Below, in pieces: positions 1 to 34,876 of a stretch of 34,876 nucleotides of DNA. The notes under the pieces were generated by a model. That model was not told the DNA's origin, searched no databases, and saw nothing but the letters and a program-made list of their open reading frames with translations. The DNA is from Bacteroidota bacterium. GTDB lineage: Bacteria; Verrucomicrobiota; Verrucomicrobiia; Methylacidiphilales; UBA1321. The DNA lies in contig CAJCII010000136.1 in the NCBI GenBank assembly GCA_903970335.1, positions 1 through 34,876 of the forward strand. The letters are read 5' to 3'. Every line of letters starts with the position of its first letter. The first letter of the stretch is position 1. Both the position numbers and the translations under genes were made by a program.

Positions 1-744
1 CACGTGCTGCTGGAAAAATTGGAGACACTCGCGCGCGAGATTTCCGCGGCGCCGGATGCTTTGGCCAAGGTCTACGTCGATACCGGGCCGGTGCTGGAAA
101 AGCCGTTGGCGGAGCGCGCGGGCCTCGGCTGGCAGGGCAAGAGCACGATGCTGATCAACACGAAGCTGGGCCCTTGGCTGCTGCTGGGCGAGATCATCAC
201 GACGCTGGAGCTGGAGCCGGATGCGCCGGAGCGCGACCATTGCGGGACGTGCTCGCGCTGCATCTCGGCGTGCCCGACGGGGGCGATCACGGCGCCGTAC
301 CAGATGGATGCGCGGCGGTGCATTGCGTACCTGACGATTGAGCTGAAGGGCTCCATCCCCGAGGAGATGCGGCCGCTCATCGGCGATCGTGTTTACGGCT
401 GCGATGAGTGCCTGGAGGTTTGCCCGTGGAATCGCTTTGCGCAGACGACGCGGGAGGCGCGGTTTCTGGCGGAGGAGCAGGAGGTGGGGACGGACCGGTT
501 GCGGGAGTTGCTGGAGATAAGCGCGGGGGAGTTCAAGCGACGGTTTGCGCGGAGTCCGATCCTGCGGGTAAAGCGGCGCGGGCTGCTGCGGAATGTGTGT
601 GTGGTGCTGGGGAATATCGGGACGGTGGAGGACCTGCCTGCGCTGGAGAAGGCGGCGCGGCACGAGGAGCCGCTGGTGCGGGAACATGCGGAGTGGGCGA
701 TGGGGAGAATTCGGGAACGGAGTGGTATGCAGAGTCAGCGATAG
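1..744 (+). CDS. queG: Epoxyqueuosine reductase QueG, C-terminal part (5' truncated by window)
   Basis: Cytosolic iron-sulfur/cobalamin enzyme that reduces epoxyqueuosine to queuosine in tRNA, the last step of queuosine synthesis. Two ferredoxin-like 4Fe-4S cysteine clusters are visible: CGTCSRCISACP (about 79-90 residues into the visible part) and CDECLEVCPWN (about 133-143). The WQGKSTMLI segment before them is typical of the family. The last 50 or so residues look like a HEAT-type helical repeat, which many QueG proteins carry. The reading frame is open from base 1, so the start and the N-terminal cobalamin-binding part lie outside the window; a GTG at position 4 is probably not the true start. 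The stop overlaps the tail of a convergent toxin pseudogene by 10 bp. Family assignment is confident. Confidence 0.93.
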   Translation, partial: HVLLEKLETLAREISAAPDALAKVYVDTGPVLEKPLAERAGLGWQGKSTMLINTKLGPWLLLGEIITTLELEPDAPERDHCGTCSRCISACPTGAITAPYQMDARRCIAYLTIELKGSIPEEMRPLIGDRVYGCDECLEVCPWNRFAQTTREARFLAEEQEVGTDRLRELLEISAGEFKRRFARSPILRVKRRGLLRNVCVVLGNIGTVEDLPALEKAARHEEPLVREHAEWAMGRIRERSGMQSQR

Positions 745-988
745 ACATCGCGGCGATGACCAATGGCGGAAATTGTTACGGTTTTGGCAGCTGCGTCCAC
801 TTCATAGAGTACTCTGTAATCACCTATTCGGATGCGAACCCCGGTCTTTCCTTCAAGGCGATGACTCCGGCTGGAAAAGGATCGGTTTCAAGAGGAAGGA
901 GTTTCTTTGAGATACGAAGCCGTTGGTCGGATCCCAAACGAGCAAGTTCTTTTTCCGCCTGATGGCGGATAACAAGCCGGTACTTCAC
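735..988 (-). pseudogene. RelE/ParE-family toxin, inactivated by a 1-base deletion
   Basis: A GTG start at 988 gives a RelE-like N-terminus (VKYRLVIRHQAEKELARL), and the frame stays open to a TAG at 824-826 (54 aa). Moving one base at the G-run (CCCC at 839-842 on the plus strand) restores a continuous RelE C-terminus: GVRIRIGDYRVLYEVDAAAK, then TVTISAIGHRRDVYR and TGA at 735-737. Five G instead of four would give one 84-aa protein, a normal RelE size. The GTG start overlaps the antitoxin stop by 4 nt (GTGA), as in functional operons. Seen directly: the frame break and both matching halves. Inferred: a recent loss of an mRNA-cleaving toxin. A sequencing error in the homopolymer is the main alternative. 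The tail overlaps the 3' end of queG by 10 bp. Confidence 0.8.
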
Positions 989-1179
989 TCCGGCTTGATT
1001 CCCAATTCGGAGAGAACGGTACGAAAATCGCGGGTTGGCTCATTTTCCCGTTCTTTCAGAACGGCGAGGTCGATGGCCTCTTCGCGAGCTTCATCTTGAG
1101 CACGCAGCCACGCTTCGACTTTGGTGCGTTCGTCTTCGGGGAGGGACTCGATTTTTAGGATGACGTCTTGTGCAGTCAT
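985..1179 (-). CDS. Small antitoxin-like protein paired with broken RelE toxin
   Basis: A 64-residue acidic, helical protein (MTAQDVILKIESLPEDERTK onward, ending SELGIKPE). The LPEDER-containing start resembles small antitoxins that precede RelE/ParE toxins, although I cannot name a DNA-binding family with certainty. The ATG at 1179 was preferred over an upstream in-frame ATG at 1290, because the extra 37 residues are proline-rich and unlike the rest. The stop overlaps the GTG of the downstream toxin pseudogene by 4 nt, so the two were translationally coupled. With the toxin broken, this antitoxin may be an orphan that still represses its own promoter or neutralises a related toxin; that is inference. 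Confidence 0.65.
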   Translation of the reverse strand: MTAQDVILKIESLPEDERTKVEAWLRAQDEAREEAIDLAVLKERENEPTRDFRTVLSELGIKPE

Positions 1180-1191
1180 AACGAGAGGATG

Positions 1192-1219
1192 AGTGTAATC
1201 GTCAGGCTGAGATTGTCGA
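1192..1219 (-). promoter_or_regulatory. Candidate promoter of the first antitoxin operon
   Basis: Reading the minus strand, TCGACA (1219-1214) is followed by 16 nt and TACACT (1197-1192). This matches 5/6 and 4/6 positions of the sigma-70 consensus. The antitoxin ATG lies 12 nt after the -10 box. No inverted-repeat operator is obvious here, unlike at the other two toxin-antitoxin loci. Confidence 0.35.
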
Positions 1220-1352
1220 GGGAACCGGGGCGGGTAGGGGTCATGGGGTACGGGCTTTTTGCAGGGATTCGTTCCACTTGGCAAATGCATTGGTTTCGGA
1301 ACATGGTATGGGATGCGCTGAACCGTTTATTTTGGCATTGAAGGATCTGGGA

Positions 1353-1532
1353 GCAGGTTGAAAAAAACCTGCCACATCCCAAAGAGCAATCGGGGACAGG
1401 TGCTGTCACCCCTCGCGGGGTGAGTGGAGGGGTGCGGCATTTCCGGTGGTGTCGCTGCGCTCAACCACCGGCTACGGTGTTGGCAAGCCTTCGGCTTGAG
1501 GGAGGACGGCATGGCGCGGAGGGAGTCGCGCC
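1353..1532. repeat. Cluster of five short palindromes (REP-like)
   Basis: No credible gene is present between 1180 and 1809. This first part holds five perfect inverted repeats. They are GCAGGTT/AACCTGC (1353-1372), CACCCC/GGGGTG (1407-1422), CCGGTGGT/ACCACCGG (1443-1471), CAAGCC/GGCTTG (1484-1498) and GGCGCG/CGCGCC (1513-1532). Such dense, short, GC-rich palindromes resemble bacterial interspersed (REP/BIME-type) elements; some are spread by RAYT transposases, but none is in the window. One or more could also act as a terminator for leftward transcription from the lipoprotein gene at 1810-2046. Palindromes are seen directly; element class is inference. Confidence 0.6.
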
Positions 1533-1568
1533 TTCCAGAGGGCGATGACTACCAGCGAGGAATGCGCC

Positions 1569-1752
1569 CGTCGCACGGAGTGCGACGGCTACCTGCCGAA
1601 GGGGAAAGCCGACGGCGGTCATAGACCGCCGCTACAGAAAAGGCACCGTCGCACGGAGTGCGACGGCTACCTGCCGAAGGGGAAAGCCGACGGCGGTCAT
1701 AGACCGCCGCTACAGGAAAGGCACCGTCGCACGGAGTGAGAGGGCTACCTGC
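1569..1752. repeat. 78-bp tandem repeat, two full copies plus a partial third
   Basis: Copies begin at 1569, 1647 and 1725, with an exact 78-bp period. Copies 1 and 2 differ by one base (the A/G after CTACAG); copy 3 diverges after about 14 bases and is cut short near 1752. Each full unit contains two palindromes: CGTCGCAC-GGA-GTGCGACG (8-bp stem, 3-nt loop) and GGCGGTC-ATA-GACCGCC (7-bp stem, 3-nt loop). Short frames read through the unit are low-complexity and not credible genes. The near-identity of copies 1 and 2 suggests recent duplication. Confidence 0.8.
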
Positions 1753-1759
1753 GGAGAAT

Positions 1760-1781
1760 GGGTCAGGCCGGAGGCTGACCC
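1760..1781. repeat. Palindrome GGGTCAG...CTGACCC downstream of tandem repeat
   Basis: A perfect 7-bp inverted repeat with an 8-nt spacer. It sits 29 bp beyond the 3' end of the lipoprotein gene, so in the leftward direction it could serve as a terminator stem. There is no T-run after it, so it may equally be another member of the palindrome cluster. Confidence 0.45.
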
Positions 1782-1809
1782 TCCCCAGGCGCGGCGGCTG
1801 CCAAGGGAT

Positions 1810-2046
1810 TTACCGGCCATCGACCTTATCCGGCGGGGCGAGGGGCTTGCCCGCGTCGGAGACGGAGGAGGGGTAGGAGGGGTCGCCGCCGACATGGGAG
1901 TTTTGGTCGGTGACGGGACTGTTCAACGTGGCACCGCTATAGCTGCCGTTGGGATCGGATTCGTCTTTGGAACCGATGCCATAGGTGCTGCACCCGGACA
2001 GGCCGAGGGTGAGCACGAAGAGTACGGAGGAAACGACCCGGATCAT
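1810..2046 (-). CDS. Small putative lipoprotein (78 aa)
   Basis: The product starts MIRVVSSVLFVLTLGLSGCS, a positively charged start, a hydrophobic stretch and an LSGC lipobox with Cys19 as the predicted lipidated residue. The mature part is about 60 residues, rich in Ser, Gly, Asp and Pro, with no recognised domain, and is probably disordered. The start at 2046 was chosen because it places a standard signal peptide at the N-terminus; a longer in-frame reading from 2145 adds 33 residues before the signal and is unlikely. It is transcribed divergently from the pyruvate dehydrogenase operon, with 110 bp between starts. The function is unknown. Confidence 0.7.
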   Translation of the reverse strand: MIRVVSSVLFVLTLGLSGCSTYGIGSKDESDPNGSYSGATLNSPVTDQNSHVGGDPSYPSSVSDAGKPLAPPDKVDGR

Positions 2047-2119
2047 TAGTACAGGGTATAATGAAATCGTTCGCGAGCAAACCAAGACTTCTAACTCGTA
2101 ATTTCTTTTGCGAAGCCAC

Positions 2120-2148
2120 TTGATCAAATCGCCTCCCGCAGGCATATT
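2120..2148 (+). promoter_or_regulatory. Candidate promoter of the pdh operon
   Basis: TTGATC (2120-2125), 17 nt, CATATT (2143-2148), each 4/6 to the sigma-70 consensus. The pdhA ATG follows only 8 nt after the -10 box, so transcription would start about at the start codon. No Shine-Dalgarno sequence precedes the ATG, which fits a leaderless message. A TATAAT at 2057-2062 further upstream has no good -35 partner. Confidence 0.35.
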
Positions 2149-2156
2149 TCCGCGAT

Positions 2157-3212
2157 ATGCCCGCTGCCGATCCTGCCGTTAAGAATGCGAAAACGAACAC
2201 GTCGTCCCGGCTGCCCGAATTGCAGCCCGCGCAAAAAATAGAGTTGTTCCGCCAAATGGTGCAGATTCGGCACTTTGAAGAGAAAGCCAAGCAGGGTTTT
2301 CTCTCCGGCAAAATCAAAGGTTTCTGCCATCTTTACAACGGCCAGGAAGCAGTCGCCGTCGGTTCGATTTCCGTCCTGAACGAAGACGACGCGGTCATCA
2401 CTGCCTATCGCGATCATGCTCACGCCCTGGCCCGAGGCAGCGACGCCAACGCCTGCATGGCGGAATTGTTCGGCAAGATCACCGGTTGCTCGCGCGGCAA
2501 GGGCGGTTCCATGCACTTCTTCGACGTGAAGAAGCACTTTTACGGTGGTCACGGGATCGTCGGTGGGCAGATTCCGCTCGGTACCGGTCTGGCTTATGCC
2601 CAGAAGTACCTTGGCACGAACCGCGTGACGCTGGCCTACATGGGGGACGGCGCGATCAACCAGGGCGCGGTGCACGAGGCGATGAATCTGGCCGCGTTGT
2701 GGAAGCTCCCGATCATTTACATCATCGAGAACAACGAGTATTCGATGGGGACGAGCATCGCCCGTTCTTCCGCTGGTGACCCGCTGACGAAGCGAGCCGG
2801 TGCGTTCGATATGGCGGCGATCCAAGCGAATGGGATGGACATCGACGATGTCCGGGCGAAGACGTTCGAGGCCGTCTCGCTGGCCCGCACGGAGAGCCAG
2901 CCGACGCTGATGGAAATCAAGACCTACCGCTATTTGGGTCATTCCATGTCCGATCCGGGCACCTACCGCTCGAAGGACGAGATCGAAACACGGCGCAAGA
3001 ACGATCCGATCGAGATTTACAAGGCGCGCCTGCTCGAGCAGAAAATCGCCACGGAAGAGAGCCTCAACGCGATCGACGAGGAAGCTCTCGCCCAGGCCCA
3101 AGCCGCCTACGATTTTGCCGAAGCCAGCCCCGAGCCTGAACTCGAGACGGTGTACGAGGATATCTGGACTCCGGAAGACCAGATACCCGAGTTCCAGCCC
3201 AACCACCGCTAA
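2157..3212 (+). CDS. pdhA: Pyruvate dehydrogenase E1 component, alpha subunit
   Basis: A 351-residue thiamine-diphosphate enzyme subunit that, with E1 beta, decarboxylates pyruvate and transfers the acetyl group to the lipoyl arm of E2. The ThDP-binding motif is clear: GDGAINQGAVHEA (from about residue 163), ending about 30 residues later in IENN. The stretch HGIVGGQIPLGTG and the phosphorylation-loop-like region YLGHSMSDPGTYRS are typical of the alpha2beta2 type E1, in contrast to the single-chain AceE. The length is normal for the family. It is first of four co-directional genes (E1 alpha, E1 beta, hydrolase, E2). A branched-chain 2-oxoacid dehydrogenase is the main alternative, but motifs and gene order fit pyruvate better. 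Confidence 0.92.
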   Translation: MPAADPAVKNAKTNTSSRLPELQPAQKIELFRQMVQIRHFEEKAKQGFLSGKIKGFCHLYNGQEAVAVGSISVLNEDDAVITAYRDHAHALARGSDANACMAELFGKITGCSRGKGGSMHFFDVKKHFYGGHGIVGGQIPLGTGLAYAQKYLGTNRVTLAYMGDGAINQGAVHEAMNLAALWKLPIIYIIENNEYSMGTSIARSSAGDPLTKRAGAFDMAAIQANGMDIDDVRAKTFEAVSLARTESQPTLMEIKTYRYLGHSMSDPGTYRSKDEIETRRKNDPIEIYKARLLEQKIATEESLNAIDEEALAQAQAAYDFAEASPEPELETVYEDIWTPEDQIPEFQPNHR

Positions 3213-3270
3213 ACCGGAGGTTGCCGTTTTGTCCGTAATGTTTTCCTGACCTCATTGGAGTTATTTTATC

Positions 3271-4245
3271 ATGCCTATCCTGACCTACCGCGAAGCCCTC
3301 AACGAAGCTCTTTCCGAGGAAATGGAGCGGGATGATCGCGTCATGCTCATGGGCGAGGAAGTGGCCGAATACGATGGCGCCTACAAGGTGAGCAAGGGGT
3401 TGCTGAAGAAGTTCGGTCCGAAGCGGATCATCGATACGCCGATCAGCGAGACCGGATTTACGGGTCTGGCCATTGGCGCGGCGATGTACGGTCTGCGGCC
3501 CGTGGTGGAGTACATGACGTGGAGTTTCTCGCTGGTTTGTTACGATCAGATCGTGAACAACGCCGCGCAGGTGCGTTATATGTCGGGCGGACAATTGTCG
3601 GTTCCCATCGTCTTCCGCGGTTCCTCCGGCGGCGGTCTTCAGGTCGGGGCGACGCATTCCCATACGCCGGAAAACTGGTACGCCAATGTCCCCGCCTTGA
3701 CCGTCATCACCCCCGCTTTCCCCGACGATGCGAAGGGTCTGCTCAAGAGCGCGATTCGGAGCAACAACCCGGTCTGCTTTCTCGAAAACGAAAAGCTTTA
3801 CGGGTACAAGGATGAAGTTCCCGAGGGCGAGCATCTGACAGAGATCGGCAAGGCGAAGGTCCGGCGCGAGGGGAGCGATCTGACGATCGTGAGTAACAGC
3901 GGTTCGACCCATCGCGCGTTGAATGCGGCCAAGATCCTCGAAGCGGAAGGGATTTCAGTCGAGGTCATCGATTTGCGCACGATCAAGCCGCTCGATTTTG
4001 CGACGATTGCGGCGTCGGTGGTGAAGACCAACCGTTTGCTCATTGTGGAGGAAAACAAGCCTTTCGCCGGTTGGGGCGCACAGGTGGCTTACCAAGTGCA
4101 ACGCGAACTTTTCGACGATCTCGATGCCCCGGTGCATCGCCTGACTTCGCTCGATGTTCCGCAACCCTATAACGGAAGGCTGGAGCAATACGTCCTGCCC
4201 AATGAGGAACGGGTCGTGGCGGCTGTGAAGGAAGTTCTCGCATAA
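3271..4245 (+). CDS. pdhB: Pyruvate dehydrogenase E1 component, beta subunit
   Basis: A 324-residue partner of PdhA that completes the thiamine-diphosphate site. Characteristic segments are MLMGEEVAEYDGAYKVSKGL near residue 30, TPISETGFTGLAIGAA, the PVVEYMTWSF stretch, and the C-terminal transketolase-like region with EVIDLRTIKPLD and IVEENKPFAGWGAQVA. The length is typical. GGAG lies 11 nt before the ATG, a weakly placed ribosome-binding site. It follows pdhA by 58 bp, and its TAA overlaps the next ATG by one base, indicating coupled translation with the hydrolase gene. Confidence 0.93.
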   Translation: MPILTYREALNEALSEEMERDDRVMLMGEEVAEYDGAYKVSKGLLKKFGPKRIIDTPISETGFTGLAIGAAMYGLRPVVEYMTWSFSLVCYDQIVNNAAQVRYMSGGQLSVPIVFRGSSGGGLQVGATHSHTPENWYANVPALTVITPAFPDDAKGLLKSAIRSNNPVCFLENEKLYGYKDEVPEGEHLTEIGKAKVRREGSDLTIVSNSGSTHRALNAAKILEAEGISVEVIDLRTIKPLDFATIAASVVKTNRLLIVEENKPFAGWGAQVAYQVQRELFDDLDAPVHRLTSLDVPQPYNGRLEQYVLPNEERVVAAVKEVLA

Positions 4246-4991
4246 TGAATCCGATTCTCCCGGATGGCATGACGCTCCGCTGGTTTGGGCATGCCACCTT
4301 CGAGATCACGGGACCTGCGGGCCAGAAGTTTCTGATCGATCCATTTCTGGCGAACAATCCCGTGGCCCCGAAGGAGTGGACGGCGGCGGCGTTCCTACCT
4401 GGGGCTTTTCATGCGCTGCTGGTGACTCATCCCCACGGCGACCATTTCGAGGACGCTCTTCCGCTGTTGACCGGCGATGCGGAACTCAAGGTGGTGTGCC
4501 AGTTTGAGATCGGGGCATGGCTAAAGAACGAGGGGGTGCGGGACGACCAGATCATCGGGATGAATACGGGGGGCACGGTTACGGTGCAGGATGTCCGCAT
4601 CACGATGGTACCGGCCATCCATACGAGTTCGATTGCGGAGAAGGGAATCAATCGCGCCCTGGGTTTTCCCATCGGGTATGTGCTCCGTTTCGGCAACGGC
4701 TTTACGATCTATAATAGCGGCGACACGGCGGTGACGATGGAGATGCAAATTGTCCGCGAGCTTTACCGTCCCAACCTGGTCATTCTGCCGATCGGCGATT
4801 TTTATACGATGGGCGCGGAACAGGCGGCCTATGCGTTGAATCTGCTCCAGCCGCAATTTGCCATTGGAGGTCATTGGGGGACGTGGAACGGAATGCCTCC
4901 CGGTACGCCGGAAGCTCTCGAAAAAGAGATGGCCCGTTACCCGATCAAGACGCAACTTATCAAACTGAAACCCGGCGAAACGCTTACTTAG
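4245..4991 (+). CDS. UPF0173-type metallo-beta-lactamase-fold hydrolase
   Basis: A 248-residue protein of the metallo-beta-lactamase superfamily. It opens with MTLRWFGHATFEI near residue 8, typical of the UPF0173/UlaG-like group, followed by the metal-binding THPHGDHFED motif (His62, His64, Asp66, His67). Further likely ligands are the His in PAIHTSS, the Asp in YNSGDTAV, and the His near the end in IGGHWGTWNG. Its substrate is unknown. Its start overlaps the pdhB stop and its stop lies 9 bp before the E2 gene, so it is fully embedded in the pdh operon. A role linked to acetyl-CoA or lipoyl metabolism is only a guess from position. Confidence 0.85.
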   Translation: MNPILPDGMTLRWFGHATFEITGPAGQKFLIDPFLANNPVAPKEWTAAAFLPGAFHALLVTHPHGDHFEDALPLLTGDAELKVVCQFEIGAWLKNEGVRDDQIIGMNTGGTVTVQDVRITMVPAIHTSSIAEKGINRALGFPIGYVLRFGNGFTIYNSGDTAVTMEMQIVRELYRPNLVILPIGDFYTMGAEQAAYALNLLQPQFAIGGHWGTWNGMPPGTPEALEKEMARYPIKTQLIKLKPGETLT

Positions 4992-5000
4992 GATACTATT

Positions 5001-6236
5001 ATGGCCAAAGACATTCTCATGCCCCTGCTCAGCCCTTCCATGACCGATGGCACCTTGGTGCGGTGGATCAAAAAGGAAGGCGATGCCGTCAAAGTGGGTG
5101 AGGTTATTGCCGAAGTGGAGACGGACAAGGCGACCATGGACTTGGAAGCCTTCGATTCGGGTATCCTGCGCAAGATTCTGGTGGCGGAAGGGACGAAAGT
5201 GCCCGTGCAAACGCGGATCGGGCTAATCGGCACCAAAGACGAGAAGATCGACGAATCCGCGCCCGCGGCTGCTCCTACCGTCGCTCCGGTGGAAGCCAAG
5301 GTCGAGAAGAAGGAAGAAGCGAAGCCCGCACCGGCGACCGCAACTGCAGTGGCGGCAGTTGCCAACGGCGGTCGGGTCAAGGCTTCGCCGCTGGCGAAGA
5401 AGATCGCGCAGGCGGAAGGGGTGAAGCTGGCGACTCTATCCGGCAGCGGGCCGGGCGGGCGCATTGTGAAGAAGGATGTGCTCGGCGCGCCGAAGGGCGG
5501 CTCGGGCGGCTCATCGATTTATGCCCACGGGCCGGTGGCGAAAGAAGGGAGCACGAAGCTGACGACGATGCGGTCGGTCATCGCGAAGCGGTTGCTCGAG
5601 AGCAAGACGACGATTCCCCATTTCTACCTGGAGATCGAGGTCGATGCCAAGCCGCTGCTCGATTTGCGGGCCCAGCTGAACGAGACGCTCGGGAAATTGA
5701 ACCCGCCGGTGAAGCTGAGCCTGAACGATTTTGTCCTCAAGGCAGCGGCCGAAGCGGTGCGGCGGGTACCTGCGGTCAACGCTTCCTTCGAGGGGGATTC
5801 CATCCGGCAGTTCGCGGATGTGCAGCTTTCCTTCGCCGTGGCCATTGCCGAGGGGCTGATCACGCCGATCATTCGCGAGGCGCAGAATAAGTCGCTGATC
5901 CAGATCAGCGGCGAGGCCAAGACGTTGGCGGCGAAAGCGCGCGAGGGGAAACTCAAGCCGGAGGAATTTCAGGGCGGGACCTTTACCATCTCCAATCTCG
6001 GCATGTTGGGCATCGACCGTTTCAGCGCGATCATCAACCCTCCTCAGGCGGCAATCCTGGCGGTGGGGAATATTGTCAAGAAGCCGGTGGTCGGACCGAA
6101 CGACGAGATCGTGGTCGGGCACCGCCAGAGCATCACGCTTTCCTGCGATCATCGGGTGGTCGATGGTGCGGTCGGGGCAGCCTACCTGAAAGAATTGCGG
6201 GAGTTGATCGAGAAGCCCGCTCTGCTGCTCCTGTAG
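5001..6236 (+). CDS. pdhC: Dihydrolipoamide acetyltransferase, E2 of pyruvate dehydrogenase
   Basis: A 411-residue E2 core protein that moves acetyl groups from E1 to coenzyme A. Domains in order: one lipoyl domain (about 1-80) with the lipoylated lysine in ETDKATMDLEAF at Lys43; an Ala/Pro/Glu/Lys-rich linker (about 88-120); an E1/E3-binding domain with KASPLAKKIAQAEG and GRIVKKDV (about 125-160); and a catalytic acetyltransferase domain ending in the active-site motif DHRVVDG (His384, Asp388). It has a single lipoyl domain, like mitochondrial and many alphaproteobacterial E2s. It is the last gene of the operon. No dihydrolipoyl dehydrogenase (E3) gene occurs in the window, so E3 must be encoded elsewhere. 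Confidence 0.94.
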   Translation: MAKDILMPLLSPSMTDGTLVRWIKKEGDAVKVGEVIAEVETDKATMDLEAFDSGILRKILVAEGTKVPVQTRIGLIGTKDEKIDESAPAAAPTVAPVEAKVEKKEEAKPAPATATAVAAVANGGRVKASPLAKKIAQAEGVKLATLSGSGPGGRIVKKDVLGAPKGGSGGSSIYAHGPVAKEGSTKLTTMRSVIAKRLLESKTTIPHFYLEIEVDAKPLLDLRAQLNETLGKLNPPVKLSLNDFVLKAAAEAVRRVPAVNASFEGDSIRQFADVQLSFAVAIAEGLITPIIREAQNKSLIQISGEAKTLAAKAREGKLKPEEFQGGTFTISNLGMLGIDRFSAIINPPQAAILAVGNIVKKPVVGPNDEIVVGHRQSITLSCDHRVVDGAVGAAYLKELRELIEKPALLLL

Positions 6237-6255
6237 ACTACCTCTATGGGGTAGT
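6237..6255. terminator. Weak bidirectional hairpin between pdhC and VWA gene
   Basis: ACTACC (6237-6242) and GGTAGT (6250-6255) form a 6-bp stem immediately after the pdhC stop, overlapping the last codons of the convergent VWA gene. There is no clear T-run in either direction, so termination activity is uncertain. Confidence 0.25.
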
Positions 6256-7173
6256 TGTGGTGGCCAGGGTGGGGGCGGTATTGACGTGGTAGATTTCTCC
6301 GCCGGAATCTCTGACGATACGATTCAGTTCCGGTTTGCCGGGCTGGTCGAAGGTGAAGACGACCAGCTTGCTCCGTTTGAGCAGAATCTGGAGTTTTGCC
6401 AGACCCTGCGGACTTTCGTCGTCCTGGAGATCGGTGAGGATGACGAAGGTGTCGTAGGTACCGTTGCTTTCGAGGACCTGGAGCGCGTCATTGATGTCGG
6501 TGGGGTAGGGGTTTTCCCGGTGAAAGCCGGGTAGGGAGGTAATATCGGACCGTTCCAACACACAGCCGGTTTCCGGAGCTTCGTCCTCGCCGATGATGCT
6601 GCAACTGGAACTCAATTCCAGACGGTCAAAGTGGAGGTTGCGGATGATGGTCTCCGCGACGGTGCCGATGGGGTTGGGTTGGGAGTTTTCGAAGTCGATG
6701 GTCATCATGCTGGACGAGGCATCGAGAATGACTCCAATTCTGGAACCATGGAGGGTGGCGGCAATCCGAAGGGCCTCGTTTCCGTTCACGTAGGTGATTT
6801 TCCCCGATCCCTGGTGTAGGCCATTGCCCAGGCCCGTGCTTTCGATTTGGGTCAGGCGCTTCGGAAGAGAGAGATTCGCCAAGGTGACTTTAGGTGCATT
6901 GAAGGCGAATTGGGGTGAGGGCAGGGCGATCAGGGAGGCGGGGGCAGCGTCGGGGAGGTCGTCGCGACCGGCGGCATTCGGCATGGGAACGTCGGATGCG
7001 CAGGGCAAGATGATTGGCGGCGGAGGCGGTGGTTGCAGGCGAGGGGAAACGAGCATGACGAAAGAGGGGGGCTTGACCGGAGTCGGGGCTTGGAAGACCC
7101 TCACAGGCGAGACGAGCTGGAAGAGCAGGACATCGATCCCGAGGAGAGTCAGGAAGAGCAGGAGCTTTTTCAT
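6244..7173 (-). CDS. Membrane-anchored protein with von Willebrand factor A domain
   Basis: A 309-residue protein. The start at 7173 (MKKLLLFLTLLGIDVLLFQL) gives an N-terminal hydrophobic segment likely to be an uncleaved anchor or signal. A longer frame to 7308 lacks this logic. It is followed by a proline-rich stretch (QPPPPPPIILP, about residues 47-57), then a von Willebrand A-type domain from about residue 143. There the metal-site motif reads VILDASSSM (Asp151, Ser153, Ser155), and a second acidic motif is ILTDLQDDE. The layout (anchor, flexible Pro linker, extracytoplasmic VWA) suggests a protein-binding role in the envelope; the partner is unknown. It is convergent with the pdh operon, 7 bp from the E2 stop. 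Confidence 0.75.
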   Translation of the reverse strand: MKKLLLFLTLLGIDVLLFQLVSPVRVFQAPTPVKPPSFVMLVSPRLQPPPPPPIILPCASDVPMPNAAGRDDLPDAAPASLIALPSPQFAFNAPKVTLANLSLPKRLTQIESTGLGNGLHQGSGKITYVNGNEALRIAATLHGSRIGVILDASSSMMTIDFENSQPNPIGTVAETIIRNLHFDRLELSSSCSIIGEDEAPETGCVLERSDITSLPGFHRENPYPTDINDALQVLESNGTYDTFVILTDLQDDESPQGLAKLQILLKRSKLVVFTFDQPGKPELNRIVRDSGGEIYHVNTAPTLATTTTP

Positions 7174-7340
7174 CTTTTCTCGCAGTCGACAGAAGCGTTC
7201 CCAGTCAATATTCCGGAAAGGCCAAAGTGCTCTTTTGAAAGGGAAGGATGGTGACGAAGCCCAGCGGGGAGCTATCATCGGGTGGGCAAGAGTGTCGATG
7301 ACTAGCAATGGCTAATTTTGGAAGAATCATCAGTTTATAT

Positions 7341-7361
7341 TACTAATACATACTATTAGTA
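7341..7361. promoter_or_regulatory. 8-bp AT-rich inverted repeat, possible operator
   Basis: TACTAATA (7341-7348) and TATTAGTA (7354-7361) are exact inverted repeats separated by 5 nt. They sit in the AT-rich gap between the VWA gene (leftward) and the small ORF at 7408 (rightward), so the site could bind a repressor acting on either gene. No poly-T follows, which makes a terminator less likely. Confidence 0.4.
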
Positions 7362-7407
7362 GCATCGACGATCAGGCAAGAATTTTTTAAATCGAGGCGG
7401 GTTTTTC

Positions 7408-7683
7408 TTGCAAGTTGAGTTGGCAAGGCGGAAACTATTAACGAAGGTGCAACAATCGCTGCGCAAGCTACTTGGAGCTAAAAAACGCGAAGAGATTCGC
7501 GCGGGCAAGCTATGGGAAATTACCCGGTTTTGGGGATTTGACGTGCGTTGGGTAGAAAAGGAAGTGGCCAAGCCCGATCCGTTTGTCAAACCGGAGGCGA
7601 TGGAAGTGGACAAGATGAGAGTCCACGTGATCCGTCCCGAGAACAACGACACCAACCTGACGAAAGATCCCGATTTGCTCTAA
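7408..7683 (+). CDS. Small basic protein of unknown function (91 aa)
   Basis: The frame is open from a TTG at 7408 to TAA at 7681-7683. An AGGCGG purine run (7395-7400) lies 7 nt upstream of the TTG, a plausible ribosome-binding site. The first half is strongly basic (LARRKLLTKVQQSLRKLLGAKKREE), helical in character, and could bind nucleic acid or membrane. The second half is mixed (WEITRFWGFDVRWVEKEV and later RVHVIRPENN). I do not recognise a family. It lies between an inverted repeat and a pseudopilin gene on the same strand, 70 bp away. The lack of alternative genes and the good start support coding, but it could be spurious. Confidence 0.45.
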   Translation: MQVELARRKLLTKVQQSLRKLLGAKKREEIRAGKLWEITRFWGFDVRWVEKEVAKPDPFVKPEAMEVDKMRVHVIRPENNDTNLTKDPDLL

Positions 7684-7719
7684 AACAGCGAGACGAGCTA
7701 AAAATCACCGTTCCATTAG

Positions 7720-7752
7720 TTGACGCTTAAGAAACAACGATTACATTCGTTG
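7720..7752 (+). promoter_or_regulatory. Candidate promoter with overlapping inverted repeat before the pseudopilin gene
   Basis: TTGACG (7720-7725), 16 nt, TACATT (7742-7747); 5/6 and 4/6 to consensus. The ATG at 7754 lies 6 nt after the -10 box, the spacing of a leaderless start. An exact inverted repeat, CAACGA (7735-7740) and TCGTTG (7747-7752), straddles the -10 box, so a repressor bound there would block transcription; it could also be chance. Confidence 0.4.
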
Positions 7753-7753
7753 C

Positions 7754-8437
7754 ATGATTAAATTCCGCTCAGTCGCTTTGGGCCGCGTTGCCAGCCAGCG
7801 CGGATTCACCTTGGTGGAACTTCTTGTGGTTCTAGCCATTATATCCATCCTGCTCTCCGTGCTGATTCCAGCCACGTGGAGTGCCCTCAAATCGGCGCGA
7901 CAGTCGGCGGCGACACAAAGTTCGCACGGAATTGGTGAGTTGATGACTCAGTATGCTTTGGACAATGGGCAATATCCCGATGGCGCGACCTCGACCGACG
8001 CGTTCAAGTTGCTTTTGTCCAAGGGCTACCTCACGTCAGCCGATGTTTTTTATCTGCCGAACGGTCAGCAAACAAAATTCAAGGGAGTGTCGCCGGCAAC
8101 CAACCTGACTTCGGCCAATGTGTCGTGGGACATCATGGGGTTGAATGGCCAGGGGACGAGTTCCGGGCCGGTCGGTTTGTCGGTCAACGCGCCATCGGAA
8201 TTACCCTTGGTTTTCAGCACCGGCGGTACGGTGAATGTGCCGCAACAGGCTGGGACCGGATCGGCGACTTGTAGCGCGAAGGGACCGCTGGGAACGGACG
8301 GGCTGGCGGTGACTTACCGGGACAATCACTCGACATTTGCCAAAGTCGATTCGACGGACGGCACGTCTACGATCAGCGACTTCATTGCGGGGTCATTCGA
8401 TCCCCAAGGCTTGACCTACGTGCAAAGAACGCCGTAG
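7754..8437 (+). CDS. Type II secretion/type IV pilus pseudopilin-like protein
   Basis: A 227-residue protein with a class III (prepilin) signal, QRG|FTLVELLVVLAIISILL. Cleavage is predicted between Gly17 and Phe18, and the conserved Glu is at +5 (Glu22). The hydrophobic helix continues to about residue 40 and is followed by an extended alpha-helix (ATWSALKSARQSA). The C-terminal part has LMTQYALDNGQYPDG, reminiscent of GspG-type major pseudopilins, and an insertion of about 100 residues rich in Gly, Ser and Thr. It would be processed by a PilD-type peptidase and assembled in a pseudopilus. No assembly ATPase or platform gene is near; the secretin cluster begins 8 kb away on the same strand. 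Confidence 0.82.
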   Translation: MIKFRSVALGRVASQRGFTLVELLVVLAIISILLSVLIPATWSALKSARQSAATQSSHGIGELMTQYALDNGQYPDGATSTDAFKLLLSKGYLTSADVFYLPNGQQTKFKGVSPATNLTSANVSWDIMGLNGQGTSSGPVGLSVNAPSELPLVFSTGGTVNVPQQAGTGSATCSAKGPLGTDGLAVTYRDNHSTFAKVDSTDGTSTISDFIAGSFDPQGLTYVQRTP

Positions 8438-8456
8438 GGGAGGCTGTCCCGAAAGT

Positions 8457-8473
8457 AAACGCCGAGGCGTTTT
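8457..8473. terminator. Putative bidirectional terminator hairpin
   Basis: AAACGCC (8457-8463) and GGCGTTT (8466-8472) are inverted repeats; realistically they give a 5-bp stem with a CGAG tetraloop, flanked by A and T runs. It lies 19 bp after the pseudopilin stop and directly overlaps the stop of the convergent isomerase gene, so it could end both transcripts. Confidence 0.45.
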
Positions 8474-9533
8474 AGAGGAACATCTTGATAAACGCCTTGG
8501 CGCGGAGGCTGTCGAGCCACTCTTGCTGGCGAAGCTGACTCTGTTCGCTGATGACCGTTTGCTCGATCTGGGCGCGAACGTCTTCGAGAGCCGTGACCGA
8601 TGACTTTTTGCGGTCCTCAACTTGGACGATGTAGTAGAAGCCGTCCGAGGTGGTGATGACATCGGTGTGCTGGCCGGGTTGAAGTTTGGAAATGGGGTCC
8701 CAGAGATCGGGGCGGATGGCGGTCTTGCCGTTTTGCGTTACCCAGCCGAGTTCACCGCCGTCATCCTTGTTGGAGGCTTCCGAGTAGGATTTGGCGAGTT
8801 CCGCAAAATCGGAGCCGGTGTCGATCTTGTAGAGAATTTCGTTCGCGATTTCCAACTGGGGGTCGTAGGTGACCTGCTTGCCATCGACGGTTTTTTGGGA
8901 GGGAAAGAGCGCTTTGCGCAGAACGATCGTACTGACCTTGATCTTTTCGTCCTCGACGAAGAGTCGGAGGTTCTGCTGGTAGTATTGCTCGATCTGGTAA
9001 GGGGAAATGAGGACCGTCTGGGTGACATTTCTCTGGCGCATGTACTGGACGATGGCGGTGTCGGCGATTTCCTCCCGGTACTTTTGCATGGTCGTGCCGC
9101 GCTCGTAGAGGGTCTTGATGAAGGCGACGCGGTCGCCGCCGTACTGCTCGCGGATGATCGAGTTGATCTGTTCGTTGATGTAGGTATCGGGGATGAACCC
9201 GCTGGCATTCTTGAAATCCTGGATGATCAGTTCACGCTCGACGAGGGCGCGGAGGACGTTGAGCTTTGCCTCCTTTACCCTTTGGAAAAGCTCTTCGCCC
9301 GAGTAGTTTTGCTGCAAGAGTTTTTCCGTTTCGGCCACTTCCTCGTTGATCTGGAGATATGTGATGACCTTGTCGTTGACGACCGCAGCGATGCCGTCCT
9401 CCATCCCTTGTCCCCGGGCAGAGGGCGCGAAGATGGAAATAAGGGTCGTCCAAACGGCGAAGTGGACAACGGCGAGTAAATGAAGGTGGTAAGGACGCCG
9501 AGCTAGTGCGGCCTTTTCAAGGAAACAACCCAT
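8472..9533 (-). CDS. SurA/parvulin-type periplasmic peptidyl-prolyl isomerase
   Basis: A 353-residue exported chaperone-like protein. A hydrophobic signal segment (about residues 17-36, LHLLAVVHFAVWTTLISIF) ends in SARGQ, a plausible cleavage region. Next come a SurA-N-type helical domain (IAAVVNDKVITYLQINEEVA from about residue 48) and one parvulin (PpiC) domain at about 197-310. The parvulin domain includes AELAKSYSEASNKDDGGELG and a late SDGFYYIVQVEDRK segment. SurA proteins of proteobacteria usually carry two parvulin domains; only one is seen here. It probably assists folding of outer-membrane proteins. The chosen ATG (9533) overlaps the end of mfd by 31 nt; a later start inside the signal would remove the overlap but damage the signal peptide. 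Confidence 0.82.
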   Translation of the reverse strand: MGCFLEKAALARRPYHLHLLAVVHFAVWTTLISIFAPSARGQGMEDGIAAVVNDKVITYLQINEEVAETEKLLQQNYSGEELFQRVKEAKLNVLRALVERELIIQDFKNASGFIPDTYINEQINSIIREQYGGDRVAFIKTLYERGTTMQKYREEIADTAIVQYMRQRNVTQTVLISPYQIEQYYQQNLRLFVEDEKIKVSTIVLRKALFPSQKTVDGKQVTYDPQLEIANEILYKIDTGSDFAELAKSYSEASNKDDGGELGWVTQNGKTAIRPDLWDPISKLQPGQHTDVITTSDGFYYIVQVEDRKKSSVTALEDVRAQIEQTVISEQSQLRQQEWLDSLRAKAFIKMFL

Positions 9534-12500
9534 GAAATTATTTCTTTGAGCATAGAAATAGGCTCTCGAACGGTCAAGCGGGGAAACTTGCCGCTTACCA
9601 TGATGTAATCCTGGCCCTGGCGGAGCAGGAGCTTCTCTTGCTGGGTTTCCACCACGCCGATGCGAGCTTCCGAGGCGGCAATTTTGAGCGTGGTGGCGAG
9701 CAAGAGCCTCTCGACCGCGACTGGCCAGGGGCCATGACGGTCGCGACATTCGAGGCGGAGTTTGTCGAGGTCTTCAGCGTTGGCCGCCTCGGCGATGCGG
9801 CGGTAACCCTCCATCCGCCAGCGGCTTTCCGGGAGGTAGGCGCGAGGCAGGAAGGCACCGTATTTGCCGGTCTTTTCGTCCACATCGCTTTCCTGCCAGA
9901 CGAGGAAATCGAGCAGCAATTTCGTTTCGACGAGGCGTCCGGGCTTTTCCCCTTTCATACGCGCGACGGCGGTCTTGAGCAACTGGCAGTAGAGATCGAA
10001 CCCGACGGCGGTGATGTGTCCGCTCTGCGCGGTGCCGAGAAGATTACCCGCGCCGCGAATCTCCAGGTCGCGCATGGCGATTTTAAACCCGGCACCGAGT
10101 TGGGAGTATTGTTTGATGGCGGAAACGCGCTTTTTCGCATCGCCGACGGTCATCAAATGACGCGGGAGAAAGAGATAGGCGTAGGCCTTGTGCTGGGCCC
10201 GCCCGACGCGGCCCCGGAGCTGGTAGAGGTCGGCAAGGCCGAAGCGGTCGGCGCGGTCGATGATGATCGTGTTCGCGTTCGGGATGTCGAGGCCGCTTTC
10301 GATGATCGTGGTGGAGAGAAGCAGGTCCGTTTTTCCGGCGACAAAGCGGGCCATGACTTCTTCCAGTTCGTCCGGTTCCATCCGACCGTGTCCGACATCG
10401 ATGCGCGCCTTGGGCACGAGCAGCTTCAGTCGTTGGGCGACTTCCTGGATCGAGTGAATCCGGTTGTGGAGAAAATAGACCTGGCCATTGCGCGACAGCT
10501 CGCGTTCGATCGCCTCCCGGATCACCCGTTCGTCGTAGGGCGCAACGATGGTCTCGACGGGATGCCGGTTGGGCGGTGCGGTTTCGATCGTGCTCATGTC
10601 CCGCGCTCCGGTGAGCGAGAGATAGAGCGTGCGGGGAATCGGTGTGGCGGAGAGGGTCAACACATCGACGAGGCGGAAGAGCTGCTTGAATTTCTCCTTT
10701 TGTTTGACGCCGAAGCGTTGTTCCTCGTCGACGACGACGAGGCCGAGGTCCTTAAATTTGACGTCTTTCGAGAGGAGCCGATGCGTGCCGATGACCACAT
10801 CGACGGAACCGTCGGCCAGCCCGGCCAGCGTCGCGCGTTGCTGTTTGAGCGGCTGCAGGCGGCTAAGGCAATCGATGCGCACGGGGTAGGCTGCGTAGCG
10901 CTCGCGAAGATTCTTCCAGTGTTGCTCGGCGAGGATGGTGGTGGGGACAAGGAAGGCCGCCTGCTTGCCGTCCTGCACCGCCTTGAAGATGGCGCGGATG
11001 GCGACCTCGGTTTTGCCGAAGCCGACATCGCCGCAGATGAGACGGTCCATGGGGCGTTTGCTTTCCATGTCGCGGGTGGTTTCGAGGATGGAGCGCTCCT
11101 GGTCTTCGGTCTCCTCATAGACGAAGGCCTCCTCGAATTCGCGGTCCCAAGCGGTGGCGGGCGGATAGGCATGGCCGGGCAGGGAGTCCCGCTCCGCCTG
11201 GACGCCGAGCAGTTGCGCCGCGTAGTCCATGACGGCTTTTTGCGCGGAAATCTTGGCGCGTTCCCAGCGGGAGCCGCCCAGCGTATCGAGCGGAGGGTGA
11301 CGCCGCCCGACGCCGACGTACTTGGTGACGAGGAAGGCCTGTTCGACCGGGACGTAGAGTTTGCTTTGCTCGGCGAATTCAAGGACGAGAACTTCCGATC
11401 CCGGCGCTTCCGCCGAGGCCGCCGGCAGGGTGGTCATGCCCTTATAGAAGGCGATGCCGTGGTGGAGATGCACGACGTAATCGCCGTCCGCGATTTCGGT
11501 AAAATCGAGCGCCTGGCGCTGGCTGCGGAGGTTCACGAGCCGTTCCTGTTGGCGTAACGCACGCAGGGTCTGGTAGCGTCCGAAGATTTCCGCGTCGCTC
11601 AGGACGACGAGCTTTCCGGCAGGCCAGACGAAACCGCGCAGCAGCGGGCGCACGAGAAAGACGATCGCCTCGACTGGTACCTGGGCCTCATGGAGAATTT
11701 CCTCGAGCCGTTTATGTTCGCCCTCGTTGTTGCAGAAGATGGCCACCTCCCACTTCTCGGTCAGCCAGTCGCGGAGGTGTTCGAGAAAAAGATCGCGCCG
11801 GTTTTCCTGGAGGATGAAGTCGCCGCGCGGCGCGTGGAGGAAGTCGTGGGCGAAGAAGGTAAGATCGCTCGCAGGATTGGTTTCCGAATCCGACAACGAT
11901 TCGTCGAATTCCTTTTCCGAACCCAGCGGCACGACGACGAAGCCTTCGGGCAGGTAATCGCGCAGCGTCGATTCGTGGTCGCCGGTTTCGCCGAGGCCCG
12001 GTCCGGTCAGACTCAGTTCCGCGGTCTTTAGAGACTGCACGGAACGTTGCGCGTCGACGTCGAATTCACGGAGGGAGATCAGTTCCTCGTCCTCCCACTC
12101 GGTGCGTAGGGGGCGCAGCGCATCCCACGAGAAAATATCGACGACGGCCCCGCGGACGCTGAACTGGCCGCGGCCCTGGACTTGGGCCTCGCGCGTGTAC
12201 CCGGCCTGCTCGAGTTGGTGGAGGAGGCCGTCGCGGTCGAGGTGGGTATTCTTGACCAGAGTGAGGCGGTGATTGCGCAGCGCCTTGGGGTCGGGGAGGG
12301 CCTGAGCGCAGGCGTGTTCGGTGGCCAGGACGATGCCGGTAAATCGTGGGCCGAGCCGACTGAGAGCCGAGAGCCGCTCCGCCGTGGTTTCGGGATCGGG
12401 AAGGGTCTCGGCGGTCGGCGTTTCCACCTGTGGGACGAACAGGGCCGGGGCGCTCCAGGCTTCGAGGTCGTTGGCGAGTTCCTCCTGCGCTTTGACTCCC

Positions 12501-12682
12501 GGCGTGAGGGCGAGAAAGGTCCGCTTCGGGGCGATGTGTGCGAGGGCGGCCAGGACAAATGCCTGCGCGGAGGCCGGGAGATGGCCGAGGCGTAGCGTGC
12601 CGCCGGTCTGGCCGATCTCTTTCAGCTCGCGGTGGTTCATCCAGCGCTGAAGGTTTTTTTCGATATTTTCCGATCGGGGCAT
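9503..12682 (-). CDS. mfd: Transcription-repair coupling factor Mfd
   Basis: A 1059-residue DNA translocase that removes stalled RNA polymerase at lesions and recruits UvrA. In order: UvrB-like N-terminal region (about 40-340); RNA-polymerase-interaction domain with DGDYVVHLHHGIAFYKG (about 395-470); helicase domains with Walker A GDVGFGKTEVA (about 548), the VVDEEQRFGVKQKEK box (about 648) and TLSATPIPRTL; then the translocation/QxxGR-like region (DLYQLRGRVGRAQHK); and a C-terminal D7 domain (about 950-1040). It is slightly shorter than the E. coli protein (1148 aa). The start at 12682 (MPRSENIEKNLQ) was chosen because the 24 residues upstream are not Mfd-like. It lies 52 bp downstream of a toxin gene on the same strand and is probably co-transcribed with the isomerase gene. 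Confidence 0.95.
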   Translation of the reverse strand: MPRSENIEKNLQRWMNHRELKEIGQTGGTLRLGHLPASAQAFVLAALAHIAPKRTFLALTPGVKAQEELANDLEAWSAPALFVPQVETPTAETLPDPETTAERLSALSRLGPRFTGIVLATEHACAQALPDPKALRNHRLTLVKNTHLDRDGLLHQLEQAGYTREAQVQGRGQFSVRGAVVDIFSWDALRPLRTEWEDEELISLREFDVDAQRSVQSLKTAELSLTGPGLGETGDHESTLRDYLPEGFVVVPLGSEKEFDESLSDSETNPASDLTFFAHDFLHAPRGDFILQENRRDLFLEHLRDWLTEKWEVAIFCNNEGEHKRLEEILHEAQVPVEAIVFLVRPLLRGFVWPAGKLVVLSDAEIFGRYQTLRALRQQERLVNLRSQRQALDFTEIADGDYVVHLHHGIAFYKGMTTLPAASAEAPGSEVLVLEFAEQSKLYVPVEQAFLVTKYVGVGRRHPPLDTLGGSRWERAKISAQKAVMDYAAQLLGVQAERDSLPGHAYPPATAWDREFEEAFVYEETEDQERSILETTRDMESKRPMDRLICGDVGFGKTEVAIRAIFKAVQDGKQAAFLVPTTILAEQHWKNLRERYAAYPVRIDCLSRLQPLKQQRATLAGLADGSVDVVIGTHRLLSKDVKFKDLGLVVVDEEQRFGVKQKEKFKQLFRLVDVLTLSATPIPRTLYLSLTGARDMSTIETAPPNRHPVETIVAPYDERVIREAIERELSRNGQVYFLHNRIHSIQEVAQRLKLLVPKARIDVGHGRMEPDELEEVMARFVAGKTDLLLSTTIIESGLDIPNANTIIIDRADRFGLADLYQLRGRVGRAQHKAYAYLFLPRHLMTVGDAKKRVSAIKQYSQLGAGFKIAMRDLEIRGAGNLLGTAQSGHITAVGFDLYCQLLKTAVARMKGEKPGRLVETKLLLDFLVWQESDVDEKTGKYGAFLPRAYLPESRWRMEGYRRIAEAANAEDLDKLRLECRDRHGPWPVAVERLLLATTLKIAASEARIGVVETQQEKLLLRQGQDYIMVSGKFPRLTVREPISMLKEIISWVVSLKRPH

Positions 12683-12734
12683 AGGGGACTTAACAACTTG
12701 CCTGAGCTGTCGTCTGAAGCAAGACGGATGGTAG

Positions 12735-13043
12735 CTACGGCACGGACTTCCCAAGAAACCGCTTCATCAAGAGTCTCTCGTTACGCAACACGAAAACGAT
12801 GAAGACGCGATCTCCATCGATTCGGTAGAAAACCCGACAGGGCCTAACGACAAGGTGACGATAGGCCGATTTTGGTAATTCCGGCACACGTGAACCCGAC
12901 TTGGGAAACGATGCCAATTGCTCGACAATAAAAAAAATGCGCTGAACCAGACGGTGCGCTGCGGAAGGATTATCGACGGCGATATAATCGGCAATGGCGT
13001 CCAACTCGTTCAGGGCTGGTTCCGTCCAGACTATCTCAACCAT
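12735..13043 (-). CDS. parE: ParE/RelE-family toxin
   Basis: A 102-residue type II toxin-antitoxin toxin. The N-terminal EIVWTEPALNELDAIADYIA and the C-terminal HLVVRPCRVFYRIDGDRVFI and VLRNERLL segments match the ParE/RelE fold pattern. ParE proteins poison DNA gyrase and RelE proteins cleave mRNA at the ribosome; the sequence resembles ParE more, but the target is inferred. It is intact, with no frameshift. Its ATG overlaps the antitoxin stop region by 13 nt, so the pair is translationally coupled. Of the three toxin loci in this window this is the only one with an unbroken toxin. Confidence 0.85.
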   Translation of the reverse strand: MVEIVWTEPALNELDAIADYIAVDNPSAAHRLVQRIFFIVEQLASFPKSGSRVPELPKSAYRHLVVRPCRVFYRIDGDRVFIVFVLRNERLLMKRFLGKSVP

Positions 13044-13291
13044 CGCTTCATTTTAATTTTGGCCTGGGAATGCGAAAGAACGCGTCCGTCCCGGATTGCC
13101 ATTTCGCCGCGTGCGATACCTTCCAAAACTTCGAGGCGCGCTTGCTGGGACTCGAAGGTCTTGATATCGACGAGATAGGCGGCAGGCAATCCGTGTTGCG
13201 TAATCAGGACGGGTTCCTGTTTTCGTTGAACCTCAGCAATAATCCTGGTTGCGTTGCGCTTGAGCGTGGTGACAAGTTCCGTGGTGGCCAT
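13031..13291 (-). CDS. Phd/YefM-family antitoxin
   Basis: An 86-residue antitoxin with the N-terminal Phd/YefM DNA-binding and dimerisation fold (TTLKRNATRIIAEVQRKQEP, then VLITQHGLPAAYLVDIKTFE). The charged tail (ARGEMAIRDGRVLSHSQAKI) is the likely toxin-binding part. It should neutralise the downstream ParE-like toxin and repress its own operon at the palindrome at 13303-13315. The ATG at 13291 lies 6 nt after a good -10 box with no Shine-Dalgarno sequence, suggesting a leaderless mRNA. Confidence 0.88.
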   Translation of the reverse strand: MATTELVTTLKRNATRIIAEVQRKQEPVLITQHGLPAAYLVDIKTFESQQARLEVLEGIARGEMAIRDGRVLSHSQAKIKMKRWLR

Positions 13292-13297
13292 TAAGTG

Positions 13298-13326
13298 ATA
13301 CTAAAGTAGTACTTTACGCTTTTCAA
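13298..13326 (-). promoter_or_regulatory. Promoter and palindromic operator of the Phd/ParE operon
   Basis: On the minus strand TTGAAA (13326-13321), 17 nt, TAGTAT (13303-13298). Inside the spacer and touching the -10 box is an exact palindrome, AAAGTA-C-TACTTT (plus-strand 13303-13315). An operator placed between -35 and -10 is the classical arrangement for autorepressed toxin-antitoxin operons. The antitoxin ATG begins 6 nt after the -10 box. Confidence 0.6.
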
Positions 13327-13358
13327 CAGAATTAGAATGGGAAGGGATAAGGCCTGAC

Positions 13359-14999
13359 TTAGCCTCGGAATCCCTGCGCAATGGGTACCCGCCGCCCCAT
13401 CCCGAAAGCACGGGGAGACACCTTTAGCCCGGGCGCGGCCTGGCGGCGTTTGTACTCGCTGAAGACGATCTTGTTCAGGACATCGCGGACCGTCTCCGCC
13501 GGAATGCCTTCCCCGATCAGCTTCGTCGGTTCGGCGTCGTCGACGACGTAGTGGCGCAGGATCCGGTCGAGTACGTCGTAGGGGGGCAGGCTGTCCTGAT
13601 CGGTCTGGTTGGGGCGCAGTTCGGCGCTCGGCGGCTTCTCGATCGTGTTCCACGGGATGATTTCCTCGTTCCGATTGACCCATCGGGCCAGCGCGTAAAT
13701 CTCGGTTTTCAGCACGTCGGCAATGACCGCCAGCGCGCCGCACATGTCGCCATAGAGCGTGCAGTAACCGACAGCCAGTTCCGATTTGTTGCCCGTGGTC
13801 AGGACGAGTGGGCCGAATTTATTCGAGAGGGCCATGAGGAGCAGTCCGCGCATCCGCGACTGGATGTTCTCCTCGGTCGCATCGGGTATTTTTCCGGTGA
13901 ACACGCCCTCGAGAGTTTTTTCAACCTCGACTACCGGATCGGCGATGGGCAGGACATCGTAGCGGATGCCCAGTGTTTTTGCGAGTTGCGCGGCATCGCC
14001 GAGGCTGCCTTCGCTGGAATAGCGGGAAGGAAGCGACACGCCCCAGACTTTGTCCGCGCCGAGCGCCTCGGTGGCGATCACCGCGACGAGCGCCGAGTCG
14101 ATGCCGCCGGAGAGACCGAGGACCACCGACTTGAAGCCACACTTGCCGACATAATCGCGCACGCCCAGGACGAGCGCGCGGAAGAGCAATTCCTCCGGAT
14201 GGGTCGTCAGGGCAATGGCCGGAGACGGGGAGGGGGCCGACGTATCGACGACCAACACCTCCTCGGTAAAGCTGGCGCCAAGCGCGAGAACCTCGCCCTC
14301 TGCGTTGAGCACCACGCTATGCCCGTCGAAAATCAATTCGTCGTTGGCCCCGACTGAGTTGACCTGCGCCAGCGGCACCCGCTCATCTCGAGCCACGCGC
14401 CGCAACATAGCCAACCGAGTCGCTTCCTTGCCCCGTTCCCAGGGCGAGGCCGAGATATTCACGATCAGCGTCGCGCCCGCCTCGACAAGTTCGCGCACGG
14501 GATCGCGTCGGTAGCGCCGCTCGGGCCAAAAATCGGCGTCGTTCCAGATGTCCTCGCAGATGGTCAGCGCGATTTTGTGCCCGGCGATTTCCAGCAGCCC
14601 GATTTTTTCCGCCGGTTCGAAATAGCGGTCCTCGTCGAAAACGTCGTAGGTCGGCAGCAGCGATTTCACGGCGCGGTGAACGATCTTTCCGTTCTGGATG
14701 ACGGCGGCGGCGTTGTACAGGGCGCGACCGGGACGGATCGAATTGCGGTCCACATAACCCACGATGAGTGGGACCTCGCCCACCGCAGGGGTCAGTGCGT
14801 CGAGACAATCGAGGCCAAGCTGGATGAAATCGTCGCGCAGGAGGAGATCGCGCGGCGGGTAGCCGCAGAGAAAAAGCTCCGGGGCCAGGACCAATTCCGC
14901 GCCGCGCTGCACCGCGTCGTGGTAGGCCTCCAGCAGGCGCGCGCGATTTTTATCGAAGGCGCCGATGGTCGAGTTGAGTTGAAGCAGGCCGAGGCGCAT
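13359..14999 (-). CDS. nadE: Glutamine-dependent NAD+ synthase
   Basis: A 546-residue cytosolic enzyme that makes NAD+ from deamido-NAD+, ATP and glutamine-derived ammonia. The N-terminal half is a nitrilase-type glutaminase with a catalytic triad visible as Glu41 (LAPELFLCGYPP), Lys112 (RAVKSLLPTYD) and Cys148 (LTICEDIW). The C-terminal half is the synthetase with the PP-loop motif LSGGIDS (297-302), TTGNKSELAVGYCTLYGD, and IEKPPSAELRPNQTDQDSLPPYD. The start at 14999 (MRLGLLQLNS) is the family's usual beginning; the frame is open much further upstream, but that extension only shadows neighbouring genes. It starts 2 nt after the stop of the HIT gene, so the two form an operon. Confidence 0.95.
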   Translation of the reverse strand: MRLGLLQLNSTIGAFDKNRARLLEAYHDAVQRGAELVLAPELFLCGYPPRDLLLRDDFIQLGLDCLDALTPAVGEVPLIVGYVDRNSIRPGRALYNAAAVIQNGKIVHRAVKSLLPTYDVFDEDRYFEPAEKIGLLEIAGHKIALTICEDIWNDADFWPERRYRRDPVRELVEAGATLIVNISASPWERGKEATRLAMLRRVARDERVPLAQVNSVGANDELIFDGHSVVLNAEGEVLALGASFTEEVLVVDTSAPSPSPAIALTTHPEELLFRALVLGVRDYVGKCGFKSVVLGLSGGIDSALVAVIATEALGADKVWGVSLPSRYSSEGSLGDAAQLAKTLGIRYDVLPIADPVVEVEKTLEGVFTGKIPDATEENIQSRMRGLLLMALSNKFGPLVLTTGNKSELAVGYCTLYGDMCGALAVIADVLKTEIYALARWVNRNEEIIPWNTIEKPPSAELRPNQTDQDSLPPYDVLDRILRHYVVDDAEPTKLIGEGIPAETVRDVLNKIVFSEYKRRQAAPGLKVSPRAFGMGRRVPIAQGFRG

Positions 15000-15001
15000 G
15001 G

Positions 15002-15478
15002 CTACAGCTGCTTCCTGATCATCGCATACACGCTCGCAAGATCGCTCGGATGTACCCGCGTTTCGGCGGTCGTGGTCATGAAATTCGCATCGCCGCGCCA
15101 ACGGGGTACCAGGTGCACGTGGAGGTGTTCCGCTATGCCCGCTCCTGCCGCCGGACCGAGGTTGATCCCGACGTTGAATCCATGCGGGGCAAAGGCCGCC
15201 GTCACCGCCGCTTTCATCTGCTTGAGCATTGTCATGATTTCCAGCAACTCGTCGTCGCTCAGGTCCTCCATGGCCCCGGTCGCGCGATAGGGCACCACCA
15301 TCAGGTGACCGGTGTTGTACGGATAGATGTTCAAAACCGCGAAGCAGCCTTTCCCCCGGATCAGCACATAGTTGGCTTCGTCGTCGGTGCTGCGGGCGAT
15401 CTCGGCAAAAACGTCCCCTCTGGATTCTTGCGGATGTTTCACGTAAAGATTGCGCCAAGGCGCCCAGAGATGTTCCAT
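15002..15478 (-). CDS. HIT-family hydrolase
   Basis: A 158-residue histidine-triad protein. The triad HLHVHLVP (His118, His120, His122) is the nucleotide-binding and catalytic motif. The MEHLWAPWRNLYV start and the NIYPYNTGHLMVVPYR segment are typical of the HIT/AP4A phosphorylase-like group found next to other nucleotide genes. Members hydrolyse or phosphorolyse dinucleoside polyphosphates or nucleoside phosphoramidates; the precise substrate here is unknown. The ATG at 15478 was chosen over one 12 nt upstream because MEHLWAPWR is the conserved start. It is first in an operon with nadE, and its start is only 20 bp from the divergent holA start. Confidence 0.88.
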   Translation of the reverse strand: MEHLWAPWRNLYVKHPQESRGDVFAEIARSTDDEANYVLIRGKGCFAVLNIYPYNTGHLMVVPYRATGAMEDLSDDELLEIMTMLKQMKAAVTAAFAPHGFNVGINLGPAAGAGIAEHLHVHLVPRWRGDANFMTTTAETRVHPSDLASVYAMIRKQL

Positions 15479-15498
15479 GGTTGCCCCCAACTAAACGC

Positions 15499-16599
15499 AT
15501 GGCCACCGCAGCAAGCAATCTCAAAGCAGTTCCCATCCACTTTATCTCCGGCTCCGATGAGGCGGCGGTCAAGAAGGCCGCTGCCGAACTAGCCGCGAGG
15601 CTCGCGCCAGCCGATGCCATGAATCTCGAGGTCATCGACGGGCGCGCGGACACGGTGGACGATGCCGTTCGTTCCATCCAGCAGGCGCGCGAGGCCATCC
15701 TGACGCTGCCCTTTTTCGGTGGAGGCAAACTCGTCTGGTGGAAAGCCGTCAATTTCTTCGATGAGACCGGTGTCGGACGCCACGCCTCGGTCAAGGAGGC
15801 CCTCGAAGCGTTTCAGCCCGAGCTTCGGCAGGTCGATGGCGCCTCGGTCACGCTCCTCATCAGCGCTCTGGGCATCCACAAAGGGCGGGCCTTCGGTAAA
15901 GCGCTGCTCAAGTTGGCCCAGGCCCGCTCGTTCGATCTCCCCAATCTGCGCAACACTAGCGAGGACGAGATCATTTTCCAGATCGAGAGCCGGATGAAGA
16001 CGGCCGGACTTCGTCCCGGCCCTGGCGCGGCGGAACGCTTTTTCCAGGCCACCGGCATCGATACCTCCGCCTGGGCTCAGGAGTTGGAAAAATTGGCTTG
16101 CTTTGCCGGGGAGGGGACGACCGAGTTGACCCGCGATGACGTCAACCGGATCGTCAGCGGCACCCGGGAAGTGATCATCTGGGACTTTTGTCATGCCGTC
16201 CTTGGGGGGGAAGCCCGGCAAGCCCTCTCGCTTCTCTCTGCGCTCCTGGCCCAGGACGAATCGGAAGTCGGCATTCTCATTTTGCTCGCCGGACAGATTC
16301 GCCTCGCGGCGCTCGCCGCCGTTTTGCGCGAAAATAAAATGCTGCGTCTCGGTCGCGGGTCGTTCGTCTCGGCGGAAGTTACTCCGGAGGGACAAGCCTA
16401 CCTGCCGCGGAAAAAAAGCGGTGAGCCGATCAGCACCTATGCTCTCGGGCAAGCTGCGCAGCGGAGTCAGCATAAACCGGCCCGATTTTGGTTCCAGGCG
16501 CTTTCCCTCATTTATCAGAGTCAAAAATCGATGCTCACGGGGGAAAGCGATAAGCGTCGCGCTCTGGAATTGGTCGTTTTGGAGATTGTTGCCGGATGA
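15499..16599 (+). CDS. holA: DNA polymerase III delta subunit
   Basis: A 366-residue clamp-loader subunit that opens the beta sliding clamp. The N-terminal region has the family pattern VPIHFISGSDEAAVKKAA, then the LTLPFFGGGKLVWWKAVNFF stretch. Later segments FFQATGIDTSAWAQELEKLA and LTRDDVNRIVSGTREVIIWD match the lid domain. The C-terminal helical collar (GILILLAGQIRLAALAAVLR, LSLIYQSQKSMLTGESDKRR) follows. The ATG at 15499 was chosen instead of 15481 because it gives the normal short lead to the Walker-like beginning. Delta subunits lack a functional P-loop, as here. It is divergent from the HIT gene. Confidence 0.9.
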   Translation: MATAASNLKAVPIHFISGSDEAAVKKAAAELAARLAPADAMNLEVIDGRADTVDDAVRSIQQAREAILTLPFFGGGKLVWWKAVNFFDETGVGRHASVKEALEAFQPELRQVDGASVTLLISALGIHKGRAFGKALLKLAQARSFDLPNLRNTSEDEIIFQIESRMKTAGLRPGPGAAERFFQATGIDTSAWAQELEKLACFAGEGTTELTRDDVNRIVSGTREVIIWDFCHAVLGGEARQALSLLSALLAQDESEVGILILLAGQIRLAALAAVLRENKMLRLGRGSFVSAEVTPEGQAYLPRKKSGEPISTYALGQAAQRSQHKPARFWFQALSLIYQSQKSMLTGESDKRRALELVVLEIVAG

Positions 16600-16660
16600 T
16601 CTCCAGGACGGATTTCACCGCGCCGATCGTAAAGATTGTACATATTCAGTGTAAAATGTT

Positions 16661-16690
16661 TTGACCAAACGCGGCAAATCCAACTAAAAA
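16661..16690 (+). promoter_or_regulatory. Candidate promoter of the pilus-like operon
   Basis: TTGACC (16661-16666), 18 nt, TAAAAA (16685-16690); or 17 nt to CTAAAA. The -35 box matches 5/6 and the -10 box 4/6. The first ATG of the cluster follows 5 nt later at 16696, which again suggests a leaderless message. The same -10 sequence occurs before the first secretin at 21423. Confidence 0.5.
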
Positions 16691-16695
16691 GTACT

Positions 16696-17355
16696 ATGTC
16701 ATTCCGTGCAACGACACTTAGGCGGCTCATTATTGTCGCATTACTTCTCGTTAAGCTTTCTGGTAACTCCACTGCTCAGGATAACGGCCCGGTCTTTTCC
16801 TTTGCCAAGGTCGATCCCGTGACATCGACTTTGGTCAAGGCGGTCAACAACGACCAGAACGGCTCCACGTCTTCCCCCACCGATGACCAGTGGCTCATGG
16901 TGGAATTTAAATACAGCGTCAATTTGCCGAAAGACCGCTACCTCGATCAAATTCAGTTCAAGGTATGGGTCGAGGGGCGGGATATGCTCGATCCGCAAGG
17001 GCAGTCCGGACAAGGCATTGCGGTGGCGCTGACCGGATCGGTCACCTACGCCAACGTCGGCAAGGGAGATGAGATGTATGGGGTCGTCTATCTGCATCCC
17101 TCCACGCTCGCGCGTTATAGCACGCCCTCCGGCGGGGTGAATGATTTTGATCGTAAGTTCGATGTCCATGTGGAAGCGGATATTACCGGAATGTCGCCGG
17201 TCGGTGTGGACAAGAACAAGGAAGAGGACCCGAATTGGTACCAAGCGCTCCGTACGATCCCCGGTCTCGTCTACCGGCAGAACCAATGCCCATTTATCAA
17301 CGATAATCCGGACCGCTATCCCGCGATCAAGCTGCCCGATTCCTCCTCGAATTAG
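16696..17355 (+). CDS. Amuc_1102-family pilus-like protein
   Basis: A 219-residue exported protein. A signal peptide is clear (LRRLIIVALLLVKLSG, ending near STAQ27). The mature part is soluble, with alternating beta-strand character and no cysteine-rich or repeat motif: DDQWLMVEFKYSVNLPKDRY, then IQFKVWVEGRDML, then a C-terminal PDRYPAIKLPDSSSN. The identification rests on position as first gene of a five-gene order identical to Amuc_1102-1098 and on the fit of size and topology. It probably acts in the periplasm as an accessory of the secretin complex. I recall an immunoglobulin-like fold for Amuc_1102, unverified here. The start at 16696 gives a normal signal peptide; an upstream ATG at 16636 would add 20 charged residues before it. 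Confidence 0.65.
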   Translation: MSFRATTLRRLIIVALLLVKLSGNSTAQDNGPVFSFAKVDPVTSTLVKAVNNDQNGSTSSPTDDQWLMVEFKYSVNLPKDRYLDQIQFKVWVEGRDMLDPQGQSGQGIAVALTGSVTYANVGKGDEMYGVVYLHPSTLARYSTPSGGVNDFDRKFDVHVEADITGMSPVGVDKNKEEDPNWYQALRTIPGLVYRQNQCPFINDNPDRYPAIKLPDSSSN

Positions 17356-17421
17356 CGGATCGCTCCCCGTAAAAATAATCCCTTGGTCCATCTCCTTCTT
17401 TTTTAAACCTAAATTTTCACC

Positions 17422-19212
17422 ATGGCAGCCGCAACCAAAGTCATCACGGTCGATCTCGGGACAAGTACGATCAAGTTTGCGGAGTTCGGTCTCGGTCGTG
17501 GGGGCGCGCTTACGCTCCTGCGGATGGGCGTAGCCGAACTTGGTCTCGACCCGAACAAGGAGGAGGAACGGGCCAAGTTCATCACCCCCACTCTTGCCAA
17601 GCTCTTCAAGGACAACGGAGTCAAAGGCAACGAGGTTCTTCTCTCCATCTCCGGACAAAGCGTTTTCATGCGCTTCGTCAAACTTCCACCGGTCGATGCC
17701 GCGCAAGTCGGCCAGGTCGTCGCTTTCGAAGCGCAGCAAAATGTCCCTTTTCCCATCGATGAAGTCACCTGGGACTACCAGATGATGCCCAATCGCTCGT
17801 CCGGCAGCGAAGCGGAGGCGGTGATTGTCGCCATCAAGAAGGAAGTCCTCGAAGCCGAAGTTGAAGCCGTCGAGCGGGTCGGAGTCAAAATCAAGCAAGT
17901 CGATATTGCCCCGTTCGCCCTCCTGAATTCCTTCCGCTACAATGAACCGCAAACCGACGATTGCTCGCTCATCATCGACATGGGCGCACGTTCGACCAAT
18001 CTTGTCTTTGTCGAGAAATCGACGTTCTGGATTCGCAACATTCCCATCGCCGGAAATCAGATTTCCCAGAGTATCTGCAATGAAATGCAGGAGCCGTTCA
18101 CTGCGGCCGAGACCTTGAAAAAGGGTAAGGGATTCGTTTCGCTCGGCGGAGTCTACGCCGACCCGGACGACGCCGATGCCGCGCGCATTTCCAAGCTGAT
18201 TCGCGCCACCATGACCCGCTTGCATGTCGATATCAACCGCTCGGTTGCGTATTACCGAACAACGCTCAATGGCGGTGCCCCCAAGCGTGTTTATCTCACG
18301 GGGGGGAGTTCGCAGTTGCCGTATCTCGACCTCTTTATCGCCGACAAGCTTTCCCTTCCGGTAACCTACTTCAATCCGCTGCGTAACGTCAGTCTGGCCA
18401 AAAACATCAATACCACCCTGCTCCAGCAAAATCATTGCTACACCGCAGAACTGGTCGGCTTGGCCCTGCGTGAAACCGGAAGCTGTCCGGCAGAAGTTTC
18501 GCTGGAGGCTCCCAGCCTGGCGGCGCGGGCGGACAAGCGACGCAAGCAACCCTACTTCTATGGAGCGCTGGTGGCCTGGGTGCTTCTCTTCGTTTGCGTC
18601 GGACTTTATTACTACCAGCAGACGGTCATGGCCACCCAACTTGCCCAGAAACTTCGGGACAAGACTTTAGAGGTCAAGCCCCTCTCTCCCGTCATTGGCA
18701 AGCTCTCCGCCCAACTCGGTTCTCTCCAGAGCACGCTTAGCTATGCCACCCGATTGGGGGACCAGCGCGATGCCTGGCCCCAGATTCTGGCTGCTCTTAA
18801 CGACCATATCCCGCCGGGAGTCTGGATCACCGATTTTACTCTCTCCACGGCAGATGACAGCGGTAATTCGGATCCGGGGGGAGCTGGCGGACCCGGTGGT
18901 CCTGGCGGACCTGGCGGACCTGGCGGACCCGGAGGCGGGTTCGGACGAGGCGGAGGGGGTGGTGCACCCTCCAACCAGATCACCGGGATCAACATCAATG
19001 GACTATATCATACCAACCCCTTGACCATGCAGGTCGATTCCAGCCAACTCTTGGTCTTTGTCAATGGCCTGGCCGAAACGCCTTACTTCGACATCGACAA
19101 GAACAACCTCTCTTCCACTTTGCCTTCCTCGACCACGGCCGATCGCGCCTCCTTTGCCCAAAAATTCACGATGCACCTGAAGCTCAAGAACCCCATTAGC
19201 CTCAGCCCCTGA
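17422..19212 (+). CDS. Amuc_1101-family PilM-PilN fusion protein
   Basis: A 596-residue inner-membrane-associated pilus assembly protein joining two units. Residues 1-360 form a PilM/FtsA-like actin-fold ATPase: phosphate-1 motif DLGTSTIKFA at Asp11, phosphate-2 DMGARSTNL at Asp186, adenosine motif LTGGSSQLP at 291-299. A transmembrane helix follows at about 379-397 (GALVAWVLLFVCVGLYYYQQ), then a PilN-like coiled-coil and ferredoxin-like periplasmic part (QILAALNDHIPPGVWITDFT). This part contains a Gly/Pro tract of five GGP triplets (489-503) and more glycine. In proteobacteria PilM and PilN are separate chains; fusion enforces 1:1 coupling across the membrane. It follows the first gene by 66 bp and precedes the Amuc_1100-like gene by 9 bp. 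Confidence 0.83.
   Translation: MAAATKVITVDLGTSTIKFAEFGLGRGGALTLLRMGVAELGLDPNKEEERAKFITPTLAKLFKDNGVKGNEVLLSISGQSVFMRFVKLPPVDAAQVGQVVAFEAQQNVPFPIDEVTWDYQMMPNRSSGSEAEAVIVAIKKEVLEAEVEAVERVGVKIKQVDIAPFALLNSFRYNEPQTDDCSLIIDMGARSTNLVFVEKSTFWIRNIPIAGNQISQSICNEMQEPFTAAETLKKGKGFVSLGGVYADPDDADAARISKLIRATMTRLHVDINRSVAYYRTTLNGGAPKRVYLTGGSSQLPYLDLFIADKLSLPVTYFNPLRNVSLAKNINTTLLQQNHCYTAELVGLALRETGSCPAEVSLEAPSLAARADKRRKQPYFYGALVAWVLLFVCVGLYYYQQTVMATQLAQKLRDKTLEVKPLSPVIGKLSAQLGSLQSTLSYATRLGDQRDAWPQILAALNDHIPPGVWITDFTLSTADDSGNSDPGGAGGPGGPGGPGGPGGPGGGFGRGGGGGAPSNQITGININGLYHTNPLTMQVDSSQLLVFVNGLAETPYFDIDKNNLSSTLPSSTTADRASFAQKFTMHLKLKNPISLSP
18886..18930 (+). repeat. Five in-frame 9-bp repeats encoding GGP
   Basis: Consecutive 9-mers of the form GGCGGACCT, with small variations, begin at 18886, 18895, 18904, 18913 and 18922. 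They are in frame with the PilM-PilN gene and encode a collagen-like (GGP)5 stretch. Such repeats change copy number by slippage without breaking the frame, so the linker length may vary between strains. Confidence 0.85.
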
Positions 19213-19221
19213 CCGACTGCG

Positions 19222-20265
19222 ATGAAAAAAATTTCCACATTCGATATCGGAATGATCGTCGCCTTCGTCGTGATCGGTGGTGCGGGCTTCGGCGCCTACT
19301 GGTATCTCTCGAGTCAGCTTACTCAGGCCGTGCAGGATGTCACCGATGCCAAAAGCGAGTTTGACCGGGACTCCGTCAATCAGAACATCGTCGTCAGTCC
19401 GGCCAGCCAAAAAAATCTTCAAGACAATATCGACCTGATCAAGGCCCAACTTGACCCCCTCGTCCAAAACAAACTTCAACCGAAGGAAAACACGCTCTCT
19501 TCGATCACACAAAAGGATCCCTTGGCTTGGAAGCGGGATTTGGATGACGAAGTGACTCGTTTGACGGCTGCGGCAAAACTTCACGGAGTGAAAATTCCCC
19601 AGAATTTTTATTTCGCTTTTTCCCGCTACCTCAACCAGAACCCGACCAACGAACAAACCATCGTTTTGAGCAAGCAACTCCTCGGAGTCGATAAAATCTC
19701 CAACATTCTCATTAACGCACCAGTCAAGAGCATTCAGGCCATCCGCCGTACCTATGAAGAAGATGGCAGGTTTACCGGCGGTGGAGGCGACGGCGGCGGA
19801 GGCGGGTTTGGCCAGCCCCCGGGTGGTGGTGTGGAGGGGGATCGACTTCCCGGTTCTTCCGTCGAGGCGGGACGTGGAATTTACACCGCCTACCCGTTCG
19901 AAGTCGATTTCGACACGTCGCCGGAAACTCTTCGCAAAGTGGTGGATGACATCGTCCAGTCTCCCTATATTTTCGTTTTGCGCACGATCAGCGTGCAAAA
20001 TTCGTTCGGAAAGTCCCCCTTGATCAGCGACCTCGACCGTCTGGCGGGTGCACCGCCTCCCTCCATGGTCGATACTTCGCCGGGTGAGGTTGCGGCAACG
20101 AATTCCAACCAGCCTCCGCAGTACCTTTTCGGCAACGCCACTCTTCACGTTCGCATCCTGGTCGATCTGGTCGATTGGAACGGAGTTCCGACCGATACGG
20201 CTCCGCCACCAGGGACGAACAACCGCGGTCCGCGAGGCAGAAATCAACTGCCCGGTGCTAATTGA
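19222..20265 (+). CDS. Amuc_1100-family, PilO-like protein
   Basis: A 347-residue inner-membrane protein with one N-terminal transmembrane helix (about 9-29, DIGMIVAFVVIGGAGFGAYW). A periplasmic coiled coil follows (SSQLTQAVQDVTDAKSEFDR), then two ferredoxin-like regions. The C-terminal segment YPFEVDFDTSPETLRKVVDD, then SPYIFVLRTISVQNSFG, has the pattern I remember for Amuc_1100, the outer-membrane-enriched Akkermansia protein. Between the two regions there is a Gly-rich insert (about 186-205, GGGGDGGGGGFGQPPGGG). The C-terminus is Pro/Asn/Arg-rich and probably disordered. It likely pairs with the PilN part of the preceding fusion and bridges to the secretin. Position as third gene in the cluster supports the call. 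Confidence 0.8.
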   Translation: MKKISTFDIGMIVAFVVIGGAGFGAYWYLSSQLTQAVQDVTDAKSEFDRDSVNQNIVVSPASQKNLQDNIDLIKAQLDPLVQNKLQPKENTLSSITQKDPLAWKRDLDDEVTRLTAAAKLHGVKIPQNFYFAFSRYLNQNPTNEQTIVLSKQLLGVDKISNILINAPVKSIQAIRRTYEEDGRFTGGGGDGGGGGFGQPPGGGVEGDRLPGSSVEAGRGIYTAYPFEVDFDTSPETLRKVVDDIVQSPYIFVLRTISVQNSFGKSPLISDLDRLAGAPPPSMVDTSPGEVAATNSNQPPQYLFGNATLHVRILVDLVDWNGVPTDTAPPPGTNNRGPRGRNQLPGAN

Positions 20266-20269
20266 TGCT

Positions 20270-21385
20270 ATGAGCTTTAAATCACCCGAACCCATTGTTT
20301 TGGCCGTTGCGCTCCTCCTGTTGGCAGGGACGGTGGCTGGGCTCGCCCTTTACTTTCCCTCCCTCCCGGACCTTACCGGAGTGACCAGCCTGGAACCTAA
20401 AGGGCGCGTTGCCCCCAAGCTAAAACCGGAAGATGTCGCCGCCAACACGGCTACTTGGAACGCCCCGGTCTTGTGGACTGCACCGGATAAACCGGATTCG
20501 CAATCGTACCGTCTCTTCGATTCGAAACAATTTCTTTTCTACCCCTCGCTTTACCCCAACGGCGCTACCCCGTACATCGTACCGAATGATGGCACGGCCC
20601 GCTCTCCCGGCGGCGTGCTTCTCAGTTGGTACCAGAAGTACGGGATCGATTTCACCAGCCCCACCGTGGATCGCGAAGACCCCTCCGGGGATGGGTTCTC
20701 CAACATTGTCAAATACAAGAACGAACCCGTCGGGGCAAAGTACAAGGCCAGCGATCTGGACGGTTCCAAATCCTGCAACCCCCTCGATCCGCAAAGTCAT
20801 CCCGCTTATCTTTCCCGTCTCCGCCTGCAAAAATACGAGGCCCGTCCCTTCCGCATCCAATTCAAAGGGTACGAACAAGTCGATGGCGTTTATGAATTTC
20901 AAATTTATCTCCAGGATGTTCCCAGTGACCGTCAGCCTCCGTTGAAAAAAACCGGGGACCCGCTCGGTTTCGAGGATTACACCGTCGGAGATTTTCATCT
21001 CAACATCGTCAACGAGATCGATCCCAATACCCACGTGGCGGAGGATGTCGATAAATCCACGGTCACGCTCGTCAAGCCCGCGATTGGCTTTAGCGTCACC
21101 CTTCCCTATCGACAGTTGCTCGATTCGCCCGAATCGACCGCCGATTTTGTCATGCTCATGCCCACAGAGGTGGACAAAGTGCTCAAAGTCCCGAGAGGCA
21201 AAATCTTAACCGTTCCCTACATCACCGCTTCCGACGCGCAATACCTCGTCATCGAGGCCAACGACGATGGCGCGAAGATTCAAGATACGAAAACCAAGCA
21301 AGTGTACCACATCCCCAAGTTGGATTCCGGCGAATGGGACGAAGTTCCCGTTCCGGCCCAAACCGCTGCCCCAAAAAGCCCATAA
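20270..21385 (+). CDS. Amuc_1099-family pilus-like system protein
   Basis: A 371-residue protein with an N-terminal hydrophobic helix (about 9-28, IVLAVALLLLAGTVAGLALY). A long soluble region follows with no catalytic motif that I recognise. Notable segments are TVDREDPSGDGFSNIVKYKN, which resembles a thrombospondin-type-3-like or dockerin-like calcium loop (DPSGDGFSN), and FRIQFKGYEQVDGVYEFQIY. The C-terminus (AKIQDTKTKQVYHIPKLDSG) is beta-rich. It could play the role of PilP, linking the inner-membrane complex to the secretin; this is inference from its place between the PilO-like gene and the secretin. Start chosen at ATG 20270, 4 nt after the previous stop; the frame is open upstream but antisense-like there. 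Confidence 0.7.
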   Translation: MSFKSPEPIVLAVALLLLAGTVAGLALYFPSLPDLTGVTSLEPKGRVAPKLKPEDVAANTATWNAPVLWTAPDKPDSQSYRLFDSKQFLFYPSLYPNGATPYIVPNDGTARSPGGVLLSWYQKYGIDFTSPTVDREDPSGDGFSNIVKYKNEPVGAKYKASDLDGSKSCNPLDPQSHPAYLSRLRLQKYEARPFRIQFKGYEQVDGVYEFQIYLQDVPSDRQPPLKKTGDPLGFEDYTVGDFHLNIVNEIDPNTHVAEDVDKSTVTLVKPAIGFSVTLPYRQLLDSPESTADFVMLMPTEVDKVLKVPRGKILTVPYITASDAQYLVIEANDDGAKIQDTKTKQVYHIPKLDSGEWDEVPVPAQTAAPKSP

Positions 21386-21399
21386 CCCACTTTCGGTAC

Positions 21400-21428
21400 T
21401 TGACTCTCACTTCATTTTTACATAAAAA
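21400..21428 (+). promoter_or_regulatory. Internal promoter before the first secretin
   Basis: TTGACT (21400-21405), 17 nt, TAAAAA (21423-21428). The secretin ATG follows after 22 nt, with an AGAGG run (21438-21442) 8 nt before it that can serve as ribosome-binding site. This is the best-placed conventional promoter in the window and would let the two secretins be expressed separately from the upstream assembly genes. Confidence 0.5.
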
Positions 21429-21450
21429 CCTTTAATCAGAGGCTTATCGA

Positions 21451-24099
21451 ATGAAATATAACTACGCCTGTATCCTGCTAGCGGCCTCGCTTTTACCATT
21501 GTCTCCATTCAGGCTTATCGCAAACGATGCGACCACCTCCGGTTCCGATCAACCCGCGATGAGCCCGGCCCAGGCCGCGCAAAGGGAAGCGGTTAGTCGC
21601 CAGCAAAGTATTTTCAGCGCCAGTCAAGCGGTCGAAGACGGTAAACGGTTCCTCGACAGCGGCAAATTCGACGATGCGGCAGATCGTTATCAGTATGCCG
21701 TCGATGCTCTCACGGCCGGCGGTGTCTCCGCCCCTCTCTATCATCGCGCAGCCGTAGGCCTTGCCGCTTCCAAAGCTGGGCAGGCGGGTGAAGCGGCCAA
21801 GGACACTAAATTTGCCCAAGCTGCCGCCCTCTTGCAACAAGCCATCGTTCTCGACCCTCAGAACCCGGCCTATCCCAAGGCCATCGAAGACCTGAAACAA
21901 GAACAGGAAGCTTATCAGCAGCAGGTGGACGATCCGGAGGGTACGGTCAACAATCCCGCCGTCACCGACGATTTCAAACAGCGGATTGCCACGATTCAAA
22001 AACTTCTCCTCCAAGGAGATGCCTATTTTGCGACCGGCCAATACGAAAAATCGGAAGAAACCTATTCGAAGATACTTATCCTCGATCCTTACAATAAGGC
22101 GGCGCGGGAAAAAATGAGCCACATCGAGCGCTACCGGATGCAGGCTGCCGGTTATCGCCACGAGGAATACGAGCAGGAAAAAATGGTCGAGATCAACCAG
22201 CAATGGTCGGAATCGATTTCGCCCGACATTGTTGTGCCTCCAAGTGCGACAGGGACCAGCAGCGTTTCATCGGAGCGCGCCAAAATTACCCGCAAACTCC
22301 AGTCGATCATCATCGACAAGGTCAATTTCGATAAGTTGGACATCGAAGAGGTCGTTCAATTCCTCATCGACAAAAGCAAGGAACTCGATCTCCCCAACCA
22401 TGAGGGTATAAATTTCGTCTTGCGACTCTCCTCAAACGCCACGGCTCCCGAAAATACGACAACTCCGGGAACCACGCCTGCGCCCAATGTGCCCAGCAAT
22501 GTTCCTGGCACCCCCAGTGCGGGAGGTGAAGCGGCGTCGGAGACTCAGGCCATCCACCGTGAAGTCAGCATCACGCTCGACAGCGTCCCGCTTTCCGAGT
22601 TGCTCACCTACATCACGCAACAGACCAATCTCCAGTTCTCGGTCGAGGATTATGCAGTCTATCTCCGTCCTCAAATCGACGAAGGTGAAACGCTCTCCGT
22701 CCGGTCCTTCCCTGTTCCGCCGAATTTCTGGAACGGAGCGCAGCTTAAAGTTAGCGTTGCGTCTCCCACCGACACCTCGGCCGTTAATGTTGAGGCGGTC
22801 AGTATTAATGTGACCAACGAACTAATCGCCAAGGGCATCACCTTTCCCGAAGGTGCCACGGCCACCTTCCTCAAGGGTTCCAGCAAACTCGTCGTCCGCG
22901 ATACCCCCGATCAATTGGATCGAATCGCCGCGCTGATCGACAGCTTCAGCAAGCCCACTCCCCAGGTCAAAATCGAGGCTAAAATCGCCGAGTTCAATCA
23001 AAATGCCATCAAGGCACTTACGTTCAATTACTACGCTGGCATCGACGCCATCAACAATGCTCTCGGACCCTATACCAGCATTGGTGGCCAGACGGCGTTG
23101 CGCACGGCCGAATACACCTCCCCCGCCGGACTCGGTGGCCTGAGCTCCAATAGCATCGATACTTTGGTTCAGCAGAACCAAAGCAATAACTCTGGCAGTT
23201 CTGTCAGCCTGCCCATCTCCGGCGACACGGTCGCTCCCAACTCCCCCAATGTGCTCGAGGTGGGAGCGGTTCTCGATAAGATTGGTTTTGCTGCCATTGT
23301 CAACGCCCTCAACAATACCAAGGGAGCTTCCCTCGTTTCCGCGCCCAGCGTCACCACTCAAAATGGGCGTAAGGCTAATATTGATGTCGTGCGTGAATTT
23401 CCTTATCCCACCGCCTTTGAGAAGCCCCGGATCAATAACAACGACGGCTTGGCCTACACCCAAACAGGAGGCGTTGATATTTTTGGTTTTACCGTTACTG
23501 AAACCACTCCGGTTCAATTGGCGCTTCCGCCGAGCCCGAGCGATTTTAAAACTCAAGACATCGGGGTCAGTCTCGAAGTTAAGCCGACGACCTATCCCGA
23601 CCGGCGCATCGATCTCGATATCACCAAGGCACAGGTCGTCGATTTCGATGGATTCATCGACTACGGACAACCCATTGTCGTTCGCTACGCTCAAGCCACG
23701 CCTCCGCAAAACGAGCCGGGAACGGTTCTTACCCCAGGCACCATCAACCAGCCAGTTTTCAACCTCCGCTCCGTTGTCACCAACCTTCAGGTGCTGGATG
23801 GGCAGACCGCCGTGCTTGGTGGGCTAATGACCGAGGATACTCAGGAAATTAACGACAAAATACCGGTTCTCGGCGACCTGCCTTTGGTCGGAAGGCTCTT
23901 CCAAAGCAAAGTTTCCGAAAGAACCAAAAAGAATCTGTTAATCTTCATCACTGCCGAACTGATTCGGTCCAATGGCAAGCCCCAATACGTCAAGACGCTC
24001 AATGCCGAGCCAGTGGAAGAAAAGCTGCCCGATCCCGATCAGGAAATTGGGCCCGGCGTGGTTCTCCCACCTCTGCCGCAAGGGGCGCCGAATTCATGA
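21451..24099 (+). CDS. Amuc_1098-family secretin (first of a tandem pair)
   Basis: An 882-residue outer-membrane pore protein. It has a signal peptide (ACILLAASLLPLSPFRLIA, to about residue 25). A TPR-like helical region follows (about 55-235; SAQAVEDGKRFLDSGKFDDA in spirit, with YFATGQYEKSEETYSKILIL clear). Then comes an N0/STN-like domain (about 290-405) interrupted by a Thr/Pro/Asn-rich stretch (about 327-364), an N1-like domain, and a C-terminal secretin domain (about 600-835) with VVTNLQVLDGQTAVLGGLMT and IPVLGDLPLVGRLFQSKVSE, both typical. N-terminal TPR units on a secretin are unusual in proteobacterial PilQ but fit the Akkermansia-type family. It overlaps an ATGA start of the next frame by 3 nt. 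Confidence 0.86.
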   Translation: MKYNYACILLAASLLPLSPFRLIANDATTSGSDQPAMSPAQAAQREAVSRQQSIFSASQAVEDGKRFLDSGKFDDAADRYQYAVDALTAGGVSAPLYHRAAVGLAASKAGQAGEAAKDTKFAQAAALLQQAIVLDPQNPAYPKAIEDLKQEQEAYQQQVDDPEGTVNNPAVTDDFKQRIATIQKLLLQGDAYFATGQYEKSEETYSKILILDPYNKAAREKMSHIERYRMQAAGYRHEEYEQEKMVEINQQWSESISPDIVVPPSATGTSSVSSERAKITRKLQSIIIDKVNFDKLDIEEVVQFLIDKSKELDLPNHEGINFVLRLSSNATAPENTTTPGTTPAPNVPSNVPGTPSAGGEAASETQAIHREVSITLDSVPLSELLTYITQQTNLQFSVEDYAVYLRPQIDEGETLSVRSFPVPPNFWNGAQLKVSVASPTDTSAVNVEAVSINVTNELIAKGITFPEGATATFLKGSSKLVVRDTPDQLDRIAALIDSFSKPTPQVKIEAKIAEFNQNAIKALTFNYYAGIDAINNALGPYTSIGGQTALRTAEYTSPAGLGGLSSNSIDTLVQQNQSNNSGSSVSLPISGDTVAPNSPNVLEVGAVLDKIGFAAIVNALNNTKGASLVSAPSVTTQNGRKANIDVVREFPYPTAFEKPRINNNDGLAYTQTGGVDIFGFTVTETTPVQLALPPSPSDFKTQDIGVSLEVKPTTYPDRRIDLDITKAQVVDFDGFIDYGQPIVVRYAQATPPQNEPGTVLTPGTINQPVFNLRSVVTNLQVLDGQTAVLGGLMTEDTQEINDKIPVLGDLPLVGRLFQSKVSERTKKNLLIFITAELIRSNGKPQYVKTLNAEPVEEKLPDPDQEIGPGVVLPPLPQGAPNS

Positions 24100-24131
24100 T
24101 TGTCCTTAATGCTTTCATACTCCTCTCACCC

Positions 24132-26732
24132 ATGAAACGTCCTTTCCACTATTTGATCCTGTGCCTGGCTGTGAACGCTCCCGGCCTGCTCCTTGCACAG
24201 GATCCTGCCATGTCGGGCCAATCCTCCGCCTCGTCCGCCGACGCCACTCAGCCAAGTCTTGCTCAACAGTTCACTCCTCCTGCCGACGGGGCTGGTGCAA
24301 CCACCCCTGCCGCCAGTCCTGCACCAACGACTGGAACCGGTGGGAATCCCAAGCCGAGCGTGACCGCCAAAACGCTTCCCGCGCCAACCTCTCCGCAGGA
24401 ACTGGCCCGGATTCAACAACAGGAAATTATCCGGCGCCAGGAACTCATCTTTCGGGCCAACGATGCTCTCGCCAAAGCCAAACAGCAGGAAAACGGCGAA
24501 AATTACCCCGACGCTAGAAAGAGTTACCTCTTTGCTGCCGAAGCCTTTGGCTCCATCTCTCGTTCGACTAACACCTACGCCGATTCTGCCGAAGGCCTCA
24601 CCCGGGTCGATTTCAAACTCTACGACGATGCGCTTAAATTTGGCGATACGGCCCGGGCCAAACTTCTGATCGAAGAAGTCGTCAAATACAATCCCAACAA
24701 CAAAGAGGCCAACGACAAACTGATTGCCTTGGACCGGATGCTGGCCGATCCCAACGATACGTCGCTCTTGGGCAATCCGGCGGTTACGCCGACCCTCGTC
24801 AAGAACGTCAATGAAATTCAGGAGCTTTTCAACGAAGCCGAACAGTTTCGCCGCACAGGTCAATGGGACCAAGCGGAGGAAAGGCTGAGGCGAATCATCG
24901 GGATCGATCCTTACAATATCGCTGCGACCAAACAGCTCGAGCGCATCGAATCCGAAAAGAATGACTATGCCGAAAAAGCTCGGCTGGAAATGCGGGACGA
25001 ACGTCTCCGTGAGGTCGACGAAAAATGGTACCAGCCGATCATCAACAAGGAAGACGCCACCACGGCCCAGGAAAGCCAGGCCCCCATCTCTCTCGATACG
25101 ACGTTTAATGTTAATCAAAAACTAAAGAGCACGTTTGTCTCCCTTCACTTCGAGTCCGGAACGACGATCGAGCAGGCCACGAGCTTCCTCACCATCGAAA
25201 GCAGAAAAATCGATCCGGAGCATAAAGGAATCAATTTCATCATCCAGCCGGAGGCCTCTACCTCGGCCAAGACCATCTCCCTTTCGCTGAATAACGTGCC
25301 GATGGACGAGGCTCTGCGGTATATCTGCCAGCTTGCCGGGGTCAAATACAAGATTCAGGACTACGCCATCTCCATCGTTCCCTTCAGCCAGAACACCGAC
25401 GACCTGATCAGGCGCACCTTCAATGTCCAACCGAACTTTGTCGCACCTCCCTCCGGCGTCTCCACGGCGAGCACCGCCACTGCGGTCTTCGGTGACGAGG
25501 GTGGCGGTGGTGGCGGCGGACGCCCCTTACCTCCAGCGGTTGTATCTTCAGGTGGCGGCGACTCTACAACCGAAACCGATCCGATTCGCGCAGCTCTTGA
25601 ATCCAAAGGTGTGAAATTTCCCCCGGGAGCCTCGGCCAGCTACGACCCCAACTCGGGACAACTTATTGTTATTAATACTGCCGACCAGATGGAACTGATC
25701 GAAGAATTGGTTAATGCAGGTCAGGCTCCCACGGAGATGGTTCGCATTTCCACGAAATTTGTTGAAGTCAATCAAAACGATCTTAACGACCTGACCTTCA
25801 ATTCGGCTTTTAATTTCTTGAATCCGCTCGCTCAGGCTCCGGTCAGCGGACCGATTTCCAACAATCCCCTCAGCTTCTCGCACTTCAACACCGCCTTGCC
25901 CGGTGCTCTCGGCTTTACCCCCGATAACATCGATGCGCTGATTAGCCCTGCCAACGCCAACGAGAACAGCTTCTACCTCCGCTCCTTCCTCTCCGGTGCC
26001 CAATACAATGTGGTGGTTAATGCTCTAGCCCAGAAAAAAAGCGCCGATGTCCTCTCCGAGCCTTTTACCATGACGAAAAATGGTGAAAAGGGAGTCTTGG
26101 AAGCCGTTCGTGTCTTCCCTTACCCCAGTGCCTTCGACCCACCGCAATTGCAAACATTGTCGAACAATAATATCAACGCCACGAATCTTGTTCGGGTCAC
26201 CGTTCCCCCAGCTGTTATCGCCAGCACTCCGACCGACTTTAAAAAGCGCAATATCGGAGTCTACCTCGCCATCACTCCCCAGATTACTGGGGACAACACC
26301 GTCGATCTCGAGCTTGCGCCAGAGGTCACAGCCTTTGACGGTTTCATCAATTACGGAAGCCCGATCTTTGTCGCAAATCCCGATGGCACGCAATCGCTCT
26401 TGAGCTCCAATATCATCGATCAACCGGTTTTCGACACGAGGCGCATCGACACCAAGGTATTGATCAAGGATGGTTCGACTGTCGTCTTGGGTGGTTTGAT
26501 TCGTGAAGACATTCAATCGGTCAACGACAAGGTTCCTCTCCTCGGCGATCTACCTCTTATCGGTCGCCTCTTTCAATCCAAGGCGATGTCGAGCACCAAG
26601 CGCAATCTGCTGATCTTTGTCACGGCCAATATTTACCGCAACGATGGCGAACTCCTCAACCCACCGGAGGAAGTCAATGCGGCCGACGTTCTTACCGGAC
26701 GCGCCAGTGGTGTACCCGCAGGAACTCCCTAA
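24132..26732 (+). CDS. Second Amuc_1098-like secretin, paralogue of the preceding gene
   Basis: An 866-residue secretin with the same architecture as its neighbour. It has a signal peptide (LILCLAVNAPGLLLAQ, ending near residue 20), a Pro/Thr/Ala-rich segment to about residue 80 and a TPR-like region (about 90-285, with AEQFRRTGQWDQAEERLRRI). An N0-like domain follows, then a Gly-rich insert (about 456-476), and a secretin domain ending VPLLGDLPLIGRLFQSKAMS and NLLIFVTANIY (about 795-830). ATG 24132 was chosen because it gives a proper signal peptide. An earlier ATG at 24096 overlaps the previous stop as ATGA and would add 12 residues, so coupling with that start remains possible. The two are clearly homologous but diverged, so the duplication is old. 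Confidence 0.85.
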   Translation: MKRPFHYLILCLAVNAPGLLLAQDPAMSGQSSASSADATQPSLAQQFTPPADGAGATTPAASPAPTTGTGGNPKPSVTAKTLPAPTSPQELARIQQQEIIRRQELIFRANDALAKAKQQENGENYPDARKSYLFAAEAFGSISRSTNTYADSAEGLTRVDFKLYDDALKFGDTARAKLLIEEVVKYNPNNKEANDKLIALDRMLADPNDTSLLGNPAVTPTLVKNVNEIQELFNEAEQFRRTGQWDQAEERLRRIIGIDPYNIAATKQLERIESEKNDYAEKARLEMRDERLREVDEKWYQPIINKEDATTAQESQAPISLDTTFNVNQKLKSTFVSLHFESGTTIEQATSFLTIESRKIDPEHKGINFIIQPEASTSAKTISLSLNNVPMDEALRYICQLAGVKYKIQDYAISIVPFSQNTDDLIRRTFNVQPNFVAPPSGVSTASTATAVFGDEGGGGGGGRPLPPAVVSSGGGDSTTETDPIRAALESKGVKFPPGASASYDPNSGQLIVINTADQMELIEELVNAGQAPTEMVRISTKFVEVNQNDLNDLTFNSAFNFLNPLAQAPVSGPISNNPLSFSHFNTALPGALGFTPDNIDALISPANANENSFYLRSFLSGAQYNVVVNALAQKKSADVLSEPFTMTKNGEKGVLEAVRVFPYPSAFDPPQLQTLSNNNINATNLVRVTVPPAVIASTPTDFKKRNIGVYLAITPQITGDNTVDLELAPEVTAFDGFINYGSPIFVANPDGTQSLLSSNIIDQPVFDTRRIDTKVLIKDGSTVVLGGLIREDIQSVNDKVPLLGDLPLIGRLFQSKAMSSTKRNLLIFVTANIYRNDGELLNPPEEVNAADVLTGRASGVPAGTP

Positions 26733-26740
26733 CGGAGTTC
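26722..26740 (+). terminator. Hairpin over the second secretin stop codon
   Basis: GAACTCC (26722-26728) and GGAGTTC (26734-26740) form an exact 7-bp stem with the TAA stop in the 5-nt loop, followed by TTCC rather than a T-run. It is a possible end signal for the pilus-like operon, but weak by the intrinsic-terminator pattern. Confidence 0.35.
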
Positions 26741-26852
26741 TTCCGCACTTCGGCGTAAATATCGGTCTGGTGGGAATCGACAACTTTGCTGGAAGTTCTT
26801 TCTTCGACGGGAGCAAAGTAAATTTTCAAGTTCATTTTGACTTTCCGCCGAT

Positions 26853-27254
26853 ATGCGGGATTCTTATCAGGTTATGGGTAATGTTTTCACCGCTGACCTC
26901 ACGGGCGATAACATTCAATTCCTGCTCCTCACCGCCATTGTCGCCGCCTCGGCCTCTCTGGCCGTTTTTGTGGCTTGCTTTTATTGGTTCCGTCGCGAAC
27001 AACGACGCATGCAGAAACGCATCCTCCACGCCATTGCCAACCCGGCCCATGAAACCGACGAACTTTTCCTGACCGGTCGCGATGCCACCGCTTATGGCGA
27101 ACTCGTTGCGCAATTCAAAGTCAACCACGGCAAGCAGGTTGTCTCGCTCTTGGAAGCCGACGGTAAGCGCTACATCCATGTCGATGGAGAACTTTCCTCT
27201 CTGGAGCGCGCCAAAATGGTTCGCTATCTCAAGTCCGAAGGTTTCATGTCGTGA
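26853..27254 (+). CDS. Small single-pass membrane protein, unknown function
   Basis: A 133-residue protein with one hydrophobic helix at about 24-45 (FLLLTAIVAASASLAVFVACFYWF). A basic cytoplasmic stretch (RREQRRMQKRIL) follows, which by the positive-inside rule puts the N-terminus outside. The C-terminal 70 residues (LFLTGRDATAYGELVAQFKV, then GKRYIHVDGELSSLERAKMV and RYLKSEGFMS) form a compact mixed domain that I do not recognise. The start is uncertain: ATG 26853 or ATG 26874 (MGNVFTADL), neither with a clear ribosome-binding site. It follows the second secretin by 120 bp on the same strand and may belong to the pilus-like cluster, but nothing shows that. Its 3' end is 9 bp from the convergent ABC ATPase gene. 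Confidence 0.65.
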   Translation: MRDSYQVMGNVFTADLTGDNIQFLLLTAIVAASASLAVFVACFYWFRREQRRMQKRILHAIANPAHETDELFLTGRDATAYGELVAQFKVNHGKQVVSLLEADGKRYIHVDGELSSLERAKMVRYLKSEGFMS

Positions 27255-27263
27255 GCTCGGGTG

Positions 27264-28238
27264 CTAAAGTGGGATCAGGTCTGTCGGGTCCACCCAAAAA
27301 CGAAGATGCTCTCCCTCTGCTACGGACTTACGGGTCCAAAGCTTCAAGTTATCTCCGGTGACGGTTTCCAGCACCAGCTCGACTTTAGTTCCCAGGTAGA
27401 CCGTACGCCGGACCACCGCTTCCACTCCGCTGTCGGATAGATAAGCCGACGCCGGACGAAAGCCGAACTTGCGACCGGCTGGAGCGTGGAGCAGCCTCGC
27501 CAGAGCGCTCTCTCCCGGGAAAACATTGATTTCGCCCATGAACCGGGCCGTAAACTCGTTGACGGGATGTTCGTAAATCTCGAAAGGCGTGCCGATCTGC
27601 TCGATTCGTCCCTGATTCATTACCGCGATACGATCGGCCAGGGAAAGGGCCTCCTCCTGGTCGTGCGTTACATAAAGGCACGTTTTCCGCGTTTCCCGGT
27701 GGATGCGCTGCAATTCCTCCCGCAGCTCCAGCCGCAGGCGCGGGTCGAGATTGGAAAGCGGTTCGTCGAGCAGAATCAGATCGGGATTCGCCGCCAGGGC
27801 CCTCGCCAGGGCCACCCGCTGCTGCTGGCCGCCGGAAAGCTGCGCCGGTTTTCTTTGCGCCAGAGCCTCCAGGCGCACGACCCTCAAAGCATCCTCCACG
27901 CGACGTTCGATCAAGGAACCATCGAGTTTCCTGGCGCGAGGACCATACGCCACGTTTTCGTAAACCGTCAGATGTGGCCAGATCGCATAATTTTGAAACA
28001 CCAGGGCCGTCTCGCGATTCTGCGGAGGCACATCGTTCATCCGTTTGTCCCGAAAAAGAATTTCGCCGCGGTCCGGCTTGATGAACCCGGCCAGCATTCG
28101 CAGCACCGTTGTTTTCCCGCAACCGGAGGGGCCCAACAAAAAGAACATCTCGCCCGGTTGGATGACAAACGAGACATCGTCGACTGCTCGTTCGGGTGAA
28201 CCGAACGACTTCGAGAGCTGGCGTACGGTAACGGTCAT
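27264..28238 (-). CDS. ABC transporter ATP-binding protein (PotA/FbpC type)
   Basis: A 324-residue import ATPase. Walker A GPSGCGKTT at 36-44, Q-loop VFQNYAIWPH at about 80-89, signature LSGGQQQ at 134-140, Walker B LILLDEP at 154-160, and the H-loop YVTHDQEEA are all present. A TOBE-like C-terminal domain of about 80 residues follows (MGEINVFPGE onward). The aromatic YAIWPH stretch is frequent in iron(III), spermidine and 2-aminoethylphosphonate importers. It energises uptake with the solute-binding protein encoded just upstream (24 bp gap). No permease is encoded between or beside them, which is unusual. ATG 28238 was preferred over one 6 nt earlier; either is possible. Confidence 0.88.
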   Translation of the reverse strand: MTVTVRQLSKSFGSPERAVDDVSFVIQPGEMFFLLGPSGCGKTTVLRMLAGFIKPDRGEILFRDKRMNDVPPQNRETALVFQNYAIWPHLTVYENVAYGPRARKLDGSLIERRVEDALRVVRLEALAQRKPAQLSGGQQQRVALARALAANPDLILLDEPLSNLDPRLRLELREELQRIHRETRKTCLYVTHDQEEALSLADRIAVMNQGRIEQIGTPFEIYEHPVNEFTARFMGEINVFPGESALARLLHAPAGRKFGFRPASAYLSDSGVEAVVRRTVYLGTKVELVLETVTGDNLKLWTRKSVAEGEHLRFWVDPTDLIPL

Positions 28239-28262
28239 GGGCAATACGGTTCAGGCATGATT

Positions 28263-29630
28263 TCATTCGCCGTCGATTTGCGCGAGCAGGCTTTTTTCCC
28301 GGTCCAGCGCCTCGTTCTGCCACCGGTTGATCAGGGTGGTTCGCCGGATCGGATCGGTCCAGTCCGTGTCGGCCAGGGTCGAAAGTTCCGCTTCCGTACA
28401 GGGAGGGGCCAAAAATCGTGCCAGGAGTTTCTCGCGTTGTTCGGGGGCAAGTTTTTGCGCCGCAGGAGAATTCAGCGCCTTCCAGGTGCCGACCAAAACG
28501 TCATGCGTGTCGATCATCCATGCCGCAATCAGGACCCCGAGAACCCCACGTCGTTTGGCGGCGAGGGTGCTGTTATAAACGAAGTCGTTCCGCATCGTGA
28601 AGGGATTGCTGGCAATCGGCGTCATCCCCGCGCACTCACCGTAAAGAGCCGGCCACACGCTCATCCGATTGATCGTATACTGCTTCGCACCGCCCGGAGA
28701 TCCCCTCGGCATCATCCAAAGCAGTTGCCTGTCGCGCGAGAGCGTAAATTCGACATAATGCCGGGCCATCTCGGGGTGAGGTGGGTTCTTCAGGATGGCA
28801 ACCGCATCGGGCGAGACGATCGTCTCCCCCTCCGGCAGGACAAACCGGACGTTCTCCGCGCCATAGTAGGCTGCCTGCGCATTGCCGTACATGTCGATGG
28901 TCACGCCATAGGCGTCGTCGCCCGTGCCCACTTCCACCACGGAAGCCGCCGCCGAGGAAAGGAATTGCCGGACATTCCCGCTCATCTGCATCAGCGTGCC
29001 CCACCCCTTTTCCCAACCGTAGGCCTGAAGGATGATTTCGTAAATTTGCATCGCGCTGCTGGAGGCCCGTGGATCGACCGCTGAAATCCAGCCGCATAAA
29101 CGTGGATCGGTCAGGTCCGACCACGTGCGCGCCTCCGGCAGGCCGATCGCTCTCCGTGCCCGTTCGTTCGTCAGAATGCCGAATCCGGACAAGGCGGTGC
29201 AGAACCACGCATGGTCCGGGTCGATTAGTTCCATGCCGTTCAAATCGGCCGGAATCTGTGCCAGAAGCTCCACCGGCGGGTCGTAACGCATGAGCAGGCC
29301 GTCCTTCTCCAGTTCCCGGAAAGGATCGCTCCCGCCGCCGTCCAGCACATCGATTCCCGCGCTGCTCTCCACCTGGTATTCCGAGCGCAGAAAACGGATG
29401 ATTTGCGAGGCTCCGCCCCCGGCTTCTCGCCAGCGGATTATTGCGGGCCGTCCGTAGTTCTTTTCATGCCATGCGTTGAAAGCCCTCGCCGTTTCCTCCT
29501 TGATGCCGTCCCAATTCGGAGAAATTACGACCACCTCGTCCTGCCCCGCACAAGGGCACAAAAGAGAAATCCAAACACCCATGCCTAGGATCGGAAACCA
29601 TCCGCTCGGTCGGAAAAAGAAGGTATTCAT
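28263..29630 (-). CDS. Extracellular solute-binding protein of an ABC importer (iron-type family)
   Basis: A 455-residue exported protein with an N-terminal hydrophobic segment (GWFPILGMGVWISLLCPCAG, about 9-28). The periplasmic-binding fold starts at EVVVISPNWDGIKEETARAF and continues with IDVLDGGGSDPFRELEKDGL. The pattern GFGILTNERARRAIG, TWSDLTDPRLCGWISAVDPR and the later FVLPEGETIVSPDAVAILKN is typical of FbpA/AfuA-like and related 2-aminoethylphosphonate or iron(III) binding proteins; the ligand cannot be read. At about 455 residues it is longer than most (about 330), with an extra C-terminal part (about 350-455). It forms an operon with the ATPase but has no permease gene in the window. 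It is divergent from the AsmA-like gene, with 58 bp between starts. Confidence 0.75.
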   Translation of the reverse strand: MNTFFFRPSGWFPILGMGVWISLLCPCAGQDEVVVISPNWDGIKEETARAFNAWHEKNYGRPAIIRWREAGGGASQIIRFLRSEYQVESSAGIDVLDGGGSDPFRELEKDGLLMRYDPPVELLAQIPADLNGMELIDPDHAWFCTALSGFGILTNERARRAIGLPEARTWSDLTDPRLCGWISAVDPRASSSAMQIYEIILQAYGWEKGWGTLMQMSGNVRQFLSSAAASVVEVGTGDDAYGVTIDMYGNAQAAYYGAENVRFVLPEGETIVSPDAVAILKNPPHPEMARHYVEFTLSRDRQLLWMMPRGSPGGAKQYTINRMSVWPALYGECAGMTPIASNPFTMRNDFVYNSTLAAKRRGVLGVLIAAWMIDTHDVLVGTWKALNSPAAQKLAPEQREKLLARFLAPPCTEAELSTLADTDWTDPIRRTTLINRWQNEALDREKSLLAQIDGE

Positions 29631-29688
29631 GCGAAAAATGTGGCATTTTAAGTTCTAGCGTCGGCACCTCCCGTGCCACGATAAAAAC

Positions 29689-32040
29689 ATGAAGTCGCCA
29701 CGTTATTATTTGCAACGTCTTTTGCGGCGGCTCGGGGTCGGTACCCTTGTGACCATGGCGGTGGCGATCGCCTTGGTCCTCCTCTGGCTCCGTTTTCTCG
29801 GCTTGCCCGACGGAGCAAAAACCTACTTCCTTTCCGAAATTCAGCGGCGTCACATCCTGCCGTTCCCCATCGCGGTGGATCGCCTGTTGCTCGATCCCAC
29901 CGGAGCAATCCTGGCGGATCACCTGACCGTCTACCGCGATGCCAAACGCCAAAGCGTCATGCTTCAGGTGGACCGCGTCCGCGTCAGCTTCGACTGGCTC
30001 AATTGGTGGCGCGGCAGCGGTCTTATCGACAGCGCCAGTATCTCCAACGCGGACGTCCACTACCCCGTCGGACCGGAGCAAACGCTCGATTTTCAGGACG
30101 TCAACGCCGAGGTCGCTTTCGATGGCAAGGATATCAAGATCGAGGATGCCCAGGCCCGGTTCCTCAGCCTCCTCTTCTCCGTGCGTGGCATTATCCATAA
30201 CGATGGTTTCCCCGTGGCTCCCCCTCCCACCGACGAACAGATCCGTGCGCGCGAGGACCTCTTCCGGACGGTAATTACGGCCATGCACGATATCGGGGCC
30301 GAGCATCCCATCGATGTCGACCTCGAATTCGCCACCTCCACCAGCGATCTGGGCGGCGGTAACGCCAACTTTGTCCTCAATGGCGACCACCTCACCTGGC
30401 GTTCCGCTCCGGTCAATGAGTTGTCCCTCCACGGCAGCCTCAGCGATGGCGTGGTCGAACTTGGCGATTTCAAGATCGGCTTGGAGCGCGGCGAGCTTAC
30501 CGCCTTTGGCGACTGGAACCTGGCCGACCGCTTCGCCAAGGTGCAATTCACCTCGTCCATGGATTTCACGACGCTTGCTCCCGCCTTCCCCGGTCCTCTC
30601 GGGCAGGCCTTGAGTCGGCTCGATTTCCCCAACTCGCCGCCCACCATGACCGGTCTCGTCCGCTTCGATCTGGAGCAAGGATTTCACGTCGATGTCCAAG
30701 CCGACCTCGATTGGCGCGACTTCGTCTTCAACGGCGTCTCCTTCGATCAACTGACCATTCCCGTCGCCTACGACGGACACAGGCTCCTCATCACCGGCCT
30801 CAAAGTCGCCGGGCAGGCCGGAAACGTCGACCTCGAACTCTTTTTCGACACCACCAAGGACGTGCCCAGCCTCCAGGCCAGGGTCAACTCCAGCCTCGAC
30901 CCGACCGTACTCAAGGGCATTTTCGGTGAGGGGATGGATAACTTCCTCGGCAGTTGCAGCTTTCCGTCGGGTGGCCCCAGGATCGACGCCACTGCCACCG
31001 GCACGGCGTTCAAAACCGATGCCTGGAACGTCAAGGGCACCCTGGCCGCCGACAAATTTGTCTACAAGAACGCCTCCTTTGATGAAGCCGCTTCCGACTT
31101 CAACTTCGCCGATTCCAAACTGGACCTGCCCGATCTCCAGATTCATCGCCCCGAAGGCAGCGGCTCCGGCCGCATTGTCTACGATTTCAAAAACCGCTCC
31201 GTCGAGCTTCACAATCTGGTGACCCAGGTGAATGTCAATGAAGTCGCTCCCGTCATGGGCCCCAAGTTCACCGAGTACACCCAACCCTACCACTTTACCC
31301 GTCCTCCCCTCGTTCGCGCCGACGGGAAGGTCGATCTCCAAAGCGACAAGAAAGACCTCGATACCGATCTCGTTGTGGAGTTGGAGGGTAGATCGCCCAT
31401 GAAGTGGACGCTCTTCGGCATACCCTATACGTTCGACGAACCGATCGGCACCCTGACATTCAAAAACCGTCTTCTTAATATCGACATGAAGCAATCCGGC
31501 TATTACGACGGGTCGCTGGCCGGAACGCTCGACATGGATTTGCGCAACACTCCCGCGCACTACAACCTCGACCTCAATCTCACCAAGGTTAACTTCAAGA
31601 AATTTATGATCGTCTCTTTCTCCCACGACAAATCCAGCGGCACCATGACCGCCCAGGGCCGTTTTTCCGGAGAGATGGGGCGGATGGAAACCATGACCGG
31701 CACGGGAGAAGTGAAGATCGAAAACGGAGACATCACCCAGATTCCCTTTCTCGGCCCGCTTACCCCGTTGATTCCCGGCTTCTCCGTCGCCGATGCCGCC
31801 CATGGAGACTTCACCGTTTCCAAGGGCATCATTCACACCGAGGACATGAATATCAGCAGCGAAATTTTCGCCCTCATCGGCAACGGCGACTACAACTTCA
31901 TGACCGACCGGATCAACCTCGACATGCGCGTCAATGCCAACGCTATCTTCGGCATCCCCCTCTATCCACTCAGCAAGATATTCGAGTATCACGGATCCGG
32001 TCGGATGAAGGATCCGAAGTGGGAGCCGAAAAATTTTTGA
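29689..32040 (+). CDS. Large AsmA-like/TamB-superfamily envelope protein
   Basis: A 783-residue protein with one N-terminal membrane helix (about 17-37, VGTLVTMAVAIALVLLWLRF) and a long periplasmic part of repeated beta-strand pattern. The segment ADHLTVYRDAKRQSVMLQVD RVRVSFDWL early on, and LTPLIPGFSVADAAHGDFTV near the C-terminus, followed by MNISSEIFALIGNGDYNFMT, are typical of the AsmA/YhdP C-terminal region. These proteins form long hydrophobic grooves that move phospholipids between inner and outer membranes; that role here is inferred from family. Its last 71 bp overlap the 3' end of the convergent membrane-protein gene. A very long frame on the opposite strand across this gene is a shadow. 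Confidence 0.8.
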   Translation: MKSPRYYLQRLLRRLGVGTLVTMAVAIALVLLWLRFLGLPDGAKTYFLSEIQRRHILPFPIAVDRLLLDPTGAILADHLTVYRDAKRQSVMLQVDRVRVSFDWLNWWRGSGLIDSASISNADVHYPVGPEQTLDFQDVNAEVAFDGKDIKIEDAQARFLSLLFSVRGIIHNDGFPVAPPPTDEQIRAREDLFRTVITAMHDIGAEHPIDVDLEFATSTSDLGGGNANFVLNGDHLTWRSAPVNELSLHGSLSDGVVELGDFKIGLERGELTAFGDWNLADRFAKVQFTSSMDFTTLAPAFPGPLGQALSRLDFPNSPPTMTGLVRFDLEQGFHVDVQADLDWRDFVFNGVSFDQLTIPVAYDGHRLLITGLKVAGQAGNVDLELFFDTTKDVPSLQARVNSSLDPTVLKGIFGEGMDNFLGSCSFPSGGPRIDATATGTAFKTDAWNVKGTLAADKFVYKNASFDEAASDFNFADSKLDLPDLQIHRPEGSGSGRIVYDFKNRSVELHNLVTQVNVNEVAPVMGPKFTEYTQPYHFTRPPLVRADGKVDLQSDKKDLDTDLVVELEGRSPMKWTLFGIPYTFDEPIGTLTFKNRLLNIDMKQSGYYDGSLAGTLDMDLRNTPAHYNLDLNLTKVNFKKFMIVSFSHDKSSGTMTAQGRFSGEMGRMETMTGTGEVKIENGDITQIPFLGPLTPLIPGFSVADAAHGDFTVSKGIIHTEDMNISSEIFALIGNGDYNFMTDRINLDMRVNANAIFGIPLYPLSKIFEYHGSGRMKDPKWEPKNF

Positions 32041-33352
32041 GGCGATAAGCTGCGGCTTCCTCCGCTGGCATTGGCAACGGATACCTTTCTTTCCAGCTTG
32101 ATTCCGCTCTCGCTCGTGCGGCCATCCACTCGGCCAGCGCCCACAGGCCGAGGACGTATTTGCACGGCTCTTCGACATCGATGGGAAACGTCAGGCCCGC
32201 TCGCAGATTCATCATGCAAAAAAGGATGATAAATTTCGGCCACGCCCACATCCCCTTCGTGGCAAACAAATTCCCCTCCACGATCAGCAGGCAAATCACC
32301 CAGTCTTCCGTCGGCAGGAGATATGGGCTGAAAAGCAGGAAAATCCACACCGCCGCTTCAAAATGGGTTGGACCGTCAATGCGCCCGAACCAGCGTAGGC
32401 CCAGTGCCGTCAGGCTCAGCATCAGCTCGAGATTGCGATCGAGCGCGAACCATTCGGTCTGCGTCAGGTAGAGATGCACCATCTCCCGGTCCGTGAAGGC
32501 ATGGCCCCGCTGCATGAACGGAGTCATCTCCGCATCGTCGTAATGGTTGACCAGGTTGAGATAATCCTGCAGTCCCATCCACCACCCGCCGTAATCGTCC
32601 GCGAGCATCAGCCAGGTCAGCAGCAACAGACCGAAACCAATCAACAGCGGTCGCCAGGCCCGCGCACCCAGCATCAGCATGAAGGGAATCGGCGCCAGGC
32701 TCGGTTTCAGGCAGATTCCCCAGAAGAGCAGCGCGATAAGCAAGTCCTTCCCGTTTGTCGAGGCGACCTCGCGACTCTGCAATAGCGCCCAGAAAAAGCC
32801 GATCAGCGTCGTGGTCAGCAGCGTTGTCTGCCCCATGATATAGCCATGCATGACGCAGGTACTACCCACGCAGATCGTCAGCGCAGCGAGTTGCAGTCGT
32901 GTTTTCGCCCGTGGCAGCAGTAGATGGAAATAGAGCAGCAGAATCCCCACCGCGCAGAGGCAGGTATAGAAAAAATAGGCGGCTGCGCCCGGTAGCTTGA
33001 GCAGGGGATAGGCAAGCACGAAGGCCACCGGGGAGTACGCGTGGCTCATGCCGGATCGCGCCTCGGGCACAAGTTGGCGGATAATCGTTTCCTGGTCCTC
33101 CAGTCGATAGGGATGCTGAACCAGCCGGTCGCGAATGCCCTTGAAGTACAGCATGTTGTAGGAAAAATCCTGCGCGTAGATTCCACCCCCCGGTAAAGTG
33201 AATACGCCGAAGGGCAGCTCCGGCGGACTCGCCGCCTGGAGATGCCGCACGCTGACGTTCAGCCACACCACCAGGACCACCGCCCACACGCAGAGAAAAA
33301 CGAAGACGACCTTGCTCGGGCCTCTCAGGAGAAAAACGCTGCCGTGACGCAT
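31970..33352 (-). CDS. DUF2029/GT87-like polytopic membrane protein
   Basis: A 460-residue protein with about nine or ten hydrophobic helices. The first is at about 14-32 (KVVFVFLCVWAVVLVVWLNV), followed by a luminal/periplasmic loop with GIYAQDFSYNMLYFKGIRDR. Acidic residues in that first loop are the usual site for lipid-linked sugar mannosyl-type transferases of the GT87/DUF2029 group. Later helices include LLIALLFWGICLKPSLAPIP and LLIGFGLLLLTWLMLADDY. The likely activity is transfer of a sugar from a polyprenyl-phosphate donor, but the substrate is unknown. The last 24 residues lie antisense to the end of the AsmA-like gene (71-bp overlap) and look like non-native extension, which may mean a lost earlier stop. 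Confidence 0.72.
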   Translation of the reverse strand: MRHGSVFLLRGPSKVVFVFLCVWAVVLVVWLNVSVRHLQAASPPELPFGVFTLPGGGIYAQDFSYNMLYFKGIRDRLVQHPYRLEDQETIIRQLVPEARSGMSHAYSPVAFVLAYPLLKLPGAAAYFFYTCLCAVGILLLYFHLLLPRAKTRLQLAALTICVGSTCVMHGYIMGQTTLLTTTLIGFFWALLQSREVASTNGKDLLIALLFWGICLKPSLAPIPFMLMLGARAWRPLLIGFGLLLLTWLMLADDYGGWWMGLQDYLNLVNHYDDAEMTPFMQRGHAFTDREMVHLYLTQTEWFALDRNLELMLSLTALGLRWFGRIDGPTHFEAAVWIFLLFSPYLLPTEDWVICLLIVEGNLFATKGMWAWPKFIILFCMMNLRAGLTFPIDVEEPCKYVLGLWALAEWMAARARAESSWKERYPLPMPAEEAAAYRLKNFSAPTSDPSSDRIRDTRISC

Positions 33353-33394
33353 TCTGCTCAGTTAGCAAACCCTCCAATAAAGTACACGCCAAAC

Positions 33395-33446
33395 GGAAAC
33401 GGTTTCCCCTTTAGCCTTGAAACTCCACCCCTCGGTGCATTTTAGT
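33395..33446 (+). promoter_or_regulatory. Candidate operator and promoter of the third toxin-antitoxin locus
   Basis: An exact palindrome, GGAAAC-G-GTTTCC (33395-33407), is followed by TTGAAA (33417-33422), 18 nt and TTTAGT (33441-33446). The antitoxin ATG is 7 nt after the -10 box with no ribosome-binding site. The palindrome lies just upstream of the -35 box, a position suited to autoregulation. Confidence 0.4.
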
Positions 33447-33453
33447 TCCAGGC

Positions 33454-33702
33454 ATGACCCCGGTGGCGCAAAAAGTGGCTGAGCAAGCCCTCGCTTTACC
33501 CGAAAGCGAGCGGATCGAGATCCTCCATCTCCTTCGCGACTCTCTACCCAACGAATCCAAAACCCTTTCCCAGGAAGCATGGGACGAAGCTTGGAAAAAA
33601 GAATTGGAGACAAGAATCGAAGAGATGGAAAGCGGCGAAGATCCGCGAGTTCCTCTCGATCGAGTTTTGGCGGAACTGCAAAAGCCAACTCATAAGTCTT
33701 GA
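33454..33702 (+). CDS. Addiction-module antitoxin (Unstab_antitox type)
   Basis: An 82-residue acidic helical protein. The start VAQKVAEQALALPESERIEI and the middle EAWDEAWKKELETRIEEMES, then VPLDRVLAEL, match the putative addiction-module component family (TIGR02574/PF09720) that pairs with ParE-type toxins. The N-terminal part resembles a helical DNA-binding and dimer unit; the C-terminal helix would wrap the toxin. Its stop overlaps a TTG start of the toxin remnant by 4 nt (TTGA). Its frame is intact even though the toxin has two lesions, so it may be an orphan antitoxin with a remaining repressor role. Confidence 0.82.
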   Translation: MTPVAQKVAEQALALPESERIEILHLLRDSLPNESKTLSQEAWDEAWKKELETRIEEMESGEDPRVPLDRVLAELQKPTHKS

Positions 33703-33981
33703 AAGCTTCCTCGGTTCATCGCCTCGCCGAGCGGGAAATATGGCAAGCGGTTTCGTTTTATCAAAAAACCGGAAGTCTTGAGCTTGCTGATGATTTTTCA
33801 AGTTAAGCTTCGCAGAGCGCTAATCGAGGTAAGACAAAATCCGCAGCGTTAATCTCGTAGGAACGGCACGAGGGCTGGAAAACACAGGGTCGAGCGCTTT
33901 CCCTACTTGATTTTTTACATCGAATATCCGGATTTTATCCCCATTCTGGCCATCGCCCACACCAGTCGCCGCCCGGGCTAG
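33699..33981 (+). pseudogene. ParE-family toxin remnant with a frameshift and a nonsense codon
   Basis: From TTG at 33699 the frame reads KASSVHRLAEREIWQAVSFY, then QKTGSLELADDF, a ParE-type start, and ends at TAA 33804-33806 (35 aa). If one T of the T-run at 33794-33798 is removed, the reading continues QVKLRRALIEVRQNPQR and meets a TAA at 33850-33852 where a tyrosine or similar residue is expected. The same frame then resumes to ERFPYLIFYIEYPDFIPILA and IAHTSRRPG with TAG at 33979-33981, a classic ParE C-terminus. Corrected length is 93 codons, normal for the family. Two independent lesions make a sequencing error unlikely as the sole cause. The gene ends 58 bp before thrS. Confidence 0.82.
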
Positions 33982-34039
33982 TGGTCCAAACGCATCGCGG
34001 TTGATTAACCCGCCGCTTTCGCGCAAGATTGGTTCCCCC

Positions 34040-34876
34040 ATGACCGACCTCGAACGCATCCGCCACTCCGCCGCCCATGTCCTGGCCACGGCCATGCTCA
34101 AAATCTGGCCCGAAGCCCAGCTCGCCGCCGGACCGCCCGTCGAAAACGGCTTCTACTACGACGTCGATCTCCCCCACCGTATCAGTCCCGCCGACTTCGA
34201 GCGCATCGAAGTCGAAATGAAAGCCGTCACCAAGGCCAACCAGCCCTTTGTCCGTTCCACTGTCTCCCGCGACGATGCCATCAAGCTCGGCGAATCGGGC
34301 CGTCTCGCGGCATTGGCCGAACGCCCCAGCCCGAGCAAATTCAAGCTCGATATCCTCCGCCGCATCCCCGAAGGCGAGGAAATCTCCCTCTACACCAACG
34401 GCGATTTCATTGACCTCTGCGCCGGTCCCCACGTCATGCGCACCGGCAACGTCGGTGCCTTCAAACTCACCCACGTCTCCAGCACCTACTACCTCGGCGA
34501 CGAAAAAAATCCCCAACTCCAGCGCATCTACGGCACCGCCTTCAAGAACAAGACCGAGATGGAGGCCTATTTCGGTCTGCTTGAAGAAGCGAAGAAACGC
34601 GACCACCGCAAACTCGGCCGCGAACTCCAGCTCTTCCACATCGACGAAGAAGTCGGTCAGGGCCTCGTTCTCTGGACTCCCAACGGCGCCATCATCCGCC
34701 AGGAACTCCAGAACTTCATCGGTCGCGAATTGACCCGTCAGGGCTACAGCCAGGTCTTCACTCCCCACATCGGCAAGCTCGGCCTCTACCGCACCAGTGG
34801 CCACTTCCCCTACTACAAGGACTCGCAATATCCCCCAATCGTCGAGCGCGAGACCCTCGACCTCCTGAGTAAGGAA
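34040..34876 (+). CDS. thrS: Threonyl-tRNA synthetase, N-terminal part (3' truncated by window)
   Basis: 279 codons are visible of an aminoacyl-tRNA synthetase that charges tRNA-Thr. It begins MTDLERIRHSAAHVLATAML, i.e. directly with the editing (N2/SAD) domain: HSAAH carries the two editing histidines (His9, His13), and CAGPH further on is the paired Cys/His site. ENGFYYDVDLPH and the later class II catalytic start (HIDEEVGQGLVLWTPNGAII, then YSQVFTPHIGKLGLYRTSGH) are clear. The usual TGS domain (about 60 residues) is missing. Upstream, the same frame is open only back to a TGA at 33908-33910, with no ATG and only a TTG at 34001, so a full TGS cannot be encoded. No clear ribosome-binding site is present. 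Confidence 0.92.
   Translation, partial: MTDLERIRHSAAHVLATAMLKIWPEAQLAAGPPVENGFYYDVDLPHRISPADFERIEVEMKAVTKANQPFVRSTVSRDDAIKLGESGRLAALAERPSPSKFKLDILRRIPEGEEISLYTNGDFIDLCAGPHVMRTGNVGAFKLTHVSSTYYLGDEKNPQLQRIYGTAFKNKTEMEAYFGLLEEAKKRDHRKLGRELQLFHIDEEVGQGLVLWTPNGAIIRQELQNFIGRELTRQGYSQVFTPHIGKLGLYRTSGHFPYYKDSQYPPIVERETLDLLSKE

Follow-up and report, generated by a model that had tools for sequence, protein, structure and literature searches.

A pilus-like gene cluster of the Amuc_1102–1098 (MUL2) type, located in the 34,876-nucleotide stretch of DNA analyzed here (hereafter, the window), ends in two tandem secretin genes, and the same pair recurs throughout the window's order, a verrucomicrobial group that has received little study. 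Such pairs are old, have stayed together across the order, and originated more than once; they suggest one surface machine that uses two kinds of pore subunit.

The cluster comprises six intact open reading frames (ORFs), all on the forward strand, between window positions 16696 and 26732 (see table). NCBIfam models for Amuc_1102, 1101, 1100, 1099, and 1098 matched all six proteins, the 1098 model twice, so that both the five-gene Akkermansia order and the second full-length secretin described in the first-pass annotation were confirmed, and its family assignment was borne out. Only the 1099 homologue passed the curated equivalog cut-off; the 1102, 1101, and 1100 homologues and both secretins scored below theirs, with alignments that still span most of the protein length. 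We therefore file the cluster, as judged from these profile matches, as diverged relatives of the Amuc_1102–1098 (MUL2) families, i.e., as homologues and not equivalogs. The MUL loci were reportedly first described by Davey et al. in 2023. All five MUL2 families are present here in the order 1102-1101-1100-1099-1098, but in place of a single terminal secretin there are two, both of the 1098 family. A scan of the operon for promoters and terminators gave nothing in excess of shuffled sequences. Directly after secretin B lies a small ORF with one predicted membrane helix (window 26853–27254), kept only in the window's genus at 54–73% identity.

Table. Genes of the pilus-like cluster, with positions in the window and model scores.
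Feature	Position	Strand	Evidence
Amuc_1102 homologue, Ig-like pilus-like protein	16696–17355	+	NF042424 (Amuc_1102_rel) 42.5 bits, cut-off 55
Amuc_1101 homologue, PilM-PilN fusion	17422–19212	+	NF045709 (Amuc_1101_fam) 485.5 bits, cut-off 650
Amuc_1100 homologue, resembling PilO in operon position alone	19222–20265	+	NF038287 (Amuc_1100_fam) 86.1 bits, cut-off 180
Amuc_1099 homologue, N-terminal membrane helix, TSP3-like calcium motif, beta-rich C-terminal part	20270–21385	+	NF042425 (Amuc_1099_fam) 69.2 bits, cut-off 50
Secretin A, first tandem copy, Amuc_1098/PilQ type, TPR + secretin	21451–24099	+	NF042912 (Amuc_1098_fam) 536.6 bits, cut-off 750; Pfam Secretin, TPR; clade I_t1
Secretin B, second tandem copy	24096–26732	+	NF042912 546.1 bits, cut-off 750; Pfam Secretin; clade I_t2

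Profile searches against solved structures point to an envelope scaffold related to that of type IV pili. The 1101 homologue matched the PilM model TIGR01175 above its cut-off. Its profile aligned first with PilM of the Myxococcus pilus machine model (3jc8_Ma, positions 7–362, E 2.6e-65) and, further along, with PilN (3jc8_Na, positions 366–500, E 3.4e-8), which makes the protein a PilM-PilN fusion. The profile of the 1102 relatives matched the solved Amuc_1102 structure (7dsz, E 1.2e-53). For the 1100 homologue, the sole strong PDB match was Amuc_1100 itself (6lad, E 4.7e-67), and no PilO Pfam match was found. We also considered whether the 1099 homologue might be PilP, which its operon position fits. 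However, a PilP sequence match appeared in only 1 of 43 relatives, at E 0.28, and a fold search of its confident model (mean pLDDT 88.8) against the PDB returned no significant match, to PilP or otherwise. This candidate was therefore set aside, and the scaffold does not look like a simple PilMNOP; judging from the model, the 1099 homologue may have a new fold. A TSP3_bac match was present in 16 of the 43 relatives.

Both secretins match the Amuc_1098 family nearly full length, begin with what resembles a signal peptide, and, among solved structures, come closest to PilQ in both sequence and fold (6w6m being the best fold match of secretin B). Pfam and an AlphaFold model of secretin B supported the earlier statement that the second secretin repeats the layout of the first, with a TPR region, an STN/N0 domain, and a secretin domain; the model is of middling quality (mean pLDDT 72, pTM 0.38) and adequate for domain order only. 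The two ORFs share 4 bases, ATGA at 24096, and such a 4-base overlapping start codon occurs in 7/7 members of the window's genus, while across the tandem pairs read the second start lies about −4 to +75 nt from the first stop. The true start of secretin B may be an in-frame ATG at 24132, from which a better signal peptide is predicted. In several genomes an initial search indicated open frames of ~1700 aa across both copies, which raised the possibility of a fused double secretin; in the loci that were read, ORF calling showed the copies to be separated by a stop codon, and this candidate was dismissed. The copies are only about 30% identical to one another.

Among relatives from two genome collections, the five-gene order proved general across the loci read from Verrucomicrobiota, Kiritimatiellota, and Lentisphaerota. 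Wherever the secretin locus was intact within the window's order, two adjacent, closely spaced secretins were present in the same gene order. By coordinates, the tandem pair was present in 22 genomes of families f1, f2, f3, f4, f6, and f7 (match coordinates only, with upstream genes left out, for f4 and G019); two further genomes hold the pair with a first copy cut by the contig start (G012, f5) or frame-broken (G026), and in three (G022, G024, and G027) the secretin matches fall at contig breaks. Searches for the secretin family in f8, G008, G016, and G021 gave no good match. On one contig of G016 (C178) there is a row of large ORFs (about 900–1100 aa) with several weak partial secretin-family matches. 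Outside the order, many relatives have a single secretin in the cluster, and in an Akkermansia-type genome (G061; L080/L081), G131, and G165 the cluster holds one copy while a second lies at a different site. Three full-length dispersed Amuc_1098-family secretins per genome were seen in G165 (C34, C57, and C30) and G102 (C4, C17, and C14).

Carriers of the cluster include genomes titled in GenBank as Candidatus Methylacidiphilales (L092, L095, and L096) and Candidatus Methylacidiphilaceae (L099). A 2026 study reported the MUL2 locus as not detected in Methylacidiphilales (PMC13174399); in contrast, the homology found here indicates that a diverged MUL2-type locus is present in genomes bearing that title. 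A Verrucomicrobiota cluster, with a 1101 homologue at 66% identity, was also seen in a genome titled Betaproteobacteria bacterium (L097, CAJCIA010000232.1), which is probably a misnamed bin.

A tree of 63 secretins split every tandem group into distinct clades of first and second copies, with SH-aLRT 99–100 for clades t1 and t2 and no sign of homogenization between them. Secretin B is thus a tandem paralogue from within the family, as the first-pass annotation had read it, and does not group with an unrelated secretion system; the duplication itself is placed before the radiation of the window's order. When a single ancestral duplication was forced on the window's group and the f21/f25/f31/f34 group (group II, Terrimicrobiaceae and others), the cost was 167 log-likelihood units and the constraint was rejected (AU p=1.2e-4, from short, "quick" tree searches), which indicates that tandem doubling took place at least twice. 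The same constraint on the window's group and the f20/f23 group gave p=0.28, and these families may share the window's duplication. In FastTree placements, the dispersed second copies of G061, G131, and G165 fell near their own cluster copy, which suggests further doublings, less surely given the long branches. Within the window's group, 14 columns are fixed differently between the two copies and the mean divergence of the copies is equal. The partial distance correlation was highest for t1–t2 (0.57, jackknife 0.52–0.60), as is partly expected for any two paralogues. We also looked for convergent specialization, and found no sites that had diverged alike in both tandem groups.

The first-pass annotation had remarked that the window holds no ATPase or platform protein. 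This held up, as all T2SSE and T2SSF matches of the genome, a fragmented assembly that is 83.7% complete, lie on other contigs. A search of those contigs found PilB1-PilB2-PilC on C117, behind nusA-infB (L172:9120–13780), with PilB scores of 613 and 605, slightly short of the curated 676; PilT-family ATPases on C201, C63, and C123, with scores that pass the cut-off; and a prepilin peptidase on C217. The genome gives 13 N_methyl matches and has several pilin-like genes at scattered sites. The Akkermansia-type genome G061 likewise keeps its PilB genes far from the cluster, and the lack of an ATPase in the window therefore carries little weight. A lone type IV pilin-like (pseudopilin) gene lies at window 7754–8437; among the relatives read, none was found next to the cluster. 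The genome also contains a type II secretion (T2SS) cluster on C113, with no secretin inside it. A GspD-type secretin sits on C191, and C91 bears a Tad-like cluster that includes a secretin. The names nusA, infB, T2SS, and Tad were read from gene order and sequence and are backed by family hits.

PilB1 and PilB2 fall into two clades, each holding 21/21 genomes tested, G061 included (L181–L200), and both proteins of the source genome have Walker A, Walker B, and His-box motifs. The PilB duplication is accordingly dated by phylogeny to before the class sample, and two assembly ATPases per one platform protein look like a class-wide trait. We considered whether the secretin and PilB doublings could be a single event, but the PilB doubling is older. 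In G049, pilB1-pilT-pilB2-pilC lies about 1 kb from the cluster's secretin, and in G081 pilB1-pilB2-pilC is on the cluster's contig, a few kb away; this proximity links the PilB1/PilB2/PilC set to the MUL2-type scaffold.

Judging from the PilM-PilN protein, the two secretins of PilQ type, and the PilB/PilC genes linked to it, the cluster most likely encodes a type-IV-pilus-like machine of the MUL2 kind. The PilM-PilN fusion and the 1100, 1099, and 1102 homologues would form its envelope scaffold, of type-IV-pilus type; the outer-membrane secretin gene would have doubled in tandem before the window's order radiated, both products joining the one machine; and PilB1/PilB2, acting on PilC, would power the movement of a pilus or polymer through the outer membrane. 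We consider it somewhat probable that both secretins serve this one machine, a reading we prefer because of their close coupling, strict co-retention, equal divergence, and residual distance correlation, even though many relatives manage on a single cluster secretin and no site diverged alike in both tandem groups. How the two subunits would be arranged is the step of which we are least sure. Secretins are generally treated as single-protein rings, and co-assembly of A and B as a mixed ring is our tentative suggestion. The stronger version, in which the two secretin paralogues form the channel only together, as an obligate hetero-oligomer that evolved at least twice and is driven by the paired PilB1/PilB2 motor, strikes us as doubtful; we know of no secretin with such a ring.

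A possible alternative, almost as probable to us as the mixed ring, is that A and B form two homomeric pores, alternative or specialized, on a common inner-membrane scaffold and motor set, e.g., one for extension and adhesion and the other for uptake of DNA or polysaccharide. Both copies retain all domains and have diverged at the 14 differently fixed columns, and the extra copy that Akkermansia-type lineages hold away from the cluster is easier to explain with separate pores; in the window's order, however, the two genes are so closely arranged for co-transcription and so consistently kept together that no room is left for separate regulation. The first-pass annotation had also proposed that the secretins might serve two pathways with one scaffold; on our reading of this, secretin B would work for type II secretion or a second pilus. 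The C113 cluster that lacks a secretin and the scattered pilin-like genes would suit this idea, but the T2SS and Tad-like systems are already supplied with secretins, one of GspD type and one in the Tad-like cluster, which weakens it to the point of being improbable, and the family nearest to secretin B is that of the cluster and not GspD. Equally improbable is a gene-dosage effect, whereby the extra copy does no more than boost the yield of an abundant outer-membrane protein. The recurrence of secretin doubling fits such an effect, but the low identity of the copies and their separate clades over many families do not, and dosage would allow homogenization or loss, whereas no loss was seen in the window's order.

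Whichever arrangement is correct, these recurrent, order-wide tandem pairs are natural systems for testing mixed against alternative rings. Our analysis also adds environmental genomes with Methylacidiphilales titles to the range of the Akkermansia MUL2 locus, which attracts interest in connection with host interaction and glycan use, and shows that the matching motor genes make up an ancient PilB1-PilB2-PilC unit.

Compared with the type IVa pilus pilMNOPQ operon, the window likewise combines PilM, PilN, and a PilQ-type secretin in one operon, and PilB, PilC, PilT, prepilin peptidase, and type IV pilin-like genes are all found in the genome by family. It differs in that PilM is fused to PilN, no PilO or PilP sequence is recognizable, a 1102 homologue is added, the secretin carries a fused TPR region, and both the secretin and PilB are present twice. 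The Terrimicrobiaceae-type tandem secretins (L052–L061, L120, L160, and L166) share the operon position and the order of the two secretins, but stem from the independent duplication described above (AU p=1.2e-4) and have no diverged-site pattern in common with the window's pair. In Akkermansia muciniphila, the corresponding cluster is the MUL2 locus, with Amuc_1098 as its PilQ (PMC4960237, PMC5332112, and PMC13174399), and a role in attachment or mucin use has been reported for Akkermansiaceae (PMC13174399). The five families, their order, the N-terminal TPR region on the secretin, and the location of PilB1-PilB2-PilC elsewhere in the genome are alike in both, at protein identities of mostly 18–31%; whereas Akkermansia has a single cluster secretin and a distant second one, the window's operon carries two side by side.
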